62,459 nucleotides of DNA, from IMG/VR virus record IMGVR_UViG_3300025864_000016, positions 1 to 62,459 of that record; one strand, 5' to 3'. The notes beneath the pieces are model-generated. The model saw only the letters and a list, made by a program, of their open reading frames with translations, was not told where the DNA came from and searched no databases. The position numbers and the translations under genes are program-made. How positions within the stretch are numbered: the stretch's first letter is position 1; the number at the start of each line of letters is the position of its first letter. Shown piece after piece: positions 1-62,459 of this stretch. Source of the stretch: a virus.

Positions 1-127
1 AAGATGAAGAGGTGCTTGCCGCGTTTAGAATTGCTGCTAAACAATTGGACATAGACAAAGCATCACAAGCAGTGAAGGACAAACTCTTTTGGGAAGCTGA
101 CGCGAAATTGCAAGGCAATGCAGACCG
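1..127. repeat. Terminal direct overlap, copy at 62333-62459
   Basis: The first 127 bases are repeated exactly as the last 127 bases. Joining them gives a 62,332-bp circle. The tape-measure reading frame continues without a shift across the join. An overlap of exactly 127 is the largest k-mer commonly used by short-read assemblers, so it is more likely an assembly signature of a circular or circularly permuted genome than a true terminal repeat. Confidence 0.97.
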
Positions 128-1430
128 AAAGAATGCCGGTATTCAGCAAATCCATTTTGCAATCGATGACGCCACTCGTGCCGACGCAACGTTGCGAAGA
201 CTGGCTGAAATCGCATATGGATATACTAAAGCAGACCGTGCCGCCGCCGCATATAACCGTAGCGTAAGCGATATGGGGGAGATTCAATCAAAGGCAAGTT
301 CAGTCATCGCTGATGCTATCGGGGGTATTTATGCCGCACAGATGGCAATGCAGGATAAATTGGCAGCAAACGGAATTGCCAAAGCACAGGAAATAGAGGC
401 AATACGAGTTAAGACAGAGCGAGATATTGCCGCGTTAGGTGTTGGCCCTGACGTATTGATAAATACTAACAAGCTCAATGAAGAGGCTAATGCTGCATAC
501 GATGAAATTCAGGCGCGGTTCAGCAAGGAAGCTATCCTCGTTAAACTCGACTTCCAGAAGTCGGCAATAGAGGATGCAAAGAAGGCACTACTCGATAGCG
601 TGTCTGGCCTCGACTTCAAGGATGCGCGTTGGCAAAAGGGGTTCAAGGCTGGCTTGGATGCCGGTATGATAAAGGCGTTCGGATTGATGGGCGGAGACCC
701 CAAACTGGTTGCCGAGGGGTCAAAGAACGGCGATTGGGGCGCGTTAATTAAAGGATTTACCGGGGCGCAAAACATGGCCGGGATGATAAACGGTACGGGG
801 GCCAAAGGTGGGGCTACAGCATTTGCAGGAGCAAATACTACGGCACTAGGGGCAAACACTACAGCCTTAAATCATGTAGCAACAGCACTAGGCTATCTTT
901 TTACTACTCAGAATATGATTATTAAAGGCGAGCGACATATACAGGGGCCAGACGACGTATGGAAAGTAACCCCATTGCCACCGCAGCAGATAGGTATAAA
1001 ACCTTATACTTCCCATCGAGGAATCCCAGAGGCGGAAATACCTGCAAAACCAGCATCAGGCATTGCATCAATGGCGGAATGGTTCTTAAAGAAAATAGCG
1101 GACTCAAATGCTGAACAGGCACTAGCGAAAAGGTTGCGTAACCCAATCCCCCCTGCATTTATGGGATTGCCGAACCTTTCTCCTCCACGTAGTCTGTTGT
1201 CGCAACTCATGCCGTCACTAAACGGTGGGTTCAACGGGCCGCAACTCGCTATGGCAGGAGCAGGCGTGGGCGGTGGGCAAACCGTCATTGTTATTAATGA
1301 CTCGACACTTGCCGATGTTCGCATACGCGGGCAGGCAATCAAAGTACTGCAGGAAGATAGGCGTGCAGCGGCGTCGGGGTTCATAGGCCCAAGCAATAAC
1401 GACGGGCGCAGAATCGGCGGCGCGAAGTAA
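1..1430 (+). CDS. Tape measure protein, C-terminal part (continues from 58168)
   Basis: This is the 3' end of the gene that starts at 58168. Codons begin at position 3, and the frame matches the frame entering the right end of the window. The full protein is about 1,864 residues. This part is rich in Ala, Lys, Asp and Glu with long predicted helices, then a Gly/Ala/Thr-rich stretch near 760-900 and a proline-rich tail. Tape measure proteins set tail length and lie inside the tail tube. A GTG at position 12 is not a real start; it is an internal codon seen only because the circle was cut here. Confidence 0.93.
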   Translation, partial: DEEVLAAFRIAAKQLDIDKASQAVKDKLFWEADAKLQGNADRKNAGIQQIHFAIDDATRADATLRRLAEIAYGYTKADRAAAAYNRSVSDMGEIQSKASSVIADAIGGIYAAQMAMQDKLAANGIAKAQEIEAIRVKTERDIAALGVGPDVLINTNKLNEEANAAYDEIQARFSKEAILVKLDFQKSAIEDAKKALLDSVSGLDFKDARWQKGFKAGLDAGMIKAFGLMGGDPKLVAEGSKNGDWGALIKGFTGAQNMAGMINGTGAKGGATAFAGANTTALGANTTALNHVATALGYLFTTQNMIIKGERHIQGPDDVWKVTPLPPQQIGIKPYTSHRGIPEAEIPAKPASGIASMAEWFLKKIADSNAEQALAKRLRNPIPPAFMGLPNLSPPRSLLSQLMPSLNGGFNGPQLAMAGAGVGGGQTVIVINDSTLADVRIRGQAIKVLQEDRRAAASGFIGPSNNDGRRIGGAK

Positions 1431-1522
1431 CTAAAACGTATGTACTTAGTAACAAGTACCTACACTTTGTAAACAGCATGTTGCCGAAACGGATTTCAGG
1501 AACACCTTCAGGGGGAACAATA

Positions 1523-1945
1523 ATGTCGCTAGACCCAAAGTTTATGAGCAGTTTCGGTTCCCAGTTTGGCGAAGCTGTTGTCGCCTACTGCGATCCAGCT
1601 GACCATAAAATGTATATCAAGTTCGATGCAGAGACGGCTATCCCCGTGAACACAGGTACAATTGCGTCACCTGTATACCTCACATTCACGGGTACATCAC
1701 CGGACAGGGATGTTACCATTTTCGAGGATGTTATTGACCAATTTTACCTCGTATATCAGGATAACGCACTAGCAACAATAACGTTAAGGTCCAAGGACAG
1801 GGGCGCGACATGGGTTATATGGACTACACAGGCATCAGGGGCTACGGTGGTTACAGGGACTCCAGATGTTGCAGGGGTTAATACAGCCACTATTGTTGTT
1901 GTTAACACCCCCCCTGTTACAGGTATCCAGTACGCCACGGAATGA
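1523..1945 (+). CDS. Small tail-tip protein, function unknown
   Basis: This 140-residue protein lies directly after the tape measure, where distal-tail or minor-tail proteins usually sit. An in-frame ATG 45 bases upstream exists, but the AGGGGGAA site lies just before the ATG at 1523, so I use that start. The protein is rich in Thr and Val and looks like beta structure, with no cysteine cluster or membrane segment. It is too short for a normal distal-tail protein. The role in the tail is inferred only from position. Confidence 0.7.
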   Translation: MSLDPKFMSSFGSQFGEAVVAYCDPADHKMYIKFDAETAIPVNTGTIASPVYLTFTGTSPDRDVTIFEDVIDQFYLVYQDNALATITLRSKDRGATWVIWTTQASGATVVTGTPDVAGVNTATIVVVNTPPVTGIQYATE

Positions 1946-1962
1946 CCTAACCAGCTTGTTCG

Positions 1963-1993
1963 CCGACGGTGTGTTCCCCCTTCGCACCGTCGG
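1963..1993 (+). terminator. GC-rich stem-loop after tail gene
   Basis: CCGACGGTG (1963-1971) pairs perfectly with CACCGTCGG (1985-1993) around a 13-base loop. No clear T-run follows, so it could be a weak terminator or an mRNA-processing or stability hairpin. It lies between the stop at 1945 and a promoter-like sequence at 2137. The rest of the gap 1946-2189 contains AT-rich repeats of the word TATCGG and no gene. Confidence 0.55.
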
Positions 1994-2136
1994 TGGGCAA
2001 TATCATTATTATACCAAAGGGGGGCTATTCCTTCATCATTCGGGCGGTATTAGCCCGTTATCGGCATAATATCGGTAATATCGTAAGATTTATCGGCAAT
2101 GCCATAACATTGTCGTAAGATTACACATCTTCATAC

Positions 2137-2165
2137 TTGACAGAATCCTCCGCTAGTGCTACTCT
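2137..2165 (+). promoter_or_regulatory. Promoter upstream of large tail protein
   Basis: TTGACA (2137-2142), a 17-base spacer ending in TGC, and TACTCT (2160-2165). The -35 is perfect, the -10 is weak but has an extended TG. It would drive the gene at 2190. Confidence 0.5.
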
Positions 2166-2189
2166 TTTATCAGAAAGGGAGGATTGAAC

Positions 2190-4652
2190 ATGAACAACAT
2201 CACATGGGGCGCACGTGCCCTCACAATGGCCATTACGTGCATCGTAGCACTATGGGGGACTACCACTATGGCACTCGGAGCACCGACAGCAACAAATAAC
2301 CTGTATGAGGTAGCCCCTGTCTCTGAACTGTTGCCGGGACCTACCGATGGTATTACTAGGGCGGGAGCGACATTCTCATACAGCCGAGATGGGGAAGGTT
2401 TTATATTTCCAGTCGCTACAGCAGACGACGACATTGCCGGACTTATGGGCAACGACCTATTAAAATCGGTACAGCTGGAAGCGTATTCTGACAAGGATAT
2501 TCAAACCGACGCCGCACTGTCTGACTTTACGGAGTCAACCGACGGTACTGCATACTCACTTGTCACCCCGATAAGTCAATCGGGTAATGTCAACCATAAG
2601 TGGTTGCGCAACAAAGATGCGTCTTTCGGGTATGGGGATAAGACATTAACGGGCGATGCGACACATAGGACATATGGCGTGGCCGGGGCCGGGAATACAT
2701 TTCAATCAAATTCCTGCTTGCGTATCGGCTTGCAGTTCGCCACACCACCGCTTGGAACTGTTGATGCAGGCCCACCAGTTATTACGGGTATGCAGGCACC
2801 CACTGTCTCTTTCACTATGGCAGCTATACCTGCTGATGGGTTTGACATTTATCCGTCACCGCAGGTCAATGTTAGTTGGAACAGCGATGGACTTACGCTT
2901 TCTTATTCAAAATTTACTTTTGAAGGATTTGAGACACTATATACGAAACACAACAAGTGGGAAGCTGACGACTGGAGCAAAACTGTCGGCCCGGCCACCT
3001 ACTACTGCGATTGGCGGATAACTGACCGCGTAATTTACTTCTATCATGGCGCAACTGGCAAAGTGTATACTTTGAGCGTGTATGACAAAACAAATGCCGG
3101 GGCATCTCCTGCTGATAGGTTTCAAGTAAAGACTTACACTGTCAATGCGTCATTTACAAATGCCGGTGCCTTTGCATTCAACGTTTCGCAGCAACTATTC
3201 CATACTGAAGGCACATTCAAAACCGACTGGATGACACTGTCTCGTGAGACTACCACTGCAGAAACACCCGTATTGACGGCATGGCCTACAGGTTCGACAG
3301 ACTATCTCAACCTGCAGATAGAGGGCGACCAGCCGTTTGTGCGGGACGGCAATCGGGAACGTTATAACATTCGGATGACAGCTACTTACCCAGATAGTGG
3401 GCACTTACCCGACGGCACAACACAGGCGGCGTGGAACCCGTGCCCATTAGAAGTATTCCATGTTGACTATCCGAGCGACTGGCCTGCACTTGAGGGTTAC
3501 GATGGCACATCTTTCGGTACGGCCATAGCCAAGTGCGAGGAGACAGGCAACGAAGACCCACTGAGCCGTTCAATGTCGTTCGACTTGCAATTGAGTGACC
3601 CCACTATTGAAGCGGCGCAACCGGCATATGACGGCCTACCGTGGTATCGGCAAGTTGTAGCTATTAACTTCATGCAAGTAGGGACACCTAGCGTACTACG
3701 ACTTACTGCTTTCACTAATAGCATAGATGAGCCGGTGTTCACCGCTAACGGCAATGAGCACACAGTGAGAATCAACGCCGTGTCACAGGCAATGCTTTGG
3801 TCGAAGCAATCCATGATGGGTTGCAAGCCTTTATGGGGGATGACGATTCAGACGGCGGTAGAGACGATACTCGATTACCTTGGGATACACCCCGACAGGG
3901 TAGACACTTCCGGCGTAACTGCAAGTATCACCATAGAGGATCCACTTTTCAGCTACGATGAATCAAAGTACGGTACGCAGATGGGGAATATGGATGGCCT
4001 GCGTCTTATCAAGGATTTAGTCTATGACTACGGATGCGTACTGCAAGACCGTGGCAACCCTACCGTAAACATGAGCGGGTTTTACCTTGTCCCCAAACCT
4101 GTAGCAAAAACTGGTGGCGCAATTTTAGCACTTCCGTTAATCACAGACGACACACCGGCCACGGGTGATGAGACCTTCAGCACGCTGAGTTTCAGAAGGA
4201 ATTGCACAGAAGCCTATACGGGGATTATAGTGTCAGCTACCGATTCGGCAGGGAAAACCATTACTGCATCTGCCAACGTGACAAGCCCGCAATTACCGTT
4301 CCCACAGGTGTTGCATATCGACTTATCCCAAGCCACTTCGGAGCAGCAGAAGGCACTTGGCCTATGGAACCGGGGAAGAGTCGTTACGCAGGTGCAACTC
4401 AACGAAATCGCAAAGCACGAGCTTAGGTGGGTTTCGCAAGGTCGCAATGAGTTGATTGTTAAGAACACCGCCTATGGGCTAAATACGCTCTATAGCGGCG
4501 ACCTAGTGCGCGTTACAAGCGCGAAACTTGGTTACACAAACGAACAATTCCAGGTCGTGAATATCAATATCACGCATGACAGCAAGGAGCTAGGGTTTAA
4601 GTATCCCGAAACCACTCTGACACTTCGAGCGCCGGACCCCACCGTCGAATAA
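2190..4652 (+). CDS. Large tail-tip protein with N-terminal hydrophobic leader
   Basis: This 820-residue protein occupies the place of tail-associated or baseplate proteins after the tape measure. The start at 2190 has GGGAGGA six bases upstream; a TTG at 2184 has no room for a site. The first 30 residues look like a signal peptide: positive residue, hydrophobic run, then a small-residue cut-like motif ALGA. A second ATG at 2268, just after that segment, has its own GGGGGA site eight bases upstream, so a short form without the leader is possible. The C-terminal third contains a region resembling ReqiPepy6 Gp37-type tail proteins of Gram-positive phages. Receptor or wall contact is inferred from position. 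Confidence 0.75.
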   Translation: MNNITWGARALTMAITCIVALWGTTTMALGAPTATNNLYEVAPVSELLPGPTDGITRAGATFSYSRDGEGFIFPVATADDDIAGLMGNDLLKSVQLEAYSDKDIQTDAALSDFTESTDGTAYSLVTPISQSGNVNHKWLRNKDASFGYGDKTLTGDATHRTYGVAGAGNTFQSNSCLRIGLQFATPPLGTVDAGPPVITGMQAPTVSFTMAAIPADGFDIYPSPQVNVSWNSDGLTLSYSKFTFEGFETLYTKHNKWEADDWSKTVGPATYYCDWRITDRVIYFYHGATGKVYTLSVYDKTNAGASPADRFQVKTYTVNASFTNAGAFAFNVSQQLFHTEGTFKTDWMTLSRETTTAETPVLTAWPTGSTDYLNLQIEGDQPFVRDGNRERYNIRMTATYPDSGHLPDGTTQAAWNPCPLEVFHVDYPSDWPALEGYDGTSFGTAIAKCEETGNEDPLSRSMSFDLQLSDPTIEAAQPAYDGLPWYRQVVAINFMQVGTPSVLRLTAFTNSIDEPVFTANGNEHTVRINAVSQAMLWSKQSMMGCKPLWGMTIQTAVETILDYLGIHPDRVDTSGVTASITIEDPLFSYDESKYGTQMGNMDGLRLIKDLVYDYGCVLQDRGNPTVNMSGFYLVPKPVAKTGGAILALPLITDDTPATGDETFSTLSFRRNCTEAYTGIIVSATDSAGKTITASANVTSPQLPFPQVLHIDLSQATSEQQKALGLWNRGRVVTQVQLNEIAKHELRWVSQGRNELIVKNTAYGLNTLYSGDLVRVTSAKLGYTNEQFQVVNINITHDSKELGFKYPETTLTLRAPDPTVE

Positions 4653-4681
4653 CCCTACCCGCAACTACATAAACCACGCAT

Positions 4682-4707
4682 GGCCACTCCTTTGGGGGTG
4701 GCCTTTT
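4682..4707 (+). terminator. Intrinsic terminator after tail-tip gene
   Basis: GGCCACTCC (4682-4690) pairs with GGGGTGGCC (4695-4703) with one G-T pair and a four-base loop, followed by TTTT. It sits between the tail-tip gene and the fibre gene. Confidence 0.8.
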
Positions 4708-4723
4708 CTATGGGGGAACTTCA

Positions 4724-7700
4724 ATGCCAACGCAGATTCCAGACACTCAAAGACCTTCAACGATGGATAAGAACGGCTATGGGGCAATCCTTAATCGCAT
4801 TATTGACGCCTTTAATGGCCCCTTCGCCAACCTCGCGAATGACCCTGCAACCACGACAGATTTGACATGGGGGTATCAGGCGGGCGATGTAGGAGGGGTA
4901 ACAGTTCCCGCTGGCACCATCGGTTTAACGGATAACTCCGTCAATTATGTTTATGTGGATACAACGTCGGGCGTAGTTTCGGCGAACACAGTGGGCTTCC
5001 CCCCCGGCGCACATACATCGCCATTAGCAACAGTGACAACAGCAGGCGGTGTAATAACCACTTTTACCGATATGCGTTCGTGGTTAGGCGGGACGCCGGT
5101 AACAAAACTGGCAGAATTGTCCGATGTGGCGATAACCAGCCCCGTTGCGGACGACATGCTGTTGTGGGATGATGATTTAGAGCAGTGGGTAAATGCGCCA
5201 TATGTGGACGGGTTCTATAACTCCAATGTTGACGCGACGCGGCCACCTACTGTCAGGGATGATGCATCTGGTATTGTTACAGCGGCAGGTTGGACTCCGT
5301 TGTCGCCCACTGGTATTGGTATATCGTATGGGCTTTGTTGTTCTTCTAACGGCACGGTGATTTATGCTGGAAAATATACCTCAGGACAGATTCAGAAAAG
5401 CGTCGACGGCGGCGCGAACTGGTCAGACCTGACGGTAGGGTCGTCATTCGCTACAGCGTTTACTATCCACTGCTCGGACTCCGGTGCGGTGGTAGTTGTC
5501 GTCGATACCAGTAATGGAATATATGTTTCAACAGATTCCGGCGCTACATGGATACAACGTCAGACAGGGACACAATGGCAGGACGCAGGGGTATCGGGCG
5601 ACGGGACAAAAATGATTGCCTATCGCGACGGTACAACAGGGTCAGAGGATGGTAAAGGGTGTTATCTCTCAACCGATTCTGGCGCATCATGGAATCTCTC
5701 ATTTGGATATGCCAGGGGGTGGGCGTGTGCTATCTCAGATGATGGCCAGATATTATTCGCAGTTATGCATGTTGACGCTACCAGTGTCACGTCACTGTTG
5801 AAATCATCAAATGGCGGGACTTCATGGACAGTTATTTCGACAGGTGTAGTACTGGGGCCAAACGTGGCATGTTCGGCGAATGGACAGTATATTCAATGGG
5901 GCAACAAATATTCGGACAATTCCGGTGTGTCGTTCATAAACATTTTAACAGGAACGAGTTTCCCGCGTGCTAGTGTCAGTGATGATGGGAAAAATATTGT
6001 ATATACCTATTCATATACTGGCGGTACGTTATATTCTATAAATCTTATCGCAGATGGTTTGACAACATACCCATATCGATTTGACGGTTATGCAACAGCC
6101 GTGGTGGTCTCCGGTGATGGCACGGTATTCTATAGTTTAGCAGGAGCAACTGCCAGTACAGATTTTACCGTTAGAAAATATCACCCTGCTCAGAATGGAA
6201 TCTTTGAAGAGGGAAAATCGGAATGGGTGATGCCGAAATCACTCACGAATCTGATTGAGAGGATATGGCTTTGCATAGACGACACGCCGGGGGCGGCAGT
6301 GTGGGTGGAGTATTATCCGCAGGAAGCATTGGCAATCGGTATCCCCGAAACAATTCACGCGGCCACCACGAAGATGCCTCCGATTGGACCGGATGAGTTC
6401 TGTTTTTGGGATTCGATCACCGGGTTGCTGCGGAAATGCACGTTCACTAACCTTGCAGCGGCGATTCAGACAGTATTTAACACCGTGTTTGCGAAAGTGG
6501 ACCTGTCGAACCTCGGCACTACCGCTGTCAATGCGGATGTCCTGCCCGACGCGAATGACACGCGGTCGCTGGGCACGCTGCTGAAGGCGTGGCTGAATGT
6601 GTACGCGAATAAAACGTACACCAATGTGATCGCTCCTCACGCTGACGGGACGCAGGCTATCCTGCTAACGAAAGCCGACGGCACTACCGTTATTGTCACT
6701 TTCGACAGTACAAACGGCAGGCTAGGGATCGGTGGGCAGCCATTAGAAAAACTGCATGTTATTGACGGAAAAATACAGGTCAGCGGAACTGGGGCAGGGT
6801 TCAAAATCGGCGAAGCGATTCTGCAAAATGGTGCGAATGTCTACCAGTTAAATACATCTGCTCACTTTTCCACAACGGGTTTATTTGCGGTAGGAACCAC
6901 CCCGGTAGCTAATCGCTGTATTAACGTACTGGACAAAAACGACATAGATGTTTCTGCATACCTAGCAGGTCTATTAACTAAAACTGGTGATTATATAACG
7001 TGTATAGTGCCAGGATATTACGTAACCGCAAGGATAACGGCACTTGGTGGGGCGTATTTTAAGGATAAAGTGGGTGTCGGGATAACTTCTCCTACCGCCC
7101 GCGTGGACCCAGCAGCAGGTTCCGCAGGTGCTGGTACTGCGCCATATTGTCTACGCTCTGGAGTGTTGAGTACAGTGCCGGTGGCGGGGGAGTTGAGTGC
7201 AGATAGTGGGTTTGTGTACTGGGTCAATGCGGCTGCGGCGCGACTAAAATTCCTGTTCGCAAACGCGGCGATAACGCCGGGCACCAAAACAAAGATAACC
7301 TACGATGCAAACGGCTTGGTAACGGCGGGGGCAAACGCTACGACCGTTGATATTGCGGATAGCACGGGCAAACGGTACACCCCTGATGTGACGGCTCCGG
7401 CGGCGGGCAATTTGGCCGTACTGGCTGTGGCGAACGGTGAGACGGTGCGGTCGGATAAGTTGTTGTTGGATGCAACCGCGCCTTCCACGCAGGCATTTGG
7501 GGATGCAGGCGCAGCAGGTGTGGCGTTGCAGGCGGCGCGGCGTGACCATAAGCACGCGATGATGGCGGCTCCTACGGCGACAGATTTGGGGTTGGGGTCG
7601 GGATTATCGACAGACATTACTATTGTTGTGGACACGCAATTTAATACCACTACCGGCAACCTTGAACAAAAAACGCAGGCGCTCACGTTTGTAAATGGGA

Positions 7701-7771
7701 TATTAACCGAACAGACAGACGCATCGGCGTGGACAACGGTTCTGGACTGGGCAACGGCATCTTGCACGTAG
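4724..7771 (+). CDS. Tail fibre with Asp-box (BNR) repeats
   Basis: This 1,015-residue protein follows a GGGGGAAC site. The N-terminal 160 residues are a probable attachment region. Four Asp-boxes of the form S-x-(D/N)-x-G-x-x-W are visible at about residues 226-233, 269-276, 316-323 and 361-368, indicating a sialidase-like beta-propeller. The C-terminal half has short beta-repeats (GxLGIG-like and GTL.KAW-like segments) typical of phage fibre shafts. Asp-boxes mark the fold, not the activity; no sialidase catalytic set was identified. It most likely binds host surface glycans. It is the last large structural gene before lysis. Confidence 0.85.
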   Translation: MPTQIPDTQRPSTMDKNGYGAILNRIIDAFNGPFANLANDPATTTDLTWGYQAGDVGGVTVPAGTIGLTDNSVNYVYVDTTSGVVSANTVGFPPGAHTSPLATVTTAGGVITTFTDMRSWLGGTPVTKLAELSDVAITSPVADDMLLWDDDLEQWVNAPYVDGFYNSNVDATRPPTVRDDASGIVTAAGWTPLSPTGIGISYGLCCSSNGTVIYAGKYTSGQIQKSVDGGANWSDLTVGSSFATAFTIHCSDSGAVVVVVDTSNGIYVSTDSGATWIQRQTGTQWQDAGVSGDGTKMIAYRDGTTGSEDGKGCYLSTDSGASWNLSFGYARGWACAISDDGQILFAVMHVDATSVTSLLKSSNGGTSWTVISTGVVLGPNVACSANGQYIQWGNKYSDNSGVSFINILTGTSFPRASVSDDGKNIVYTYSYTGGTLYSINLIADGLTTYPYRFDGYATAVVVSGDGTVFYSLAGATASTDFTVRKYHPAQNGIFEEGKSEWVMPKSLTNLIERIWLCIDDTPGAAVWVEYYPQEALAIGIPETIHAATTKMPPIGPDEFCFWDSITGLLRKCTFTNLAAAIQTVFNTVFAKVDLSNLGTTAVNADVLPDANDTRSLGTLLKAWLNVYANKTYTNVIAPHADGTQAILLTKADGTTVIVTFDSTNGRLGIGGQPLEKLHVIDGKIQVSGTGAGFKIGEAILQNGANVYQLNTSAHFSTTGLFAVGTTPVANRCINVLDKNDIDVSAYLAGLLTKTGDYITCIVPGYYVTARITALGGAYFKDKVGVGITSPTARVDPAAGSAGAGTAPYCLRSGVLSTVPVAGELSADSGFVYWVNAAAARLKFLFANAAITPGTKTKITYDANGLVTAGANATTVDIADSTGKRYTPDVTAPAAGNLAVLAVANGETVRSDKLLLDATAPSTQAFGDAGAAGVALQAARRDHKHAMMAAPTATDLGLGSGLSTDITIVVDTQFNTTTGNLEQKTQALTFVNGILTEQTDASAWTTVLDWATASCT

Positions 7772-7784
7772 GAGGGATTGAACG

Positions 7785-8276
7785 ATGGTTAAAATACTCC
7801 TAAAGGGCGGGTTGCCGGTATTTCGCGACGGGGCACTGGTCACTGTGGTAACTGACGCGACGGGGTGCGGGTGTTGCGGGGGCGGTGGGGGGGCGAGTTG
7901 TTCGGACACTCCGGTGTATTTGACTGCGGATACTACGGATGCGGGAACCGCTAATGTGGTGTGCAGTGAGTATGGGTATATCCCGTGGGACCCCTGCCCG
8001 GGGGGAACTATAGCATTAGTTCGAGGGGCTACCTGTCCAGGTGCATATTGGAATAGCACGCCTAGGTATGTATATCTATATTGGGATAGTACAGCAACTG
8101 TGTGGAGAATAGTATTACAGGGTTACAATGATTATGACAATATTGCAGTCTGGTATGGTATAAAAGCCACCGGCAGTGACCCTACGGGTACCTATGTGGT
8201 GGACATAACGGCCTACATAGATTGTGGTACAGCTAATGAAACGACCGGAACGGTGGTGGTGACGGAGACGATATGA
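7785..8276 (+). CDS. Cys/Gly-rich fibre-associated protein, unknown
   Basis: This 163-residue protein starts 13 bases after the fibre gene with GGAGGG upstream. Near residues 27-40 it has a Cys-Gly cluster (CGCC followed by a glycine run), then Thr/Asp-rich beta-like sequence with several more cysteines. It is translationally coupled to the next gene by an ATGA overlap. Position suggests a virion tip or fibre accessory protein. No family recognised. Confidence 0.75.
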   Translation: MVKILLKGGLPVFRDGALVTVVTDATGCGCCGGGGGASCSDTPVYLTADTTDAGTANVVCSEYGYIPWDPCPGGTIALVRGATCPGAYWNSTPRYVYLYWDSTATVWRIVLQGYNDYDNIAVWYGIKATGSDPTGTYVVDITAYIDCGTANETTGTVVVTETI

Positions 8277-8605
8277 CAACGGCAGATATTTTTAGCATGT
8301 ATTTCCTCGGCATTGACTACGCCGAAATAACCGACCTCAATAACCGCGCGTCAATTGACGACCTACTACGCACCGGTGAAGCCGGGGTGATGAAGGCATT
8401 GACGGCGAAACGCGCGGCGATGAAGGCGATGATGGCAGGGGGGGGACAATCTGACCCCATCCCCACCATAACGTTGACACTGGCGCAGGAGGCGGAGGCG
8501 GATGCGCTGGCACGGACGATGTATAAATCCGAATTGTGCGCACTTTGCGCCGCACGGCAGGCGATTATCCGGCGCGATATTTTAACAAGGGGGAAAGATG
8601 ACTGA
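8273..8605 (+). CDS. Hypothetical protein after fibre gene
   Basis: This 110-residue protein overlaps the upstream stop by four bases (ATGA). It is helical, with an Ala/Met/Lys-rich middle and an Ala/Glu-rich C-terminal half containing CALC. It belongs to the 7785-8876 trio of coupled genes. Function unknown. Confidence 0.75.
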   Translation: MTTADIFSMYFLGIDYAEITDLNNRASIDDLLRTGEAGVMKALTAKRAAMKAMMAGGGQSDPIPTITLTLAQEAEADALARTMYKSELCALCAARQAIIRRDILTRGKDD

Positions 8606-8876
8606 AATAACAGAAGCGATGCCGGACGTGGTAGTAGCGGAAGAAGCCCGTCCGGTAATAAGCCAGACGGAGATTGACGCGGATACCGGCGAGTTGATTG
8701 TCACAACGATACTGCCGGTGGCAACCTCGGAGACGCGCTACACGCAGGAGTGGCTTGTCGGGCAACGGGCGCAGGTGCAGGAGCAGTTTGACGCACGACA
8801 AGCGGAGTTGACAGAGATTGACGGGTTGCTGGCGCAGTTTGGGTCTCCACTTGAAGCAACACCGCAAAAACCATAA
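8598..8876 (+). CDS. Small acidic protein, possible fibre assembly factor
   Basis: This 92-residue acidic protein overlaps the previous gene by eight bases and has GGGGGAAAG upstream. The C-terminal half is a likely coiled coil rich in Gln, Glu and Ala. Small genes after tail fibres are often chaperones, but nothing here proves that role. Confidence 0.7.
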   Translation: MTEITEAMPDVVVAEEARPVISQTEIDADTGELIVTTILPVATSETRYTQEWLVGQRAQVQEQFDARQAELTEIDGLLAQFGSPLEATPQKP

Positions 8877-8957
8877 GAAAACCATGTATTTTGCTGTAAA
8901 ACCTCAACTAAAATGGCCTCCAGTCCAATTTTTCTGGTAAAAGTGGCTAAAAAAGCG

Positions 8958-9024
8958 GAGTATACTAATTATTATACTCTGGAGTATAACCCTACTCGAA
9001 TACCAAATCACTCCAACTCGAATA
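8958..9024. promoter_or_regulatory. Dyad and direct repeats upstream of lysis genes
   Basis: GAGTATA (8958-8964) and TATACTC (8973-8979) form a perfect inverted repeat with an 8-base gap, and a third GAGTATA copy follows at 8982-8988. Then ACTCGAATA occurs twice (8994-9002 and 9016-9024). The TATACT words could be -10 boxes, but no good -35 is present, so activator or repressor binding is plausible. The gap 8877-9052 has no gene. Confidence 0.5.
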
Positions 9025-9052
9025 ATTCCCAAAGCAAGAAATAGGAGAAAGT

Positions 9053-9490
9053 ATGTTCACATCATTACCGGCATTTTGGAACCTTTTACTAAGCACCTGC
9101 ACCGTATTATCTGTGACGATAGCAGCAATTGCGTACTTTTGGTCAGCATGGAAAAATGGGGCGATAAAAGGGTCTATAGATGCAATGGCTATCTATCGCA
9201 ACGAACTGGATGCCATTAAATTAACGGTCGACAGACTTCGGGATGAGAACATACAACTGAAAGAGCAAACAGCGCTATTACAGGGGCAAATCAATATTTT
9301 AGAAAAGTTACCGCTAAACGAAATTGCCGTCACCCTTAAAGAGATCGCGCAATCCAACCGTGATCTGATGTCAATAAATCTCAAGGTTTTGGAACGATTG
9401 GATAACGATGCAATAACATTACGCGACGACACCAAACACGTGGCCAACGAAGTCGCGAATGTGAAAACTGACCTGGCAAAGGGGAAATAG
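9053..9490 (+). CDS. Membrane-anchored coiled-coil lysis protein (holin/spanin-like)
   Basis: This 145-residue protein has one membrane segment at about residues 9-30, then a long charged coiled coil to the C terminus. The AGGAGAAAGT site is well placed. It lies just before the amidase. The shape resembles haemolysin XhlA-type or holin-associated proteins of Gram-positive phages. An exact lysis role is inferred from position and topology. Confidence 0.7.
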   Translation: MFTSLPAFWNLLLSTCTVLSVTIAAIAYFWSAWKNGAIKGSIDAMAIYRNELDAIKLTVDRLRDENIQLKEQTALLQGQINILEKLPLNEIAVTLKEIAQSNRDLMSINLKVLERLDNDAITLRDDTKHVANEVANVKTDLAKGK

Positions 9491-9493
9491 GAT

Positions 9494-9535
9494 CCCCCGT
9501 CGCCATTCCACCTTCGCCATTCCCCCGTCGCCATC
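9494..9535. repeat. Three tandem 14-bp repeats
   Basis: Three 14-base units at 9494-9507, 9508-9521 and 9522-9535 share the core TCGCCAT; the first and third differ only at the last base. They lie between the lysis membrane protein and the amidase, next to G/C runs. Purpose unknown; slippage during replication could create them. Confidence 0.8.
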
Positions 9536-9624
9536 CTGGCTATGGGGGACTAAGGGGGGGGTCTCTCGGCCTGATCAGCACGCTGTGTGGCGTGTTATTC
9601 CAATACGCGAAAAGAAGGTAAACT

Positions 9625-10143
9625 ATGAATACGTACTATAACTTGTGCGGTGACGAAATACCGTTCGATCTATCCCCCAACAGTACCTCGCGTACCAAGG
9701 CGGTGACTACCATTGTGCTGCACTCAACCTGCAGTGGACTGGACCCGGCGAAGAGTTTTCACAGTGCGGTCAACTGGTTGCAATCCCCCAAGGCGAAGGC
9801 GTCAGCGCACTTCGTAATTTCTCGAAAATGCGTTGTGGTGCAACTGGTCGATACCGACCGGCAAGCGTGGCACGCGGGGAAATCTCAACTGGATGGGCGC
9901 GTCGGGGTAAATGGGTTTAGTGTCGGCATTGAGATTGACCATATGGACGGCGAAGAGGACTGGCCGATATTGCAAGTGCAGGCCGCCGCCGACCTGTGCC
10001 GGCAACTTGCCGAGGCCTACGGATTGGACTTACAAAATGACGAAACCATCGTCTCGCATGAGCAGATTGCCACGCCTGCTGGGCGAAAAACCGACCCCAT
10101 GGATTTTCCGTGGGACAGGTTTAATCAGTTTCTGGGGCGATAA
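9625..10143 (+). CDS. N-acetylmuramoyl-L-alanine amidase (endolysin)
   Basis: This 172-residue protein is an amidase_2/PGRP-type zinc enzyme that cuts the bond between muramic acid and the peptide stem. Expected landmarks are visible: the first zinc His in LHST (about residue 33), a second in SHEQ (about 145), and GRKTDP (about 153-158) supplying the Lys and the Asp that takes the place of the third ligand. The middle AHF and AWHAG segments also fit. There is no separate wall-binding domain and no signal peptide, so release would depend on a holin. Confidence 0.93.
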   Translation: MNTYYNLCGDEIPFDLSPNSTSRTKAVTTIVLHSTCSGLDPAKSFHSAVNWLQSPKAKASAHFVISRKCVVVQLVDTDRQAWHAGKSQLDGRVGVNGFSVGIEIDHMDGEEDWPILQVQAAADLCRQLAEAYGLDLQNDETIVSHEQIATPAGRKTDPMDFPWDRFNQFLGR

Positions 10144-10251
10144 CACAAAATTGATTCTCCGGGAAAAATGTCCTATCGGGATATCGTACTGCAGATATTA
10201 CAATCGGGATATACAGCGGTGTAAAACACTCGGAAAATGTGGGGGCAACAG

Positions 10252-10731
10252 ATGGCTTGGATAAACCGTGCGCTGACAGTGCCAGAGTCAGTGCGGAAAC
10301 TACAAATAGGAAAAGCGCTGGGCAGGATGTTCACACTACCAGCAAATACTAAGTCAGTCATAGCACTGGCGGGCAAAGTTGCTCAAATCTGGCTTGAATA
10401 TCTAATCGACCGTGACCCGGTGACGGGCACAAAAAAGGGAGAAAATCAAATGTTATACCTGGTTAATCTGGTAATCACTATCATTCTGGCCGCTATCGCA
10501 ACGGTACAGATGGTTGAACTCGTTGGTGCAGGGGCAGACGGTAGCGTCAAACGCGCAGAAGCCATTGTGCAGATTCGCGCCGCGTTAAACGGGTTACCCA
10601 TACCCTCGTGGGCAAGCGGAGCTGTAGCGATGTTCATAACCGACAATTTCCTTGGGGGCATTATCGACAAGGTCGTTAGCTACTTGAATGGGTTAGGTAT
10701 CTTCACTCATGCGGCAACTCCTACCGAGTAA
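10252..10731 (+). CDS. Holin-like membrane protein with nested start at 10450
   Basis: This 159-residue protein starts at the ATG after GGGGGCAACAG; another ATG at 10237 has no site. An in-frame ATG at 10450 is preceded by a much better AAGGGAGAAA site. It would give a 93-residue protein with a strong membrane segment at its very start and a second weaker hydrophobic region, like a small holin. The longer form adds an amphipathic N-terminal region. Upstream gap 10144-10251 contains a 10-bp direct repeat (10175-10184, 10203-10212). Lysis role inferred. Confidence 0.7.
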   Translation: MAWINRALTVPESVRKLQIGKALGRMFTLPANTKSVIALAGKVAQIWLEYLIDRDPVTGTKKGENQMLYLVNLVITIILAAIATVQMVELVGAGADGSVKRAEAIVQIRAALNGLPIPSWASGAVAMFITDNFLGGIIDKVVSYLNGLGIFTHAATPTE

Positions 10732-10753
10732 CTCAACCGAATAAGCACCAGAC

Positions 10754-10786
10754 GCCCCGCTGCTTTATGTGGCGGGGCATTTTTTT
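10754..10786 (+). terminator. Intrinsic terminator after lysis genes
   Basis: GCCCCGC (10754-10760) pairs perfectly with GCGGGGC (10772-10778), followed by a T-run at 10780-10786. It would end the late tail/lysis transcript. Confidence 0.9.
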
Positions 10787-10875
10787 GTGCCTGCATTACG
10801 GAAAACGAAAACCAAGTGTAAGGAAACTTGCACAATTTTCATTACTGTGGTAGCATTGATACAAGAGGGGATTAT

Positions 10876-11127
10876 ATGGATAAATCACCAGCGCGAAAAG
10901 AACACCCCGGACGTGCGATACAGCGATTCCTCGACCAGTATGATGAAACGATTCATTGGCTTGCGCGTGAGTGCCGCTTGCCAGTGAAGGACGTGGCAAA
11001 CGTGATAAGCGGTGTATGGGACATAACGCCAACGCTTGCTACTGGATTAGCCGACGCATTTGGCACTAGCGAGAGTTTCTGGTTGTCATTGCAGGAAGCC
11101 TACGATTCATTTGAGGAGAAAGTATGA
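10876..11127 (+). CDS. HigA-like XRE antitoxin-family regulator, no toxin partner
   Basis: This 83-residue protein resembles HigA/VapI antitoxins: an HTH region followed by the family's ITP..A..LA.AFGTS..FW..LQ..YD ending. The start at 10876 has AGAGGGG upstream; an upstream ATG at 10828 lacks a site. No HigB/RelE-like toxin gene lies beside it. It overlaps the next gene by ATGA, so it is co-translated with the metallophosphoesterase. It may be a repressor or a counter to a host HigB toxin; both are inference. Confidence 0.8.
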   Translation: MDKSPARKEHPGRAIQRFLDQYDETIHWLARECRLPVKDVANVISGVWDITPTLATGLADAFGTSESFWLSLQEAYDSFEEKV

Positions 11128-12515
11128 GCAACGAAATTATCCCATTGCGCGAACTTTGCCGGACGGCAGGTTTCAGCCGGACAACTTTCTACCGTATGCT
11201 TGGCAGGGGCGACGTTCCAGAACACTTCATCGTGCAAATGTCTGGCGCAACTTGCGGGTACAAACCGGAATTAGTGACTTGGTTGCGCGCCTACAAGCAA
11301 GCCCCGAAAGACTACCGCGTACTTCCCAAAGACGAGATACCGATAAAACAGACACCCGCACCCACCGGCGAAGAAGTTACGGTTGAGGACACGCCGAATC
11401 ACAAGAGCATCACCACGAAGTCTAGCCGACTCCGGACGCTCGAAGACGTGCTGGCCTACAGTGAAATTGACGAAAAGAGTTGGCAAGTTGAATCCTGCAC
11501 CGTGAAGTCGTGGGAAATGGGGTATAAGGCTCAAGTCGTCAGCGAGGAAACGGAAGTCGGCAATGTGAAGACGGCAAAAGCTGATAGCCATATGCTTTAC
11601 GGTATTTCAGTGAAGCTACGACGCATCGTTACAAGCCCCGTAGATGCCGCCTACGCCCTGTTAGAGGCGCGCATTGCAAACCATGCCCCTTTGTATACTC
11701 CGACCGCTTACACGACGCCTACAGACCCCCATATGCTTGAAATTGGCCTTGTTGATTCACACTTCGGTATGCTTTCGTGGCACAAAGAAACGGGTGAGGA
11801 CTACGACCTTAACATCAGCCAGAACATTTACACATACGCGGTAGAGGATATTGTCAACAAAGCGTCGGCATACAGCATTGAGAAAATCCTGTTGCCGGTG
11901 GGGAGTGACTTCTTAGCATGTGATAATTTGGAGTTAGCCACAACAAAAGGCACTCCGCAAGACGTTGACGGGCGACTTGCCAAAATCATCGAGACGGCAC
12001 AAATGGCTATGGTTAATGCTGTTGAGAGACTACGATTAGTTGCTCCAGTAGAAGTTGTGCTTGTTCCTGGCAACCATGATTTTGTATCATCCTTCCATAT
12101 CGCGCACTTCATTGACGCGTGGTTCAGAAATTGTGGCGAAGTCACGGTGAATACTGCCCCTATCAGCCGCAAGTACGTACCCTACGGTGTCACGCTTATC
12201 GGGCTTACCCACGGTGACGGCGTGAAGCAAGCCGAGTTGCCGCTAATTATGGCAACGGAAGCTAAAGAGTTATGGGCTGACACAATATACCGTGAGTGGC
12301 ATATAGGTCACTTTCACACAGAGCGCGAGACACGGTTTACGGCAGTGAATGGCAATGCCGGTGTCAATGTGCGGGTACTTCCCACCCTTGCCCGTACTGA
12401 CCGCTGGAGCTATAGCAAGGGGTATATCTCAACGAAACGTGCCGAAGGTTATGTTTACTCGCGGGCTAATGGTCCAGCAGGGTACGTAATCTCCTATGGG
12501 GGTACAAAGCAATGA
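11124..12515 (+). CDS. HTH plus metallophosphoesterase fusion
   Basis: This 463-residue protein has an N-terminal AlpA/excisionase-like helix-turn-helix (about residues 5-55), a linker, and a calcineurin-like phosphoesterase domain. Metal-binding motifs are in order: D-x-H (211-213), GSD (260-262), GNHD (316-319), HGD (363-365) and GHFH (395-398). Such enzymes cut phosphoesters in nucleotides or nucleic acids. The DNA-binding domain suggests a nucleic acid substrate, but the substrate is unknown. It is coupled by overlap to genes on both sides. Confidence 0.85.
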   Translation: MSNEIIPLRELCRTAGFSRTTFYRMLGRGDVPEHFIVQMSGATCGYKPELVTWLRAYKQAPKDYRVLPKDEIPIKQTPAPTGEEVTVEDTPNHKSITTKSSRLRTLEDVLAYSEIDEKSWQVESCTVKSWEMGYKAQVVSEETEVGNVKTAKADSHMLYGISVKLRRIVTSPVDAAYALLEARIANHAPLYTPTAYTTPTDPHMLEIGLVDSHFGMLSWHKETGEDYDLNISQNIYTYAVEDIVNKASAYSIEKILLPVGSDFLACDNLELATTKGTPQDVDGRLAKIIETAQMAMVNAVERLRLVAPVEVVLVPGNHDFVSSFHIAHFIDAWFRNCGEVTVNTAPISRKYVPYGVTLIGLTHGDGVKQAELPLIMATEAKELWADTIYREWHIGHFHTERETRFTAVNGNAGVNVRVLPTLARTDRWSYSKGYISTKRAEGYVYSRANGPAGYVISYGGTKQ

Positions 12516-13201
12516 CTCTCGCACTAGATACAATTCACCTCGGCAATTGCCTTGACCTTATGCCCCAAATACCCGACGGGAGCGTGGATTGCGTTCTCAC
12601 AGACCCGCCGTATGGCATAAGTTATCAAAGCAATATGCGCGTGGCAAGTGCGCAGTTTGCAGTGCTTGAGAATGATGATAATGATATGCGGTTTGATGCG
12701 TATGTAGAAATATATCGCATATTGAAGGACAACTCAGTAGCTATTGTGTTCTGCTCCTTCAAAAACTATGCTGATGACTACAACGAATTAAAGAAGCTAT
12801 TCTCTATCAAAAATGCAATCATCTGGAATAAAGGCGGCGGTGGCATTGGCGACCTATCTCATAGTCTGTTGACAGACTATGAGATAGCTATCGTAGCACA
12901 CAAGGGTAGTTGCGAGATACGGGGCAAGCGTGACGGCAGTGTCTGGACACACGCCAAAGTTCCACCGAGTGATATGGTTCATGCTACAGAAAAGCCAGTA
13001 TCGTTATTTTCGCGTCTTATGTATAAATTCACTGATGCTGGTGCTGTTGTTCTCGACCCGTTTCTCGGTTCCGGCACAACAGCCGTCGCCGCGCACAACA
13101 CAGGCAGGCACTTCATCGGGATAGAAATGGATGAAACTTACTACAAAATCGCCTGCAAGCGGCTGGCCGACGCGCAGAGCCAGCAGAGGTTGGGGATATG
13201 A
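12512..13201 (+). CDS. DNA methyltransferase, probable N6-adenine type
   Basis: This 229-residue protein has the catalytic DPPY motif at about residues 31-34 and the S-adenosylmethionine-binding DPF.GSGTT motif near 183-191. This order (catalytic motif first) is that of the beta group. No restriction endonuclease partner is adjacent, so it is an orphan that probably protects phage DNA. It overlaps the metallophosphoesterase gene by ATGA. A second, divergent enzyme of this type lies at 43742. Confidence 0.92.
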   Translation: MTLALDTIHLGNCLDLMPQIPDGSVDCVLTDPPYGISYQSNMRVASAQFAVLENDDNDMRFDAYVEIYRILKDNSVAIVFCSFKNYADDYNELKKLFSIKNAIIWNKGGGGIGDLSHSLLTDYEIAIVAHKGSCEIRGKRDGSVWTHAKVPPSDMVHATEKPVSLFSRLMYKFTDAGAVVLDPFLGSGTTAVAAHNTGRHFIGIEMDETYYKIACKRLADAQSQQRLGI

Positions 13202-13461
13202 GAATACTACGACGAATTACCGTGTACCTGCCCCTCTGCTATTTGGCCGCTAAAACAATGTGGCAGGTGCTTGTGGCCGGTGAAAAGCAGTACCCAGTCG
13301 TGCGCGCCGACGCTATCATCAATAAGGCCAAACATGCGTCTCATGCTAAGAATCATATTGATTGCTACCGAGAGTTGGGCCACATCGAGGATTTGACGCA
13401 CTGTGCGGTCAGGTGCATTTTGGAGCTGGCTCGCAGACGTAAGCTACTTCGCAGGAAATAA
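13198..13461 (+). CDS. Small basic hypothetical protein
   Basis: This 87-residue basic protein starts at an ATG overlapping the methyltransferase stop. It contains several His and Cys residues (HASHAKNH, CYREL, CAVRC) and a basic C terminus with repeated Arg-Lys. It could bind nucleic acid. No family recognised. Confidence 0.6.
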   Translation: MRILRRITVYLPLCYLAAKTMWQVLVAGEKQYPVVRADAIINKAKHASHAKNHIDCYRELGHIEDLTHCAVRCILELARRRKLLRRK

Positions 13462-13475
13462 TTCCTACTATACTT

Positions 13476-13498
13476 TTAGAGCTACTAGGCGTATAGTA
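13476..13498. promoter_or_regulatory. Inverted repeat upstream of DUF4406-like gene
   Basis: TACTATAC (13476-13483) and GTATAGTA (13491-13498) form a perfect 8-bp dyad separated by 7 bases. The right arm contains a TATAGT -10-like word. It looks like an operator overlapping a weak promoter for the gene at 13525. Confidence 0.5.
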
Positions 13499-13524
13499 TG
13501 GTAGCAGACAAAAAGGGAGAAACG

Positions 13525-13911
13525 ATGATAGATAAATATTCCAAGGCCGCTACAGATGACGGCAACATCATTTTACTCGACGGGATAAAGCCTTCCAGAA
13601 CACGGCTTATCTTTGTGAGCGGCGCGTACTCCGCTTCTACAGCAGAAGGCATTGCCGCAAACGTGAAGCGGGCGCAGGATGTGGGCCGCAAACTTTTACG
13701 CGCAGGATACACTCCACTGATTCCGCAGTCTATGTACTGGACAATGGAAGACGCGGGGAAGTGGGAAGACTTCATGGATTGTTGTAAGGAAATGATTTCA
13801 TATTGCGACGGTATTCTGATGATGCCTGGCTGGACATTGAGTAAGGGTGCTTATATCGAATTTTTACATGCACTCTCCGCCCAAGTACAGCCATACGAGA
13901 TAGTAAAATAA
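13525..13911 (+). CDS. DUF4406-like (nucleoside deoxyribosyltransferase-fold) protein
   Basis: This 128-residue protein resembles DUF4406/DUF1937 relatives of nucleoside 2-deoxyribosyltransferases: a VSGAYS start strand, a helix with N-V-K-R-A, GYTPLIPQ, and an aspartate in the CDG-ILMMPGW-x-x-S-x-G segment. The start at 13525 has AAAGGGAG upstream; an ATG at 13498 has none. It probably acts on nucleotides or nucleotide derivatives. Substrate unknown. Confidence 0.75.
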   Translation: MIDKYSKAATDDGNIILLDGIKPSRTRLIFVSGAYSASTAEGIAANVKRAQDVGRKLLRAGYTPLIPQSMYWTMEDAGKWEDFMDCCKEMISYCDGILMMPGWTLSKGAYIEFLHALSAQVQPYEIVK

Positions 13912-13941
13912 TCATTCGTACTGTACATGCTTCCCTTAACG

Positions 13942-14017
13942 TGGTATAATGTATGAAGTTGCCCAGCGCAAATCACTACGCTGGGCGTTATGCAACACCT
14001 AAAAAGGAGGTAGAAGC
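13942..14017 (+). promoter_or_regulatory. Cassette leader A: extended -10 promoter, stem-loop, RBS
   Basis: Extended -10 TGG-TATAAT (13942-13950) with TGTACA 17 bases upstream. The predicted RNA starts just before the stem GCCCAGCG (13961-13968)/CGCTGGGC (13979-13986). A conserved spacer and GGAGG (14006-14010) follow. This architecture is shared with leaders B, C, D and E. A possible micro-ORF of seven codons starts at 13990. Confidence 0.85.
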
Positions 14018-14737
14018 ATGAATGGAAGTATAGTCCATATTAACGATGGCGTCAAGTTTACAACAGGGAACATTCCCACTGGCATGAAGTTTGGTAGGAC
14101 TACCGTTATTGAAAAAATACCGAATCCTACCAAAGACAATCATGCATTTTATAGATGTGCCTGTGACTGCGGAAAGATTTATTGTACCGTTGGCAGAGGA
14201 TTGGTCAGTGGCCACACCACATCATGCGGGTGTTATTTTTCCGAACAACTTATAGCGCGCAATACTATACACGGTGAAGGTAGCCAAAAACACGCAAATC
14301 GTGGTTTGTATTGTGTATGGAATAACATGATGAAACGTTGTTACAATACAAAAAATCCTGGGTACTATAATTGGGGCGGCAGAGGCATCACCGTTTGCGA
14401 TGAGTGGAAAGCTGATTATACAGTATTTAGAGACTGGGCATTTGCTAATGGATACAAAAAGCACCTTTCCCTCGACAGAAGAGACAATCTCCTCGGCTAT
14501 AGCCCATCTAATTGTTGGTGGGCAACATCAATACAACAGAATAGGAATACTCGGAAAAATGTCAATGTTACTGCTTTCGGAGAAACAAAATGTATCTCCG
14601 CATGGGTAGCTGACGATTGCTGTAGCGTTGGTCATACAGCAATAAGGAAGAGAATAAAGAAGGGATGGTCTCCCGAAGATGCGATAACAACACCAGCATA
14701 CGGGCGGCGGGCAACATTGACACATACCCCCGCATAG
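14018..14737 (+). CDS. Homing-endonuclease-like protein, copy A
   Basis: This 239-residue member of the seven-copy family shows every block: C-x-C-D-CG (47-52), SGH.TSCGC (64-72), RCYN (107-110), GGRGITVCDEW (120-130), LDR (152-154), NCWWAT (165-170), FGETK..SAW (187-196) and a GW-S-PE-DA tail (216-222). NCWW replaces the usual NCRW, and the C terminus after DAITTP has diverged, so A is the most distant copy. It has its own leader at 13942. The family resembles free-standing phage HNH/NUMOD-type mobile proteins; I see no conserved catalytic His. Confidence 0.85.
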   Translation: MNGSIVHINDGVKFTTGNIPTGMKFGRTTVIEKIPNPTKDNHAFYRCACDCGKIYCTVGRGLVSGHTTSCGCYFSEQLIARNTIHGEGSQKHANRGLYCVWNNMMKRCYNTKNPGYYNWGGRGITVCDEWKADYTVFRDWAFANGYKKHLSLDRRDNLLGYSPSNCWWATSIQQNRNTRKNVNVTAFGETKCISAWVADDCCSVGHTAIRKRIKKGWSPEDAITTPAYGRRATLTHTPA

Positions 14738-14782
14738 TGTATTCTATCACCTAGCACCCTCCGTGATGCTACTTACACCTCC

Positions 14783-14818
14783 TGGCCAGCGGTGGCTATC
14801 CTTCCCTGCCGCTGGCCA
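14783..14818. terminator. 10-bp stem-loop downstream of copy A
   Basis: TGGCCAGCGG (14783-14792) pairs perfectly with CCGCTGGCCA (14809-14818). There is no strong T-run on either strand. It may end copy A transcription or act as a processing site. Confidence 0.5.
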
Positions 14819-14884
14819 CCTCTTTGCCTGTTGACGAAACGCTACGACTTCTCAATAACTTATAGCACTCTGTCTGAAACTCCC

Positions 14885-14913
14885 CTTGACAACGAAGCCT
14901 TGATCTGTTACAC
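14885..14913 (+). promoter_or_regulatory. Strong promoter with no evident gene downstream
   Basis: TTGACA (14885-14890), 17-base spacer, TACACT (14908-14913). The gap 14738-15229 contains only very short frames; an 11-codon frame starts near 14930. The predicted transcript would run toward the hairpin at 15168 and then antisense to the early genes. It could make a small RNA. Confidence 0.55.
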
Positions 14914-15167
14914 TATTTTTCAGTAGAAAATGAAAATGCAAGGCGCGCACACATTGCCTCGTTAACAAAGTGTACGCCACCTCCATCGGAGAAGTAATTG
15001 GCAATGGTGGGGGCAACGGAAACAGGATAATAGAATAGAGAAGAGCCTTCGTAAAGCGTTACTATTGAAATGAAATGGACGTATACGGGGGTTCTTTCGT
15101 TTAATATATATCTTACTTCGTAGTTTTGCCATTCTCCAACCTTCGCAGCTTGCCATACATGCGATTG

Positions 15168-15196
15168 TACCCCGCTAGAAGCCTCGTAGCGGGGTA
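15168..15196. terminator. 10-bp perfect stem-loop between convergent units
   Basis: TACCCCGCTA (15168-15177) pairs perfectly with TAGCGGGGTA (15187-15196) around a nine-base loop. It lies just beyond the last gene of the minus-strand early operon and downstream of the promoter at 14885. A bidirectional terminator is plausible, though T-runs are weak. Confidence 0.6.
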
Positions 15197-15229
15197 CGGA
15201 TTGATTATTAGAGGTATTGCACGTCGGGG

Positions 15230-15601
15230 CTAACTGAAGTCCTTGAATGTAAAGCTGAATTTCTCTTCGTCCAGCCAGTAGTAGTCCTCGAAGTCGGAGT
15301 CCGGCGGTACGTCAACGTTGTGCGTCGGCGCGAACTTGAGGGTTGCGCGCGCCATCACAAAGAACTCCTCAACGGTCATATCGTCGCCGGGAATACTGCG
15401 TATTGTGAACCCGTGCGCCGCAATAACCTCTTCCCAGTCCTTTGCGGATTTGATGTCCTTCTCATGGTTGGGGCCGAGGTAGCCGCGCAAGCCCTGAAAG
15501 CCGAACACAGCACCCGCCGAACGTTTGCCTAAATGATATTCCTCGGTTGCACCTCCGCACTCGTGGCAATAAGCTCCGCAATAGTAGTTGGTTGACATCA
15601 T
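15230..15601 (-). CDS. Conserved phage protein with N-terminal zinc site
   Basis: This 123-residue protein begins with a short strand and C-x-x-x-C-x-x-C plus H-L-G-K-x-S-A-G, a pattern I recognise from a widespread small phage protein of unknown function. The C terminus is acidic. It overlaps the upstream gene by ATGA and is the last gene of the 17.8-15.2 kb operon. Confidence 0.75.
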   Translation of the reverse strand: MMSTNYYCGAYCHECGGATEEYHLGKRSAGAVFGFQGLRGYLGPNHEKDIKSAKDWEEVIAAHGFTIRSIPGDDMTVEEFFVMARATLKFAPTHNVDVPPDSDFEDYYWLDEEKFSFTFKDFS

Positions 15602-15810
15602 TTCCCCTCCGATTCTTCAATCATAGCATCTAACTTTCGCAGTATACACTCACGACAGCAGGCGCAATCCCGAAGGTCAGTTTCGTCGCAGTGTTCGTCC
15701 ATAACCTCGGCAATCTCCAGACTACCCAAGTTATAAATGTCTTTAATGTTGAACCCTCTGTCGAGCAGCACGTCGTCCTTCGCCTTCTCAATATCAGCTT
15801 TCGTTATCAT
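15598..15810 (-). CDS. Small Cys-rich protein, MITKADI paralogue 1
   Basis: This 70-residue protein starts at an ATG with GGAGG eight bases upstream. It opens with MITKADI and ends with a C-x-x-C-x-x-C cluster (DCACCREC) and an acidic helix. The gene at 21218 has the same plan, and those at 21396 and 23407 are looser relatives. It probably binds a metal. Function unknown. Confidence 0.75.
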   Translation of the reverse strand: MITKADIEKAKDDVLLDRGFNIKDIYNLGSLEIAEVMDEHCDETDLRDCACCRECILRKLDAMIEESEGK

Positions 15811-16271
15811 CGCCCTGCCTCCAGTTCTTTGAGCATCGCCAGCTTGCAGGCCGAGCAAAACGCATCATCAGACGGCTTGCAATTCACAGAGTGAAGCGGC
15901 ACAGACTGGCACTGTATGTCCAGCACCTTCAGCAAGTCGGGGTTTCGCGTCAGAAACGCAATGCTTGTCGCGGGTTCCCTTATCAGTCTCTGCTTCGCCG
16001 CCTCAAGGTCAGTCAGTATCCGCAAAGAGTACCACTGCGTATCCTCGCACATAGCATCAAACGACGTTACCGTTGCCCAAAGTCGAGTTGTCGGCAACAC
16101 TCCGATAACAACATCGACCTCCACCATTGTCCGGCTAATCATCAGCTCGGTCAGAACGTCCGGCGAGACAGTGCCAATCTCGAAGTCGCTACTAATCCAT
16201 TCGCCGTCAGCGTTCGCCTCAATGTTCAGCCCCTTCTGGCTCCCGATTCGCGTTATGGTTAGCTTTCGCAT
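15807..16271 (-). CDS. Hypothetical early protein
   Basis: This 154-residue protein starts at the second of two ATGs (16271), which is seven bases from GGAGG; the ATG at 16277 is too close. The N-terminal half appears to be beta-rich, and a C-terminal segment contains several cysteines (VNCKPSDDAFCSAC). It is coupled to genes on both sides. Function unknown. Confidence 0.7.
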   Translation of the reverse strand: MRKLTITRIGSQKGLNIEANADGEWISSDFEIGTVSPDVLTELMISRTMVEVDVVIGVLPTTRLWATVTSFDAMCEDTQWYSLRILTDLEAAKQRLIREPATSIAFLTRNPDLLKVLDIQCQSVPLHSVNCKPSDDAFCSACKLAMLKELEAGR

Positions 16272-16273
16272 AC

Positions 16274-16561
16274 TCATACCTCCTCGTATTCCATGCGCTC
16301 AAAGCCGTGGTTCGTTATTAGATGAAGTACAAAGTTGTTGTAGTCTTTGAAGCTCCAATCCCATTGCTGTTTGCTAATCATGTCGCCATAGTCACTAACA
16401 AGTGTAAACCACGAACCCACTTCCCCATCATCTGCGCAACTTCCGGTAATCACAGCCACCAGTTCTTTGCCTCTGTGGTAATCGTTCCTGTCCTCACACC
16501 AGAGCAGGTAGGTTTTGCGCGATGGCCGGGCACAAATATTGTTTACTTCCAACTGATTCAT
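16274..16561 (-). CDS. Hypothetical early protein
   Basis: This 95-residue protein is preceded by GAGGGGGG. It is a mixed alpha/beta sequence rich in Trp and acidic residues with no recognised motif. Short ATGA-type overlaps join it to both neighbours in the operon. Confidence 0.7.
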   Translation of the reverse strand: MNQLEVNNICARPSRKTYLLWCEDRNDYHRGKELVAVITGSCADDGEVGSWFTLVSDYGDMISKQQWDWSFKDYNNFVLHLITNHGFERMEYEEV

Positions 16562-16884
16562 GAGTCCCCCCTCATTCGCTCCTCGGCCTGCGCCAAGTTG
16601 TACAGTGCGTCCACGTGTCCAAATGCGATCATTACAGCTTCAACGCGCAATGCCTGCCGAAAGTGAAAGGCACGGTCTTTCTGGTATTCCTCGCACTCTC
16701 GCGTCTTCCCCACAAGTGCCGCCGTCAGCTCCGCCTGCGAGTCAAGCAGCAGCTTTATCAGCTCCTGCTGGTCTTTGTCGTTGCAGGCATCGCATACGCC
16801 GGACTTGGAATCATGTGCCATTGACTGGCCGCAGACAGGACAGGCGCACTGCCAAGTGTCGTACTTTTGTTCTTCTTTATCCAC
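16558..16884 (-). CDS. Zinc-ribbon plus coiled-coil small protein, GTG start
   Basis: This 108-residue protein begins at a GTG with GGAGGGAA upstream. An N-terminal zinc ribbon is clear: C-x-C-P-x-C-G then CDAC (about residues 13-36). A charged helix follows. Its ribosome site lies inside the last codons of homing-like copy F, which suggests F was inserted exactly before this gene. Confidence 0.75.
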   Translation of the reverse strand: MDKEEQKYDTWQCACPVCGQSMAHDSKSGVCDACNDKDQQELIKLLLDSQAELTAALVGKTRECEEYQKDRAFHFRQALRVEAVMIAFGHVDALYNLAQAEERMRGDS

Positions 16885-17596
16885 AAATATTCCCTCCTCT
16901 TTTTTTCATATGTCTAGCAGGTTTTGTTATTGCTTCTTCGGGGGACATACCGCTTTTAAGCCTATCCCGCAAAGTGCCATAACTAACTACGCAGCGATAA
17001 TCACCTACCCATTCTGCTATACTTTTTGTTTCTCCAAATGCGGTCAGTAGGTGATTTCTTCGCGTATTCCTGGCTTGCTGTTTACGCGTCGCCCATCGAC
17101 AATTTGGCGGTTCGTAGTTACCGTCGTTATTTATGCGGTCTAATGTAAGGCTATCGGAATACCCGTGAGACAGCGCCCATTCTTTGAATGGAGGATATTC
17201 TCTCCATTCATTACAAACGGTAATTCCGCGACCACCATGATTGCAATAATCTTTTTTCTTTTCGTTGTAACAACGACCAAACATTCCCTGCCAGCAATCA
17301 AATAGCCTCGCGTATTCGCTGCTACGCACACTATCTCCGTGCGTAGTATGGCGTTTACTGGTCATTTCGGCACAATAGCATCCACATGACTTTATTCGTC
17401 CTCTAACTAAATGACTACCTAATACGCAACAAGTGTTTCCACAATCACAAGTAGCGACATAGTAGTGCATTGTCTGACCATTGACCTTTTTAATCACGTG
17501 TGAAGTCACCACCAACCTGTCAAATCTCATTCCCGCTGGTATGTTTGGAACAGTAAAATTAACGCCGTCTCTTTCGTGGACTATACTTTTACTCAT
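16877..17596 (-). CDS. Homing-endonuclease-like protein, copy F
   Basis: This 239-residue family member has CDCGN, KSCGCY, FGRCYN, HGGRGITVCNEW, LDRINNDGNYEP-NCRW and FGETKSIAEW blocks. It has no private promoter or leader hairpin. It starts in an ATGA overlap with the upstream gene and its last codons (KKRGGNICG) carry the GGAGG used by the downstream gene. Its N terminus has the SI....DGVN-F signature of copies A, C, D and E. Confidence 0.87.
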   Translation of the reverse strand: MSKSIVHERDGVNFTVPNIPAGMRFDRLVVTSHVIKKVNGQTMHYYVATCDCGNTCCVLGSHLVRGRIKSCGCYCAEMTSKRHTTHGDSVRSSEYARLFDCWQGMFGRCYNEKKKDYCNHGGRGITVCNEWREYPPFKEWALSHGYSDSLTLDRINNDGNYEPPNCRWATRKQQARNTRRNHLLTAFGETKSIAEWVGDYRCVVSYGTLRDRLKSGMSPEEAITKPARHMKKRGGNICG

Positions 17597-17793
17597 TTCT
17601 TCCCCCTATTTGCCAATTCATTTGTCGGCATAGGGTAGTCTTCTGCAGCATCTTCAAAGATAAACCCTGCCCGCGCCATGCGAAAATCAAAGTCTTTCAA
17701 CGTGTGACACCTCAACATGGTATCATGGCACTCGGCAATGCGATTTAATCGCTCAAGTAGCTGATCTTTGGTCATGTATGGTTCTTTAGTCAT
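17593..17793 (-). CDS. Small early protein
   Basis: This 66-residue protein has a GGAGGGAAG site and is the first gene after the promoter at 17880-17908. It is helical with a few Cys residues. It overlaps copy F by ATGA. Function unknown. Confidence 0.7.
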   Translation of the reverse strand: MTKEPYMTKDQLLERLNRIAECHDTMLRCHTLKDFDFRMARAGFIFEDAAEDYPMPTNELANRGKK

Positions 17794-17879
17794 CTTCCCT
17801 CCTCATGAGCAATCGGGGCGAGTAGTGGTCTTATCACTTCGCACTTGGCGTTCTAAATTCTCGCTCCGATTACAATGGT

Positions 17880-17910
17880 ATTCTAGCAGATTTAGCTTGA
17901 CTTGTCAAGC
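17880..17910 (-). promoter_or_regulatory. Early promoter with palindrome over -35
   Basis: On the minus strand: TTGACA (17903-17908), 17-base spacer, TAGAAT (17880-17885). The -35 lies in a palindrome GCTTGAC-TT-GTCAAGC (17895-17910) read on the plus strand, a likely operator. Similar palindromes occur at 24261 and 33495. Confidence 0.85.
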
Positions 17911-18146
17911 GTATTGGTTCGCGGGTAAAAGGGATAGACTCGCTCGTCCTGCTGGCACGGCAAACGCTTCATCGCCACTTCCCACTCGCCCTTGCACGAA
18001 CCCTCAAGCTCATTCCTCTTCGCCACCAATGCCTGCAATGCCTTAAACGCACTATCTATCTGGGCATCAGGGGAGGGCGGTGGTGAACCACAAACTCGTG
18101 GTTCACCAAATATTGCTGCCAACAGAATACGCAGTCGTCTGGGCAA
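17892..18146 (-). CDS. Small early protein, start uncertain
   Basis: An 84-residue frame opens at a TTG after GAAGGGTG. It overlaps the upstream gene by about 90 bases, which is unusual. The second half (helical, K/E/A-rich) looks like real protein and its final codons overlap the -35 of the next promoter. The true start may lie further inside. Function unknown. Confidence 0.4.
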   Translation of the reverse strand: MPRRLRILLAAIFGEPRVCGSPPPSPDAQIDSAFKALQALVAKRNELEGSCKGEWEVAMKRLPCQQDERVYPFYPRTNTLDKSS

Positions 18147-18265
18147 TGCGCATCACCCTTCGCCATCCCTATCGGACACCCTCCTATCTCCTCCACCGGC
18201 TGGTGTGCAACAATACGCCGGACGCACTGCGTGAACGCATTTAGCAGGTGTTCATATTTACCCAT
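18056..18265 (-). CDS. Small Cys/His protein
   Basis: This 69-residue protein starts at the ATG with GGGGAGAA upstream, overlapping the previous gene's end by eight bases. A likely metal site is formed by C-x12-C-x3-C-x2-C with His residues nearby (residues 29-50). Function unknown. Confidence 0.6.
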   Translation of the reverse strand: MGKYEHLLNAFTQCVRRIVAHQPVEEIGGCPIGMAKGDAHCPDDCVFCWQQYLVNHEFVVHHRPPLMPR

Positions 18266-18560
18266 TACTTTTCTCCCCATATGTTCTCTCGCGGTGAATC
18301 ATCGCGCCGCCAGGAATCTTCCGGTCACGTATTACACGGTCGGGAACATTGTCGCTTATGTGGCAAGTCACCGTGACCGTCAAGCCCTTAGCGTCAACAC
18401 TGATTTTACGCTGACCAAGTTTCACGTTCTCTATAGTCAGTGTGTCAGTGGGCACCCCGTCCTTCGCCCACTCCTCAAGCACTACTCTATCGAAATGCAC
18501 CCCTCCAAGGTTGTGGTCAGACGACACGTGCGTGCTGTCGAATGTCCATGAATTGCTCAT
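18258..18560 (-). CDS. Hypothetical early protein
   Basis: This 100-residue protein starts at the ATG 10-11 bases after GGGAGG, in an ATGA overlap with the DUF5131 gene. It has alternating beta-like segments (LTIENVKLG, LTVTVTCHI) and no cysteine cluster. Function unknown. Confidence 0.7.
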   Translation of the reverse strand: MSNSWTFDSTHVSSDHNLGGVHFDRVVLEEWAKDGVPTDTLTIENVKLGQRKISVDAKGLTVTVTCHISDNVPDRVIRDRKIPGGAMIHRERTYGEKSNG

Positions 18561-19315
18561 CGTTGGCCTCCCGGAAATTGCAACCACTTTTGCCCATCAA
18601 GCTCTGGCTCTTTGACTATTTTGCCGTTCACTTCCATTTGTTTAAGAAAATACGGTATGCCTGCGTCTACGCATTGGTCACGCAGCGACAGGAACCAGTC
18701 GGTTTGCGCTTGCCGTCGGTTTGAACCAGACTCGCATCCGGCGATTACCCACCCTCGGTTGCCCAATTCGAGAAAGTCTTCCGACAGGGTAACTGGGCCT
18801 AACATCGGCTCTATCGACAGAAACCGGACATAGCCCATCGTTGTAGTCATTAGCAGGGGTATCCGATTGTCAGCAGCCGCCTGATTTTCGACACTCACTC
18901 CACACCATAAATTAGGTATTGTGTTCGTGTTGAGTTTACTGAACATGCTCATGTTCTCCGCCCGCTTGGTCAAAATCATAAACGTATGCTGATTGCATTT
19001 TTTAATCATCTGTCTCACGTCATGAATGAAGTGGTACGGCACATCATCGTGAAACAAATCACTCATGGAGTTTACGAATATGCGACGTGGTGTTTTCCAG
19101 TGCCACGGTTGGCCTATACGCTCCGGTAGACATTGAACCACATCAAATGGTTTCGCGTACTGCACTGGCATATTGTGACCCACTATTCGTGCGATATGCC
19201 GCTGCCTATGCAATGCTCGTGCATAGCAATTATCGCACCCAGGACTCCCCGCGTGGGTACATCCCACTACCGGATTCCAGACATAGTCTGTCCATGCTAT
19301 TCCAGTTTTAGCCAT
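18557..19315 (-). CDS. Phage Gp37/Gp68-like protein (DUF5131)
   Basis: This 252-residue protein matches the DUF5131 family seen in many phages: it begins with TGI-W-TDY-WNPV-GC-H and a C-x-x-C-Y-A cluster near residues 27-32, then HDVR, LTKR and SIEPMLGP segments. The cysteine arrangement and TIM-barrel-like pattern recall radical SAM enzymes, but the biochemical function is not established. Its start overlaps the stop of the 19315 gene. Confidence 0.88.
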   Translation of the reverse strand: MAKTGIAWTDYVWNPVVGCTHAGSPGCDNCYARALHRQRHIARIVGHNMPVQYAKPFDVVQCLPERIGQPWHWKTPRRIFVNSMSDLFHDDVPYHFIHDVRQMIKKCNQHTFMILTKRAENMSMFSKLNTNTIPNLWCGVSVENQAAADNRIPLLMTTTMGYVRFLSIEPMLGPVTLSEDFLELGNRGWVIAGCESGSNRRQAQTDWFLSLRDQCVDAGIPYFLKQMEVNGKIVKEPELDGQKWLQFPGGQR

Positions 19316-19506
19316 TACTCCACCCCTAACTTAATCTGTCCCGACAGGTCTTTCTTCGGAAGCTCCTCGACGGTACACACAGCCCGCTGCGCCATAATCA
19401 CCATTGCCAAACATGTGGAGCAACTTACCACCGGCCACGTCGTATTCGCCGGTTGCACGCTCCAGCTCCCTTTTTTGCAGCAATTATAACACTTGTCTGT
19501 GTTCAT
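19315..19506 (-). CDS. Small zinc-ribbon-like protein
   Basis: This 63-residue protein has C-x-x-C-C near its N terminus and C-x-x-C in the middle, a probable zinc ribbon. The site GGGGGAAG precedes the ATG. Function unknown. Confidence 0.7.
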   Translation of the reverse strand: MNTDKCYNCCKKGSWSVQPANTTWPVVSCSTCLAMVIMAQRAVCTVEELPKKDLSGQIKLGVE

Positions 19507-19515
19507 TCTTCCCCC

Positions 19516-19617
19516 TTACCAGAATCTCATGATTATGTGAACAATTATTCCAACTACCAGAAGTACAAACATAATTGCTACACACCCCATTAAGCTCTCT
19601 CCGCCTTCGTTGTTCAT
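19516..19617 (-). CDS. 33-residue single-span membrane protein
   Basis: A very short gene: an acidic Asn/Gly/Glu start, then a strong membrane helix (CVAIMFVLLVVGIIVHIIM) and a short positive tail ending FW. AAGGTG precedes the ATG at 19617, and the gene fits the gap between its neighbours. Other small membrane proteins cluster at 29129-29862 and 35438. It may disturb the host membrane or modulate a membrane complex; function unknown. Confidence 0.65.
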   Translation of the reverse strand: MNNEGGESLMGCVAIMFVLLVVGIIVHIIMRFW

Positions 19618-19626
19618 AGATGCACC

Positions 19627-19944
19627 TTAATACCGGATTTCCGGCACGTCTACAACGGTAAACCCGTGGTTCTCGCATAGCCAGCGCACAAGCGAATTGG
19701 CGATAATCGGGAAGGCAATGTCAGGGTATTTGGCCCGCAGTATAGTCATGCTGGCGTTCTTTATGTGCATAACTGCACAAACATCTTCCCTCTGTTCCCT
19801 TGCGGTAATTCGTCGAAATCCACAGGCTGTTTCAAACTCTTTGCACAACGAAGACAAGGCAGGTTTTGCTGGCCCAGTCACGTGTGCAACGACCTCATAA
19901 TCTTCATATCTACCTTCGCTAATTGCATACATCTTTGTTTTCAT
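19627..19944 (-). CDS. Hypothetical early protein
   Basis: This 105-residue protein begins at MKTKMYAISEG with AAGGA upstream, in an ATGA overlap with the thioredoxin-like gene. A longer frame upstream has no site. Mixed alpha/beta. Function unknown. Confidence 0.7.
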   Translation of the reverse strand: MKTKMYAISEGRYEDYEVVAHVTGPAKPALSSLCKEFETACGFRRITAREQREDVCAVMHIKNASMTILRAKYPDIAFPIIANSLVRWLCENHGFTVVDVPEIRY

Positions 19945-20219
19945 TGTAGAATATCCTTCGCTCGTGCCATTAGTTGCTCGAACGTCACGCCTGCCGCACA
20001 CGGCAGGTATTGCTTAAAGCCATCAACCTCAATGATCAGCGCAGGCACACCCCCTTGATGCAGTGCCGACGCAAGCCGTTGCTCCAGCATCCCATCGACG
20101 GTACGCAGCTTCGCACCAATCGCCTCAGCCAGCTTCTCAATCACGCCGCTCTTTTTTACGGCGGCGCACGGGCGACAGTGGGTACTTGTGATGAAGTACA
20201 AAATAACTGTCTTTCCCAT
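19941..20219 (-). CDS. Thioredoxin/glutaredoxin-like protein
   Basis: This 92-residue protein has the core of a thioredoxin fold: a beta strand, the redox pair C-R-P-C at residues 15-18, and a GGVPALI segment with the expected cis-proline. It could supply electrons to a reductase or reduce other disulfides; no ribonucleotide reductase is seen here. Its GGAGG site lies inside the last codons of homing-like copy G. Confidence 0.85.
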   Translation of the reverse strand: MGKTVILYFITSTHCRPCAAVKKSGVIEKLAEAIGAKLRTVDGMLEQRLASALHQGGVPALIIEVDGFKQYLPCAAGVTFEQLMARAKDILQ

Positions 20220-20220
20220 A

Positions 20221-20922
20221 TTAACTACCTCCTTTGGTTTTGCTACGCTGGCTAGGTTTAGTTATTGCCAGTTCTGCTTCCATACCGCTTTTTAGTCTGT
20301 GCCATAAAGCCATATAGCCAACAACACACCGACTATCATCCGCCCATTCCGCGAGGCACTTGGTTTCACCAAAGGCAGTAATGAGGAGATTATCTCGCCT
20401 GTTTCTGTTCTGCTCTTTGTACGTTGCGAATCGACAGTTCGATGGCTCATAATCCCCGCTTTCGTTGTTGGGGTAACGGTCTAATGTAAGGTGCTTCTCG
20501 TATCCATTTGCAAGTGCCCATTCTTTGAACGGTGGGTACGTTCGCCACTCGTTGCATACAGTGATTCCCCTGCCGCCATGAGTGTCGTAGCCGGTGGCCT
20601 TTTCGTTGTAACAACGGCTCATCATACTTACCCAGCAATCAAATAATCTATTGTATGCACTACCTATCCTACTATCGCCGTGTGTAGTATTGCACGCTTT
20701 GACTACTTCACGCCGATAGCACCCACACGAAGTAGAAGCGCCACTAACTAAGCTACAACTAAGCACACGGCGTGTGTTTCCGCAATCACAGATGACAACG
20801 TAGTAATGCATTTTTTGTCCTTTGATTGTTTCTACCTCATGCTCTACGACCGCCCACCTGCCGAATTTACTCCCGGCAGGAATATCGCACCCACGTGGCT
20901 TGACGATTTCTTTCTTACTCAT
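20221..20922 (-). CDS. Homing-endonuclease-like protein, copy G
   Basis: This 233-residue family member has CDCGN, STSCGCY, SRCYN, HGGRGITVCNEW, LDRYPN..GDYEP-NCRF and FGETKCLAEW blocks. It has no private leader; AAAGGGGAT precedes the ATG. Its N terminus (RGC-IP-G-KFGR) matches copy B, not the DGVN type. NCRF replaces NCRW. Its end (KTKGGS) supplies the ribosome site of the thioredoxin-like gene. Confidence 0.87.
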   Translation of the reverse strand: MSKKEIVKPRGCDIPAGSKFGRWAVVEHEVETIKGQKMHYYVVICDCGNTRRVLSCSLVSGASTSCGCYRREVVKACNTTHGDSRIGSAYNRLFDCWVSMMSRCYNEKATGYDTHGGRGITVCNEWRTYPPFKEWALANGYEKHLTLDRYPNNESGDYEPSNCRFATYKEQNRNRRDNLLITAFGETKCLAEWADDSRCVVGYMALWHRLKSGMEAELAITKPSQRSKTKGGS

Positions 20923-20973
20923 TTAATCCCCTTTCTTCATGCTGATTCTATTCCGATTCAGGCATCGTGTCAA

Positions 20974-21225
20974 TTATCCCTCGTACCCCGCCGGAACACC
21001 TTTGTACCCCCATTTGTGCCCCAGATATTCACCGGCTTTGTATGTGCCCAAACATTCCGGCACAATATCGGTAGCATAGAAGAACTCCAACCCGCTAAAG
21101 TCACCGCCATACATGTGCCGTATCCGCCGTTCCTGCGCGGGCGTTATCGCAGCTCCGTACTCGCTCCGAATCGTCACCTTTGGCCATTCGGGGAACGCCT
21201 TCTTTGAGACGATACACTTAGTCAT
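20974..21225 (-). CDS. Hypothetical early protein
   Basis: This 83-residue protein is preceded by GGAGGGG and overlaps the next gene upstream by eight bases. It is rich in Gly and aromatic residues at its C terminus. Function unknown. Confidence 0.7.
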   Translation of the reverse strand: MTKCIVSKKAFPEWPKVTIRSEYGAAITPAQERRIRHMYGGDFSGLEFFYATDIVPECLGTYKAGEYLGHKWGYKGVPAGYEG

Positions 21226-21412
21226 CTTTCCCCTCCAGCTCCGCCAGCATGACTTTTAGCCTCTTTTCTTCACAGTCACTACAACATTTCGACTGGTCGC
21301 AATCGTTAGTGGTAGAATCATCGCACATCACCTGCAAGGCATTGCGCACATCCTCACTATCTATACTAAATACGCAGTCGATAGCCTGTTGCAGGTCAGC
21401 TTTTGTTATCAT
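21218..21412 (-). CDS. Small Cys-rich protein, MITKADL paralogue 2
   Basis: This 64-residue protein starts MITKADL with GGAGG upstream and carries C-x4-CC-x2-C (about residues 43-52) before an acidic helix. It shares start, cluster and ending with the gene at 15598, so the two are paralogues. Probably metal-binding. Function unknown. Confidence 0.75.
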   Translation of the reverse strand: MITKADLQQAIDCVFSIDSEDVRNALQVMCDDSTTNDCDQSKCCSDCEEKRLKVMLAELEGKDD

Positions 21413-21644
21413 GGTTTTCCTCCGCAATCTCCGCCATCATCGCGGTAAGTTTGGCGACCAGGCAGCGACGGCATGATGCAAGTGCAGAGCATTTACTATG
21501 GGTATGGTGTAACCACAAGGCATCTTCAATGTCCTGACTTAAAACATTGCCAGTCAATACGTCATCCGGCATACCATCATATGCCATACATTTATGCACC
21601 ACCCCCACGGCGGCACGCAGGGATGCTTGTGTGTAGTTAGGCAT
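21396..21644 (-). CDS. Small Cys-rich protein, looser relative of the MITKAD family
   Basis: This 82-residue protein starts after GAGGAGG. A C-x5-C-x2-C cluster is followed by a helical LVAKLTAMMAEI tail, the same order as in the genes at 15598 and 21218. It overlaps the downstream gene by 17 bases. Function unknown. Confidence 0.7.
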   Translation of the reverse strand: MPNYTQASLRAAVGVVHKCMAYDGMPDDVLTGNVLSQDIEDALWLHHTHSKCSALASCRRCLVAKLTAMMAEIAEENHDNKS

Positions 21645-22101
21645 TGGAGGCCTCCTCATCTTCATTCACGAAGCACACGCCCTTCACACACGTAACTTTT
21701 GACCTGCGCAGTGCAGACCTCATCATACGAATTTCATTGCGCCAGTTCCATTCGGAAAATCCTGTTGAACCGTGCTTTATCGTTACTGTCCCGGCATCGT
21801 CTACTTCCAGTAACCCCCACCCTTCCGGCATTTCCATTACAGCCAGAAGCCCGGCGGGTGCCATGTAGTAACGCTCCTGCCCAACTCCTAACCACGGGTG
21901 TGTGCGAAATGGCTTTTTCATATCCGCTTTGAAGTCAGATCGAGAGGTTTTACACTCAATAAGTGTGCTATAGGCGTCATACCACCCGATAGCGTCACAA
22001 TATTCGCAAGCGTGAGTAGACAATTCAGTCAGTACAGGATTGCATCGCTGCTTTTTCTGTAGCCACTTGCCTGCTATTTCAACTAATTCAGCGTGAGTCA
22101 T
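21637..22101 (-). CDS. MmcB-like PD-(D/E)xK nuclease-fold protein
   Basis: This 154-residue protein contains IECKTSRSDF, the E-x-K half of a PD-(D/E)xK site, preceded by a D (YDAYST), and then GQERYYMAP-GLL and EGWGLLEVD, as in MmcB-like DNA repair proteins. It may process DNA intermediates or cut host DNA. Activity is not proven. Confidence 0.75.
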   Translation of the reverse strand: MTHAELVEIAGKWLQKKQRCNPVLTELSTHACEYCDAIGWYDAYSTLIECKTSRSDFKADMKKPFRTHPWLGVGQERYYMAPAGLLAVMEMPEGWGLLEVDDAGTVTIKHGSTGFSEWNWRNEIRMMRSALRRSKVTCVKGVCFVNEDEEASNA

Positions 22102-22102
22102 C

Positions 22103-22480
22103 TCACTTCTCCTCCCTCACCGCATCCAACGCGTCAAGTGCAAGTGCGATATCGCCTTCAATATATGCAGCAGCTTTAGCTGCCTCTACTACAGCTTCCA
22201 TAAGCGCCATATGCTCCTGCAATCCGGTTATCACAATGTAGCAAGCCTCGCACTCCGCCTTCGCCTGCTCCAGCGCGGATTGTGACCGCTCGTAGTTGGC
22301 TTTCAAACAGACATTAAAACGTTCGAGTTCTAGTGCCTGCTCAAATAACTCTACTTCACCAGCGTGAAAAGCTCTGGTTTCGCCGTGTTCTCTGTCAATA
22401 AACAGCAGACCGTTTTCGGTATGGCAACGGCGCAATATGTCAGTTGTCATCCTCGCGGCGGCGTCAATGTCTTTAATCAT
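22103..22480 (-). CDS. Coiled-coil early protein
   Basis: This 125-residue protein is almost fully helical, rich in Ala and Glu, with a probable coiled coil in the second half. It overlaps the upstream gene by eight bases. Function unknown. Confidence 0.7.
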   Translation of the reverse strand: MIKDIDAAARMTTDILRRCHTENGLLFIDREHGETRAFHAGEVELFEQALELERFNVCLKANYERSQSALEQAKAECEACYIVITGLQEHMALMEAVVEAAKAAAYIEGDIALALDALDAVREEK

Positions 22481-22790
22481 GGTTCATTACCTCCTTAATC
22501 AAATTATCTGGCACTTCGTCACGCAGCATGGTTACAATATCGTTGACAGAAGTCGGCTCGTCGTACTCGTCAAATATTGTCCGCAATGTGTACCCGAACC
22601 ATGTAAGCAGTATCCGTTCGCGTTCCTTCGCCTGCTCCAGCGCGGCGGACAGGGCGGCAATTTGTTCATACAAAGGTTTCACCTCATAGTATATAGTGCA
22701 ACTGGTATTATTGCCGCTACAGTAATGGTTTGGCGTTGACGTGTTGCCAATCCTGCACCTTGCGCAGGTTAGACATAATTCTTTACTCAT
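22473..22790 (-). CDS. Cys-rich plus coiled-coil early protein
   Basis: This 105-residue protein has four cysteines near the N terminus in a C-x2-C-x2-C pattern and a later C-x7-C, followed by a helical segment. GGAGGTG precedes the start. Function unknown. Confidence 0.7.
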   Translation of the reverse strand: MSKELCLTCARCRIGNTSTPNHYCSGNNTSCTIYYEVKPLYEQIAALSAALEQAKERERILLTWFGYTLRTIFDEYDEPTSVNDIVTMLRDEVPDNLIKEVMNHD

Positions 22791-23035
22791 TTCAGCACCT
22801 CCCGAATTAAATCAATATCAATGCCATTATTTGCATCAAACGTGCGAAGTCCATTCGCAATATTGCCAATCTTACGCACCTTCTCCCGCAGCGCGTCACG
22901 CTCTTTCATCGTGGCCTGCAGGGAGTCGCGAAGCACACGTAAATCTTTACTTCCCTTGCCGCCGATAAAAATGAAGAAGTTTACTCGCGAAAGCAACTCA
23001 TCATCCAGTAACGTAGTAGGTGTGGTATCGCTCAT
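22787..23035 (-). CDS. Small helical early protein
   Basis: This 82-residue protein has a central coiled coil and AAGGGGGAAGG upstream. It overlaps the upstream gene by 35 bases. Function unknown. Confidence 0.65.
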   Translation of the reverse strand: MSDTTPTTLLDDELLSRVNFFIFIGGKGSKDLRVLRDSLQATMKERDALREKVRKIGNIANGLRTFDANNGIDIDLIREVLK

Positions 23036-23186
23036 TTCCTTCCCCCTTCTCCTTTTTTACGGCAAACTGCTTGCGATTGTACGCAGCGATCTCTTCACAA
23101 ACAAACGATCCAGCATGGACACGTCCACAATACTCGCAGCGAATGTCGCGGGTGTCGCTAAAATCTCGTTTGATGGACTTACTCAT
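23001..23186 (-). CDS. Small zinc-finger-like protein
   Basis: This 61-residue protein contains C-x-x-C-G-R-x-H and a later Cys, a short zinc-finger-like cluster, then a basic Lys-rich helix. GGAGG precedes the start. Its start overlaps the end of the frameshifted gene at 23179-23410. Confidence 0.65.
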   Translation of the reverse strand: MSKSIKRDFSDTRDIRCEYCGRVHAGSFVCEEIAAYNRKQFAVKKEKGEGNERYHTYYVTG

Positions 23187-23410
23187 TGGTGACCTCCTCC
23201 AGTGCTTCGGTCGGAAGCTCGTAGAAGTAAGCCCCTTCGACTTGTATGTCAGTTACGGCGGTACCGCTATCGCTAATACAGTCGTAAGTACAGCCATAAT
23301 GGTGATACACGATAGTACCCTTTGGCTTGTCCTCTTTGAGCCAGTCACACTCCCGCTGCGTTACGGTAGGTGAGTAGGTTGTATACTCGTGGTTTCAGTG
23401 CGTTACTCAT
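23179..23410 (-). pseudogene. Frameshifted small phage gene
   Basis: An ATG at 23410 is coupled to the upstream stop and has AAGGGG, but its frame ends after 21 codons at 23345. A second frame from 23394 to 23179 lacks a start yet encodes a convincing 71-residue protein (CDWLKEDKPKGTIVYHH..., ending EALEEVTNE) of a type common in Gram-positive phages. Removing one A from the AAA at 23393-23395 joins them into a 76-residue gene. This may be a sequencing or assembly error, a real mutation, or programmed slippage. Confidence 0.7.
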
Positions 23411-23607
23411 CTGGCACCCCTTTTTGCCAGCTCCTCAGCGGCGGCTTGCAACCAACATTCCGGGCAACAAGTCTCATCTTTGTCATTGTTGCAGTTCTCG
23501 TAGACTATCGGGCAGTTATTAGAGATCATATCCGCTACCTGCTTGATTACTTCCAGTTCCTCGCTCGTGTAGTCCTCGATGATTTGCGCGATAATTGGCT
23601 CGCTCAT
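23407..23607 (-). CDS. Small Cys-rich early protein
   Basis: This 66-residue acidic protein has a C-x11-CC-x2-C cluster (about residues 39-55) and a helical ending, a plan resembling the MITKAD family. It is coupled to the frameshifted gene by an ATGA overlap. Function unknown. Confidence 0.7.
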   Translation of the reverse strand: MSEPIIAQIIEDYTSEELEVIKQVADMISNNCPIVYENCNNDKDETCCPECWLQAAAEELAKRGAR

Positions 23608-23954
23608 TTTATCCCCTCCCGTATGTACACGCGGTATTTCTCAAGTGCCACTTCGGCATCAAATTTCTTACCATAGCCGAATTTCCTGTCATTCACATCG
23701 TCAAGGTCTGCGATATCACCGTTTCGCAGCAGTATCTGGCTAAAATCTCCGGCGTCTCGTGTGATGTAGTAGGAACATTGTTGCCCTGCTACGCGCCAGT
23801 TGCCCCATGTTTTATCTATCATGCCAATTTCTGCTTGTAAGTAGGCAACAGCCTTCTCAAGTTCTTCGATGCGGTCAGCCGCGTACAGCTTTGAAGGGTC
23901 ATCCGATATTCGCAGTATGCCCACGATGTCTTTGTTCATTCGTTCATAAGTCAT
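23604..23954 (-). CDS. Hypothetical early protein
   Basis: This 116-residue protein has an N-terminal coiled coil and a mixed C-terminal half. It overlaps the regulator gene upstream by ATGA. Function unknown. Confidence 0.7.
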   Translation of the reverse strand: MTYERMNKDIVGILRISDDPSKLYAADRIEELEKAVAYLQAEIGMIDKTWGNWRVAGQQCSYYITRDAGDFSQILLRNGDIADLDDVNDRKFGYGKKFDAEVALEKYRVYIREGIK

Positions 23955-24223
23955 TTGCCTGCCCCCTTCATTTCCGCAACTTCGGCCAGCACTTCGTCGA
24001 AGTCTACCCCCGCTGCCTCGCAGATTCGCAGGTACCTCGCCCTCGTGCAGGAGAAGTCCCCATTCAATACCCCGTGGATATATTGCCTCGATGTTCCAAG
24101 CGTTTTCGATACGCTGTAATGCGTGATCCCCCGCTCGGCAAGGTGCTTCTTTAGCACGGTGCCTATAAGTATTCGCTCCGGTCTATTAAAGTCGGGCACT
24201 GGCCCTTTTTTGTGTTCTGTCAT
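23951..24223 (-). CDS. XRE-type regulator, first gene of early operon
   Basis: This 90-residue protein has a classic helix-turn-helix in the middle (YSVSKTLGTSRQYIHGVLNG). The start at 24223 has AAGGGAGG upstream. It is the first gene after the promoter at 24246, whose -35 is inside a palindrome, so it may repress its own operon. That link is inference. Confidence 0.8.
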   Translation of the reverse strand: MTEHKKGPVPDFNRPERILIGTVLKKHLAERGITHYSVSKTLGTSRQYIHGVLNGDFSCTRARYLRICEAAGVDFDEVLAEVAEMKGAGK

Positions 24224-24245
24224 TCTGTTCCTCCCTTTCAATGTC

Positions 24246-24275
24246 ATCATAGCACTATTGCTTGACGTTGTCAAG
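24246..24275 (-). promoter_or_regulatory. Early promoter with palindrome over -35
   Basis: Minus strand: TTGACA (24269-24274), 17-base spacer, TATGAT (24246-24251). A palindrome CTTGAC-GTT-GTCAAG (24261-24275) covers the -35. It drives the operon starting with the XRE regulator. Confidence 0.88.
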
Positions 24276-24386
24276 TGTGTTTGTCACACTGTTTTTGCCT
24301 GATTATGCGAAATTTAGACTTCGCAATCCAAGTTTCATTCTACATACCCCGTTAAACCGGCCCAGCAAGCCCGCCACGGCGTAAGT

Positions 24387-24402
24387 CCCCCGCAAATGGG
24401 GG
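24387..24402. terminator. Short C5/G5 stem-loop between early units
   Basis: CCCCC (24387-24391) pairs with GGGGG (24398-24402) around GCAAAT. It lies between the replication gene set and the next early operon. No T-run follows; a terminator role is uncertain. The gap 24276-24442 has no gene. Confidence 0.4.
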
Positions 24403-24442
24403 AATGTTAGTCCAAGCGATCCGTCGGCCTTAAAATGGCTTT

Positions 24443-24655
24443 CTAGCGCGATTTGGTTCTTTGCCGCTTTTCTCGTTCAGCCCGCAGGCACTTCTGACAC
24501 GAAGTACTCGCAAAATCAGCCCGAAAAGCGTTCGCCGCCGCGTTCGTCGCCCCACTGAAGGGGTCTTTCAAATAGCATCCACAGGCCCGCTGAATTTGCG
24601 CAGGCTCCGGCGTGTCCGAGTAGTCGTAAGTCGCGGTAAGTGAGTCGTATGGCAT
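24443..24655 (-). CDS. Small Cys-containing protein after dnaB
   Basis: This 70-residue protein starts at the ATG with AAAGGGGAG upstream. It has CGC and C-x2-C clusters (a possible zinc site) and a strongly basic C terminus. Last gene of the replication group. Function unknown. Confidence 0.65.
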   Translation of the reverse strand: MPYDSLTATYDYSDTPEPAQIQRACGCYLKDPFSGATNAAANAFRADFASTSCQKCLRAEREKRQRTKSR

Positions 24656-24681
24656 ATCAGCTCCCCTTTCGCTGTCGCCAG

Positions 24682-26094
24682 CTACATCCGGTCGTCTCTG
24701 GCCATAAAAGTGTTCTTCTCGTCTGCGAACCAGAGCGGTACCCGGCCCGGCGGGCCATTTCTTTGTTTGGCAATAATTAAATCGCAAAGGTGCAAGTCTT
24801 CTTGCTTGTTGTATATCCACGGCCTGTGTAGGAACATCGTTAAATCGCTATCGTAAAACAGCGCGTTGGTTTCGCCTATGTCCGAATATATCGGATCTTT
24901 GTTACTCCGGCCATCAGCAGCGCGGTTCAGACTAGTGACAATCACGACGGGAATATCAAGCTCAACGGCAATGTCCTTTAGCCGGTGAGAGATATTCGCG
25001 AAGTCCAAACGGGCGTTACTGGTTGGGTTATCGGCGCACATCAACTGGAAGTAGTCAATCACCAGCAGGTCTAGCCCCACCTCGTTCTTCTGTTTGCGCG
25101 CTAACTGCAGCACCTTGTTTGGGGTCAGTAGCTTCGGACGCCCGACGTACAACGGCAAGCCCTTTAGCTCATCAATCGCATAGACAAGCTGGTCGCGCAT
25201 GGGCCGGTCAAGGTCACGGGCATTGTCTTTCAACTCATCCCAATTAGCGTCCCGGAAACGGGTATCTCGCATATGCTTGTTTTCTAGCGTGGTAGCCATT
25301 GCGATTAATGCCCGACGCGCTATGCTTCGTTCCCCCATTTCGCTTGATTGTATCTGCACCTTGTATCCAGCTCGCGCGGCAGGTAATGCGATATTGTTCA
25401 GCGCGAATTGTGACTTGCCCACATTGGACAACGCGCCAATCAGAATCATATCCGAGTTTTGCCAGCCTAGCGTCAGGTGATCCAAGTAGCCAAGCCCGGT
25501 CATAATCCCCGGAGGTGTGCCGTTCATCACCTGGTCATCAAGTTTGTCCAGCACTTCAGCGGCATAGTGCGCCATAGGCAACGTGCTTTCAGCCGGGGAA
25601 CTTGCGGTCATTATCCGGTCTAGCTCCGCTTGCGATACTCGCACTATCTCTTCGGCGGTAGCATCTACAGAATAGCAGGCCATCATCACCCTATCGGCGT
25701 TTTTAATGAGTTCCCGAAGTGAGTATTTTGCCTTGATAATTTCCGAATAGTGTTTCACCCCTCCAGCGGTTGGGCAAGCATTCATTATCGTCATCAGGTA
25801 TAGGGTACCGCCGACCATCTCTAATTGTGTTCCTGATTCCAGGTCACGCGGGTTAGCGGCCTTTCCTTTGAGATATTCCCCTAGTGTTATGAGGTCTACC
25901 GGGTCTTTTTTGTCGTACAATGCGACAATAGCCTCATAGATAATTTTATGCGTTTCTCTGTAGAAATATTCTGGCCGCATAATCTCAACAGCCTTCTCGA
26001 TTGCCTCGATCTCTAACAAGCAAGCGCCTAATAGAGCCTGTTCGGTTTCTATCGCATTTGGAGGTATCCGCTCAAGCAAATTATCTGGTAGCAT
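24682..26094 (-). CDS. dnaB: Replicative DNA helicase, DnaB type
   Basis: This 470-residue protein has the two-domain DnaB plan: N-terminal helical domain (PPNAIETEQALLG start) and C-terminal RecA-like ATPase. Walker A is G-ALSNVGKS-Q at about 220-229, Walker B is LLVIDYFQ at about 345-352, and the later segment VVIVTSLNR and GETNALFYDSD matches the helicase family. It unwinds DNA at the phage fork as a hexamer. Upstream lies the replisome-organiser-type gene; the starts overlap. Confidence 0.96.
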   Translation of the reverse strand: MLPDNLLERIPPNAIETEQALLGACLLEIEAIEKAVEIMRPEYFYRETHKIIYEAIVALYDKKDPVDLITLGEYLKGKAANPRDLESGTQLEMVGGTLYLMTIMNACPTAGGVKHYSEIIKAKYSLRELIKNADRVMMACYSVDATAEEIVRVSQAELDRIMTASSPAESTLPMAHYAAEVLDKLDDQVMNGTPPGIMTGLGYLDHLTLGWQNSDMILIGALSNVGKSQFALNNIALPAARAGYKVQIQSSEMGERSIARRALIAMATTLENKHMRDTRFRDANWDELKDNARDLDRPMRDQLVYAIDELKGLPLYVGRPKLLTPNKVLQLARKQKNEVGLDLLVIDYFQLMCADNPTSNARLDFANISHRLKDIAVELDIPVVIVTSLNRAADGRSNKDPIYSDIGETNALFYDSDLTMFLHRPWIYNKQEDLHLCDLIIAKQRNGPPGRVPLWFADEKNTFMARDDRM

Positions 26095-27118
26095 TGTTTA
26101 CCCTCGCAGCAGCGGCGGCACGTTTGGCGGCCAGCTCTATCTGGTATTCTTCATAACCTTCGGGCAGTGGGGTGTAGGGTATTGCGTCGGGGTGCAGCGC
26201 GTATGGGGTGTATTGCCCCTGCGTTGTTTGCGAGGTGGCGTTATCGCGTCGCTTCAGTTCGTCAAGTCCGGCATAATCTTTCATATGACTTTCCCATAGT
26301 CTATTCGTCGGATTCAAAAACTTCTCACAGTACATCAGGTAAGTATTCGTCGAGTTGCAGGCATTGACATAGCATTTTGCAAGGTACGCAAGGTCGTCGT
26401 GCGAGATTAGTTTCTTGTGCATAATGGCCTTGTAATACTTGAGAGATATGGCCTTACTCCCTCGGTGGTCACCACTGAAACGGTAAGCCTTCCAGATTTC
26501 CTTGTCAAAGCGTTCTTCCAGTTCAGCGTTTTTATCCACAGCAGGTACATCATCTACCAGCAAAGAATCAAACGCTGGTTCCGAAGAACCGGCAAGAGTA
26601 TTACTTACCTCTTCTAACCTCACCTCACCTCTACTAACCTTACCTAAAGGAAGTACAGAATCAGTATTCGTACTATTTGCGCACGTATCCTGTACGTATC
26701 CTGTACTAATATCTTTTTCTGGTGTTTCCACGCCTGCGGCAAGGTCTTGAGCTAACTTTCTAGCAGCTCTTATAGCAGCAGCGCGCTGGCGATTTTCTTC
26801 TATTTTCTCCAGATACTTGCCCCCATACTCTGCGAAATCATGCAAAAAGGTGCCTTTTTCTGTATGGTCTAAAAAACCAGAATCTACCATAGCGTCAAAG
26901 AAAAGCTGGTGGTCACCTTCCCACCCTGCAGCACGGGCTACCACGGCAGACGACTTTCCCGTCAAGTCCCCATGAGTACCCTTTGTGTGGTCTAAAGCCC
27001 ACGCCCACAAAAAGAACAAGTTGCCCGACGCATGGGCAGGTGATACGTCCAGTTTAGCGGCAAGTGTAAATAGCTTGTCGTTGTCTTTTAGGTCTTGATA
27101 CATTGAGACATATGCCAT
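26081..27118 (-). CDS. Replisome-organiser-type replication protein
   Basis: This 345-residue protein begins with a winged-helix-like region (residues 1-110) typical of phage replication initiators of the Lin1244/Lin1753 type, then a charged linker and a C-terminal DnaD-like helical region. The start at 27118 follows AAAGGAG. It sits directly upstream of dnaB, so it probably loads the helicase at the origin. Exact family is inferred. Confidence 0.75.
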   Translation of the reverse strand: MAYVSMYQDLKDNDKLFTLAAKLDVSPAHASGNLFFLWAWALDHTKGTHGDLTGKSSAVVARAAGWEGDHQLFFDAMVDSGFLDHTEKGTFLHDFAEYGGKYLEKIEENRQRAAAIRAARKLAQDLAAGVETPEKDISTGYVQDTCANSTNTDSVLPLGKVSRGEVRLEEVSNTLAGSSEPAFDSLLVDDVPAVDKNAELEERFDKEIWKAYRFSGDHRGSKAISLKYYKAIMHKKLISHDDLAYLAKCYVNACNSTNTYLMYCEKFLNPTNRLWESHMKDYAGLDELKRRDNATSQTTQGQYTPYALHPDAIPYTPLPEGYEEYQIELAAKRAAAAARVNNATR

Positions 27119-27147
27119 ATCAGTTTCTCCTTTGGTTTCCATTATTA

Positions 27148-27462
27148 TTACCCCCTGGTTTTAAGCAGGTTAGCGCCGTAGTAGAGTCGCTCCCACCCCA
27201 CGATAGTATGAACGTTATCACTATCACAGATAATGATTCCATTATCAATAAAAGCGTGATATAGTGCCCCTAAATTGCCTTGCCAATCACAAACATGTTC
27301 TATAAAAACGTCGTCTATCAAACCATGCACCCGATGTTTGTTTGTCCAACAGAATAGTGCCACAGCATAGCCGACTGCTTCTGCGTTTGTAATTCCTAAA
27401 TCTCGTGCCATACACATTATAGCGGGGCTTCGATGGATGTCATCGCTGATTGGTATGTTCAT
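27148..27462 (-). CDS. Short protein resembling the initiator N-terminal domain
   Basis: This 104-residue protein (GGAGGAAAC upstream) follows the same pattern as the first 105 residues of the next gene: a helix with A..LG, AVGYAVALFCW aligned with ASGNLFFLWAW, HG-LIDD, CDWQGN, and a final domain-like end. It looks like a stand-alone duplicate of the winged-helix domain. It could compete at, or assist binding to, the origin. Confidence 0.65.
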   Translation of the reverse strand: MNIPISDDIHRSPAIMCMARDLGITNAEAVGYAVALFCWTNKHRVHGLIDDVFIEHVCDWQGNLGALYHAFIDNGIIICDSDNVHTIVGWERLYYGANLLKTRG

Positions 27463-27475
27463 AGTTTCCTCCTCT

Positions 27476-27664
27476 TCAATAGTCGGGGAAAAGTTCTTCT
27501 ATCGGCTCCCCCGTCAAAGCCGATAGTTTCCTCATAATCTTGTACGAGGCGTGGTCGCGTTTGCCGGTAGCAAGCATCTGGACGTATTCGGGCGTGGCGT
27601 CGATCAACTTGGCAACGTCCCGATAGGTCAGGTTTTTTGCTACGATAGCTTCTTGTAGAGTCAT
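27476..27664 (-). CDS. Small XRE/Cro-type regulator
   Basis: This 62-residue protein is almost only a helix-turn-helix (LTYRDVAKLIDATPEYVQMLATGKR). GGAGG precedes the ATG at 27664; longer upstream frames are not supported. A palindrome over its own promoter at 27678-27690 suggests autoregulation. Confidence 0.82.
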   Translation of the reverse strand: MTLQEAIVAKNLTYRDVAKLIDATPEYVQMLATGKRDHASYKIMRKLSALTGEPIEELFPDY

Positions 27665-27677
27665 GTTTCCTCCAATT

Positions 27678-27711
27678 GTTATAGTATAACAGAAAATTGT
27701 TTGTAACGCAA
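27678..27711 (-). promoter_or_regulatory. Promoter with palindrome over -10
   Basis: Minus strand: TTGCGT (27706-27711), 17-base spacer, TATACT (27683-27688). The perfect palindrome GTTATA-G-TATAAC (27678-27690) covers the -10 and is a likely operator of the adjacent XRE protein. Confidence 0.75.
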
Positions 27712-27756
27712 TAGGGTATTCTAAAATCTTTGCAAGCCAGCGCAAGCAGGTATGGG

Positions 27757-28308
27757 CTACTTCGCACGTCGGCCTACACGCGGTTTCCTTGGCGCAGATG
27801 GGGCTTTGTAGCCTTTAGCTATCCTCGCGGCTTTGCGCGCAGCCTTGGCGTCCAGAAGTACCTTTTTGTAGGGCAGCAGGTTCGGGATAGATTCCAAAGA
27901 CTCAATCCCAAAAAACAGTGCCCGCATCACGTCCATGCAGTAAGGCATGAATTTGTTAATCATGTCATCGTCAAAGAAGGCAGTAGTGTATCCAAGCCAA
28001 GCGTAGATGTTCCGGCACTCCCTGTCTGTGCCGTGTGAACCCCCGCCGGGTAACTTCGTGCCACCGTCCACTTCGACAATAATCTTCCGATCACGCCAGA
28101 TGAAGTCGCAGGAGTACCGACGCCCCTTTAGCGGTTTGCGTTGAATCTCTGGGGCCGGTATTTCTGGGCAAGACTCCTTCAATGCCTCCTCAAACGCCAG
28201 CTCAAGGTAGCTTCGTTTCTTATCGACATTCACCTCAATGGTAAACGCGGTTTCGCGCACGTTTTGCGGCGTTTCTACAACTTTCATTGACGATGTAGGT
28301 TTTCTCAC
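27757..28308 (-). CDS. Vsr/DUF559-like endonuclease-fold protein
   Basis: This 183-residue protein has the core of Vsr/DUF559 nucleases: YSCDFIWRDRKIIVEVDGG (metal-binding Asp and E-x-D), a HGTDREC-RN helix, and AWLGYTTAFFDDD. The C terminus is basic and Ala/Lys-rich. It overlaps copy B by ATGA, so a mobile gene sits directly upstream in the same transcript. Probably a DNA nuclease; substrate unknown. Confidence 0.75.
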   Translation of the reverse strand: MRKPTSSMKVVETPQNVRETAFTIEVNVDKKRSYLELAFEEALKESCPEIPAPEIQRKPLKGRRYSCDFIWRDRKIIVEVDGGTKLPGGGSHGTDRECRNIYAWLGYTTAFFDDDMINKFMPYCMDVMRALFFGIESLESIPNLLPYKKVLLDAKAARKAARIAKGYKAPSAPRKPRVGRRAK

Positions 28309-28994
28309 TTTGCCGCCCTCCCAGTTGGTTTCGTCATCGCTTCTTCCGAATCCATTCCAATCTTTATTCTATAACATAAAGTTTGACTAGTAACGACGCA
28401 CCGTTTATCCTCTACCCACGCAGCGATACACTTCGTTTCACTGAAGGCTGTAATGAGATGGTTATCACTTCTGTTTCTCTGTTGTTGCTTCATTGTGATC
28501 CACCTACAATTATTCGGTTCGTAATTGCCATCGTTGTTTGGGTAACGGTCAAGGGATAAGCCTTTTATGTATCCGTTAGCAAGCGCCCATTTTTTAAAGA
28601 CGGCACGGTCAGTTCTCCACTCGTCACAGACGATGATACCCCTTCCACCATAACGAAAGTAGTTTTTATTGTTTGTGTTGTAGCAACGTTGCATCATATC
28701 TGTCCATACACAACGTAAACGATAATATTCACTACCGAGTAGACTATCTCCATGTGTGGTACTTACTTCACGCTGATAACACCCACATGAAATGGTATGA
28801 CCACTGGCTAATTTCTGGCCTTCTACGCGGTATGTATTACCACAATCGCAGATGACAGTATAGAAATGCCTTATCTGTCCGTTAATTCTTTCGGCCACGT
28901 GCGCCGTGGTTGTTAATCGTCCGAGTTTCATCCCGATAGGAATGGCACACCCACGAACCTTGACGACAGGTGTAACTGTGGTTATAATGTTCAT
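28305..28994 (-). CDS. Homing-endonuclease-like protein, copy B
   Basis: This 229-residue family member has CDCGN, HTISCGCY, QRCYN, YGGRGIIVCDEW, LDRYPNNDGNYEP-NCRW and FSETKCIAAW blocks (Ser replaces Gly in FGETK). The ATG at 28994 is eight bases from GGAGG; a TTG at 29000 is too close. It has the full private leader at 28995-29070 and an N terminus (RGC-IP-G-KLGR) like copy G. It lacks its own terminator and is coupled to the Vsr-like gene. Confidence 0.87.
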   Translation of the reverse strand: MNIITTVTPVVKVRGCAIPIGMKLGRLTTTAHVAERINGQIRHFYTVICDCGNTYRVEGQKLASGHTISCGCYQREVSTTHGDSLLGSEYYRLRCVWTDMMQRCYNTNNKNYFRYGGRGIIVCDEWRTDRAVFKKWALANGYIKGLSLDRYPNNDGNYEPNNCRWITMKQQQRNRSDNHLITAFSETKCIAAWVEDKRCVVTSQTLCYRIKIGMDSEEAMTKPTGRAAK

Positions 28995-29070
28995 TGTCAA
29001 CTCCTCCTTTTAGGTGTTGTCCGGCCTCCAACATTTGGCTATGTGTGGAGGCATTTCTGTAAGTATACCA
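28995..29070 (-). promoter_or_regulatory. Cassette leader B: extended -10 promoter, stem-loop, RBS
   Basis: Minus strand: TGG-TATACT (29062-29070), stem GCCTCCA/TGGAGGC (29024-29030 with 29046-29052), spacer ACAACACCT, GGAGG (29003-29007), start 28994. Distance from -10 to start is 67 nt, as in the other four leaders. It lies inside the 3' part of the small gene at 29010-29129. Confidence 0.85.
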
Positions 29071-29129
29071 CCTATTAGAATAAAAGTACAGTCCGCATCA
29101 ACTGTCTTTGGCGCTTTTTGTTTTCGCAT
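29010..29129 (-). CDS. 39-residue protein overlapping leader B
   Basis: A short frame starts in a TAATG overlap with AAGGGG upstream. It encodes a basic start and a short hydrophobic stretch (CTFILIGGIL). Its last third is leader B sequence, so the original gene may have been truncated when the cassette arrived. Function unknown. Confidence 0.45.
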   Translation of the reverse strand: MRKQKAPKTVDADCTFILIGGILTEMPPHIAKCWRPDNT

Positions 29130-29305
29130 TATTTTACCCCTTCTTTCTTTTTGCGCGGGATTGAATAAGAAACACACAAGCACCCCGCAGCAGCTAGTAT
29201 GCTCACCCACATTTTGTCCCAATTGTGCAATCCAATATTGACGCCAGTCATCAGGTAGAAAAGCATGAAGCCCATATTGAATAAGAATATTATCCATTTC
29301 TTCAT
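29129..29305 (-). CDS. Small two-span membrane protein
   Basis: This 58-residue protein starts MKKW in an ATGA overlap and has two hydrophobic segments (about 4-22 and 34-48) and a basic C terminus. It is one of three small membrane proteins in this cluster. Function unknown. Confidence 0.7.
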   Translation of the reverse strand: MKKWIIFLFNMGFMLFYLMTGVNIGLHNWDKMWVSILAAAGCLCVSYSIPRKKKEGVK

Positions 29306-29478
29306 ACTTCCCCCCATCCAGTGCCATTTACATGGGCATCAATAATACCCATAATAGCAAACACAATGAAAGTTATTGTCATTCCAATTAAATTACACGT
29401 CGCGCTGTAACCTCCAAAAAGAATTACAGAAACCAGATACAGGATTCTGATACCGACAGGATATATGTGTTTAGACAT
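29302..29478 (-). CDS. Small two-span membrane protein
   Basis: This 58-residue protein has GGGGGAGG upstream and two membrane segments (about 9-24 and 28-46). It overlaps the upstream gene by eight bases. Function unknown. Confidence 0.7.
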   Translation of the reverse strand: MSKHIYPVGIRILYLVSVILFGGYSATCNLIGMTITFIVFAIMGIIDAHVNGTGWGEV

Positions 29479-29692
29479 TGTCTTCCTCCCCCTGCCCATA
29501 AGCAGCGTCAACCCCGAACGGCGGTCGGTGCAATGCATCAAGATTCTCGTGAAGCAACCGCTCGTGGTTGAACTTCTTCACCGCCTCGACAAGGTACTCG
29601 CAAATGCCCATGTTCCGGCGCCCCGCGTGCTTGCAGGCCGCCACAAACTCCTCTGAATCAATGGATATGCGGACTACTAGGTTCTCTGGCAT
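29471..29692 (-). CDS. Small hypothetical protein
   Basis: This 73-residue protein starts MPENLVVRISIDSEEF with GGAGGTGAAG upstream. The N-terminal beta strand followed by helices recalls ribbon-helix-helix proteins, but this is only a resemblance. It is coupled to membrane-protein genes on both sides. Confidence 0.65.
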   Translation of the reverse strand: MPENLVVRISIDSEEFVAACKHAGRRNMGICEYLVEAVKKFNHERLLHENLDALHRPPFGVDAAYGQGEEDNV

Positions 29693-29862
29693 TACTTCAC
29701 CTCCGCTAGCCCATTGGCTATTATCCCGACGATAAACGCAAAGGCTATGCAAACTACGGCCATTACAGCATTGCCCTTCCCGATGTAAACGCCGGAAGAT
29801 ACCAGAAGTATCGACGCGCCGACATTAAACAGGAATCTAACGAATATTAACGCTTTGTTCAT
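29692..29862 (-). CDS. Small two-span membrane protein
   Basis: This 56-residue protein, first gene after the promoter at 29909, has AAAGGGGGAAAG upstream and two hydrophobic helices (about 4-22 and 32-50). Function unknown. Confidence 0.7.
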   Translation of the reverse strand: MNKALIFVRFLFNVGASILLVSSGVYIGKGNAVMAVVCIAFAFIVGIIANGLAEVK

Positions 29863-29908
29863 CTTTCCCCCTTTGCCCGGATTGTGCGACGGGCGCGCAT
29901 CTGAATAT

Positions 29909-29937
29909 ACTATAGCAGGAATAGCCCTGCGTGTCAA
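29909..29937 (-). promoter_or_regulatory. Early promoter of small membrane-protein group
   Basis: Minus strand: TTGACA (29932-29937), 17-base spacer, TATAGT (29909-29914), with ACTCAC just upstream of the -35, similar to the promoters at 37672 and 40801. Confidence 0.85.
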
Positions 29938-29981
29938 GTGAGTTACTACTAGCTATTATTGTATTAATAACCAGTAATTGA

Positions 29982-30407
29982 TTATTGGTCGCGGAACGGA
30001 TCGACCAGGTCAGGCATTGCGGCTTCCGTTGCCTGTTGCGCGGGTGAAGCCGCCGGTGCCGACGCGGGCGAATTGTACGGGTCAGCAGGCTTGTCCCCTT
30101 CCGCCTTGTTGCTCATGGGCAGGAATGAGAAGTCACTGACGACGATGCTCAATGAGGTTTTCGTTGTCCCGTCTTTGCCCTGATATTCGCGGGTGTCCAG
30201 TTTCCCGATAGCGATGATGGGCTTGCCCTTTTTGAAGAACTTCACTATCCGCTCTGCAAGCGCGTCAAATGCCGCACAATCAAAGAAGATCGTCTTATCC
30301 TTGCTGACATTATCAGCGACAGAAAATTGTACCATTGGCTTGCCCGCTTGAGTATATTTTAACTCAAGCTCTCTGGTGATATTGCCAATTACCGTGATTA
30401 AAGCCAT
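29982..30407 (-). CDS. ssb: Single-stranded DNA-binding protein
   Basis: This 141-residue protein has an OB-fold start (VIGNITRELELKYTQAGKPMVQFSVAD), F-FDC-AFDALAERIVKFFKKGKPI and a later beta hairpin, followed by a disordered Ala/Pro/Gln linker. The tail DLVDPFRDQ resembles the usual acidic DxxPF tip but continues three residues further. It protects single-stranded DNA for replication and for RecT, encoded next to it. Confidence 0.93.
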   Translation of the reverse strand: MALITVIGNITRELELKYTQAGKPMVQFSVADNVSKDKTIFFDCAAFDALAERIVKFFKKGKPIIAIGKLDTREYQGKDGTTKTSLSIVVSDFSFLPMSNKAEGDKPADPYNSPASAPAASPAQQATEAAMPDLVDPFRDQ

Positions 30408-30454
30408 TTGTTTTCTCCTGCCCCTACGAGGCCGGGGCCAGGCACTTCGGGTGA

Positions 30455-31399
30455 CTACGCCTTTGCTTGCGCCTGCGCTGCTGCTACGTCGTATGGATTG
30501 GGCGGCTCTTCTGGGTCGGGCGGAATGTCAGCCTCGACAAACTCACCCTCAATGTCGTTTACGTCCCGGAATGAGATAATCTCGTCAACGTGGTGGTCAG
30601 TGTCTATCGCCACATTGACTGTCTGGCTGTCAACAGCGATAGCGTTCATAAACTCTGTAGACAACGGCCACCAGCGAGCGCACATCCGAAAAACAGTTTT
30701 CAATGAAGCTGTTTCGGGATTCTCACGCCACATTTTAGTTTCCTTTTTGTCCTTGCCTTGTGCATAGCGGGCGCGGTGCTTCTCTATGTCTTCTGGAGTC
30801 CATGGGTTAGACGTGAAGCGTCTGCCATCCTTCATAGTTACGACGATGTAGTACCCTGTGATTTTGCCCCGTTCACCGCCCCACTTCGGCTTGTGGATTA
30901 TTTGCGCGTTACTTCCTGCAATCCATTCAAAGTTATCGTTTTCATAAACAATGAATGGCTCAATATTTGCCACCTGTCCAGAACGATAAGCAAGCTGAAT
31001 CATGCCCCGATAACCGACAATAACCTGTGCCTCCGCTATTTGTTGCCATTCACCATTAACCTTTGCACTCCGATTGTAGGGAATTATGTACGCCATCCCT
31101 AACGGCCCTCCCGGTGACAATCCCAACTTCGAGAGCGTGAATACCGCCCCCAAAATAGAAGTCGGGGTGCATTTGTACAGTGCCGGATTGATTCGGAACT
31201 CCTGCAACAACGCGCCTGCCAGCGTCTCGTAGTCTATCACCTTTGATAACGCTCGCTCAATGTCCGGGCGATACTTGCCCAGTAGCTGAACCTCAAGTTG
31301 CTGGTGAGGAGTCAGCTTTGCTTCCTTCACCTCTTCGGCGGACATGTTAGCCCGCCGAAGGATTAACTCATTGGCTTCTTTAGCTGTTCCGCTTGCCAT
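30455..31399 (-). CDS. recT: RecT single-strand annealing protein
   Basis: This 314-residue protein matches RecT: helical start, C-TPTSILGA, LGLSPGGPLGMAYIIPY, VGYRGMIQLAYRSG and the VY-ND-F segment. It anneals complementary strands in phage recombination together with the YqaJ exonuclease upstream, with which it overlaps by TAATG. The C terminus is acidic. Confidence 0.95.
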   Translation of the reverse strand: MASGTAKEANELILRRANMSAEEVKEAKLTPHQQLEVQLLGKYRPDIERALSKVIDYETLAGALLQEFRINPALYKCTPTSILGAVFTLSKLGLSPGGPLGMAYIIPYNRSAKVNGEWQQIAEAQVIVGYRGMIQLAYRSGQVANIEPFIVYENDNFEWIAGSNAQIIHKPKWGGERGKITGYYIVVTMKDGRRFTSNPWTPEDIEKHRARYAQGKDKKETKMWRENPETASLKTVFRMCARWWPLSTEFMNAIAVDSQTVNVAIDTDHHVDEIISFRDVNDIEGEFVEADIPPDPEEPPNPYDVAAAQAQAKA

Positions 31400-32391
31400 T
31401 ATTTGCCTCCCTTTTCTGGTGTGATTGTGAACCGGCGCGAGGTAGACACTTTGGCGTACTTCGCGAATAATTCCGGTTCCTTGGCCTTAACCTCTTTCGT
31501 GTCAAGGCGCGTGGTGGTAGTGTTTGTCCAGTTTACGCGGGTTCCTCCTACTGTGCCCCGCTGGTGTGCGCCAAGCTCGGCCTTGAGCTGGTTCTCAATG
31601 AACGTTATCTTTTCGTCAAGCTCTTTAGCTTCACCCTTCAGCTCGAAGTAGTGCTCGATGTCACTAACTGGTAATTCTAATTCAACCGGCGTGTCATCGT
31701 CAATGCCTTCGGGATAAATGGCCGACAATGCCTGCGAGGTAGCTTCTGTGCCGTCTACCGCTGGTGGGGTGTTTGTTACCACACAATCCCAGAAGTTGCT
31801 ACCCGCTTCAATCAGCGCGGCGATAACCGCATTGTCTCGTTCTACCCGTATGTAGTTGAACTTGTTACCCCCGATACGTGTAGCCACATAAGCATACTGT
31901 AGGTCTATCACCGCCATATACCACTGCACTTGGCACTGGTAAGCAAAGGGTATATTCTCCCCTTCCCACTCTTTGGCAAGGTAGCTAGACGCATTTTTCG
32001 CCTCCAGGATACCGTTGCCATTTACAGGGTCTATAATTAGGCGGTCAATATTCGCCAGCATCCAAGGGTATTTCGGGTGCTGGTATATGCAGTTGCGTCT
32101 CTGCACCTTTAGCCCCGTCACAGCGGCGAAGTGGTTAGCATTGGACTCCTCATCCACCGTTCCCCAGTACGCGGCTTCTGAAGGCCATTCCTGCCCGTTG
32201 ACGACATACGGCTCCCGGCCATCGTTTACACGCATAGCACCGGTTTTCTCATACCACAACTCAATTGGAGAAGTGTACTTGTTCAGCCCGATTATGGCTG
32301 CGATTTCTGAACCGCCTATCCCCGCCTTCCGGTGTTCAAGCCAAATGTCCTTTGACATATTGGTAGTGCTTGTAAGTATTCGTGGTTTCAT
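31399..32391 (-). CDS. YqaJ-family recombination exonuclease
   Basis: This 330-residue protein has the YqaJ plan: W-HRKAGIGGSEIAAIIGLNKYTSP at the start, then D(R)LI in the middle, ILEAKNASS with the E-x-K catalytic pair, and Q-QWYMAV. It makes 3' single strands for RecT, as in RecE/RecT systems. Start follows AAGGGGGAG. Confidence 0.93.
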   Translation of the reverse strand: MKPRILTSTTNMSKDIWLEHRKAGIGGSEIAAIIGLNKYTSPIELWYEKTGAMRVNDGREPYVVNGQEWPSEAAYWGTVDEESNANHFAAVTGLKVQRRNCIYQHPKYPWMLANIDRLIIDPVNGNGILEAKNASSYLAKEWEGENIPFAYQCQVQWYMAVIDLQYAYVATRIGGNKFNYIRVERDNAVIAALIEAGSNFWDCVVTNTPPAVDGTEATSQALSAIYPEGIDDDTPVELELPVSDIEHYFELKGEAKELDEKITFIENQLKAELGAHQRGTVGGTRVNWTNTTTTRLDTKEVKAKEPELFAKYAKVSTSRRFTITPEKGGK

Positions 32392-32392
32392 G

Positions 32393-32920
32393 CTACTCCC
32401 CCTTCTGCTTGCGCAGGTACAGTGTCAACGCGGCTTCGGCTTCGGCGCGAGTAGAGAATAGCCACTGCTTGCTGTAATCTCCGTGTTCTTTAACTGTGCC
32501 ATCAAAAAATATCCAGACCACGCGCCCGTCTAATCGCCCGCAAATAGACCACTCCTGACTATTTGCAACGTCGGATATTTTCCAACCATTCTGCGGTACG
32601 TCGGTTCGTGTAGCTGGTGGCAGCACATCTGGCTTATCATCCGCATTCTCCGCCTTCACCTTCTTCAGCTCCCCGCCCAGTTCCTTCAACTGCTTGCGCA
32701 GGCTGTCTATGAGGCTGTCCTTGGCTTGGTGGCCCTCAGCAAACATAGCAGCAGTATTCATGTTCGTGCTTTTGAACGAATAAGATACACCCGCCTTTAC
32801 CCAATGCCCGCATACATCTAAATATTCTTTGGTCTCGTTTGCGCTGCGGGCAACCCTGTACCCGTCTACGTCATCGCCGAAAACGAAATAATCTCCGGCG
32901 TCGTATACTTCTTTAGCCAT
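32393..32920 (-). CDS. Hypothetical protein, shares C-terminal domain with 32921
   Basis: This 175-residue protein has a beta-like N-terminal part, a Lys/Glu coiled coil, and a C-terminal ~65-residue domain with W.I..., a display of Trp and Thr strands and a final T-R-A-E-A-E-A-A-L-x-L-Y-L-R helix. The next gene ends in the same type of domain. Function unknown. Confidence 0.7.
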   Translation of the reverse strand: MAKEVYDAGDYFVFGDDVDGYRVARSANETKEYLDVCGHWVKAGVSYSFKSTNMNTAAMFAEGHQAKDSLIDSLRKQLKELGGELKKVKAENADDKPDVLPPATRTDVPQNGWKISDVANSQEWSICGRLDGRVVWIFFDGTVKEHGDYSKQWLFSTRAEAEAALTLYLRKQKGE

Positions 32921-33430
32921 TTACTTTCCCTCCTCTTTCAGTCGCAGATAGCGGTTCAACGCGGTAGCCGCCTCGCTTTTGGTGGCATAGCGCCACGTTT
33001 TGCCAGTCAAATAGCTGCTGGTTGTAAGCACTGCACCCTCTGCAGTTACCCAACAGAGTGCGGATTCGCTCAATGCCGGTACGACTATCCACAAGCCATC
33101 CCACGATTTGACTAACCTCCATTCGCCGATAATTTCGGGACTCTCCGCTTCCCACTCGGCGTGTTCCTGATTGTTCCTCAAGGTTTCCGCTGCGCACTCG
33201 TGGCACATATACTGGCCTTCCAGCAGCACCTGGGCGTCGCGCCCGCAGTTGCTGGTGTATTCGCACGGTTCAAGTCCTGTGTCCTTGCAGTGGTCGCAGT
33301 TCGGCTCAGGCTCCGGGTCGCCAAACACCCACATACTGGGGCGTATTTCACGCGGATATGCCTGAATCACCCCATCGCTTTCCGGCGGCTTACCGGCGCA
33401 CTTTGTGCAGACCTTCATTTCCAGACTCAT
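32921..33430 (-). CDS. Zinc-cluster protein, first gene of recombination operon
   Basis: This 169-residue protein has three Cys groups (CTKC, CDHC, CHEC) in the first 80 residues, then a C-terminal domain resembling that of the 32393 gene, ending K-S-E-A-A-T-A-L-x-R-Y-L-R. First gene downstream of the promoter at 33476. Function unknown. Confidence 0.72.
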   Translation of the reverse strand: MSLEMKVCTKCAGKPPESDGVIQAYPREIRPSMWVFGDPEPEPNCDHCKDTGLEPCEYTSNCGRDAQVLLEGQYMCHECAAETLRNNQEHAEWEAESPEIIGEWRLVKSWDGLWIVVPALSESALCWVTAEGAVLTTSSYLTGKTWRYATKSEAATALNRYLRLKEEGK

Positions 33431-33475
33431 GACCCCTTCTCCTCTCGTGCTAGGCTATCCCCTAGTCACAGGTAT

Positions 33476-33507
33476 ATAGTATCAGATAACGCGGTGCTTG
33501 TCAAGCA
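33476..33507 (-). promoter_or_regulatory. Early promoter with palindrome over -35
   Basis: Minus strand: TTGACA (33499-33504), 17-base spacer, TACTAT (33476-33481). The palindrome TGCTTG-T-CAAGCA (33495-33507) covers the -35. It drives the recombination genes and faces away from the plus promoter at 33545. Confidence 0.85.
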
Positions 33508-33544
33508 GGTAACGGAAGTATTTTGAAACCAATTTTGCAGGGTA

Positions 33545-33573
33545 TTGTCAAACTGAACGTGTTGTGCTAAGAT
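33545..33573 (+). promoter_or_regulatory. Divergent promoter for sigma-like gene
   Basis: TTGTCA (33545-33550), 17-base spacer ending TGC, TAAGAT (33568-33573): a near-consensus extended -10 promoter for the gene at 33593. Confidence 0.75.
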
Positions 33574-33592
33574 ACGTACAAAGGAGTGACTT

Positions 33593-34213
33593 ATGAACGC
33601 AAATGCTACTTTAATACCTGCGAGTGAAAACTCCATGAGCAAGGGCAAACCAGATTCATTGTTGCGCCCGCTATGCGATGACTACTACCGGAAGTTTAAG
33701 GCCATTGATATGCTCAAGGTTCAGCTTGCTGACCTTGATACTATTATCCCCCACCTCAAGGAAGAGGCCTGGCAACGGTCACAAATCAACTCATACGGTA
33801 TCGCTGACTATAGCGGAGAGGTTCACGGTAGCGGCGTGTCTGACCGCGTAGCAACCGACGCCACGCGCAACAGGGACACCGTCGAAAGCAAGGCATTGTG
33901 TGCCGCGTATGAGCAGCAGGCATATTGTCACCGCACAATCAACGAGACGCTAAAGACAGTGCGCCCTTTTGAACAGGCATTTAACGCATTACCCCGCCTC
34001 GATAAACGAATCATAGAGCTACGCTATGGCCAGTCCATGCAATTAGAGGCACTGGTAGAGGCCATCTACATTGAGGAGCAGGCATTTGATCGGAAGGGCA
34101 TGGATATTAGCACGGTATGCCTGCATATTCGCAAAATGAACCGTGAGTTCCCCCTCGATGTCTCTTATTTTACCCAAATATCTGATAAAAACGATAACAA
34201 TTATCGCAATTAA
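33593..34213 (+). CDS. Sigma-like/ArpU-type transcription regulator
   Basis: This 206-residue protein follows AAAGGAG. Residues about 125-190 resemble sigma region 4 or ArpU-type phage late regulators: LDKRIIELRYGQS then a helix-turn-helix and a final H-I-R-K-M-N-R-E-F. The N-terminal half is helical. It is transcribed divergently from recombination genes and is a good candidate for switching on late genes; this is inference. Confidence 0.7.
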   Translation: MNANATLIPASENSMSKGKPDSLLRPLCDDYYRKFKAIDMLKVQLADLDTIIPHLKEEAWQRSQINSYGIADYSGEVHGSGVSDRVATDATRNRDTVESKALCAAYEQQAYCHRTINETLKTVRPFEQAFNALPRLDKRIIELRYGQSMQLEALVEAIYIEEQAFDRKGMDISTVCLHIRKMNREFPLDVSYFTQISDKNDNNYRN

Positions 34214-34262
34214 ATAGTATTCCGTGCGGATTAGTATGCTATTCGTTAAGAAGAAAATACAC

Positions 34263-34291
34263 TTGCATAAGGCTTTTGGAAGGTGTACTAT
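34263..34291 (+). promoter_or_regulatory. Possible promoter
   Basis: TTGCAT (34263-34268), 17-base spacer, TACTAT (34286-34291), placed before the small genes at 34327 and 34551. Confidence 0.5.
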
Positions 34292-34326
34292 CTTACCATG
34301 CCAACAGGGGCACGAAAGTATAACCA

Positions 34327-34515
34327 ATGAACATCCGCTCACCACATAGCAGGTTTAACGACGATCCCACGGCATACCAGGCGGTGGGCAACGTGTTTAG
34401 AGAAGTTAACCCTATCGCCTACGCTAACGAGCAACGGGAACGCCGCGTTAAACAAGTGCGCCACAAGCGCCCCGGCGGGGTAGTCCGCACAAGCATAGTG
34501 GAGATTCCCTGTTAA
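34327..34515 (+). CDS. Small basic hypothetical protein
   Basis: This 62-residue, Arg-rich frame has only a weak ribosome site. Its place downstream of a promoter and before another small gene supports it modestly. Function unknown. Confidence 0.45.
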   Translation: MNIRSPHSRFNDDPTAYQAVGNVFREVNPIAYANEQRERRVKQVRHKRPGGVVRTSIVEIPC

Positions 34516-34550
34516 AACCAGATTTAGCAATATGAAAGTGCAGGTGTGCT

Positions 34551-34748
34551 ATGTGGCCATTCACAAAGAAGATAACACAGTCAGAGATTCGGAACGCACT
34601 GGCGATAGACCGCGCCAATCAGCGGATAACCCTATTAGAGGCCAACCTCATTAACCTGCAAGTGATTCAGCGCCAGATCGTTGCAGGGAATAAGATTATT
34701 GTCCACCAGCTCGCGGCTATACGAAAAGCAACGCCCGCAGGCGGATAG
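34551..34748 (+). CDS. Small helical protein
   Basis: This 65-residue protein (AGGTG upstream) starts MWPFTKK and is otherwise a likely coiled coil rich in Ile, Gln and Asn. Function unknown. Confidence 0.6.
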   Translation: MWPFTKKITQSEIRNALAIDRANQRITLLEANLINLQVIQRQIVAGNKIIVHQLAAIRKATPAGG

Positions 34749-34935
34749 CCCACGGGCGCGTAGCGCGTATTCTGTTTTGTTTTATTTCACCTCCTCGTGT
34801 CTACCATGTACTTGCCGGTGAACAGCAACCTGTTTACCTCGCAGGCCACGGTACAAAGGCACGGGCATACACAGGCATACCCGAATATTGAAGTCCATCG
34901 GCTGCGAAGTGCTGACTCCGTTGTTGTAACCAGCC

Positions 34936-34949
34936 GCCCCTGTAGGGGC
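34936..34949. terminator. Short stem-loop between convergent genes
   Basis: GCCCC (34936-34940) pairs with GGGGC (34945-34949) around TGTA. It lies in the 214-base gap between the plus gene ending at 34748 and the minus gene ending at 34963, where transcription converges. A CGCCCG/CGGGCG pairing near 34732-34756 followed by T-rich sequence may end the plus transcript. No gene seen in the gap. Confidence 0.45.
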
Positions 34950-34962
34950 TTGTAGTAGACGG

Positions 34963-35370
34963 TCAAAACTTCACCCGCCTTCGTTTTGCCGCGAAGTTAT
35001 TATGTACTGTAGCTTTCCAGAGTAAGCGTAACTTGCTATTACTTTCTACTAGCGGCCATCTAATACCGCCTGTAGGTAAGTCGGGAGCGCGAATCAGCCA
35101 ACCCTTAACAATTGCCTTGTGCAAGCCTTGCAGTATCCTTTCGCGTGACATTTCTACCCACACGCCATCGAAATTGTAGCAACCTCTTTTAATCATGCTT
35201 TTGAAGTCTTTAGCTCGCACTTTCCTTGGCGGAATGTACATCGATATTCCCGGACAGTTCCCCTTTCTGCGACACGGGAAAGTGCCGAAAAAAGGATGCT
35301 CTGAACCTCCACACTCACGGGTAGCAATACGAATACATTGTTCGCATGGAAAATCCTTTTGTTTACTCAT
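34963..35370 (-). CDS. Cys-rich, basic hypothetical protein
   Basis: This 135-residue protein has four to five cysteines in the first 40 residues (C-x2-C, ECGG, C-x4-NC) followed by a basic region ending KRRRVKF. It may bind nucleic acid. Last gene of the 37.5-35.0 kb operon. Confidence 0.7.
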   Translation of the reverse strand: MSKQKDFPCEQCIRIATRECGGSEHPFFGTFPCRRKGNCPGISMYIPPRKVRAKDFKSMIKRGCYNFDGVWVEMSRERILQGLHKAIVKGWLIRAPDLPTGGIRWPLVESNSKLRLLWKATVHNNFAAKRRRVKF

Positions 35371-35437
35371 TGTGTCATTTTCCTTTGCCGTCTCCGGCTG
35401 TCAGTCATCCTTGGCAGGTTATTGTCGTAAACCGTCA

Positions 35438-35650
35438 TTATCGCACCATCAAGTGGTACACCGTACCCCATGCCGTAAAGCAAAGTGCGAAAATGCAAGC
35501 CGAGAAAATAAAAGCGGCAATCTTAAGATTCCGGGGCGGAACCTCACTGTACTTTTTCCAACCTTCAATAATCCAGTTGTATGCTAGTACTGGTAAAATC
35601 ACAGTTGCGAAGAAAAAAACAATCCCCAGCGGTTCAACGAAGTTATCCAT
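35438..35650 (-). CDS. Small two-span membrane protein
   Basis: This 70-residue protein has hydrophobic segments at about 8-28 and 44-66 and AGAGGAGG upstream. It overlaps the upstream gene by eight bases. Function unknown. Confidence 0.72.
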   Translation of the reverse strand: MDNFVEPLGIVFFFATVILPVLAYNWIIEGWKKYSEVPPRNLKIAAFIFSACIFALCFTAWGTVYHLMVR

Positions 35651-35858
35651 TTTTAGCCTCCTCTTTCTGAATCACGGCAAGCGCGAACCTCATAGCCAGC
35701 GCAAGGCTGTCAGAGCGGTAGAGCATATTACCGCACAGTAAAGGATTGCGGGATTGACGGAATTTTCCGTCTTCACATAACTGCTCAATAGTATTCCCCA
35801 CCCGCCGTGTTACGTGATAGTGCGTTCCTTCATGCGGCGTAAAAGTTACGTTATTCAT
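35643..35858 (-). CDS. Small hypothetical protein
   Basis: This 71-residue protein (AAGGGGGAAG upstream) has an N-terminal beta-like part with His residues and a C-terminal helix. Coupled on both sides. Function unknown. Confidence 0.68.
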   Translation of the reverse strand: MNNVTFTPHEGTHYHVTRRVGNTIEQLCEDGKFRQSRNPLLCGNMLYRSDSLALAMRFALAVIQKEEAKNG

Positions 35859-36094
35859 ACTTCCCCCTTGTTGACAATCGCTTCGATGAGCGGCCTAGCG
35901 GCTGCGTCCAGTGCGGCTGTACTTGCGGCGATGCTGGGCTGCTTGCCCGGTATAACGCACACTGTCACCATTCGCCCCGGCTTGCCCGTCATCTGGAACC
36001 CGGCTGTGGACTCCGAAAAGTCATCACTAAATTGTGTGAAGTAAACGCTGGCTCCCACCTCGCGCCCGATTTTTTCGCAATCTTCTCTAGTCAT
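35855..36094 (-). CDS. Small hypothetical protein
   Basis: This 79-residue protein starts MTREDCEKIG with AAGGAAGG upstream and overlaps its upstream neighbour by ATGA. The upstream neighbour also begins MTRED, so the two may share an ancestral start region. Function unknown. Confidence 0.68.
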   Translation of the reverse strand: MTREDCEKIGREVGASVYFTQFSDDFSESTAGFQMTGKPGRMVTVCVIPGKQPSIAASTAALDAAARPLIEAIVNKGEV

Positions 36095-36411
36095 TTTGAA
36101 CCTTCCTTCATCCCCGGCGTAACTGTCCGGGTCGCGTTCTCGTGTGCAAGGCTGCACTGCTCGGCTAACGAATTGTCCAGATGCCTGCACGGGTGGCACC
36201 AATGAGGGCAACGAGTCTGGAAGCAGAAACCCCAAACCTCTTTTAACCGCTGGGAAGTATCAAAAGCTGCATCCATAGCCACTACGGCTTTGTAATACGC
36301 CGGGTAGTTATCATCCCCTGGCAATACTCGGATAGCTTCCTTTGCGCTATAAAGAGCATCTACATCCGCTTTAGCAGTCTGTATGACTGCCCAAAGGTCT
36401 TCTCGTGTCAT
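36091..36411 (-). CDS. Small hypothetical protein with Cys/His cluster
   Basis: This 106-residue protein starts MTREDLW after AAGGGG. A C-terminal cluster (C-PHWCHPCRH, then C) may bind zinc. Function unknown. Confidence 0.68.
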   Translation of the reverse strand: MTREDLWAVIQTAKADVDALYSAKEAIRVLPGDDNYPAYYKAVVAMDAAFDTSQRLKEVWGFCFQTRCPHWCHPCRHLDNSLAEQCSLAHENATRTVTPGMKEGSK

Positions 36412-36827
36412 ACCGTCACCCCTTCCCAATACTGCCCAGGAACCGGCTGTAGGTCATACGGCTGCCCAAACTCATGCAGTAGCGCGTCGTAGTACATCCA
36501 CTGCACCCCGTCGAAAATGTAGTTGTAAGCGCAGGCCATACCGCCGGCACCCATGTGGTAAACAGCGTCAAGGTCAGGGCAATACAGATACGCCGGATTA
36601 ATCCACGGCGCGGGGGCAAGCGGCACGCACCCCTCAATAGTGGCTCCTAGCTCGTCAAGGAAACCGATCTGGAATAGCAGGTCAAGGCGCGTAACATTCG
36701 CGCTGCTGGCTCCGTAGTTCTCAACAAGCAACTTGCCGACGTAACCCGGCTCCCCGTCATGCTGGCAGTAGATGGCGTCGTAGCCACCGGCAGGGCTTTT
36801 CTTTGCAATTATGCAACGTGTACTCAT
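36408..36827 (-). CDS. Conserved phage protein of unknown function
   Basis: This 139-residue protein begins MSTRC-I, continues AIYCQHDGEPGYVG-LL--Y, and has a Leu-rich segment near residue 50. I recognise this plan from a common small phage protein family with no known activity. GAGGGAAG precedes it. Confidence 0.75.
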   Translation of the reverse strand: MSTRCIIAKKSPAGGYDAIYCQHDGEPGYVGKLLVENYGASSANVTRLDLLFQIGFLDELGATIEGCVPLAPAPWINPAYLYCPDLDAVYHMGAGGMACAYNYIFDGVQWMYYDALLHEFGQPYDLQPVPGQYWEGVTV

Positions 36828-36872
36828 TTTCTTCCCTCGCCCTCCGTGGCGGTCGTATCCAGGTTTTGGTGA

Positions 36873-37049
36873 TTAGCGATTAGCTGCCAATGTCTGCATA
36901 TAATGCTTGTTCATAGCAACTTCTGCTTTGTGCCAGGCTGCCCATGCTTTCTTTTGTTCTGCAATAGGCGCGGCAGGCTTTTCCTGCGTCTTATGCCAAA
37001 CTTCACGGGCTGCGGATTCCGCTAGTGCTAATTTATCTTCAGTGGTCAT
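36873..37049 (-). CDS. 58-residue helical protein
   Basis: A short gene with GGAAGGAATG upstream. It encodes a helical, Ala/Lys/Glu-rich protein with AWAAWHKAEVAMNKHY near its end. It fills most of the gap between neighbours. Function unknown. Confidence 0.68.
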   Translation of the reverse strand: MTTEDKLALAESAAREVWHKTQEKPAAPIAEQKKAWAAWHKAEVAMNKHYMQTLAANR

Positions 37050-37094
37050 GGTTCATTCCTTCCCCGGCTATACCCGCCGGGAGGGTCAAGGCTG

Positions 37095-37295
37095 TTATGC
37101 TTCATCAATAACAATCAGGAACGGGCGCGATACGGTTACGTGAGCGCTGATACCCACTAACTGCAATGCACTGACCTTGTTGTTAGCCTGCGTGCGGTTA
37201 GCGTATAACAGCATTTCATATTCGCCATCACATAGCCGGTAGAGCAAGTGTTTATCGAATTTCTTATTATAGGAAACGACTTCATCTTCTCTCAT
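37095..37295 (-). CDS. Small hypothetical protein
   Basis: This 66-residue protein starts MREDEVV with GGAGGTG upstream. Mixed alpha/beta with no motif. Function unknown. Confidence 0.68.
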   Translation of the reverse strand: MREDEVVSYNKKFDKHLLYRLCDGEYEMLLYANRTQANNKVSALQLVGISAHVTVSRPFLIVIDEA

Positions 37296-37341
37296 TTTAG
37301 CACCTCCGCGCCGTCCGTGGCAGGAAAATCCGGGAGTTAGT

Positions 37342-37491
37342 CTACAACGGCTTCACTTGAGAATGTGAAGTCTGCGCGATAGTCTGGAAGTAATGTTCAG
37401 TGCAAAGGTGAAAAACCCCTACATTGTCAATGACTACTTCCCACTCTGCTTTGGTGGCACATTTTTTGTGTCCGCACTTTTTCTGCTCCAT
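37342..37491 (-). CDS. 49-residue Cys/His protein, first gene of operon
   Basis: A short gene with AAGGAG nine bases upstream of the ATG. It has C-x-H-x2-C near the start and a C-T-E-H in the middle, a possible zinc knuckle. It is the first gene after the promoter at 37672. Function unknown. Confidence 0.65.
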   Translation of the reverse strand: MEQKKCGHKKCATKAEWEVVIDNVGVFHLCTEHYFQTIAQTSHSQVKPL

Positions 37492-37558
37492 AGGTTCTAG
37501 CTCCTTCCTCAATTCTTTTTCGCGTTCGGTGGGAATACAGATCGGGATTACACAAATG

Positions 37559-37630
37559 CTAAATATCCGGTGTCGGTGATAGGGTAGGTTTGAAGTATCG
37601 CCCCTCGCTAAGCCTATCCGGTATATTTAG
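37559..37630 (-). promoter_or_regulatory. Structured leader (long inverted repeat)
   Basis: CTAAATATCCGG (37559-37570) and CCGGTATATTTAG (37618-37630) are inverted repeats with a single-base bulge, and inside them GATAGG (37578-37583) pairs with CCTATC (37613-37618, sharing one base with the outer arm). The structure is transcribed from the promoter at 37672 before the first gene. It may be a cis-regulatory or stability element. The rest of 37492-37671 has no gene. Confidence 0.6.
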
Positions 37631-37671
37631 TTGTCCCTCTCAATTCCCTCCTCTGTCTTAACTCTGATATT

Positions 37672-37700
37672 AGTATACACCTATTCTACCCGTATGTCAA
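37672..37700 (-). promoter_or_regulatory. Early promoter of 37.5-35 kb operon
   Basis: Minus strand: TTGACA (37695-37700), 17-base spacer, TATACT (37672-37677). ACTTACTTAC lies upstream of the -35; the promoter at 40801 has the same ACTTAC. Confidence 0.9.
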
Positions 37701-37864
37701 GTAAGTAAGTAGCAAACAAGTGTACTATTTTTCATGCTTGTTTTTCGCACCCGACAACTCCACAAATTCGCATCATCACCATATAACCAAGTAACTATAT
37801 AACCACATAGTCATACTATACTACTTGTTAATAACTATACCCGTTGTCAAATTTAGGTAACTCA
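37701..37864. other. Divergent AT-rich control region
   Basis: This gap between the minus promoter at 37672 and the plus gene at 37865 contains two direct repeats ATATAACCA (37781-37789 and 37797-37805) and a TATACT word at 37817. I see no gene. It may hold the plus promoter and regulator sites. Confidence 0.5.
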
Positions 37865-38443
37865 ATGCCACAATGCACCGCAAAATCTAAACGAACACAT
37901 AACAGATGTACCGCGAATGCAATGCATGGGAAAACCGTTTGCTACCATCATGGAGGTAAATCACAAGGCGGTGTTTTGGCTCCAGCATACAAAGGCAAAG
38001 GCCGATCTAAATACCTCCCCACCAGGTTAGCGGACGCCTATCAGCAAGCGCTAAACGATCCCGATTTAGTCTCGTTGAGTAGCGATATAGCCTTAATGGA
38101 CGTTAGACTCGGCGAGGTATTAGCGAAGCTAGATACCGGCGAGGCTGGCGCAATTTGGGATGACCTGCAGGAGGCTTGCCGGGAAGGAAGCATTGATCGG
38201 ATAGCCGGCCTAGTAGCGAGGGGTGCGAATGAATACCGGCAGTGGGAAGACATTTTGCCCTTGATTGAGCAGAGGCGGAAGCTGGTGGAGAGCGAGAGCA
38301 AAAGAACGCAGGTGTTGAACCAGAATGTGCCCGCTGAGAAGAATCTGTTGCTGATGGGGGTGATCCTGCAGAGTTTACGAACCCATGCACCGAGGGAAGT
38401 GCAGGAGGCTGTGGCAAATGATCTGAAGGCTTTGATTTATTAA
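37865..38443 (+). CDS. Zinc-motif HGGK protein, possible small terminase or DNA-binding factor
   Basis: This 192-residue protein opens with C-x(10-12)-C and a later C-Y-H-HGGK segment (residues 4-32), a pattern seen at the start of several phage DNA-binding proteins found near packaging genes. The rest is helical with YLP-RL-DAY--AL--PDL-SL and a Gln/Arg-rich C terminus. The ATG at 37865 has AGGT upstream; a TTG at 37844 is an alternative. Small terminase is only a possibility. Confidence 0.6.
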   Translation: MPQCTAKSKRTHNRCTANAMHGKTVCYHHGGKSQGGVLAPAYKGKGRSKYLPTRLADAYQQALNDPDLVSLSSDIALMDVRLGEVLAKLDTGEAGAIWDDLQEACREGSIDRIAGLVARGANEYRQWEDILPLIEQRRKLVESESKRTQVLNQNVPAEKNLLLMGVILQSLRTHAPREVQEAVANDLKALIY

Positions 38444-38535
38444 GAGCTGTAGCAAAGTGAACTTTGCCCTTAGTATATATATACTATATACGCGTGCGCG
38501 CGTTTCCTATTCGCGTATGTGCGCGGGGGTAGATT

Positions 38536-38563
38536 AAGACGCCTTTTTTGGTCAAAAAGTCTT
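38536..38563 (+). terminator. Hairpin after HGGK gene
   Basis: AAGAC (38536-38540) pairs with GTCTT (38559-38563) and inner T and A runs can pair, leaving a small loop. It follows an unusual alternating stretch (TATATATATAC near 38478 and GCGTGCGCGCG near 38494). Confidence 0.5.
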
Positions 38564-38566
38564 AAA

Positions 38567-38659
38567 TTACCATTAGGCGTGAAGTGATAGCACGAAATTA
38601 CCAAACAGGCGTGAAAGTATGTGCGTGTTTACCTAACAGGGCTGTAACTTGTGTGTGCT
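38567..38659. repeat. Three 31-bp iterons
   Basis: TTACC recurs at 38567, 38598 and 38629, exactly 31 bases apart. Units 1 and 2 share TTACCA and AGGCGTGAA; unit 3 keeps TTACC-AACAGG. 31 bp is about three turns of DNA, so proteins would bind one face. With the adjacent alternating AT and GC tracts this is a candidate replication origin or regulator array. Confidence 0.7.
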
Positions 38660-38898
38660 GGCCGGGCTGCGATTTCGCGGTCTGTAAGTGGTTGTTTAGA
38701 TGCTACCCAAAACTTGTAATTACGCAGGTGAACCGGATGACGGGGTGAAGTATTAACAAGGAATCCCCGGCTGTCGCAGAAGCACCGGAAGCGGTGTATC
38801 TCCTGCAGGTTATCCCATGCATATACATAATTTAGGTCTGACTCTGTATAGCGGTCTGTGTCGTATCCGGTAAACCCGGTTGAATAAAACGGCCCCAT
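38629..38898 (-). CDS. Small hypothetical protein
   Basis: This 89-residue protein starts MGPFYST after AGAGGTAAC. It is rich in aromatic and Asp/Arg residues with a C-F-C segment. Its last codons lie in the third iteron. Function unknown. Confidence 0.65.
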   Translation of the reverse strand: MGPFYSTGFTGYDTDRYTESDLNYVYAWDNLQEIHRFRCFCDSRGFLVNTSPRHPVHLRNYKFWVASKQPLTDREIAARPAHTSYSPVR

Positions 38899-38967
38899 AG
38901 TTGTTACCTCTTCTGTATTATAGCATCACCCCGGCGGCTGTGCTACCGGGGCGGCTGTGGTGTTATG

Positions 38968-39186
38968 CTACAATATCACGGTCTGTAATGCCTTCTGGTA
39001 ATTGTAGTCTTCGGCGGTGAATTGATCTTTTGCCTGCATAGCGGCTTCGATAGCGTCGGCTATTTCTAGCGGGTCAACGGTATCTTTACGGTCTATCAGG
39101 TAATTAGCAATAGCCTGTTTAGCGGCTGCATTTACCCAGACATTAGCTGCCTTGTTCCAAAGTAACTCTAAATCTGATTTACTCAT
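38968..39186 (-). CDS. Small helical protein
   Basis: This 72-residue Ala-rich helical protein has AAAGGAAAGG upstream. Function unknown. Confidence 0.65.
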   Translation of the reverse strand: MSKSDLELLWNKAANVWVNAAAKQAIANYLIDRKDTVDPLEIADAIEAAMQAKDQFTAEDYNYQKALQTVIL

Positions 39187-39216
39187 AGTCTTTACCTTTC
39201 CTTTCGTTCGTGCGGA

Positions 39217-39384
39217 TTATCCCGCTTGGTGTGACCACCACGGTTTCCCGGCTGCGCGGTCGCTAGTGGCGGCTGCAGGCTGTACCGCATGAGTGATTTC
39301 AATATGGCGGTCAAGTTGCTCTCGAACCGTATACCCGCGTACTTTGCTATTGCCCTTGAATCCGTTGCAATATGGACACTTCAT
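39217..39384 (-). CDS. 55-residue C2H2 zinc-finger-like protein
   Basis: A short gene with an excellent GGGAGGGAG site. It has C-P-Y-C at residues 3-6 and H-x4-H at 27-32, a C2H2-type finger with a long loop, then a polar tail. Possible DNA- or RNA-binding protein. Confidence 0.7.
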   Translation of the reverse strand: MKCPYCNGFKGNSKVRGYTVREQLDRHIEITHAVQPAAATSDRAAGKPWWSHQAG

Positions 39385-39436
39385 AGTATCTCCCTCCCGG
39401 ATTAAGCGCCGGGACGCTCAAGGCTGCAGAGGGCTG

Positions 39437-39838
39437 CTAACAATCTGCGGCAGGCCGGGAATATGTCGTAATTTTATCTGTATGGAAACTGTAATCCCCG
39501 TTGGTTTGCCGCAGACGGTGCAGACTTGCATAATGCATATTAGCACCGGTCAAGTCTGCACCGCGCATATCGCAGAAGTCTAATGTAGCGAATTCCAGAT
39601 TAGCACCGCGCATATCTGCACCACGAAAGTCTGCACCGGTACACCGCTGGCCGCGAAGGTCTACACCACGCAGGTCTGCACCGCTAAAGTCAATGCTGTA
39701 TAAATCAGTGCGCGCTGCACGAAAGTACAATCCACGCAAATCTTTACCAGACAGGTCAGCTTTAGCTGATTGGTTGCGGATATCTGCACAGTACAATTGA
39801 TGTGTGTGTAATACCGCGTCTAATTCTTCTTGTGTCAT
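39437..39838 (-). CDS. Pentapeptide repeat protein
   Basis: This 133-residue protein has about fifteen consecutive A(D/N)LxX-type pentapeptides from residue 25 to 110 (for example ADLSG, DLRGV, ADFRG, ANLEF, ADLTG), which fold into a right-handed beta-helix. Some family members, such as Qnr and MfpA, mimic DNA and inhibit gyrase. Here a host-gyrase or DNA-mimic role is only a possibility. Confidence 0.9.
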   Translation of the reverse strand: MTQEELDAVLHTHQLYCADIRNQSAKADLSGKDLRGLYFRAARTDLYSIDFSGADLRGVDLRGQRCTGADFRGADMRGANLEFATLDFCDMRGADLTGANMHYASLHRLRQTNGDYSFHTDKITTYSRPAADC

Positions 39839-39990
39839 TGTCCTTCTCCTTCCCCGTGTATCATCAGATCAAGCCGGTCAGCAAACAAGCTGCAGGCGGC
39901 GGCTATATCGAGTAGCAGGTTTACTGCAAGCTCGTATAACCAAGTTGTGTTTACTTCTGCTACGTTATAGCAGGCGATTAGGTTTCTCAT
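39835..39990 (-). CDS. 51-residue hypothetical protein
   Basis: This short protein starts at the ATG with AGAGGTAA upstream and overlaps the pentapeptide gene by ATGA. It has a hydrophobic middle (LAVNLLLDIAAACSLF) that could be a membrane or buried helix. Function unknown. Confidence 0.62.
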   Translation of the reverse strand: MRNLIACYNVAEVNTTWLYELAVNLLLDIAAACSLFADRLDLMIHGEGEGQ

Positions 39991-40253
39991 GCTATTACCT
40001 CTTTCTGTTTGCGTGGTGCGATAACAGCCACTACCATGCCATCCATTGACCAAGTGAGGAAACAAGCGCGTTTCCCATCATCATTGATGTAGGTTACATT
40101 CGAGGAAACCTTGCAGCCTGCGTGCCATAGCGCGTCTATTTCTGCAGGTGTCAGATATTCCGCGCGGCGATCCGTATAACCGTTATGGTAAAATACAGAC
40201 TCCGACCAGTTCTTTGCACCTTCTGTGCTTAGCGTCAATTTCTCTATTAACAT
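39987..40253 (-). CDS. Small hypothetical protein
   Basis: This 88-residue protein (AAGGAAGG upstream) is mixed alpha/beta with a basic end (APRKQKEV). Coupled to the following gene. Function unknown. Confidence 0.65.
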   Translation of the reverse strand: MLIEKLTLSTEGAKNWSESVFYHNGYTDRRAEYLTPAEIDALWHAGCKVSSNVTYINDDGKRACFLTWSMDGMVVAVIAPRKQKEVIA

Positions 40254-40328
40254 AGTTACCTTCCTTCCTTCCGATATGCCACCCGTGGTAGCATATAGCA
40301 GGGAAGGCCTTCCATGGCAGATTGTGTG

Positions 40329-40541
40329 CTAACCAGCGGCATCAATAGCGGCATGGTAGACTATCAACGCGGCATTGCAGCGGCGTACCTTGGCATTGTA
40401 CGCAGCGTTGAGCGCTACGTTATCGCCGGGTACTGACAGGTCAATCGTTTCGCGCTCAATCGCCGCGGCATAATCGCACGCGGCAATATAGACATTGCAC
40501 GCAGATTGGTGTAGGTCAGCTCTTGTTATTACTTGTGTCAT
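40329..40541 (-). CDS. Small hypothetical protein with ITRADL start
   Basis: Three ATGs in a row follow AAGGAG; the third (40541) has the best spacing and gives 70 residues. It begins MTQVITRADL, a start resembling the MITKADL proteins, but lacks their Cys cluster order. Helical and Ala-rich. Confidence 0.62.
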   Translation of the reverse strand: MTQVITRADLHQSACNVYIAACDYAAAIERETIDLSVPGDNVALNAAYNAKVRRCNAALIVYHAAIDAAG

Positions 40542-40578
40542 CATCATCTCCTTGTAATTCGCAGTGTGGAGGATACCA

Positions 40579-40755
40579 CTATATAGACAAGCGCGCGTCA
40601 GGACACGGCACCACGCAGGTGTCCTTGTCGTAGTCAGACAATGCCCGGCGATAATTCGGGCAGGTGCTACAACCAACGATACAACGATACAACTCATACG
40701 CGACCGCGTGCGGTATCGGCGCCGGGTGTGTTTGCGGGTACTGATCTTCTCTCAT
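40579..40755 (-). CDS. 58-residue Cys-rich protein, first gene of operon
   Basis: Starts MREDQY after GGGAGGATA. Four to five cysteines (C-x3-C-x2-C, then C-x3-C) suggest a zinc site. It is first after the promoter at 40801. Function unknown. Confidence 0.67.
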   Translation of the reverse strand: MREDQYPQTHPAPIPHAVAYELYRCIVGCSTCPNYRRALSDYDKDTCVVPCPDARLSI

Positions 40756-40800
40756 GATATCCTCCCTTTCCTCGTGCACAGGATTGTGCTTACAAGGTCT

Positions 40801-40829
40801 ATTATACAGATAGCGGATTAGCCTGTCAA
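40801..40829 (-). promoter_or_regulatory. Early promoter of 40.8-38.6 kb operon
   Basis: Minus strand: TTGACA (40824-40829), 17-base spacer, TATAAT (40801-40806), with ACTTAC upstream. This is a perfect consensus promoter. Confidence 0.93.
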
Positions 40830-41448
40830 GTAAGTAGTAGGAATATGATGTAGTATTTATCACACAATTGCAAAGTATTTTCCGAGGTAGCAATATGCAA
40901 GGATAAGATCATCATCATCATCATGCTGGTAGCAGGGAATTCACCCCGTCAATTCAACAGATAGGCGCAAAAGGTGTAAATCAAATTGACTCATATGTGA
41001 AAACAAGGCAAAAACACGGCATTGTCAAGCTAATACAGGGATATGACTAGTGGCAGAATAGCACTTGTGGCTTAGAAGGCCTTGCAGGTACCAACAAACG
41101 CATTTCCTGCAGCATGGTAGTGTAACTCATTTTCAACAGGGTAGCATTAACAGGGTATCATATAACGCAGCTGGTAGCTGGTAGCGTAACTCCCGATATC
41201 GCAGGTAGCAGGAGCTGGCAAAGAGCAGTCAAACAGCGGTTTGCATAGCGACGAATAGCAAACAAAGCGACGGCAACGAATACAAACAGACAGACGCGAA
41301 AAGATGTTCGTGAAAAACGGTTTATTTATTAACGATTCGAACGCGCGAAACGAAGTTACCACCTTGCCTAACATTTTTTTCAATTTTTCGCAAAACCAAC
41401 TTTTGTGATAGCACCTATTTGCCTTAAAAATTTTTTTAGATTTTTAAC
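40830..41448. other. Gene-free region between early and late transcription
   Basis: About 620 bases without a convincing gene separate the divergent early promoter (40801) and the plus promoter (41449). It holds six copies of GGTAGC on the plus strand (40886, 40928, 41140, 41173, 41180, 41204), a CAT/ATC triplet run near 40908-40925, an imperfect direct repeat ACGAATA(G)CAAACA near 41250-41290, and A/T tracts near 41370-41445. This fits a packaging, origin or control locus. Confidence 0.6.
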
Positions 41449-41477
41449 TTGACAAACAAACTTCTTTCTGTTATGAT
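41449..41477 (+). promoter_or_regulatory. Plus-strand promoter opening the rightward block
   Basis: TTGACA (41449-41454), 17-base spacer, TATGAT (41472-41477), with A/T tracts upstream that could act as an UP element. It drives the genes from 41498. Confidence 0.9.
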
Positions 41478-41497
41478 TCAATCGAAAGGGGGTGGAT

Positions 41498-41965
41498 ATG
41501 TGTAATCCATTAAAGAGACTGTTCACTGGTTGTAAGCAAAAACTTGGGTTTAACAGCTACGTCGCAAATGTCATCAGTGATAACTACAAGCAAGGCTTAA
41601 AAATCAAGTCGCTTGAGCATGACGTAACAACACTGCTTGCTGAGATAAAATCATTAAATGCTGATTTTCGAGAATGTGGTATTACTTCTTTGCGCGAGAG
41701 TGCTGACCGCTATCGCAACAAGTGCATGGAAATGGAACGTGCTTGCAAAGCTGGTACTTGTGAACGCATTACTCAATTGCAGGAGCGTTACGATACTTGT
41801 TCCACCCGACTGCGTGATGCAGAAGGGAAGCTAAAGGCTCCAGAAACCGAGTATGACAAAATCGAAGAGCTTACGGGTAACGAAATGGCGTGTGGTAATT
41901 CGGAAGTTATGGAATACATTGATGGCCTGCGCGAGAAATTGCTAAAGGCGGGTATTCCTGTATAA
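41498..41965 (+). CDS. Coiled-coil protein
   Basis: This 155-residue protein starts at the ATG after AAAGGGGGTGG. It is mostly coiled coil (about 35-130) with scattered cysteines. First gene of the rightward block. Function unknown. Confidence 0.72.
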   Translation: MCNPLKRLFTGCKQKLGFNSYVANVISDNYKQGLKIKSLEHDVTTLLAEIKSLNADFRECGITSLRESADRYRNKCMEMERACKAGTCERITQLQERYDTCSTRLRDAEGKLKAPETEYDKIEELTGNEMACGNSEVMEYIDGLREKLLKAGIPV

Positions 41966-42124
41966 ATACCCATTTCGCGTCAGGGTTGATTGTAAGCCCC
42001 AAGTTTCCGGTGGTTAGGCAATTCCTCTACTTCGGGTAACTTGTGGCGTGGCGGGCCTATTCTGTTGAATTGCGGGGGTATCCTGCACAGAGTTTGGATT
42101 GTATTATCCTTAAGGGGGATGATT

Positions 42125-42730
42125 ATGGCGAAATTAGAAAAAGAAGTGCCGTCGATTTTTGTCGGTTCACTTGAGGACTTCTTAAGCCTGATGAAGAGCG
42201 GTTTCAAGGACGTTGGCACAGAAGCCGACTTCCAGAAAGCCTGCGAAGTTGACGCAGATAGAATGTGCGATGAGTGTCTTTGTTGCAGTTGTTCCGAGAA
42301 GAGTATGTTAGAGTGCTGCAGAAATATATGCTTGGAGTGCGCAAAGCACACGGCCAGTTCTACAGAACATTGCACAAACTATAAACATATAGCCTGCGAC
42401 GAGTCTGAGGATGACGAACGTTGCATTGCTTGCGGCAACCTGCTTCCGGCCAGCGCGGAGACCTCGTACTGCTATATTTGCGTAAAGAACGGTGTGCGCG
42501 ACCGTATGGAGGCGCTTTACTGCGACAACGCGAAACTCGGTTCGCAACTTGAGATGGCAAACGCGAGGGTGAAAGAGTTGATGGGCGGACTTGATTGGGC
42601 AAGTAATTTGCTTGAGGACGCGGAAGCGATAATGGACAAACTCACTGCTAAAATCGAGAAACGAGATACTAAAATAGCAAAGCTTAAGAAGCGTCTTCGT
42701 GGGCAAGCGCCTACGGAGGTTGCGCTATGA
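42125..42730 (+). CDS. Cys-rich plus coiled-coil protein
   Basis: This 201-residue protein starts MAKLEKE after AAGGGGG. Residues 45-130 contain about sixteen cysteines in C-x2-C groups (CDEC-LCC-C; CC--ICLEC; C-x2-C; C-x2-C), a probable multi-zinc domain, followed by a long charged coiled coil with a basic end. The frame upstream of 42125 is not supported. Confidence 0.72.
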   Translation: MAKLEKEVPSIFVGSLEDFLSLMKSGFKDVGTEADFQKACEVDADRMCDECLCCSCSEKSMLECCRNICLECAKHTASSTEHCTNYKHIACDESEDDERCIACGNLLPASAETSYCYICVKNGVRDRMEALYCDNAKLGSQLEMANARVKELMGGLDWASNLLEDAEAIMDKLTAKIEKRDTKIAKLKKRLRGQAPTEVAL

Positions 42731-42963
42731 AGCTAACATCCGCATCAGTTACTCCCGGAGAATGGCAGTACCCAGGGGACGTGTCGTTTACTTTAGAAGT
42801 GGATAACCAAGAAGAAGCAGACGTAGCGAACGACCCGTCATTCCAGCAATTCGTTTGCGAAAAGATTATCGAGTTGTACAAAGCTGATTTGGATAAACAT
42901 TTCGGCAAAGGCAGTTTTACTAATCCAGATAAGCCATCATGGGATGGCTATCAGTGTAATTAG
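42727..42963 (+). CDS. Small acidic protein
   Basis: This 78-residue protein overlaps the previous gene by ATGA. It has a beta-rich start and an acidic helical second half. It is the last protein gene before the structured RNA region. Function unknown. Confidence 0.68.
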   Translation: MKLTSASVTPGEWQYPGDVSFTLEVDNQEEADVANDPSFQQFVCEKIIELYKADLDKHFGKGSFTNPDKPSWDGYQCN

Positions 42964-43060
42964 GGTGTCCGCTGTGTGCGGTCGGGTTTTGTCGCACCCG
43001 TCAAAAGCGAACGTCAGCCTCATGTGCCAAGTGTACAAGGAGATCGGGCGGGGTAGGTAC

Positions 43061-43089
43061 TTGACAAGTGCCCCGACTGCAGTTACAAT
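43061..43089 (+). promoter_or_regulatory. Promoter of structured RNA/tRNA transcript
   Basis: TTGACA (43061-43066), 17-base spacer, TACAAT (43084-43089), with a small palindrome ACTTG-A-CAAGT over the -35. No protein gene follows; the transcript would contain the stems described next and tRNA-Phe. Confidence 0.82.
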
Positions 43090-43094
43090 GTCGA

Positions 43095-43522
43095 TGTGGA
43101 TGAACGACGTGAAGCGGGGCGTAGCCCCAATGACACTGTCCTCCACAATTAGCGTGAGCGGGAACAGCTGCTGCGGTGCGCCGTATAGCACACGTTCTCA
43201 CTCACTGCCTGCTTTAGCACCGGAAACGATGGGCAGGCGAAAAGGTTTACCGTGTAGGTTTCAGTGACATCAATGTCACCAGATGGTTGGTGTAAGATTG
43301 CACGACACGGTAAACTTCTAAGGTTTTGGTAGCTGTGCCCGCCTGGCGAAACAACTACATAACATGCTTGGGGTCAGCGGTCAGTAACCGCGCCCGCCAG
43401 TGCGGGTGGTTCCTTGGGAACCTGCGGTGAAACTCCGCGCCCCTCGCCTCAAGTTTATTATCGAGGGGTAAAGGGTTCGGCCTGAGCTTCGGCCCCCGAA
43501 TCAAACACCCCTCAAAAGTTTC
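43095..43522 (+). ncRNA. Candidate large structured noncoding RNA
   Basis: Many long complementary arms lie here: TGTGGA/TCCACA (43095/43142), GGGGC/GCCCC around 43116-43128, a 12-position arm at 43154-43165 pairing with 43194-43205 (one mismatch), CAGGCG/CGCCTG (43234/43340) enclosing a perfect 11-bp stem 43245-43255/43305-43315 and GTGACA/TGTCAC (43264/43274), then GCGGT/ACCGC, CCCGC/GCGGG, GGTTCC/GGAACC and CCCCTCG/CGAGGGG (43440/43462). No frame with a good ribosome site covers it. A promoter precedes it and a tRNA follows, the setting of GOLLD/ROOL-type phage RNAs. Class not established. Confidence 0.7.
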
Positions 43523-43599
43523 GCATCTGTAGCTCAGCCCGGTAGAGCGTCGCGGTGAAAACGCGTAGGTCGCAGGTTCGATTCCTGCTGGATGCACCA
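43523..43599 (+). tRNA. tRNA-Phe (GAA) with encoded CCA
   Basis: The 77-base sequence folds as a cloverleaf: acceptor GCATCTG/TGGATGC (two G-U pairs), D-arm GCTC/GAGC with A14 and GG in the loop, anticodon loop GTGAAAA giving GAA, T-arm GCAGG-TTCGATT-CCTGC, and ACCA at the end. The first anticodon-stem pair is T-T, and position 32 is G where a pyrimidine is usual. It could supplement host Phe decoding or be a host-tRNA decoy. Confidence 0.92.
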
Positions 43600-43602
43600 A
43601 AA

Positions 43603-43631
43603 TTGACAATCCAACACATCCGTGTTATTGT
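43603..43631 (+). promoter_or_regulatory. Promoter upstream of methyltransferase
   Basis: TTGACA (43603-43608), 17-base spacer, TATTGT (43626-43631), starting four bases after the tRNA end. Confidence 0.7.
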
Positions 43632-43741
43632 CTAGCCAGCATAGGCCCGCCACCTCTGACATAAGTGCAAATAGCGGGTCTCTTTCTTTTCAATCGCGCC
43701 ACAGACACGCCAAACGCGCCAACTTTCTGAGGGGGAAGCGC

Positions 43742-44479
43742 ATGGAACTGAACCAGATTTACCACGGGGACTGCCTCGAACTAATGGCGGGTATACCGGA
43801 CGGTAGCGTTGATATGGTGCTTTGTGACCTCCCTTACGGAACTACCGCTTGCAAGTGGGATACCATCATACCGTTTGAGCCTCTCTGGGCGCACTACAAG
43901 CGCGTGATTAAGAAGAACGGGGCAATTGTGCTGACCGCAAGCCAGCCGTTCACAACAGAACTTATCGCAAGCAACTTCTCAATGTTCAAGTATGAATTAA
44001 TATGGGATAAGGGACGCGGGTTTGAACCACAATTAGCAAATATCCGACCGATGAAATCACACGAAAACATTATCGTATTTGGGCAAGGAAAACTTTTTTA
44101 TAATCCTCAAAAAACCCCGTGTGAACCATATACGATGAACCGCAAATCTTTGAACAAAAAAGATGGGGAAGGGCAAAATATTTTTGCATCTAAACCGCAA
44201 AGTAAAACCTATAATGAAAAGTTTCCTGTTTCCATACTTCGTGCTGGTTTTGAGCGCGGACTTCACCCAACCCAGAAGCCCGTCGCCCTGTTTGAATACC
44301 TGATTAGAACCTACACAAACGAAGGCGAAACGGTTTTGGATAATTGTTTGGGGTCAGGGACTACGGCGATAGCGGCAATTCGCACGGGGCGCAACTTTAT
44401 CGGTATGGAAAAAGACGATAAATACCACGCTATTGCCTGCGAGCGCGTCAGGCAGGAGCTTGAGCAACAGACACTTTAA
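43742..44479 (+). CDS. DNA methyltransferase, probable N6-adenine type
   Basis: This 245-residue protein starts MELNQIYHGD after AGGGGGAAG; the longer frame upstream is unsupported. The catalytic motif is DLPY (29-32), the cofactor motif D-N-C-L-G-S-G-T-T lies near 200, and HPTQKPVALFEYLI precedes it, as in beta-group enzymes. There is no restriction partner. It probably modifies phage DNA against host restriction. It is distinct from the enzyme at 12512. Confidence 0.93.
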   Translation: MELNQIYHGDCLELMAGIPDGSVDMVLCDLPYGTTACKWDTIIPFEPLWAHYKRVIKKNGAIVLTASQPFTTELIASNFSMFKYELIWDKGRGFEPQLANIRPMKSHENIIVFGQGKLFYNPQKTPCEPYTMNRKSLNKKDGEGQNIFASKPQSKTYNEKFPVSILRAGFERGLHPTQKPVALFEYLIRTYTNEGETVLDNCLGSGTTAIAAIRTGRNFIGMEKDDKYHAIACERVRQELEQQTL

Positions 44480-44488
44480 GGGGACACT

Positions 44489-44800
44489 ATGCCTTATACC
44501 CGCAAAGAATACGACAAACTGATTGCGAACCTCAGTACCCTCGCGCTGGTAACAGGTGCGACTGCGGTTAGTGAGGAACTCCTGTTTGCTGCTACACAGT
44601 TGTCGCTGCACGCCCCGTTTAAGACGCCCGAAGAAGTGGCGCATTATGCCTTCAACCATAGAAGCAAGGGGGAAGCAGACGTGTATAGTCCTTACTACAA
44701 CGATGTTGTAATACCGGCATTTGCTGTCATCTCGCGTGAGATCGACGCCTGCTACCCGACGTTCGCGACCGACTGCCAGGATAACCTGCACTTCACTTGA
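44489..44800 (+). CDS. Small hypothetical protein
   Basis: This 103-residue helical protein has AAGGGGAC upstream and starts nine bases after the methyltransferase. Function unknown. Confidence 0.7.
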   Translation: MPYTRKEYDKLIANLSTLALVTGATAVSEELLFAATQLSLHAPFKTPEEVAHYAFNHRSKGEADVYSPYYNDVVIPAFAVISREIDACYPTFATDCQDNLHFT

Positions 44801-44846
44801 CAAACTTCACCTCCTGATTTATTATTAGCGAAAGGGGGAAGAATTT

Positions 44847-45224
44847 ATGGCAAAGAAACTGAAATGTTCCGACGTGTTCGACGTGCCGACCGCAACCGTG
44901 AGACGCGCATTGCAGGATGCACCTGCTGCTAACTACGTTTTCCAAGAGGGTACGCAGATAGAACCGACGACAGCACCTATTATCTCGGTTTATCCGCATA
45001 GCGATTCTATCACCAGCAGTATTCCCATAGGCTCCGCCGTGAACCTTGGGGACTACAAGTGGCCGACGCTGCCGAAGGAAATGCCCGAAGGCGTGACGCG
45101 CAGGGAGATAGAAGTCGTACCAAGCTGGACGGCCATACGAGAAGCTATTGCAAAGATTGACGCCCTCGAAGCCCGTGTGACCGACCTCGAAAGGGCGCAG
45201 AAGGCACACGCGGTATACAAATAG
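44847..45224 (+). CDS. Hypothetical protein before terminase
   Basis: This 125-residue protein (GGGGGAAG upstream) has a mixed middle and a C-terminal coiled coil (IAKIDALEARVTDLERAQKA). It lies where a small terminase gene is often found, but no HTH of that family is visible. Copy C was inserted right after it. Confidence 0.68.
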   Translation: MAKKLKCSDVFDVPTATVRRALQDAPAANYVFQEGTQIEPTTAPIISVYPHSDSITSSIPIGSAVNLGDYKWPTLPKEMPEGVTRREIEVVPSWTAIREAIAKIDALEARVTDLERAQKAHAVYK

Positions 45225-45233
45225 GCCAGTATG

Positions 45234-45308
45234 TGCTATAATAAAATAGAAATGCCCCAGACATCGCGAAATGCCGGGGCGGTATGCAACCTGTAAAGGA
45301 GGAAGCAC
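45234..45308 (+). promoter_or_regulatory. Cassette leader C
   Basis: TGC-TATAAT (45234-45242), stem GCCCC/GGGGC (45254-45258 with 45276-45280), conserved spacer TATGCAACCTG, GGAGG (45298-45302), start TTG at 45309, 67 nt from the -10. Confidence 0.83.
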
Positions 45309-45995
45309 TTGAAAAGTATAACACGAGTCAAAGACGGAGTCAACTACAGCGTCCCAAACATTCCCATTGGAATGAAGTGGGGCAGGCTTACAGTGCAACA
45401 TCATGCACCAGAAAAGGTCAAAGGGCGATTGCGACATTTCTACATTTGCATTTGCGAGTGTGGAAAGACATGTCGTGTGGTCGGGGAATGTTTGATTTCT
45501 GGTCATACGATTTCATGCGGATGTTATCATGACGAAGTAAGGCTTGTTTGCACAACGACGCATGGCGACAGTCGGCCAGGCAGTAAGTACAAAAGACTAT
45601 TTGAGAGCTGGGGGGATATGATCCGGCGCTGCGAAAAAGAAAAGCGTAAGGATTATCACCATTACGGTGGTAGGGGAATTTTTGTCTGTAATGAGTGGAA
45701 AGATTATCAGACATTTAAAGATTGGGCACTGGCTAATGGGTATAATGAAAAACTATCGCTAGATAGAATTAACAACGACCTAGGCTATAGCCCAAGTAAT
45801 TGCAAATATTCAACAGCAAAACAACAGGCTAGAAATAGGCGTAACAATTATTTACTAACCGCTTTCGATGAAACTAAAAGTATCGCAGAGTGGGTAGAAG
45901 ATAGCCGATGTAGTGTAAACTACAGCACTGTACATGCCAGAGCGACAAGGCTCAAATGGCCCCACGAAAAAGCAATTACGGAACCCGGAAGGTAA
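45309..45995 (+). CDS. Homing-endonuclease-like protein, copy C (TTG start)
   Basis: This 228-residue family member starts at TTG six bases after GGAGG. It has CECGK, HTISCGCY, IRRCEK (CYN is lost), YGGRGIFVCNEW, LDRINND-GYSPSNCKY and FDETKSIAEW blocks. Several core positions differ (NCKY, FDETK), so it may have relaxed constraint. It lies between the 44847 gene and the large terminase and has its own promoter and terminator. Confidence 0.86.
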   Translation: MKSITRVKDGVNYSVPNIPIGMKWGRLTVQHHAPEKVKGRLRHFYICICECGKTCRVVGECLISGHTISCGCYHDEVRLVCTTTHGDSRPGSKYKRLFESWGDMIRRCEKEKRKDYHHYGGRGIFVCNEWKDYQTFKDWALANGYNEKLSLDRINNDLGYSPSNCKYSTAKQQARNRRNNYLLTAFDETKSIAEWVEDSRCSVNYSTVHARATRLKWPHEKAITEPGR

Positions 45996-46020
45996 CTAAT
46001 TGCTCTATCATAAAAACCGA

Positions 46021-46051
46021 AAGACTCTCCTGTAAAGGGGGAGTCTTTTTT
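46021..46051 (+). terminator. Intrinsic terminator of cassette C
   Basis: AAGACTCTCC (46021-46030) pairs with GGGGAGTCTT (46038-46047) with one T-G pair, followed by a T-run to 46051. It lies just 20 bases before the terminase start. Confidence 0.9.
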
Positions 46052-46070
46052 ATACCGCAAAGGTGGCGCG

Positions 46071-47495
46071 ATGCTAAAAAACGTACCAAAGGGAACGCGA
46101 TCCGCCTTCGATGTATGCGTGGCAGATCTGATCAATGACCTCATCATGGAACCCGATAAGGGTTTAGAGCGATACAGGAATGACCCCGTCGGATTCGTGC
46201 GCGAAGTGCTAAATGAAGACCCGTGGGAGAAGCAAGAGGAAGTGTTAGAAGCCGTTAGGGACAATCGACGCGTGACGGTCAGAAGTTGTCACGGGGTGGG
46301 CAAGACAAAATGCGCTTCGTGGGTTGCTTTGTGGTTCTTACTAACACACCCCGATAGCTGCGTGATCAGTACTGCACCGACGTGGCAACAGGTTGAGCAA
46401 CTTTTGTGGAGAGAGATTAGGAATAGTCATGCAAAAAGTAAAATCCCCTTGCCTGGGCAACCATTAACAACAAAGTACGAAATCAATGATAAATGGTTCG
46501 CTTTGGGGCTATCAACAGACAAACCTGAGCGTTTCCAGGGTTTCCATTCTTCCAGTGGAGACATTCTCCTAATCTGCGACGAGGCATCAGGTATTGACCA
46601 AGCCATATATGACGCGGCAGAAGGGTTTCTCGCGAGTGCTGGTGCAAGAATATTGTTAATAGGAAACCCCACACAGATGTCGGGCGAATTTTATTCGAGT
46701 TTTAAAACGTCTATCTATCACAAAATTCATATTTCTGCCTTTGATTCCCCTAATCTTACTCATGGGCAGGTTGTCAGAAAGTACCTCATTACCAAGGAAT
46801 GGGTTGATGAGAAGCGTGTCAAATGGACTGAAGAGTCACCGCTATGGTCGTCAAGGGTACTAGGGGACTTTCCAGAGCAATCAGAAGACACCCTCATACC
46901 TTTGGCGTGGATTGAAGCAGCCATAGCGCGTTACCCAAGTACGGAACGCTCAACCAACGCTCCTTTCCTCGGTTGTGACATAGCCCGGTTTGGTTCAGAC
47001 AGTACCGTTATCTGGTCAGTTTGGGGCAATCGCGCTGAATTGTACGCGCAGATTCGCAAGCAGGACACAATGGAAGTGGCCGGTGCAATCACTAATGCCA
47101 TCAAAGAGACAAGTGCCGCATATGCGAATGTTGACGTGTGCGGGCTTGGGGCTGGTGTTTATGACCGGCTCAAGGAAATGAATCAGCCTGCCATTGACTT
47201 GAACGCGGCGGGCAAGCCTGTTGACACTGAGCGGTTCGTGAATAATAGGGCCGAGTGGTATTGGAACCTGCGAGAGCGCTTCCAATCGGGTGACATTGCA
47301 ATTCCCGACAACGAAGAGCTGGCCGCGCAACTCACTGGCCTAAAGTACAAATTTGATTCACGCGGTAGATACCTCATCGAGAGTAAAGAAGAGATGAAAA
47401 AGCGTGGGATGTCCTCACCCGACCTTGCAGATGCGCTGATGTTGGCGTTCGCTCAGCAGCGTCCCCCGCAAGAAATTGGCGCAATGCTAGTTTAA
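46071..47495 (+). CDS. terL: Terminase large subunit
   Basis: This 474-residue protein has the packaging ATPase Walker A S-C-H-G-V-G-K-T at about 72-79, Walker B ILLICDEASG at about 165-172, and a C-terminal RNase H-like nuclease with the first Asp in GCDIARFGSD (about 303) and a later Asp in PDLADALMLA. It drives DNA into the procapsid and cuts concatemers. Start follows AAAGGTGG. Confidence 0.95.
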   Translation: MLKNVPKGTRSAFDVCVADLINDLIMEPDKGLERYRNDPVGFVREVLNEDPWEKQEEVLEAVRDNRRVTVRSCHGVGKTKCASWVALWFLLTHPDSCVISTAPTWQQVEQLLWREIRNSHAKSKIPLPGQPLTTKYEINDKWFALGLSTDKPERFQGFHSSSGDILLICDEASGIDQAIYDAAEGFLASAGARILLIGNPTQMSGEFYSSFKTSIYHKIHISAFDSPNLTHGQVVRKYLITKEWVDEKRVKWTEESPLWSSRVLGDFPEQSEDTLIPLAWIEAAIARYPSTERSTNAPFLGCDIARFGSDSTVIWSVWGNRAELYAQIRKQDTMEVAGAITNAIKETSAAYANVDVCGLGAGVYDRLKEMNQPAIDLNAAGKPVDTERFVNNRAEWYWNLRERFQSGDIAIPDNEELAAQLTGLKYKFDSRGRYLIESKEEMKKRGMSSPDLADALMLAFAQQRPPQEIGAMLV

Positions 47496-47506
47496 CGGAG
47501 AAACAT

Positions 47507-48877
47507 ATGCAGAAATTAACACTTGGCCAGAGGGTGAAGCAATTCCTCTTTGGCGCTACGCCGTCTCCGTTCAGCGCTTTGTGCAACGTCGGAGACCCGC
47601 TTTGGAAGACTACTGACTACATCACGGCCTCGCGTGAGGCGTACATGGCGAACTGGGTAGTGCTGTCGTGCATTCAGAAGAAAGCCGCGCCCGTGGCCGC
47701 TGTTCCTTGGTACTGTTATACACCTGAGCAGGGCGATAACGGTAAATGGTTAGAGAAGCGCGTGTCCGTTCCAGAAATTGAGGATATGTTCCTCTTTGTG
47801 AATGATAATGATAGCTGGTTGCAGTTTATAACCGCTACCATTGCCAGTCTCGACCTTGGGGGCAAGGCGTACTGGCGCAGTATTGAACCAAAACAAGAAC
47901 TTGAGTGCCTTTACGTGCATGAAACCACGCCGCGTTTTGATGATGGTCAGCGTGCGATAATTGGATACGAACACACAAGCAGTTATGGGGGTGTGCCGAC
48001 GTTCCTAAGTGCAGAAGAAGTGCGCTACATTCGCAACTGGCACCCGTTGGACAAATGGGGTGGGTTAGCCGCAATTCAAGCCGCCGCCAAGCATGTAGAT
48101 ATTGCTAATGCTGGTGCTGGCTGGAATCTAGCGTTACTGCAAAACTCCGCCCGGCCAGGTGGTATTCTCTCAACAGACGCTACCCCTACACCCGAACAAC
48201 GTGAAGACGTGTTAAAAGCAGTTGAGGCCCGTTCTGGCGCAGCCAATCAAGGCAAAAGCCTGTTTGTGTGGGGTGGTATTAAATATGACCGCGATACCAT
48301 GACTCCTACCGATATGGCGTGGGGTGAGCTGGACGTTCGTGCAGCCTTGGCTATATGCAATGTCCTAGGTGTCCCTGCGCAAAAACTGAATATTCCCGGT
48401 TCGGAACAGTACGCGAATAAGGAACAGAGCGAAGAGAGCTTTGTTACTGATAGTATATTGCCTGTTTTGACTAGGGTTCAAAGACACTTGCAGCATTGGC
48501 AAATTCCCAAGATGCTTGCTAAGCCAATGATGAGTCATTATCCGCCAAACTTACGGATAGCATTTGACACAGAAGCTATCAGCGCGTTGCAGGAAGATAG
48601 AGACGCACTTTACGCCCGCACTATCGAGGCCGTAGACAAGGGAATTATCACCCTTCAGCAGGCTTGTGACACACTCGGCTACGATTGGGATGAGATTGGC
48701 ACCCGCCTTGTGGACGGCGACCGCCAAACACTCGAAACTGTGCTGAATGAAGTCTCGCAACCAGACAAAACAGGGGCAAGCCGCGTTGTGGTAGCCCCCG
48801 GAAGTGTTCCCGATAATAATAAGCCAGCAGTAGCAGAGGAGGCAACTAATGCCACAGCAAACAATACTCAAAAATAG
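47507..48877 (+). CDS. Portal protein, HK97 type
   Basis: This 456-residue protein follows the terminase by 11 bases. It matches HK97-like portals: W-L-SCIQKKA at the start, RYIRNWHPLDKWGGL, a helical stem and P-Q-K-L-N-IP-GSEQYANKEQSEESF near 300. It forms the 12-subunit channel for DNA entry. Its end overlaps the protease gene by 29 bases. Confidence 0.93.
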   Translation: MQKLTLGQRVKQFLFGATPSPFSALCNVGDPLWKTTDYITASREAYMANWVVLSCIQKKAAPVAAVPWYCYTPEQGDNGKWLEKRVSVPEIEDMFLFVNDNDSWLQFITATIASLDLGGKAYWRSIEPKQELECLYVHETTPRFDDGQRAIIGYEHTSSYGGVPTFLSAEEVRYIRNWHPLDKWGGLAAIQAAAKHVDIANAGAGWNLALLQNSARPGGILSTDATPTPEQREDVLKAVEARSGAANQGKSLFVWGGIKYDRDTMTPTDMAWGELDVRAALAICNVLGVPAQKLNIPGSEQYANKEQSEESFVTDSILPVLTRVQRHLQHWQIPKMLAKPMMSHYPPNLRIAFDTEAISALQEDRDALYARTIEAVDKGIITLQQACDTLGYDWDEIGTRLVDGDRQTLETVLNEVSQPDKTGASRVVVAPGSVPDNNKPAVAEEATNATANNTQK

Positions 48878-50006
48878 GCATAACATTGTGACTGAGATTA
48901 GTTTGGGCGTGAGTGATTCCGAAGAGGGAATTATCACCGGAACAGCTCACGTCTGCGGAGTGCTGAACTCAACTAACCCTCCGATGGTGCTGCTGGCCGG
49001 TTCGTTTACAAAGACGATTAACGAAGGTGGGCAAAAGGTTCCCATTGAGATAGACCACGGTTCGGGCATTATGAAAGAGGTCGGCATAGGAGAGTTTTCC
49101 TATGATGGCAACGTTTTGACGCTCACTCGTGGTATGTTGAACATGGATTCTACCTATGTCCGTGAAGAGGTTTACCCGCGTTTGAAGCACCGCGCCGAAC
49201 ATGGCATGGCTACCGGCCTGTCCGTTGTTGTGGAGTTGCCGAAAGGTAAAGCCACATTCAAAGATGGGGCCTACCACGTAAGCGAAGTTATCCTCAAGAA
49301 AGTTGGCATTGTTGACGTACCTGCTAATGAGCCGTCCGTTATCACCACAGTTATGAGCGAAGAGAAACCTGATACTGAAGTAGCCGAAAATATCACGTTA
49401 GCGAAAACCTTTAACGATATTCTCAATGAGATTGAAGTACGTGAAGAAGAGCGAGACCTTGATAGTGAACGCTACAAACTCGACAGTGCTTTATCTTCAC
49501 TGATTTACCAGCTAACCGACGACGATACGCTCACCCCGATACAGGTTAAGGCCGCCGTGACACAGGGATTGAGCGACTACGCAACCGCAATGCTGACTTG
49601 GTTAGATGCATTACTCGCATTGAAGGCAACGGAGCCAGCAGAGAGCGACACAGAGGGGTCTAGCGGGGCACAGGAGGCCGAAGTCGAGTACGATGGCGCA
49701 ATGATGGGTCGTGGCGATAAAGCTCGTAACACGGCGGCAATGGCGGGGATTCATTCCCGTGTTGTCAAGTGCGCGTCTGAAATCCAAACCCACATGAAGA
49801 CACTTCGAGGAATGATGAACGACACCCCCGCAAAAATGGGGGCAACCACAGAAAATACTATAGATGAGCCGGAGCCGGAGACCACTGCTTTGTCGCAGCC
49901 GGAAACCACTACCACTCAGCAAGTAGATAACGTTTCAATGTCGGCAGAGTCTGCCGCATCTATCGCTGCAAATCTACAACGCAGCATAGATATTCTCACA
50001 AAGTAA
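48849..50006 (+). CDS. Prohead protease with scaffold-like C-terminal extension
   Basis: This 385-residue protein starts after GGAGG inside the portal gene. Residues 1-165 look like an HK97-type protease, with His in IEIDHGSG (about 76) and Ser in ATGLSVVVE (about 121). Residues 180-385 are acidic, helical and Thr/Glu-rich, resembling a scaffold or delta domain, so protease and scaffold are probably fused. No separate scaffold gene is seen. Confidence 0.85.
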   Translation: MPQQTILKNRHNIVTEISLGVSDSEEGIITGTAHVCGVLNSTNPPMVLLAGSFTKTINEGGQKVPIEIDHGSGIMKEVGIGEFSYDGNVLTLTRGMLNMDSTYVREEVYPRLKHRAEHGMATGLSVVVELPKGKATFKDGAYHVSEVILKKVGIVDVPANEPSVITTVMSEEKPDTEVAENITLAKTFNDILNEIEVREEERDLDSERYKLDSALSSLIYQLTDDDTLTPIQVKAAVTQGLSDYATAMLTWLDALLALKATEPAESDTEGSSGAQEAEVEYDGAMMGRGDKARNTAAMAGIHSRVVKCASEIQTHMKTLRGMMNDTPAKMGATTENTIDEPEPETTALSQPETTTTQQVDNVSMSAESAASIAANLQRSIDILTK

Positions 50007-50019
50007 GAGGAGCAATTAA

Positions 50020-51177
50020 ATGGATGAATTAGTACAAAAGGTAGAGGAGCTTGCTGCTACTACCGCAGAGTTCAAGCGCACAAACGATGAGCGGCTTGCT
50101 ACCATCGAGGCTACGGGCAAAGAGTCTGTCATACAGACTGAAAAACTGGGGGCGATTGAGGCAGAATTGATTCGCCTTGAAGATTCTATCACTAAGCTGA
50201 ATCGCACATCCGCTGGCACTACCGCCGACGCGAAGGACGCGAAGACAGAAGCCTTTTTCGCTGGTATTCGCATGGGGTTGTCCCCGGATATGCCTTCCGA
50301 AATCAAGATGGGGATGACCGTAGCCAACGACACGACTGGTGGCTATCTGGCAAGCCCAGAGTACCTGTCCACAATCATGCGTAACATTAACGAGTACAGC
50401 GATGTGCGCGGCCTTGTTACCGTAAAGCCCACTACGAAAAAGGAAATCTCCTGGCCGACACGCACGCAGGGAACCGTGGCCCGGTTCGTCGGCGAGACTG
50501 AGCTCCGCACAGAGAGCCAGAACCCCCTGTATGGGCGCGATAAGATTCTCACTCGTGAGATGTATGCGATCATCGACGTGTCCAATGAAGACTTGGAAGA
50601 TAGCGATTATGACCTCGAAGGTATGATTCGCGACGAGATCACCGAGAGCTTCACCCTGCTGGAAGGCACGAGTGTTGTGTCCGGCACTGGTATAAACGGA
50701 GCGCCGTTCGGGTTCATGAATGCGGCTGGTATCGCTGAAGTCGTGTCTGGCGCTGCTACCACGATCCCTTCTGCCGACCCGCTTATTTCTTTGATGTACA
50801 ACATCAAAGACGTATATCAGCGCAATGGCGTTTGGGCTTTTAATCGCTCTACGTTGTCTGCTATCCGAAAACTGAAAGACGGGAATAACCAGTATCTGTG
50901 GGCACCGGGCATTGCTGGCGCAATCCCGAATACCATTCTTGACCGTCCGTATATCATTGTGCCGGATATGCCGAGCATTGGCGCTGGTCTGTACCCGGTC
51001 GTGTTCGGCGACCTCAAACGGGGTTACTGGCTAGTGGACCGCACTCAGCTCACCTTCACCCGCGACATCTATACACAGGCAACTTCTGGCTACGTTCGCA
51101 TCCTTGCCCGCAAGCGCATCGGTGGCAACGTGGTTCGCGCAGAGGCCTTTGCTAAACTGAAAATCGCCGCTTCCTAA
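50020..51177 (+). CDS. Major capsid protein, HK97 fold
   Basis: This 385-residue protein has an N-terminal coiled coil (about 1-65), then F-AGIRMGLSPD..., GGYLASPEYLSTIMR and VGETELRTES features of HK97-like capsids, and a KRGYWLVDRTQLTFTRD ending. The coiled coil probably acts as a delta domain cut off by the protease. Confidence 0.94.
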   Translation: MDELVQKVEELAATTAEFKRTNDERLATIEATGKESVIQTEKLGAIEAELIRLEDSITKLNRTSAGTTADAKDAKTEAFFAGIRMGLSPDMPSEIKMGMTVANDTTGGYLASPEYLSTIMRNINEYSDVRGLVTVKPTTKKEISWPTRTQGTVARFVGETELRTESQNPLYGRDKILTREMYAIIDVSNEDLEDSDYDLEGMIRDEITESFTLLEGTSVVSGTGINGAPFGFMNAAGIAEVVSGAATTIPSADPLISLMYNIKDVYQRNGVWAFNRSTLSAIRKLKDGNNQYLWAPGIAGAIPNTILDRPYIIVPDMPSIGAGLYPVVFGDLKRGYWLVDRTQLTFTRDIYTQATSGYVRILARKRIGGNVVRAEAFAKLKIAAS

Positions 51178-51189
51178 GGAGAGTAAATT

Positions 51190-51639
51190 ATGGCTAACGC
51201 AGGAACACTAATCGACATGAAGAATGTCGATGGCGTTAATATCCAAACAATACAGGATAGCGCCATTTATAATGTGGGCGGGGTTGACTACACGGGGGCG
51301 GCGATTGGTGCGATACTGGCTAATCAATTCCCCGCTGGCGTAACCGCCACCGCAGCGCAAATCAACAAGCTGGCCGCTGTTACCCCCGGTACGGTGGCCG
51401 CAAGCAAGGCGCTTGTCGTTGACGCACAGAAAACGCTCAACGAGCTTACCGTAACAGCACTGACCACGGGGGCTACCGTCACTATCGGGACAATCCCACT
51501 GGTGGCACTCACTGTGGCCGTAACCGCCAATTCCACTACCACGGCCCTCGCCGCAGGAACCTACGCCATTACCAGTAACGCTACTGGACTTGGCAAACTG
51601 TTCTATAGCGACGGTAGCAAGTGGCAGGTGGCCGCCTAG
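51190..51639 (+). CDS. Capsid-associated protein, possible decoration or head fibre
   Basis: This 149-residue Ala/Thr/Val-rich protein follows the capsid gene by 12 bases (AAGGAGAG upstream). It has an N-terminal part with QINKLAAVTPG, a segment also seen in head-fibre-like proteins, and a C-terminal beta region ending F-YSDGSKW. High expression is likely from its position. Role inferred. Confidence 0.75.
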   Translation: MANAGTLIDMKNVDGVNIQTIQDSAIYNVGGVDYTGAAIGAILANQFPAGVTATAAQINKLAAVTPGTVAASKALVVDAQKTLNELTVTALTTGATVTIGTIPLVALTVAVTANSTTTALAAGTYAITSNATGLGKLFYSDGSKWQVAA

Positions 51640-51649
51640 TAATCAATAC

Positions 51650-51673
51650 GGGGTGGGGGTAACTCCTCACCCC
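51650..51673 (+). terminator. Stem-loop after capsid-associated gene
   Basis: GGGGTG (51650-51655) pairs with CACCCC (51668-51673), followed by TTTCGTT. Probably a partial terminator or processing hairpin. Confidence 0.55.
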
Positions 51674-51697
51674 TTTCGTTCATAAGGAGAAAATAAC

Positions 51698-52135
51698 ATG
51701 CGTGATATTTATCACAACACAGGAGATACAATACTGCTGGAGCCGCAGGACTTGGCCCATACTAATACGTTGTCTGCAATAATTGACACCGTTGGTTTCG
51801 CAGGCGTTGACCTCAAGGTTATCGTTAGTGCGCTGACCGGCGTTGACGGCAGCAACTATCTGACCATTGTCGCTCAAGAGAGCGCCACTACCGCAACGGG
51901 CGCATTCACTACCGTCGCCGCTGGTGACCTACTGGGCGCGTTCACCGTCATTAACAGCACCAGCAAAGATAGCTTGGAGCAGAAAGTCGGATACATCGGC
52001 AACAAGCGGTACGTCCGCATTAGCCTGGTGTACACCGGCACGACTATCAGCGCCGGAGTTGTCGGCGTTATCGCCACCGTCGATAGTGCAAGTACGGCCC
52101 CGGTAACAGCACCAGCCATCACCGCCACCACGTAA
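51698..52135 (+). CDS. Probable capsid decoration protein
   Basis: This 145-residue protein has a beta-rich, Thr/Val/Ala-rich sequence with VDLKVIVSALTGVDGSNYLTI and GNKRYVRISLVY segments as in small head or tail decoration proteins. AAGGAGAAAA precedes it. Role inferred from composition and position. Confidence 0.7.
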   Translation: MRDIYHNTGDTILLEPQDLAHTNTLSAIIDTVGFAGVDLKVIVSALTGVDGSNYLTIVAQESATTATGAFTTVAAGDLLGAFTVINSTSKDSLEQKVGYIGNKRYVRISLVYTGTTISAGVVGVIATVDSASTAPVTAPAITATT

Positions 52136-52148
52136 GGCGAACAGGCAA

Positions 52149-52175
52149 TCCCCGCGTGGTTATGCTGCGCGGGGA
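52149..52175 (+). terminator. Perfect 8-bp stem-loop after decoration gene
   Basis: TCCCCGCG (52149-52156) pairs with CGCGGGGA (52168-52175) around 11 bases; no long T-run. Possible processing or attenuation site. Confidence 0.55.
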
Positions 52176-52190
52176 GATTAAGGGGGTAAT

Positions 52191-52781
52191 ATGAAACTTA
52201 CGCGAATCAGTGATAGCAGCGTAGAACCTGTGTCCTCCGCGCTAGTAAAGGCCCATCTCGTAGACGTTAATTCAAGCGACGACACACTATTAGCCATGTA
52301 TATCCGGCGGGCAAGAATGGCGCTGGAAGTTTTGTCCCGTTCAGCATTATGCGTGGGAACTGACACTCAAACATGGAAAGCCGTGTTTACATATCAAGAA
52401 TGGTTGGACGCGCAGGACGTCGATGGCACGATCACGCTCGGTTACGGCCCGATGAGTGCAGTAACAAGCATCATAGAAAGACGCAAATCAGCCACTACCA
52501 CAACCGTCAGCACTGATGTATATACCACTGACCCTTCCACAAATAGGATTCTTTTGAAAGATGATCAACTGTGGCCTGATATATCTGGTACGCATACAGA
52601 CTGCCTAGGATTTACAATCACATATACGGCAGTTAATACTGCACTACCGGATTGGGCCGCTGACGGGGTGTGTCGCCTTTGTGGTTATCTTTTTGAGCGT
52701 AGGGGTGATAGTGAGCCTGATAATATATTTGCTGTTGCGGGCCAGCTTGTTCCTGACGCTATTTCGTATGATGATTATTGA
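52191..52781 (+). CDS. Head-tail connector protein
   Basis: This 196-residue protein has the helical plan of gp6-type connectors: L-R-I-S-D, AHLVDVNSSDDTLLAMYIRRARMALE, then a beta region with GYGPMSAV and a helical end. It docks under the portal. Start follows AAGGGGG. Confidence 0.87.
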   Translation: MKLTRISDSSVEPVSSALVKAHLVDVNSSDDTLLAMYIRRARMALEVLSRSALCVGTDTQTWKAVFTYQEWLDAQDVDGTITLGYGPMSAVTSIIERRKSATTTTVSTDVYTTDPSTNRILLKDDQLWPDISGTHTDCLGFTITYTAVNTALPDWAADGVCRLCGYLFERRGDSEPDNIFAVAGQLVPDAISYDDY

Positions 52782-52798
52782 CAAAACCAGGCGCAACA

Positions 52799-52876
52799 TG
52801 TTATACTACCAAAAGTAATTACCCCGCACAAAATCTGATTGTACGGGGCGTATGAAATACCGATAGGAGGTATTGC
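52799..52876 (+). promoter_or_regulatory. Cassette leader D
   Basis: TTGACA at 52779-52784 (18-base spacer), TGT-TATACT (52799-52807), stem CCCCG/CGGGG (52822-52826 with 52844-52848) extendable with ACAA/TTGT, then GTATGAAATACC, in which AATACC can pair with GGTATT over the GGAGG (52866-52870). Start 52877 is 70 nt from the -10. Confidence 0.87.
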
Positions 52877-53575
52877 ATGAGAACTAGTATACAGCGATTC
52901 AAAGATGGCGTCAATTACACGCTAGGCACTATGCCTGCCGGCATGAGATGGGGTAGGGGCACAGTTCAGAACCGTACACCTAGCCCATTTGGCGATCGCA
53001 AACCACGATATTCTTTACTGTGCGATTGTGGAAATATTTATATCGCATTTGGGCGTGATATTGTAAGTGGTCACACAAAATCTTGCGGGTGTTATAAGCA
53101 GGCAATGATTAAAGTCTGGTCGACAAAGCATGGATATAGCTTACCTACTAGTGAATATTATAGGTTGTATAAGTGCTGGATACACATGATTAGCCGCTGT
53201 TACGATATGAATGATTCTGGTTACAACGCTCATGGAGGACGCGGCATCACTGTTTGCAATGAGTGGCGAGATAATCCAGAAGTATTTCAAAGGTGGGCTA
53301 TAAGTAACGGATATTCTGACACCCTAACTCTCGACCGTTACCCTAACAACGACGGCAATTACGAACCTTCAAACTGCCGGTGGGCGACACGTAAGCAGCA
53401 GAATAGAAACACTCGGTCTAATCGCCTTATTATGGCATTTGGCGAGACGAAGTGTATTTCTGCATGGGTAGAAGATTCCCGCTGCGTTGTTTCCTATGCA
53501 ACTTTATGGTACAGACTAAAGAGTGGAATGGATACCGAAGACGCGATGACAAAACCTTCCCGGCGTAGCAAGTAA
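52877..53575 (+). CDS. Homing-endonuclease-like protein, copy D
   Basis: This 232-residue family member has CDCGN, HTKSCGCY, SRCYD, HGGRGITVCNEW, LDRYPNNDGNYEP-NCRW and FGETKCISAW blocks and a GMDTEDAMTKP tail. Its N terminus has the S-I-x-R-F-K-D-G-V-N-Y signature. It lies between the connector and head-closure genes, with private leader and terminator. Confidence 0.88.
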   Translation: MRTSIQRFKDGVNYTLGTMPAGMRWGRGTVQNRTPSPFGDRKPRYSLLCDCGNIYIAFGRDIVSGHTKSCGCYKQAMIKVWSTKHGYSLPTSEYYRLYKCWIHMISRCYDMNDSGYNAHGGRGITVCNEWRDNPEVFQRWAISNGYSDTLTLDRYPNNDGNYEPSNCRWATRKQQNRNTRSNRLIMAFGETKCISAWVEDSRCVVSYATLWYRLKSGMDTEDAMTKPSRRSK

Positions 53576-53593
53576 CTACTTCACGATGTAAAA

Positions 53594-53626
53594 AAGAACT
53601 CTCAAATGAATCGGGGGTTCTTTTTT
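53594..53626 (+). terminator. Intrinsic terminator of cassette D
   Basis: AAGAACTCTC (53594-53603) pairs with GGGGGTTCTT (53613-53622), with two T-G pairs and a nine-base loop, followed by T residues to 53626. It is close in sequence to the terminators of C and E. Confidence 0.9.
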
Positions 53627-53651
53627 GTGCCATCTTTCGAGGATGTGACTT

Positions 53652-54365
53652 ATGGCTTATACACCAATATCATCGGCACAATGCCGCTATACAGCTACCA
53701 TACTCACCCCGACGCTTATTACTAGCCCGGCGACTACCGGACAGGTTACGTGGGGCAACCTCGGCTCAACGCCGACTTGCAGAGTTGCGGTAGCGTGGCC
53801 GTCACTCGCGAGCTTAAATCATATAACCAACGCCGATAACGGAAGTGTTGCCACACTCACAACAAGAAAACGGGCAGACGTTATCGTAGGCCACATGATT
53901 CAAGTGGTCATGGACGCCGTGACCAGAACCTTTGACATTATGGCGATAGTTCCACACCGCGCCGCTGGCTGGATGGAAATAACCGGCAGGGAAGTTACCC
54001 GGCCTTCAATTATGTACACAATGACCGTGCAAAGACAGACCATCGGGAATAGTGCTTTCGGTGACGGCATGGGGGGATTTACTTCCGCATCAGGCACAAG
54101 TGGGTACGCTACTACAGGGGTAACGCTAACAGGAATTCTCAACAGTATCGACGCCACAATCAGATACACGCCCGCAGTTAATGGGCAACTAATCTCGCAC
54201 GAATTTCACATACCTTATCGCAATGACTATAACACTGTTATCACCGCTGCTGACCGGCTGGTCATAGGCACCCGCAGCTTTTATATCGTTGGGATTGATG
54301 ATATGAATGAGCATCACACCGAGATATGCGTCTATCTTAACGAGTTGAAGCAAGCAGGTCAGTGA
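53652..54365 (+). CDS. Head closure protein, probable two-domain fusion
   Basis: This 237-residue protein contains, in residues 120-237, the usual head-closure plan (ILNSIDATIRYTPAVNGQLISHEFHIPYR, then DRLVIG-RSFYIVGIDD and a final L-E-like strand). The first 115 residues look like a second, diverged copy (RADVIVGHMIQVVMDA-TRTFDIMAIVPH). A tandem duplication fused in one gene is likely. Confidence 0.75.
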   Translation: MAYTPISSAQCRYTATILTPTLITSPATTGQVTWGNLGSTPTCRVAVAWPSLASLNHITNADNGSVATLTTRKRADVIVGHMIQVVMDAVTRTFDIMAIVPHRAAGWMEITGREVTRPSIMYTMTVQRQTIGNSAFGDGMGGFTSASGTSGYATTGVTLTGILNSIDATIRYTPAVNGQLISHEFHIPYRNDYNTVITAADRLVIGTRSFYIVGIDDMNEHHTEICVYLNELKQAGQ

Positions 54366-54366
54366 T

Positions 54367-54843
54367 ATGCGAGTAATTGGCGTTGACAAACTATCTGGCT
54401 ACTTCGCGAAGAAGCAAGCCGCTATCGAAGAAAAGGTAAAAGAAGCATTGATGCTGCGGGCAAAGGTTATACAGGACAAGGCAAAGTACCTTGCAGCTCC
54501 GCCGCCTAAAGTTTGGAGATTCACTCGCTTACCAACCGGGGGCAGGAGTCGTACCGGACAACCAAATACGCCGGTTCCTTCAACTTCCGATAGCATTGCT
54601 GATATGATAGAGATTATCCCATTAAATGGCGGGCTTACCATTCGCATTGTCAGCAGGCACTGGGTAAGTCTTTGGTTTGAGTTTGGCACGGGTGATACGG
54701 CAAGCACCGGCCCATTTCCGAATCCTCCGCATAATAGGTCATTCAATCGCGGCATGTACGCTTCACCGTTTATGGTTCCTGCGCTAGAAACCTCGCGAAT
54801 GGGCACAATACGGGCGGTTAAAGCCGCACTAGGGGGTAAGTAA
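54367..54843 (+). CDS. HK97 gp10-like tail completion protein
   Basis: This 158-residue protein starts two bases after the closure gene. It has an N-terminal helix (LSGYFAKKQAAIEEKVKEALMLRAKVIQDKAK split by basic residues) and then VSRHWVSLWFEFGTGD, a clear gp10-family segment, and M-P-A-L-E-like end. It completes the head-tail junction. Confidence 0.85.
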   Translation: MRVIGVDKLSGYFAKKQAAIEEKVKEALMLRAKVIQDKAKYLAAPPPKVWRFTRLPTGGRSRTGQPNTPVPSTSDSIADMIEIIPLNGGLTIRIVSRHWVSLWFEFGTGDTASTGPFPNPPHNRSFNRGMYASPFMVPALETSRMGTIRAVKAALGGK

Positions 54844-55292
54844 TGCCAACAGAAACCGGATTCAGTATTCCGTTTGCTGCAATACAAGCTGGGATTTACA
54901 CGAAACTCAATGCCGCCGTGACTTATGGCGGAGTCGCCGTTCCCGTGTTGAGCAGTCCGCCAATGGAGTTTACGCCAAGGCGCATCGAAATTGGCGAAGA
55001 CACCGCAGATGCCTTCTGGGGCAAGGATTTCAAGGGCTGGTACACGACGACGACTATTCATGTCTGGGACAGCGGTGGTAGCCGCGCACCCGTGTTAAGT
55101 ATCATGGATTCTGTGTCGAAACTACTCACAAAATTCAGTAGCCCAATTTCACTGGGCACGGGATTTTACAACATCGCAACTTTTCCCGGAGCAACGCTTT
55201 GTATCCGCGACAGTTTCGACGAAGTCCTCAAGCTACCCGTATATCACGGAGTTTTGAGACTTAAGCTATATATTCAGCAGGCTACGGCCTAG
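54843..55292 (+). CDS. Tail completion/terminator protein
   Basis: This 149-residue protein overlaps the previous gene by one base (TAATG). The plan A-IQAGIYTKLNA, V-SSPPMEF, TTTIHVWDSGGSRAPVLSIMDSVSKLL and LPVYHGVLRLKLYI matches DUF3168/tail-terminator proteins. It caps the tail tube at the head-proximal end. Confidence 0.85.
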   Translation: MPTETGFSIPFAAIQAGIYTKLNAAVTYGGVAVPVLSSPPMEFTPRRIEIGEDTADAFWGKDFKGWYTTTTIHVWDSGGSRAPVLSIMDSVSKLLTKFSSPISLGTGFYNIATFPGATLCIRDSFDEVLKLPVYHGVLRLKLYIQQATA

Positions 55293-55310
55293 CACTAAAG
55301 GAGAAAGAAA

Positions 55311-56159
55311 ATGCCAACACCAACACTTGTTGCCGGCAAAAACCTAAACATTGGGCCGCAGACTGCGGGCGTAGTAACGCCATTAAAGTTTTCGCGCGGC
55401 GGTGATATATCTATCACCGGGACTACCTTTGATGGCGCTCACAAGGGCGACCCATCAACCCCGAACTTCGTCGGCTATACCGAATGGAACGCCGCCGTTA
55501 GTGGAGTATTAGACGATACAGCCGCAGAGGTGTCGGGCATCAAATGCACACTCACCCGTGCAGGCGGACTCGTTTTCTGCGGCGACGTCTCCATTGACAT
55601 TAATATGGGGTTCGCCAGTGCGAAGGTTCACGACCTGTATCCCAATACGGTTTTCGCTCCGACGCAGTATACGTGGAGTGCAACAGCAAATACCTTTTGG
55701 ACTTCTGACGGCACCCCTTCAGAACTGACCGCCGAATTGTTGGCGGCATTGGAAGGCACTGATTTCCCCGCCGATGATGGCATAGAGGTGGTTTTCACCA
55801 TTGGTTCTGCCATAACACTGACAGGCAACGGGAAAATTCATTCGTCTAAAACTTCTGGCGGGCACACCGACTTCGTGAAGAACGACTTCTCTATCATCGG
55901 AGATGGCGTGCTTACTCCGGTTATTACTGGAGCTTCACAGTTAGTGGCCGTTCTGACACCATTACTCGCGGGCACAGTTATTGCTATTGGGGTAAACGTT
56001 GGCGGGACAGGGTCTCCACTTACGGGCGGGAATGTCCTGGTTGGCAACAGCTACGGCAAGTCTGTCAAGATCAGTGCTCCAGTCGATGGCATCGCTACCT
56101 TCGACATCGCACTTCAGGGAACTGGGGCACTTGGCCCGTATGTCCCAGTAATACCGTAA
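55311..56159 (+). CDS. Major tail tube protein
   Basis: This 282-residue protein (AAAGGAGAAAG upstream) is rich in Thr, Gly and Val and has the beta-barrel plan of siphovirus tail tubes: an ISITGTTFDG start, GYTEWNAAVSGVLDD in the middle. The last ~90 residues (from ITGASQ) look like an extra surface domain. Position before the chaperone and the abundant-gene hairpins support the call. Confidence 0.88.
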   Translation: MPTPTLVAGKNLNIGPQTAGVVTPLKFSRGGDISITGTTFDGAHKGDPSTPNFVGYTEWNAAVSGVLDDTAAEVSGIKCTLTRAGGLVFCGDVSIDINMGFASAKVHDLYPNTVFAPTQYTWSATANTFWTSDGTPSELTAELLAALEGTDFPADDGIEVVFTIGSAITLTGNGKIHSSKTSGGHTDFVKNDFSIIGDGVLTPVITGASQLVAVLTPLLAGTVIAIGVNVGGTGSPLTGGNVLVGNSYGKSVKISAPVDGIATFDIALQGTGALGPYVPVIP

Positions 56160-56211
56160 TTGTGTGGTAAGTAACCACACAAGCACTGGTGGGGACAATT
56201 CAGTCCCCACC
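56160..56211 (+). terminator. Two perfect stem-loops after tail tube gene
   Basis: TTGTGTGG/CCACACAA (56160-56167 with 56175-56182) and GGTGGGGAC/GTCCCCACC (56188-56196 with 56203-56211). They lie between the tail tube and the chaperone and would lower downstream expression or protect the abundant mRNA. Confidence 0.7.
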
Positions 56212-56242
56212 CTACATTTCAGTTTTATAAGGGGGAAATTAG

Positions 56243-56782
56243 ATGGCTAACATAGGCAAAAGAGCAAAGCCAACACTCGCGCCGGTGGCTCCGGTAGAAG
56301 TTCCGCAAGCCGACGTATTCACCACGAATGGTGACGTAGAAGTTTACGTTCCCGGGATGGAACGCACGGGGTACTTCCAGTTAAACGCACGCTCAATCAG
56401 CAACCTCCAGCGCAAGTTTGGTAAGTCGATCAAGGATTTATACGCTGACATTGCGATGAAGGCAGAGGGCGACATTCTTTCTGCTGTCCTTGTGGAAGGC
56501 TTTAACGCCCCGATTGAGCGTGACAAATACAACGCAAGCAAGGGCAGGCCGGGGCCGCTGGCTGACGAAGAGTTATGGACAGAGGACGACGTTCTCTACA
56601 ACATCAATACCAACAACATTGGCTACTTGAGTGAACAGCTCGTGACCGGATTTGGAAAGGCATTCGGGGTGGATATCCCCCAAATATTGCGCCTGCTCTC
56701 CACATTAACGGAGGCGGGCAAGGAGATGGAGACAGCGATGGCGGCGTCTGGAGCAGTACTAGCTGGTATCGACAATATTTAG
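56243..56782 (+). CDS. Tail assembly chaperone, short form
   Basis: This 179-residue protein follows GGGGGAAA. It lies between the tail tube and the tape measure, where gpG-type chaperones are found. It has a short proline-rich start, then a helical domain (NLQRKFGKSIKDLYADIAMKAEGD). Its stop is followed directly by an open frame in the -1 position, so a longer form is likely. Confidence 0.85.
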   Translation: MANIGKRAKPTLAPVAPVEVPQADVFTTNGDVEVYVPGMERTGYFQLNARSISNLQRKFGKSIKDLYADIAMKAEGDILSAVLVEGFNAPIERDKYNASKGRPGPLADEELWTEDDVLYNINTNNIGYLSEQLVTGFGKAFGVDIPQILRLLSTLTEAGKEMETAMAASGAVLAGIDNI

Positions 56783-57321
56783 TTGCGGGTGGCGACCCCG
56801 ACATTGAAGCCTTCGGGTTCCTAATTCCATGGGAGATATCCGAGTTTGTTGGGGCGTATAGCCTGCGAAAGAATGAGGCGATACTGCTCGAAGATGAGCG
56901 ATTCGCTAGGAGCCTGTGGTACACGTTAAACTGTGGAACTATGGGCATCAGTGAGAAGAGTAGCTGGCTGAAAGTCGAAGACCTGCGCATGTTCAACCGC
57001 GATGGCGACAAGCAGGAAATTGACGAGAAGAAAGTTGCCAAGCCTAAACGCCTGACCCGCAAACAGAAGATAGCGGCAGAGCGTGCGAGACGCAAACAAT
57101 GGGCATCCTTTGCTGTTTCAATACCTTCATTAGCAGAAACACAATCGCGCCTGTACGAAATATCGCAACTGCCGAACACTGACGTTTCCTGCTATGAGAC
57201 ATGGACAGAGTTGAACAAAGAGCGACTGGCAAAAGCGAAACTTAGTGACGCACAACGACTAAAGGCGTTGATAGACGATAAGACCCGCTTGCACAACAAT
57301 CCAGTTTGTGGTATACTATGA
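56761..57321 (+). CDS. Tail chaperone extension reached by -1 frameshift
   Basis: A frame one base back from the chaperone frame stays open across the end of the short gene and runs to 57321. It encodes SWYRQYLVAGGDPDIEAFG and a helical basic region. The only good ATG (56941) is deep inside, with no strong site, so frameshift expression as in other siphoviruses (gpG/gpGT) is the simplest reading. I cannot fix the slippery site; slippage somewhere in 56640-56780 fits. Confidence 0.75.
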   Translation, partial: SWYRQYLVAGGDPDIEAFGFLIPWEISEFVGAYSLRKNEAILLEDERFARSLWYTLNCGTMGISEKSSWLKVEDLRMFNRDGDKQEIDEKKVAKPKRLTRKQKIAAERARRKQWASFAVSIPSLAETQSRLYEISQLPNTDVSCYETWTELNKERLAKAKLSDAQRLKALIDDKTRLHNNPVCGIL

Positions 57322-57387
57322 ATAGAAAGTGCCCACCGCAAAGACTAATTGCGGTGGGCGTATGAAATACCTAGAAGGAGGTATCGC
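57309..57387 (+). promoter_or_regulatory. Cassette leader E
   Basis: TTGCAC 17 bases upstream, TGG-TATACT (57309-57317), an 11-bp perfect stem GCCCACCGCAA/TTGCGGTGGGC (57331-57341 with 57349-57359), then GTATGAAATACC, in which ATACC can pair with GGTAT over GGAGG (57377-57381). Start 57388 is 71 nt from the -10. A nine-codon frame starts at 57362 and ends in an ATGA overlap with the gene. Confidence 0.88.
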
Positions 57388-58074
57388 ATGAGACCTAGTA
57401 TAGCACGAGTCAAAGACGGAGTCAACTACACGACGGACAACATGCCCGTAGGTATGGTTTGGAATTGGCTCACAGTCAAAGAGCATGAAGTAGAGAGAAT
57501 CAAGGGACATTTAAGGCATTTCTATATTTGCGTCTGCGAATGTGGAAACATTTGCCGCGTAGAAGGCAATAATTTAATCAGTGGCCATACCAAGTCATGC
57601 GGGTGTTATCGGCGCGAGGTAATTACTACGCACGGCGACCGTGTGGTGGGTAGCGAGTATTTTAGACTGCATCAGTGCTGGGCAGCTATGATGAATCGTT
57701 GCTACAACAAAAACAGTGACAGTTACCATACTCATGGCGGGCGCGGTATTACAGTTTGTGTGGCATGGAGAGATAGCTCGGTATTCAAGGAATGGTCTCT
57801 CGCTAATGGCTATTCGGATAAACTCACCCTTGATAGAGAAAATAACGAAAGTGGCAACTATGAACCATCCAACTGCAGGTGGGCTACAGCGAAGCAACAG
57901 GCGAGGAATCGACGGGATAATCACATGATTACTGCTTTCGGAGAAACCAAGTGTATCGCTGAATGGGCTGAAGACGTCCGCTGCGTTGTTGCTGCTGGCA
58001 CTTTGCGTATGAGACTAAAGCGCGGCATGGAACCCGAAGAAGCGATGACTAAATATAGCAGGCAGAGCAAATAG
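57388..58074 (+). CDS. Homing-endonuclease-like protein, copy E
   Basis: This 228-residue family member has CECGN, HTKSCGCY, NRCYN, HGGRGITVCVAW, LDRENNESGNYEP-NCRW and FGETKCIAEW blocks and a GMEPEEAMTK tail. Starting further upstream at 57349 would read through the leader hairpin, so 57388 after GGAGG is the true start. It lies between the chaperone and the tape measure. Confidence 0.88.
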   Translation: MRPSIARVKDGVNYTTDNMPVGMVWNWLTVKEHEVERIKGHLRHFYICVCECGNICRVEGNNLISGHTKSCGCYRREVITTHGDRVVGSEYFRLHQCWAAMMNRCYNKNSDSYHTHGGRGITVCVAWRDSSVFKEWSLANGYSDKLTLDRENNESGNYEPSNCRWATAKQQARNRRDNHMITAFGETKCIAEWAEDVRCVVAAGTLRMRLKRGMEPEEAMTKYSRQSK

Positions 58075-58095
58075 CGATTTCACATCTAAAATATT

Positions 58096-58127
58096 AGAAC
58101 CTCTCATATAATGGGGGGTTCTTTTTT
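58096..58127 (+). terminator. Intrinsic terminator of cassette E
   Basis: AGAACCTCTC (58096-58105) pairs with GGGGGGTTCT (58113-58122), with two T-G pairs, followed by T residues to 58127. Same design as terminators of C and D, and only 40 bases before the tape measure start. Confidence 0.9.
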
Positions 58128-58167
58128 ATGCGGCGCGTTTGCCTCAAAATACCCAAAGGGGGAATTT

Positions 58168-61100
58168 ATGGCTGAAGATGGTATGGACGTAGGAGGCGGA
58201 GGAATTTACGTTGAAATCGGTGCGACCCTCATAAAATTGCAAGAAGACCTCAAAGTTGCCAAAGGAATGGTTGAGAAGTTTGCTGCTGACGTATCTACAG
58301 ACGTAGTAACAATTCGCACTAATCCGGCTATGCTAGAGCAGTTGGAGGCAAAAATTGCCGCGCTCGAAGCGCAGGTAAAGACGCTCTCGGCACAGGTAGT
58401 TACCCCGCAAGTCAACATGGCGGAGTTGACCGCACTTCGCGCCGAGTTTACCGCACTGCAAGCGCAGATGGCCGCGTTGTCGGCAAAACCCGTTGTTATT
58501 GACGTGGTAACAAAGACCACTTCCGTTGGGGCAGGGGCGGCAGTAGTCAGTGGCAAGCCAATGCCACAACCTAGCGCAAAACTTCGCGAGTTGAATGAAT
58601 GGAACTCTAGAGCTATCGCCAATGGTGGCGAAGCAATTTATACAAAAGACAATAGTGCTGTCTATGCAAAAGAGCAAGCAAAGTATGAAGCCGCACTAGC
58701 CAAAAGAGCTGCTGCTGACGAAAGAGCTGCTGCAAAAATAGTAGCGGCACAAGCAAAAGCTGACGCAGCCCTTGATTCTCAATATGCAAAGTGGACAGCA
58801 AAACAAGAAAAATGGGTAGCTCAAAAAGAAGCGGGAGAACAAAAAGTCGCTATTGCATCACAGACCGCTCGTGAAGAAGAAGCCGCTGGGCTTGCTAAAG
58901 TTGAGCAGATGAACGCGCAACTTGAAGCTTCTGATACCGCTCGCATGGAAAAGAGCGTTGCCAATGTCCGTAAACTCGAAGCGGTGCAGGCAGACGCTTT
59001 AGCAAAGCAATTAGCGGCACAGGCCAAACTTGACGCAGCAACAGTTGTCGCTAACGCAAAACTCGCTGCCCGTGTAGAAGCGTTCAATATCCAAAAGGTA
59101 GGCGTCAATGGTGCGCCAATATTTTCAGCAGCAGATGCACCCGCGCTCAATGCGGAAATGGCAAACCTAAAAGAGCAGCAGGCTTTACTTTCTGCACAAC
59201 GCGGTGAGTTAGTAGCGCAGTCAGCGGCATGGAAGGAAATTGACGCCGAAGTAATGGCCGTTGGTGAGCGAATCAAGGCACTTTCGCCCGCGCAAGCATT
59301 TGTTAATGGCCTCGTCAAAGAGCAGTTAGCATTAGAAAAGGCAGTAGCCACCGCAGCTACAGCAAAGACCAAAGAAGGCACTGCCCTCGCTGCTCAAAAC
59401 ATCAGAAATGAAGCGCAAACTTACGCGCAAAACATAACAGGACTGCAGGGCGTTACCCCCGGCGGAGTATTCGCTAACACCTTTACAATTCAGAAGAGCA
59501 TGGTTCTTATGTCTGCGGAGTTGCAGAAGCTCACCATCGACTTGAATAATATGGGTCCGAGTAATGCCGCTTACGAGATGACCAAGGCGAAAATCGACGC
59601 AATTGCTGGCCGTCTTCGGGCACTCCGGCAGGCCGCTGGTGAGATGAAAGCCGCGATGCAGCAGCTCGGAAGCACGTTGCAGGGCATTGGCATGGGCCTT
59701 GTAATGGCCGGTGCTGTAGGCGCAGCAACTATATTCGGCATTGGCAAAATTCAGAGTCACATCGACCAGACAAGGATTTCTCTCGCATCGTTATTCGGCA
59801 GTATGGATGCTGGTCTCGCGTTTATGAAGAAACTACGTGACTTCAGCGAGAATACTCCGTTCAAGTTTGATATTCTATTGAATGGCGCAAAGGAACTGAA
59901 GGCGTTTGGATATTCGGCAGAAGAACTAATCCCGACGATGCAGATAATCGCCGACAAGGTAGCACAGATTGGCGCTGACCCCGAAATGATGCAGCGAGTT
60001 ATCACCATTTTCGGTAAGATTCGCAATGAAGGCAAAATAATGGGGCGCGAGTTGCTACAACTCGAAAAAGCCAATATCCCCGTTATCAAGTACCTGACTG
60101 AATATACCGGCGAATCATGGGAATCGTTATCAAAGCGGATGCGAAACCCGGATATGACAATATCAGCGGACGTGGCCTTGCCCGCGTTTACGCAGGGGAT
60201 GAAGAAGGACTCCAGTGGTGTAGCAAAAGCACAGGAAATGGAATCTCTGTCAGGCAAGCTTTCTAACGCGGCAACTAACTTCCAGATGGCGATCACTAAA
60301 CTCGGCGACGCTATGAAGGGTAATCTGATGAAGATTATCGACTGGGGCGTTAGCGTGCTTCATGCAATCGAAAACCTGTCTCCGGCAACGCAGAAGGCGA
60401 TTGGAGATTTCCTGTTGTTCGGTTCGGCGGGCGCTGTTGTGACCGGCGTACTTGCATTGCTCGCGTCTGGAATTATAAGCATTGATGCTAAATGGGGGCA
60501 GTTCGCAGGGGTACTGGCAAAGATTCCGAATATTGCGGTAGTAGGCCCGATAGTGGCACTCATAGCCGCATTCGTGGGCTTGAGCCTTGCTACCGAGGAT
60601 GGCCGCAAAAACCTGCAAGCTATCGGGGCTAACCTGATGGCCGTCGGCAAAAACTTCATGGACTTCGCGAAGCAAGTCTGGAGTGCCGTAGCGGGTGCCG
60701 GGGGAATCTTACAGCCGGTCATTCAGATGATTGGTGGGTTCCTTAAGTCTATCACCGGATTACTCGCTGCAAACGGAATTGGGGCAACAATACTGGCGTT
60801 TGCTTTATCGTTCAAGGCTTTGTCAGCAGTGTTACCTGTGGTAGTTACCGGCGTGGCCACACTGAGCCGGTCATTATCCGCACTTGGTTTTGGGTTTGCC
60901 TTAATCAAGGCCGAAGCAGTTGCGGCAGCAGCAGGAGCAACAGGGTTTGCGGCAGCAACAAATATAGCTTCCGTATCAGTCGCAGGACTGTCTACAGCAA
61001 TCAAAGCCGCCTTTGCTACAAATCCGTTGGGGTGGATTATTTTAGGATTATCCGCTGTTGTCGCTGGTACTATGGCATGGAATAATGCTAATGAGTACGC

Positions 61101-62459
61101 GGCAAATGCTGGTGTTCGCAAGGCTACAGAGGCCGTACAGTCGCAGGAAGCGGCACTTGTAGCACTAAAGGGCAAACAGGCCGATGAAGTTACCCAGATA
61201 ACAAAGAACATCGACACCTACGAGAAGCTGAAAAAAGCACAAGTTGGCACAGGCACAGTATCGGGGGAATTAAAAACGGTACAAGATGCCCTTGCGGCAA
61301 GTTTCAAGTACATGGCCGAACAGGTCGGGGATTCATCGACTACATGGGACGAGAATGTTGACTCTGTTAAAAAGATGACAACGCAGTATCTGGAGATGAA
61401 TAAGGCTATTGAAGAGTCGAATATTAAGATACTGGAGCAAAAGGCAGCAGTAGCTGAAGCGTCATTAGACAAAACGTTGAATGCTTATCTAAAACCTGGT
61501 GAAATCGCAGGTGCAAGAAAAACCCTAGATTCGGGTGGAACAATCCAACCTACTTCTTCCGATCAAGCATGGCGAGTGAGACTATACAATTCGGGACGCG
61601 GAAGATGGGATAAGACAAATCAAACAAGTCCAGACATGACTGAGGAAATGAATGCCGCCAGTGTGGCTCGTAACCAGGCACAGCTAGACCTGACTAAAGC
61701 GAAGAACACTTCAGCATTGAAAGAGACCACTCCCGATAAAGTCGGTTTTGGCGATGTCAAAAAAGCGGATGCCGACGCGAAGGCACTTGAGAAAATCAAT
61801 GATGAATATGCGCGAAGCGTAGCGGATACGGCGCAGACTGTCTCACAACTCCAGTATGAAGCATCAAAGGAAACCGACGACATCAAGCGTGCAGAGTTGC
61901 AGATGAAGGTGTCAGAGAATCAATTCGAGGCAACTCTAAATGAAAAATACGTCACTGAGCAACGGTCACAATATGCTACCCTTCTGAGCATGAAAGAGGA
62001 AGACCGCGATGCTCAGCGCGACATCATGGACAAGGTGCTTGGTGACCTAAACTCCAACAACAAGCGGAAACTTGACGCCCAGAAGTGGGCTGACGCGCAA
62101 GCAATCAAGGCCATGGAGAACTACCGGAAGGCGCAGGCAGAGGATGCCGCATTAGCAGATACTCGCGCTGCAAATGCCCGTAATAAAGCGAATGCAGATA
62201 GTGACCGAATCCTTGCGCAGAAAAAACAAGCTGCCAAAATCCAGTCTGAGACCAATGGCACTTCTAGTGGTATGGTACAGGCAGTCATAGGTAGTGCTGA
62301 ACAAGACGCACTAGAGGCAATAAAAAAGAGAGAAGATGAAGAGGTGCTTGCCGCGTTTAGAATTGCTGCTAAACAATTGGACATAGACAAAGCATCACAA
62401 GCAGTGAAGGACAAACTCTTTTGGGAAGCTGACGCGAAATTGCAAGGCAATGCAGACCG
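58168..62459 (+). CDS. Tape measure protein, N-terminal part (continues at 1)
   Basis: The gene starts at ATG 58168 after AAAGGGGG and stays open to the right end. It continues in frame at position 3 of the window and ends at 1430, giving about 1,864 residues. It has long Ala/Glu/Lys/Gln coiled coils (residues 40-480), a hydrophobic region with several helices near 740-980 that could enter the host membrane, and further coiled coil. A segment TRISLASLFGSMDAGLAFMK is characteristic of tape measures. Confidence 0.95.
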   Translation, partial: MAEDGMDVGGGGIYVEIGATLIKLQEDLKVAKGMVEKFAADVSTDVVTIRTNPAMLEQLEAKIAALEAQVKTLSAQVVTPQVNMAELTALRAEFTALQAQMAALSAKPVVIDVVTKTTSVGAGAAVVSGKPMPQPSAKLRELNEWNSRAIANGGEAIYTKDNSAVYAKEQAKYEAALAKRAAADERAAAKIVAAQAKADAALDSQYAKWTAKQEKWVAQKEAGEQKVAIASQTAREEEAAGLAKVEQMNAQLEASDTARMEKSVANVRKLEAVQADALAKQLAAQAKLDAATVVANAKLAARVEAFNIQKVGVNGAPIFSAADAPALNAEMANLKEQQALLSAQRGELVAQSAAWKEIDAEVMAVGERIKALSPAQAFVNGLVKEQLALEKAVATAATAKTKEGTALAAQNIRNEAQTYAQNITGLQGVTPGGVFANTFTIQKSMVLMSAELQKLTIDLNNMGPSNAAYEMTKAKIDAIAGRLRALRQAAGEMKAAMQQLGSTLQGIGMGLVMAGAVGAATIFGIGKIQSHIDQTRISLASLFGSMDAGLAFMKKLRDFSENTPFKFDILLNGAKELKAFGYSAEELIPTMQIIADKVAQIGADPEMMQRVITIFGKIRNEGKIMGRELLQLEKANIPVIKYLTEYTGESWESLSKRMRNPDMTISADVALPAFTQGMKKDSSGVAKAQEMESLSGKLSNAATNFQMAITKLGDAMKGNLMKIIDWGVSVLHAIENLSPATQKAIGDFLLFGSAGAVVTGVLALLASGIISIDAKWGQFAGVLAKIPNIAVVGPIVALIAAFVGLSLATEDGRKNLQAIGANLMAVGKNFMDFAKQVWSAVAGAGGILQPVIQMIGGFLKSITGLLAANGIGATILAFALSFKALSAVLPVVVTGVATLSRSLSALGFGFALIKAEAVAAAAGATGFAAATNIASVSVAGLSTAIKAAFATNPLGWIILGLSAVVAGTMAWNNANEYAANAGVRKATEAVQSQEAALVALKGKQADEVTQITKNIDTYEKLKKAQVGTGTVSGELKTVQDALAASFKYMAEQVGDSSTTWDENVDSVKKMTTQYLEMNKAIEESNIKILEQKAAVAEASLDKTLNAYLKPGEIAGARKTLDSGGTIQPTSSDQAWRVRLYNSGRGRWDKTNQTSPDMTEEMNAASVARNQAQLDLTKAKNTSALKETTPDKVGFGDVKKADADAKALEKINDEYARSVADTAQTVSQLQYEASKETDDIKRAELQMKVSENQFEATLNEKYVTEQRSQYATLLSMKEEDRDAQRDIMDKVLGDLNSNNKRKLDAQKWADAQAIKAMENYRKAQAEDAALADTRAANARNKANADSDRILAQKKQAAKIQSETNGTSSGMVQAVIGSAEQDALEAIKKREDEEVLAAFRIAAKQLDIDKASQAVKDKLFWEADAKLQGNAD

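Follow-up and report, generated by a model that had tools for sequence, protein, structure and literature searches.

A three-repeat array beside easily unwound DNA in a phage genome, probably a docking site for a packaging or genome-copying protein

The record analysed is a viral sequence of 62,459 bases, classed as linear, and the whole of it is referred to below as the window. The contig passes unbroken through the site of interest, which occupies the gap (38444-38628) between a rightward gene ending at 38443 and an ORF that converges on it, running leftward from 38898 to 38629 (Table 1). The rightward gene starts either with TTG at 37844 or with ATG just before 37868, and the N-terminus of its product is a cysteine/histidine HGG motif; we refer to it as the HGG gene. 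It ends 124 bp short of the first repeat. The segment 38444-38660 is noncoding and flanked by the two converging genes, and it has no Rfam match. The long open frame after the minus-strand ORF was rejected as evidence of coding. An 18-nt inverted match (94%) links 38156-38173 in the HGG gene with 38800-38817 in the converging ORF, where the two, on opposite strands, read WDDLQE and WDNLQE.

Table 1. Features at the array and at two rival sites in the window
Feature	Coordinates	Strand	Remarks
HGG gene, 191-aa protein, N-terminal zinc-ribbon/HGG domain	37868..38443	+	putative small terminase
Hairpin, 6-bp stem and 4-base loop	38452..38467	+	just past the plus-strand gene
Perfect AT palindrome, 16 bp	38471..38486		contains GTATATATATAC; the 20 bp of lowest stability in the window begin at 38471
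Alternating R/Y run, 19 bp	38485..38503		longest in the window; contains GCGTGCGCGCG; GC-rich, Z-DNA-prone
Second alternating R/Y run, 14 bp	38512..38525		partial palindrome
Inverted repeat (GGTA..TTAAGAC / GTCTTAA..TACC) around T6 and A5 tracts	38528..38571		predicted bend 38538-38558
Repeat copy 1, TTACC-ATT-AGGCGTGAA	38567..38583	+	26.5 bits
Repeat copy 2, TTACC-AAAC-AGGCGTGAA	38598..38615	+	26.5 bits
Repeat copy 3, TTACC-TAAC-AGGGCTGTA	38629..38646	+	22.1 bits
Converging orphan ORF, 89 aa	38629..38898	-	no family match
Repeats inside the initiator gene, rival origin place	26605..26720	-	perfect DnaA-box word TTATCCACA at 26532-26540
Six GGTAGC words, another rival site	40886..41209	+	followed after 160 bp by the AT-richest 100 bp (41369-41468)

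A sequence-only reading of this DNA had described three TTACC-led repeats exactly 31 bp apart. This spacing holds for the TTACC end (31 and 31 bp), but not for the second half of the repeat, where AGGCGTG is spaced by 32 and then 31 bp and has degenerated to AGGGCTG in copy 3. Once a one-base gap is allowed, the copies have the common core TTACC-N3/4-AGGCGTGAA, with copy 3, which runs into the stop codon and final codons of the leftward ORF, as the degenerate member. A two-part matrix scan of the window found this gapped core nowhere else, the next site scoring 14.6 bits. The gapped three-copy array scored 55, compared with a mean of 37 and a maximum of 48 in 300 local shuffles, and thus exceeded all 300. 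The three TTACC words alone are weak evidence, near chance, because equal-spaced 5-mer triplets (spacing 20-60) occur 11 times in the window, several of them being coding repeats, and 2.85 +/- 1.7 times in 60 shuffles, so that about three are expected.

The strength of the array was also compared with that of other periodic sequence. On the period-31 statistic, 61 start positions across the window also reach 55; the best 30 of these 61 fall in a pentapeptide-repeat gene (39.5-39.6 kb) and in a tape-measure-like frame (58.7 kb). Across periods of 15-45 the array ranks sixth (z 6.3), clusters at 41115 and 26663 are close (z 6.0 for each), and arrays of z >= 6.3 also turn up in bacterial DNA, where three stretches of 14-18 kb contain 3, 1 and 1 of them. 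We therefore take the array to be real, but its strength not to be extraordinary. A fourth, inverted copy near 38541-38557 scored 6.8 bits against a median best of 5.8 bits in random tiles, and was dropped. Of the other repetitive places, the pentapeptide-repeat protein gene (Pfam Pentapeptide) occupies 39437-39838, and the array at 41115, of period 32, lies together with the six GGTAGC words in a gap of 793 bp to which no genes are assigned (40698-41491). At 58147-62459 a plus-strand frame without stops, tape-measure-like by eye, is still open where the window ends; the minus-strand ORFs listed there are probably spurious.

The DNA between the HGG gene and the repeats is prone to unusual structure. 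The alternating AT and GC tracts that had been placed just before the repeats are indeed there, as GTATATATATAC at 38473-38484 and GCGTGCGCGCG at 38492-38502. A run as long as the 19-bp alternating one arose in 39 of 200 shuffles; taken together, alternating R/Y runs of at least 9 bp cover 66 of 200 bases here, against 31 at the next best place, and none of 200 shuffles reached 66. The hairpin was likewise borne out, with three perfect stems of at least 6 bp starting within 150 bp, the densest such cluster in the window. The claim of an easily melted region depends on scale: by stability parameters, the TA tract is the least stable DNA of the window over 20 bp, but the place ranks 14 over 50 bp and 90 over 100 bp, and the least stable 100 bp are at 37764, just upstream of the HGG gene. 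By wedge (bend) parameters, no other place in the window is predicted to bend more over 21 bp than the inverted repeat around the T6 and A5 tracts, and only one does over 31 bp, but its 31-bp value was attained in 26 of 40 shuffled windows. Folding of the segment gave a z of -2.7 as DNA, whilst as RNA it was ordinary (-0.4 on the plus strand, -1.55 on the minus strand), which suggests that the element is a site in DNA and not an RNA. Judged by sequence, the best explanation of segment 38444-38660 is that it is a candidate double-stranded DNA recognition site, neither coding nor an RNA element. The three-repeat array with its easily unwound DNA is probably a place where a phage protein for packaging or genome copying docks.

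Searches for relatives gave little with which to compare the site. No DNA match was found in phage records or plasmids, no other viral contig contained either of two exact 20-22-mers of the array site, and in no relative that was found is the site present, so that conservation of the core is without an example. One contig, L002, represents the same phage (100% over 15,276 bp) but starts at 42,217 and misses the site. Ten viral contigs carry a two-repeat pattern with TTACC spaced at 27-36 bp and no regular third copy; these look like chance. Relatives of the large terminase gave 80 viral loci kept of 171 found, and 20 genome loci. By tblastn, neither flanking gene occurs in any of 90 loci (the viral and pattern loci without L001 and L002), and the two flanking proteins have no relatives in viral contigs or phage records. 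For the HGG protein there were no relatives in the genome contigs searched. Amongst genomes, phrog_3678 matched in 1 of 274 and 3 of 299, the HGG protein itself in 4 of 398, and HGG_STG in 6 of 398, two of them above the cut-off. The HGG protein was not found in 36 viral records and 5 genomes with related large terminases, two sets in which the positive control was also silent. The initiator had no relatives in viral contigs and seven distant partial matches in phage records.

The HGG protein matches phrog_3678 via its first 30-odd residues. Against HGG_STG it scored 19.9 bits, under the 29-bit cut-off, and its structure model, with a pLDDT of 42.6, was too poor for a fold search. It is akin to small terminases at its N-terminus: all four of the bacterial-genome proteins with an HGG domain that were scanned with PHROGs match terminase-small-subunit families (L116, 9e-39; L118, 1.6e-24; L117, 9.5e-10; L115, 3.2e-4, the last confined to the zinc region). 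L115 resembles the HGG protein of the window over 128 aa (pairwise 7e-10), and the L116 gene overlaps a large terminase (Terminase_6N, 2.3e-11) directly after it. The scan left out L114, a phrog_3678 match; L119, L120 and L122 repeat L115, L116 and L117; L121 and L123 were discounted, by eye, as frames open by chance; and L124-L127 were judged by eye only, in the longer stretches L129, L134, L130 and L131. L129 and L131 contain further HGG-motif proteins, which are short and have other surroundings. In the closest full-length homologue, L128, the HGG gene (in a bacterial genome) lies by a large primase-like ORF and two tyrosine-recombinase-like ORFs, as judged by eye, and L128 is perhaps a phage-satellite-like element.

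Because the HGG neighbour shares its N-terminal domain with small terminases, packaging explains the site at least as well as replication does. We tentatively suggest that the array is a packaging recognition site (a pac, or the cosB part of a cos) bound by the putative HGG-type small terminase, and slightly prefer this to an origin. The three direct sites of 17-18 bp, about three helical turns apart, would face one side of the helix, where one phage DNA-binding protein, most likely the HGG gene product, may bind all three copies cooperatively; the adjoining bend, palindromes and unwindable tracts could then aid the wrapping or cutting of the DNA. Packaging would start from a place left of the late operon, which contains the genes for the large terminase, portal and head. 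Among the window ORFs scanned, none other was recognised as a small terminase. An HNH endonuclease gene immediately precedes the large terminase; it belongs to a family with at least four members in the window (16877-17596, 20221-20922, 28305-29000 and 45309-45995), and a further HNH-like ORF was seen by eye at 57349-58074. No small-terminase family matched the C-terminal part of the HGG protein, and comparing profiles of that part gave nothing significant (hhalign probability 1.6%). Relative to the HGG gene the array lies on the 3' side, and 7.6 kb with opposed genes separate it from the window's large terminase. Of the four HGG relatives scanned, only the one in L116 was found to lie beside a large terminase; by eye, none was seen in the longer stretches of the other three (L128, L132 and L133), nor is there an array near the HGG gene of L128. 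Our literature search on HGG zinc-ribbon small terminases found nothing about their DNA recognition, and if the array is a packaging site, it would be the first candidate target for small terminases with this N-terminus. As it stands, this stretch of about 200 bp is an ordinary candidate for a cis-acting site.

The sequence-only reading had instead proposed a replication origin. This is possible yet somewhat doubtful, and would most readily take the form of a second, late origin resembling SPP1 oriR, with the initiator binding the repeats, melting the TA tract and loading a DnaB-type helicase, and with the first origin lying within the initiator gene. Genes of the phage encode an initiator (the product of 26081-27142, which matches phrog_9474 at 9.2e-31) as well as DnaB, RecE/RecT and SSB. 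The array offers direct repeats about three helical turns apart that adjoin the window's least stable 20 bp, and cumulative G-C has its minimum near it, at 38,062. GC skew had been proposed as a check; the minimum agrees with an origin, but it is confounded with gene strand, since the early genes, mainly leftward, are succeeded at 38,062 by late genes that point rightward. Third-position skew of minus-strand genes, at -0.112 +/- 0.064 just right of the array and +0.045 to +0.072 at 29.9-36.9 kb, is also in favour, but that of plus-strand genes at 46-58 kb is negative and no simple two-arm pattern results. The initiator gene, said to be 11 kb away, is 11.9 kb from the array, which compares with 12-13 kb between the SPP1 origins. 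Against an origin, melting at the 50-100 bp scale is unremarkable, without an AT-rich stretch at the array, and a search that allowed one mismatch found no DnaA-like box between 33,093 and 42,798, hence none within 4 kb. DnaA boxes near iterons are common, though not required in every iteron origin. Local alignments of the array with the initiator gene and with the 41-kb gap stayed within background, with no significant motif common to the array and the initiator gene. Two further repeat clusters are roughly equal to the array in strength. The initiator gene, with repeats of its own (a 20-bp tandem repeat at 26607-26645 and an 11-bp tandem around 26680-26705) and the perfect TTATCCACA, is the more usual place for an origin; from these features, 26532-26720 is a good candidate for the main one. 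The small-terminase likeness of the HGG neighbour, left unconsidered in the sequence-only reading, also weighs against replication. If the array is an origin after all, it would be another case of the two-origin plan of SPP1. A single site used at both ends of the late cycle, with the HGG small terminase packaging on the repeats and the unwinding or Z-prone tract acting as a late origin or fork barrier, so that the switch to concatemers is coupled to the start of packaging, seems very improbable.

Outside packaging and replication, a regulatory or boundary element between the converging transcripts (an operator cluster, a barrier or a terminator region) would fit the converging genes and the hairpins, and operator-like words are likewise repeated in the gap at 40.7-41.5 kb, upstream of a promoter-like site. 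We consider it unlikely, as none of eight sigma-70-like sites at 37-42 kb and one of six terminator-like sites, a weak one at 38490-38503, fall inside the segment, both totals being at shuffle level; RNA folding is ordinary, and the motif is absent from the gaps that do contain promoters. The promoter-like site itself, TTGACA-17-TATGAT, lies in the 40698-41491 gap ahead of the late operon. A gene at 33593-34213 has a weak match to the transcriptional regulator phrog_36 and a marginal sigma-70 match; its product is possibly a late-gene regulator. Still less probable is that the segment has no conserved function and reflects simple-sequence drift in a slack intergenic gap. Slippage can create alternating tracts, arrays of this z are not rare in view of the three bacterial stretches, and no relative shows conservation, but drift would have to account for the same gapped core appearing three times, and nowhere else, with unusual DNA adjoining. 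Three further candidates were rejected. For an attP, there was no integrase match among the ORFs scanned, a set that excludes many small ORFs in a record that is perhaps incomplete. For type III antitoxin RNA repeats, the next assigned plus-strand gene (41492) lies beyond opposed genes and there was no RNA-structure signal. A telomere-resolvase site was dropped, the palindrome being only 16 bp and no such enzyme being matched.

The array can be set beside several known systems. In plasmid iteron origins, direct repeats near helical-multiple spacing lie beside a short AT tract. The array resembles them in both respects, but has no adjoining initiator gene, no DnaA box and only three copies. Of the two origins of Bacillus phage SPP1, one lies in the initiator gene and the other in noncoding DNA 12-13 kb from it; both consist of direct repeats and AT-rich DNA, and one initiator binds the repeats of both (PMC6316719, PMC3485210). 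Set against this oriL/oriR pair, the phage likewise has its own initiator and a DnaB-type helicase, with repeats within the initiator gene and, about 12 kb off, direct repeats in a noncoding gap; unlike SPP1, its two places have no common repeat, and a long AT-rich unwinding element is missing at the array.

For packaging, lambda cosB offers a comparison: its ~120 bp include a bend and three sites for the small terminase (PMC4669245). The array is similar to it in having three short sites within about 100-120 bp, bend-prone DNA and a putative small-terminase gene nearby. It differs in that its copies are all direct, whilst lambda R2 is inverted, and in lying 3' of the gene with the large terminase 7.6 kb away and no cosN or cosQ recognised. 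In SPP1 the pac comprises direct repeats, in three sets, at the gene for the small terminase (PMC4737164). The SF6 small terminase is of the helix-turn-helix type and the HGG protein of the zinc-ribbon type. The SPP1 repeats span the promoter and gene start whereas the array follows its gene, but direct repeats at a small-terminase gene, a putative one in the case of the array, are common to it and the pac of SPP1 and SF6.

Follow-up and report, generated by a model that had tools for sequence, protein, structure and literature searches.

A candidate structured non-coding RNA between a strong promoter and tRNA-Phe in a tailed phage

A strong sigma-70 type promoter and an intact tRNA-Phe gene of a tailed phage enclose a stretch that has no credible gene in 43192-43522 and folds with an energy below that expected by chance. 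These results support a promoter-driven non-coding transcript ending in tRNA-Phe, with a probable RNase P cut at 43522/43523, and 43097-43522 is a plausible, as yet unproven, candidate for a new RNA. In the explanation that we prefer, the promoter at 43061 would drive a non-coding transcript from a start near 43096. The transcript would fold into three domains filling the space to the tRNA and, with no terminator to stop it, would run on into tRNA-Phe. Host RNase P would then generate the mature 5′ end of the tRNA and the 3′ end of a ~426-nt RNA together, and this RNA would persist as a stable structured RNA beside the tRNA-Phe of the phage, as phage long non-coding RNAs near tRNAs do. We hold such a split of one dedicated transcript into tRNA-Phe and a stable structured RNA only tentatively, at slightly under an even chance. 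It is favoured by the recurrent class of the promoter, the absence of an ORF with a Shine-Dalgarno site comparable to those at other promoters, the non-coding character of 43260-43700, a fold that beats shuffled sequences, an 11-bp stem, the intact tRNA, the high G+C content and the precedents of phage K and ICP1. The lack of relatives, the folding of the minus strand, an ordinary number of stems, a fold that depends on the chosen ends and a coding-like signal at the 5′ side speak against it.

The phage record, the promoter at 43061 and tRNA-Phe

The window analysed is a whole IMG/VR virus record of 62,459 bases. The large terminase, portal and major head protein are all present, and the record is thus that of a tailed phage. 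TerL shares at best ~42% identity with those of named phages and, one contig excepted, no more than 46% with those in IMG/VR. The exception, IMGVR_UViG_3300025846_000053, is 100% identical across all 3,784 bases that it shares with 41000-46000. The lineage is therefore nearly alone in the collections, which limits what can be said of it.

Searches for the RNA led back to the same contig. Only tRNA or chance matches were obtained by blastn against phages and plasmids. The identical contig was the sole hit when IMG/VR was scanned with the RNA as a degenerate pseudo-protein in the three plus frames, and again in a tRNA pattern search; a 16-mer in IMG/VR gave this contig and nine chance matches. 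In the genomes of TerL relatives, neither DNA searches nor a covariance model built from the one sequence revealed a further copy of the RNA, and none of these relatives (IMG/VR, bacterial genomes) other than the identical contig has it; such scans detect close relatives only, and a diverged family could escape them.

The promoter matches 11 of the 12 consensus positions with a 17-nt spacer, as the earlier note had claimed in describing it as a consensus promoter. Across the record, sites that match 11 or 12 of the 12 positions are far more numerous than the 0.5 expected in shuffled sequence. The promoter thus belongs to a set of strong promoters that recurs in the phage, and it is real by statistics. 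At nearly all the other strong promoters, an ORF with a Shine-Dalgarno site lies 13-173 nt past the expected start. The promoter at 43061, with an expected start at ~43096, differs from these, being followed by 426 nt without a credible gene and then by tRNA-Phe. The next ORF of ordinary size with a Shine-Dalgarno site is that of the methyltransferase, 645 nt away and served by a separate promoter at 43603. The one candidate closer than this is a 31-codon GTG ORF, 238 nt downstream and before the tRNA. If the promoter at 43061 is used, ~426 nt of RNA would precede the tRNA in the transcript that yields it.

The sole tRNA of the record is this tRNA-Phe, which scores 61 bits with the Rfam tRNA model and folds separately in the joint minimum-energy structure. 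A second tRNA was found neither by ARAGORN nor by Rfam. No terminator-like site occurs in 42000-44500 on either strand, so the description of a tRNA that follows with no terminator in between was correct. At ~46015-46050, directly before the terminase gene, there is a strong terminator-like hairpin (AAAGACTCTCC..GGGGGAGTCTTTTTT); the phage thus has such terminators elsewhere, yet none after the tRNA.

Further observations concern the surroundings. The promoter of the methyltransferase lies inside an imperfect palindrome at 43605-43632, GACAAT..AACAC-ATCC-GTGTT ATTGTC (GACAATccAACAC-ATCC-GTGTTATTGTC), which may be an operator. Downstream, the gene at 44489-44800 is an orphan too. An HNH endonuclease (PHROGs) is encoded at 45309-45995; it is one of ~7 similar ORFs (14018, 16877, 20221, 28305, 45309, 52877 and 57349) with like N-termini, e.g. 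KDGVNYT..NMPxGM, which look like a repeated homing-endonuclease family scattered over the phage. The strongest local fold of the record (z ~ -8) is a hairpin of 15 perfect base pairs and a 4-nt loop at 12854-12887, CTATCTCATAGTCTG-TTGA-CAGACTATGAGATAG, within the DNA methyltransferase-like ORF 12512-13201. At 14886-15230, a promoter-like TTGACA-17-TACACT with no ORF after it is followed by ~300 nt of apparently non-coding sequence, which ends with a strong hairpin (GTACCCCGCTA..TAGCGGGGTAC) near 15168-15198.

Table 1. Features of the candidate RNA and its surroundings, in window positions
Feature	Position	Strand	Remarks
Sigma-70 type promoter, TTGACA-17-TACAAT	43061..43089	+	11/12 consensus
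Predicted 5′ hairpin, closed by TGTGGA/TCCACA, inner GGGGC-GTA-GCCCC	43095..43147	+	begins at expected transcript start
Candidate structured non-coding RNA, from the promoter up to the tRNA	43097..43522	+	fold z -3.4 to -4.1; codon statistics; no comparable ORF with Shine-Dalgarno site
Predicted middle domain, three hairpins enclosed	43158..43342	+	closed by long-range helix
GAAA-capped hairpin	43206-43239	+	predicted, middle domain
Predicted 3′ domain, five hairpins	43346..43524	+	closed by GCGAAAC/GTTTCGC
Hairpins of predicted 3′ domain	43377-43391, 43392-43407, 43408-43422, 43424-43438, 43463-43513	+	
Presumed RNase P cut	43522/43523	+	would give mature tRNA 5′ end
tRNA-Phe, anticodon GAA, CCA encoded	43523..43599	+	intact; Rfam tRNA 61 bits
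Second promoter, TTGACA-17-TATTGT	43603..43631	+	4 nt past tRNA; serves DNA methyltransferase
DNA methyltransferase	43742-44479		
Large terminase	46071-47495		
Portal	47507-48877		
Major head protein	50020-51177		

Folding of the interval and its predicted anatomy

The candidate RNA is 426 nt long (503 nt with the tRNA included), and its minimum-energy fold reaches -170.8 kcal/mol. The fold z was -4.1 with 100 dinucleotide shuffles, -3.8 with a second set of 60 and -3.4 with 40; not one sequence in the sets of 100 and 60 folded as stably. The overlapping genome window ranked fourth of 146 by folding (top 3% genome-wide), and a G+C content of 55% puts the stretch among the top 4% of windows. 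The fold appears somewhat better defined than those of shuffled sequences, positional entropy being as low in 2 of 60; by ensemble diversity, 3 of 60 were equally well defined. On the minus strand the z was -5.2 (40-shuffle run), and the share of G-U pairs is similar on both strands (16 vs 18) and does not separate them. As the minus strand folds at least equally well, folding does not fix the strand, and the choice of the plus strand comes from the promoter and the tRNA.

At least ten long complementary arms had earlier been taken as a sign of structure, a view that the counts do not sustain. There are ten perfect stems of at least 6 bp within ~80 nt, the shuffle mean is 8.0 (sd 2.8), and ten are reached by 25 of 100 shuffles, so that the number is ordinary. 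The one exceptional stem of the stretch is the perfect 11-bp stem 43245-43255/43305-43315, which has an equal in 0 of 100 shuffles and in ~4% of equal-sized phage windows. It had been described as nested in a 6-bp stem, and it does lie within a long-range helix containing ACAGCT/AGCTGT.

Next in standing to the processed stable RNA comes the possibility that the promoter simply serves the tRNA and that the tRNA-Phe precursor has the interval as a long 5′ leader, which RNase P removes and which is then degraded, its hairpins being incidental in a G+C-rich stretch. The stem count within chance, the equal folding of the minus strand, the shuffles that match the ensemble diversity and the lack of relatives are in keeping with it. 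A leader of 426 nt is long beside the 13-173 nt at the other promoters of the phage, and the fold energy, which is lower than in shuffled sequence and ranks in the top 3% genome-wide, also argues against it; we consider a discarded leader unlikely, though a serious contender. If instead the stable RNA that we prefer is made, its fold may be under selection, and it may have a function beyond that of a tRNA precursor.

The helix model was built in five folding contexts from a single sequence, the sole relative being 100% identical. Predicted helices group into three successive domains. The 5′ hairpin, of which the first closing pairs were read from the sequence, has P >0.8 in three of the five contexts and near 0 in two. 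The middle domain is closed by a 14-pair long-range helix, GCGGGAACAGCTGCT/GGTAGCTGTGCCCGC, at 43158-43172/43328-43342, with P 0.34-0.88 across contexts. A 13-pair helix of this domain, AGGTTTACCGTGT/ACACGGTAAACTT, which has the 11-bp perfect stem as its core, reaches P 0.96 in all contexts. In the 3′ domain, the hairpins 43408-43422 and 43463-43513 have P >0.9 in all contexts. The closing helix pairs GCGAAAC (43346-43352) with GTTTCGC (43518-43524) and so reaches nucleotides 1-2 of the tRNA; P is ~0.9 in three contexts and near 0 when the sequence ends at 43522 or 43599. Because it takes the first two tRNA bases, this helix would compete with the top of the acceptor stem. A second competition is predicted near the 3′ end, where GAGGGGT (43463-43469) can pair with CCCCTCG (43440-43446) or with ACCCCTC (43507-43513). 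The global fold shifts with the chosen ends, and two elements, the hairpin at the 5′ end and the helix closing the 3′ domain, form in some contexts only, so that the anatomy is a tentative model.

A further step would be to see in these three domains a large structured phage RNA of a new class, with no relation to GOLLD or ROOL, that extends from a promoter of its own up to a tRNA and obtains its 3′ end through RNase P when the tRNA is released. We think this rather doubtful. If such a class exists, the 3′ closing helix could, through the first two tRNA bases, couple folding of the RNA to maturation of the tRNA; the new class and this coupling, taken together, carry that same doubt.

Coding potential of the interval

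Codon statistics trained on the genes of the phage itself were applied to both strands. They are non-coding on either strand across 43260-43700, and within this region all frames of 43268-43522 are non-coding. The earlier statement that the stretch holds no supported gene therefore stands for 43192-43522. In the 5′ part, the frame from 42944 scores as non-coding, but the antisense frame 42937-43191 as coding-like.

A small protein encoded in part of the stretch would come from one of these two frames. The minus-strand ORF 42937-43191 (84 aa, GTG start) has a coding-like log-odds of 0.19 per codon, higher than any of 54 spurious ORFs that lie within known genes, which reach 0.13 at most. On the plus strand, the frame 42944-43267 (107 aa), which overlaps the end of the gene 42727-42963, is mildly positive at 43080-43140; its overall score is -0.02, below 99% of in-frame pieces. 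No Pfam family matched either frame, PHROGs and tblastn against phages gave chance-level matches only, and the plus frame was seen in IMG/VR in the identical contig only. On inspection neither start has a clear Shine-Dalgarno site. The minus ORF, moreover, stands alone amid plus-strand genes and overlies the promoter, and 43268-43522 is covered by neither frame. A small protein thus seems an improbable explanation of the stretch.

Known RNA families and comparison with other phage RNAs

At both gathering and permissive thresholds, Rfam identified the tRNA only; matches to Tymo tRNA-like, mir-299 and the Trp leader were far below the cut-offs. Neither GOLLD nor ROOL, the families to which the earlier note had thought the RNA might belong, matched with its Rfam covariance model at E 10 or better. 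For GOLLD (RF02032) this holds with permissive filters and in a dedicated search. For ROOL (RF03087) the dedicated search gave no match at E 10 or better, and none in its control genomes either. Both negative results rest on the standard models, and on permissive filters applied to short stretches.

Screens for ribozymes gave nothing convincing for a hammerhead core. A simplified HDV-like motif had no match on the plus strand and matches at the level of shuffled sequence on the minus strand; no HDV-like Rfam family matched. The motif GGGAA..GCGG-TGAAACT-CCGC recalls the core of cobalamin riboswitches. This candidate was rejected, as no cobalamin family reached E 10 or better in Rfam. At 43389-43473, hairpins resembling a D arm, an anticodon arm and a T arm occur consecutively and match Tymo_tRNA-like with 18.8 bits (E 0.06-0.22; gathering score 40), probably by chance.

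If these arms were instead taken as a trace of ancestry, the stretch might be a decayed tRNA island or gene remnant that is now a neutral spacer, and what coding-like signal remains on the 5′ side would agree with this. The match is far under the gathering score, a second tRNA is given by neither ARAGORN nor Rfam, and a strong promoter has been retained, all of which make a remnant quite improbable. Least probable is a divergent GOLLD or ROOL RNA: phage origin and an adjoining tRNA, frequent in both families (PMC12286853), would fit, while the failure of both models even with permissive filters and a length of 426 nt, which falls short of the 574 positions of the ROOL model and of the length of GOLLDs, speak against it.

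Long, elaborate RNAs whose function is unknown are made by phages next to their tRNAs. If the stable processed RNA proposed here is real, it would be a further, unrelated example from a separate lineage, and would suggest that such an arrangement has arisen repeatedly and that tRNA processing is a general route to the ends of such RNAs. The weight of this is small for now, since it comes from one sequence.

ROOL RNAs come from phages or prophages, where tRNA genes are often close by; they are large, multi-branched RNAs of unknown function (PMC12286853). The candidate shares the phage origin and the adjoining tRNA. It is shorter than ROOL, which is about 570-660 nt long, and it is known from one sequence, whereas ROOL has a covariation-supported fold with pseudoknots, is abundant and forms an RNA-only octamer nanocage. 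GOLLD RNAs likewise are large, of phage or prophage origin and near tRNAs (PMC12286853). The candidate has the origin and the neighbourhood in common with them; it is roughly half as long as many GOLLDs (many exceed 800 nt), has a single tRNA at its 3′ end and gives no model match to the conserved 3′ region of GOLLD. Theta ribozymes are HDV-like, lie beside phage tRNAs and have been proposed to process tRNA 3′ trailers (PMC10879173). Like them, the candidate is a predicted structured RNA adjoining a phage tRNA; their fold is a nested double pseudoknot proposed to act on the 3′ trailer, whereas the structure of the candidate lies 5′ of the tRNA.

Phage K has two long non-coding RNAs next to tRNA genes that are abundantly transcribed (PMC9241854), and in ICP1, a phage without tRNAs, no transcript exceeds a ~800-nt non-coding RNA in abundance (PMC7567579). 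In sequence, the candidate had no meaningful match in the annotated phage collection. These RNAs were seen by RNA-seq, while the candidate is predicted from sequence. Like them it would be long, non-coding and outside the named families, and in phage K the RNAs also lie beside tRNA genes. With its promoter, predicted structure and no known family, the candidate would, if transcribed, fit the loose kind of phage long non-coding RNA. It would be an orphan among the phage long RNAs beside tRNAs, outside GOLLD and ROOL; phage K and ICP1 offer the closest, if loose, precedent.
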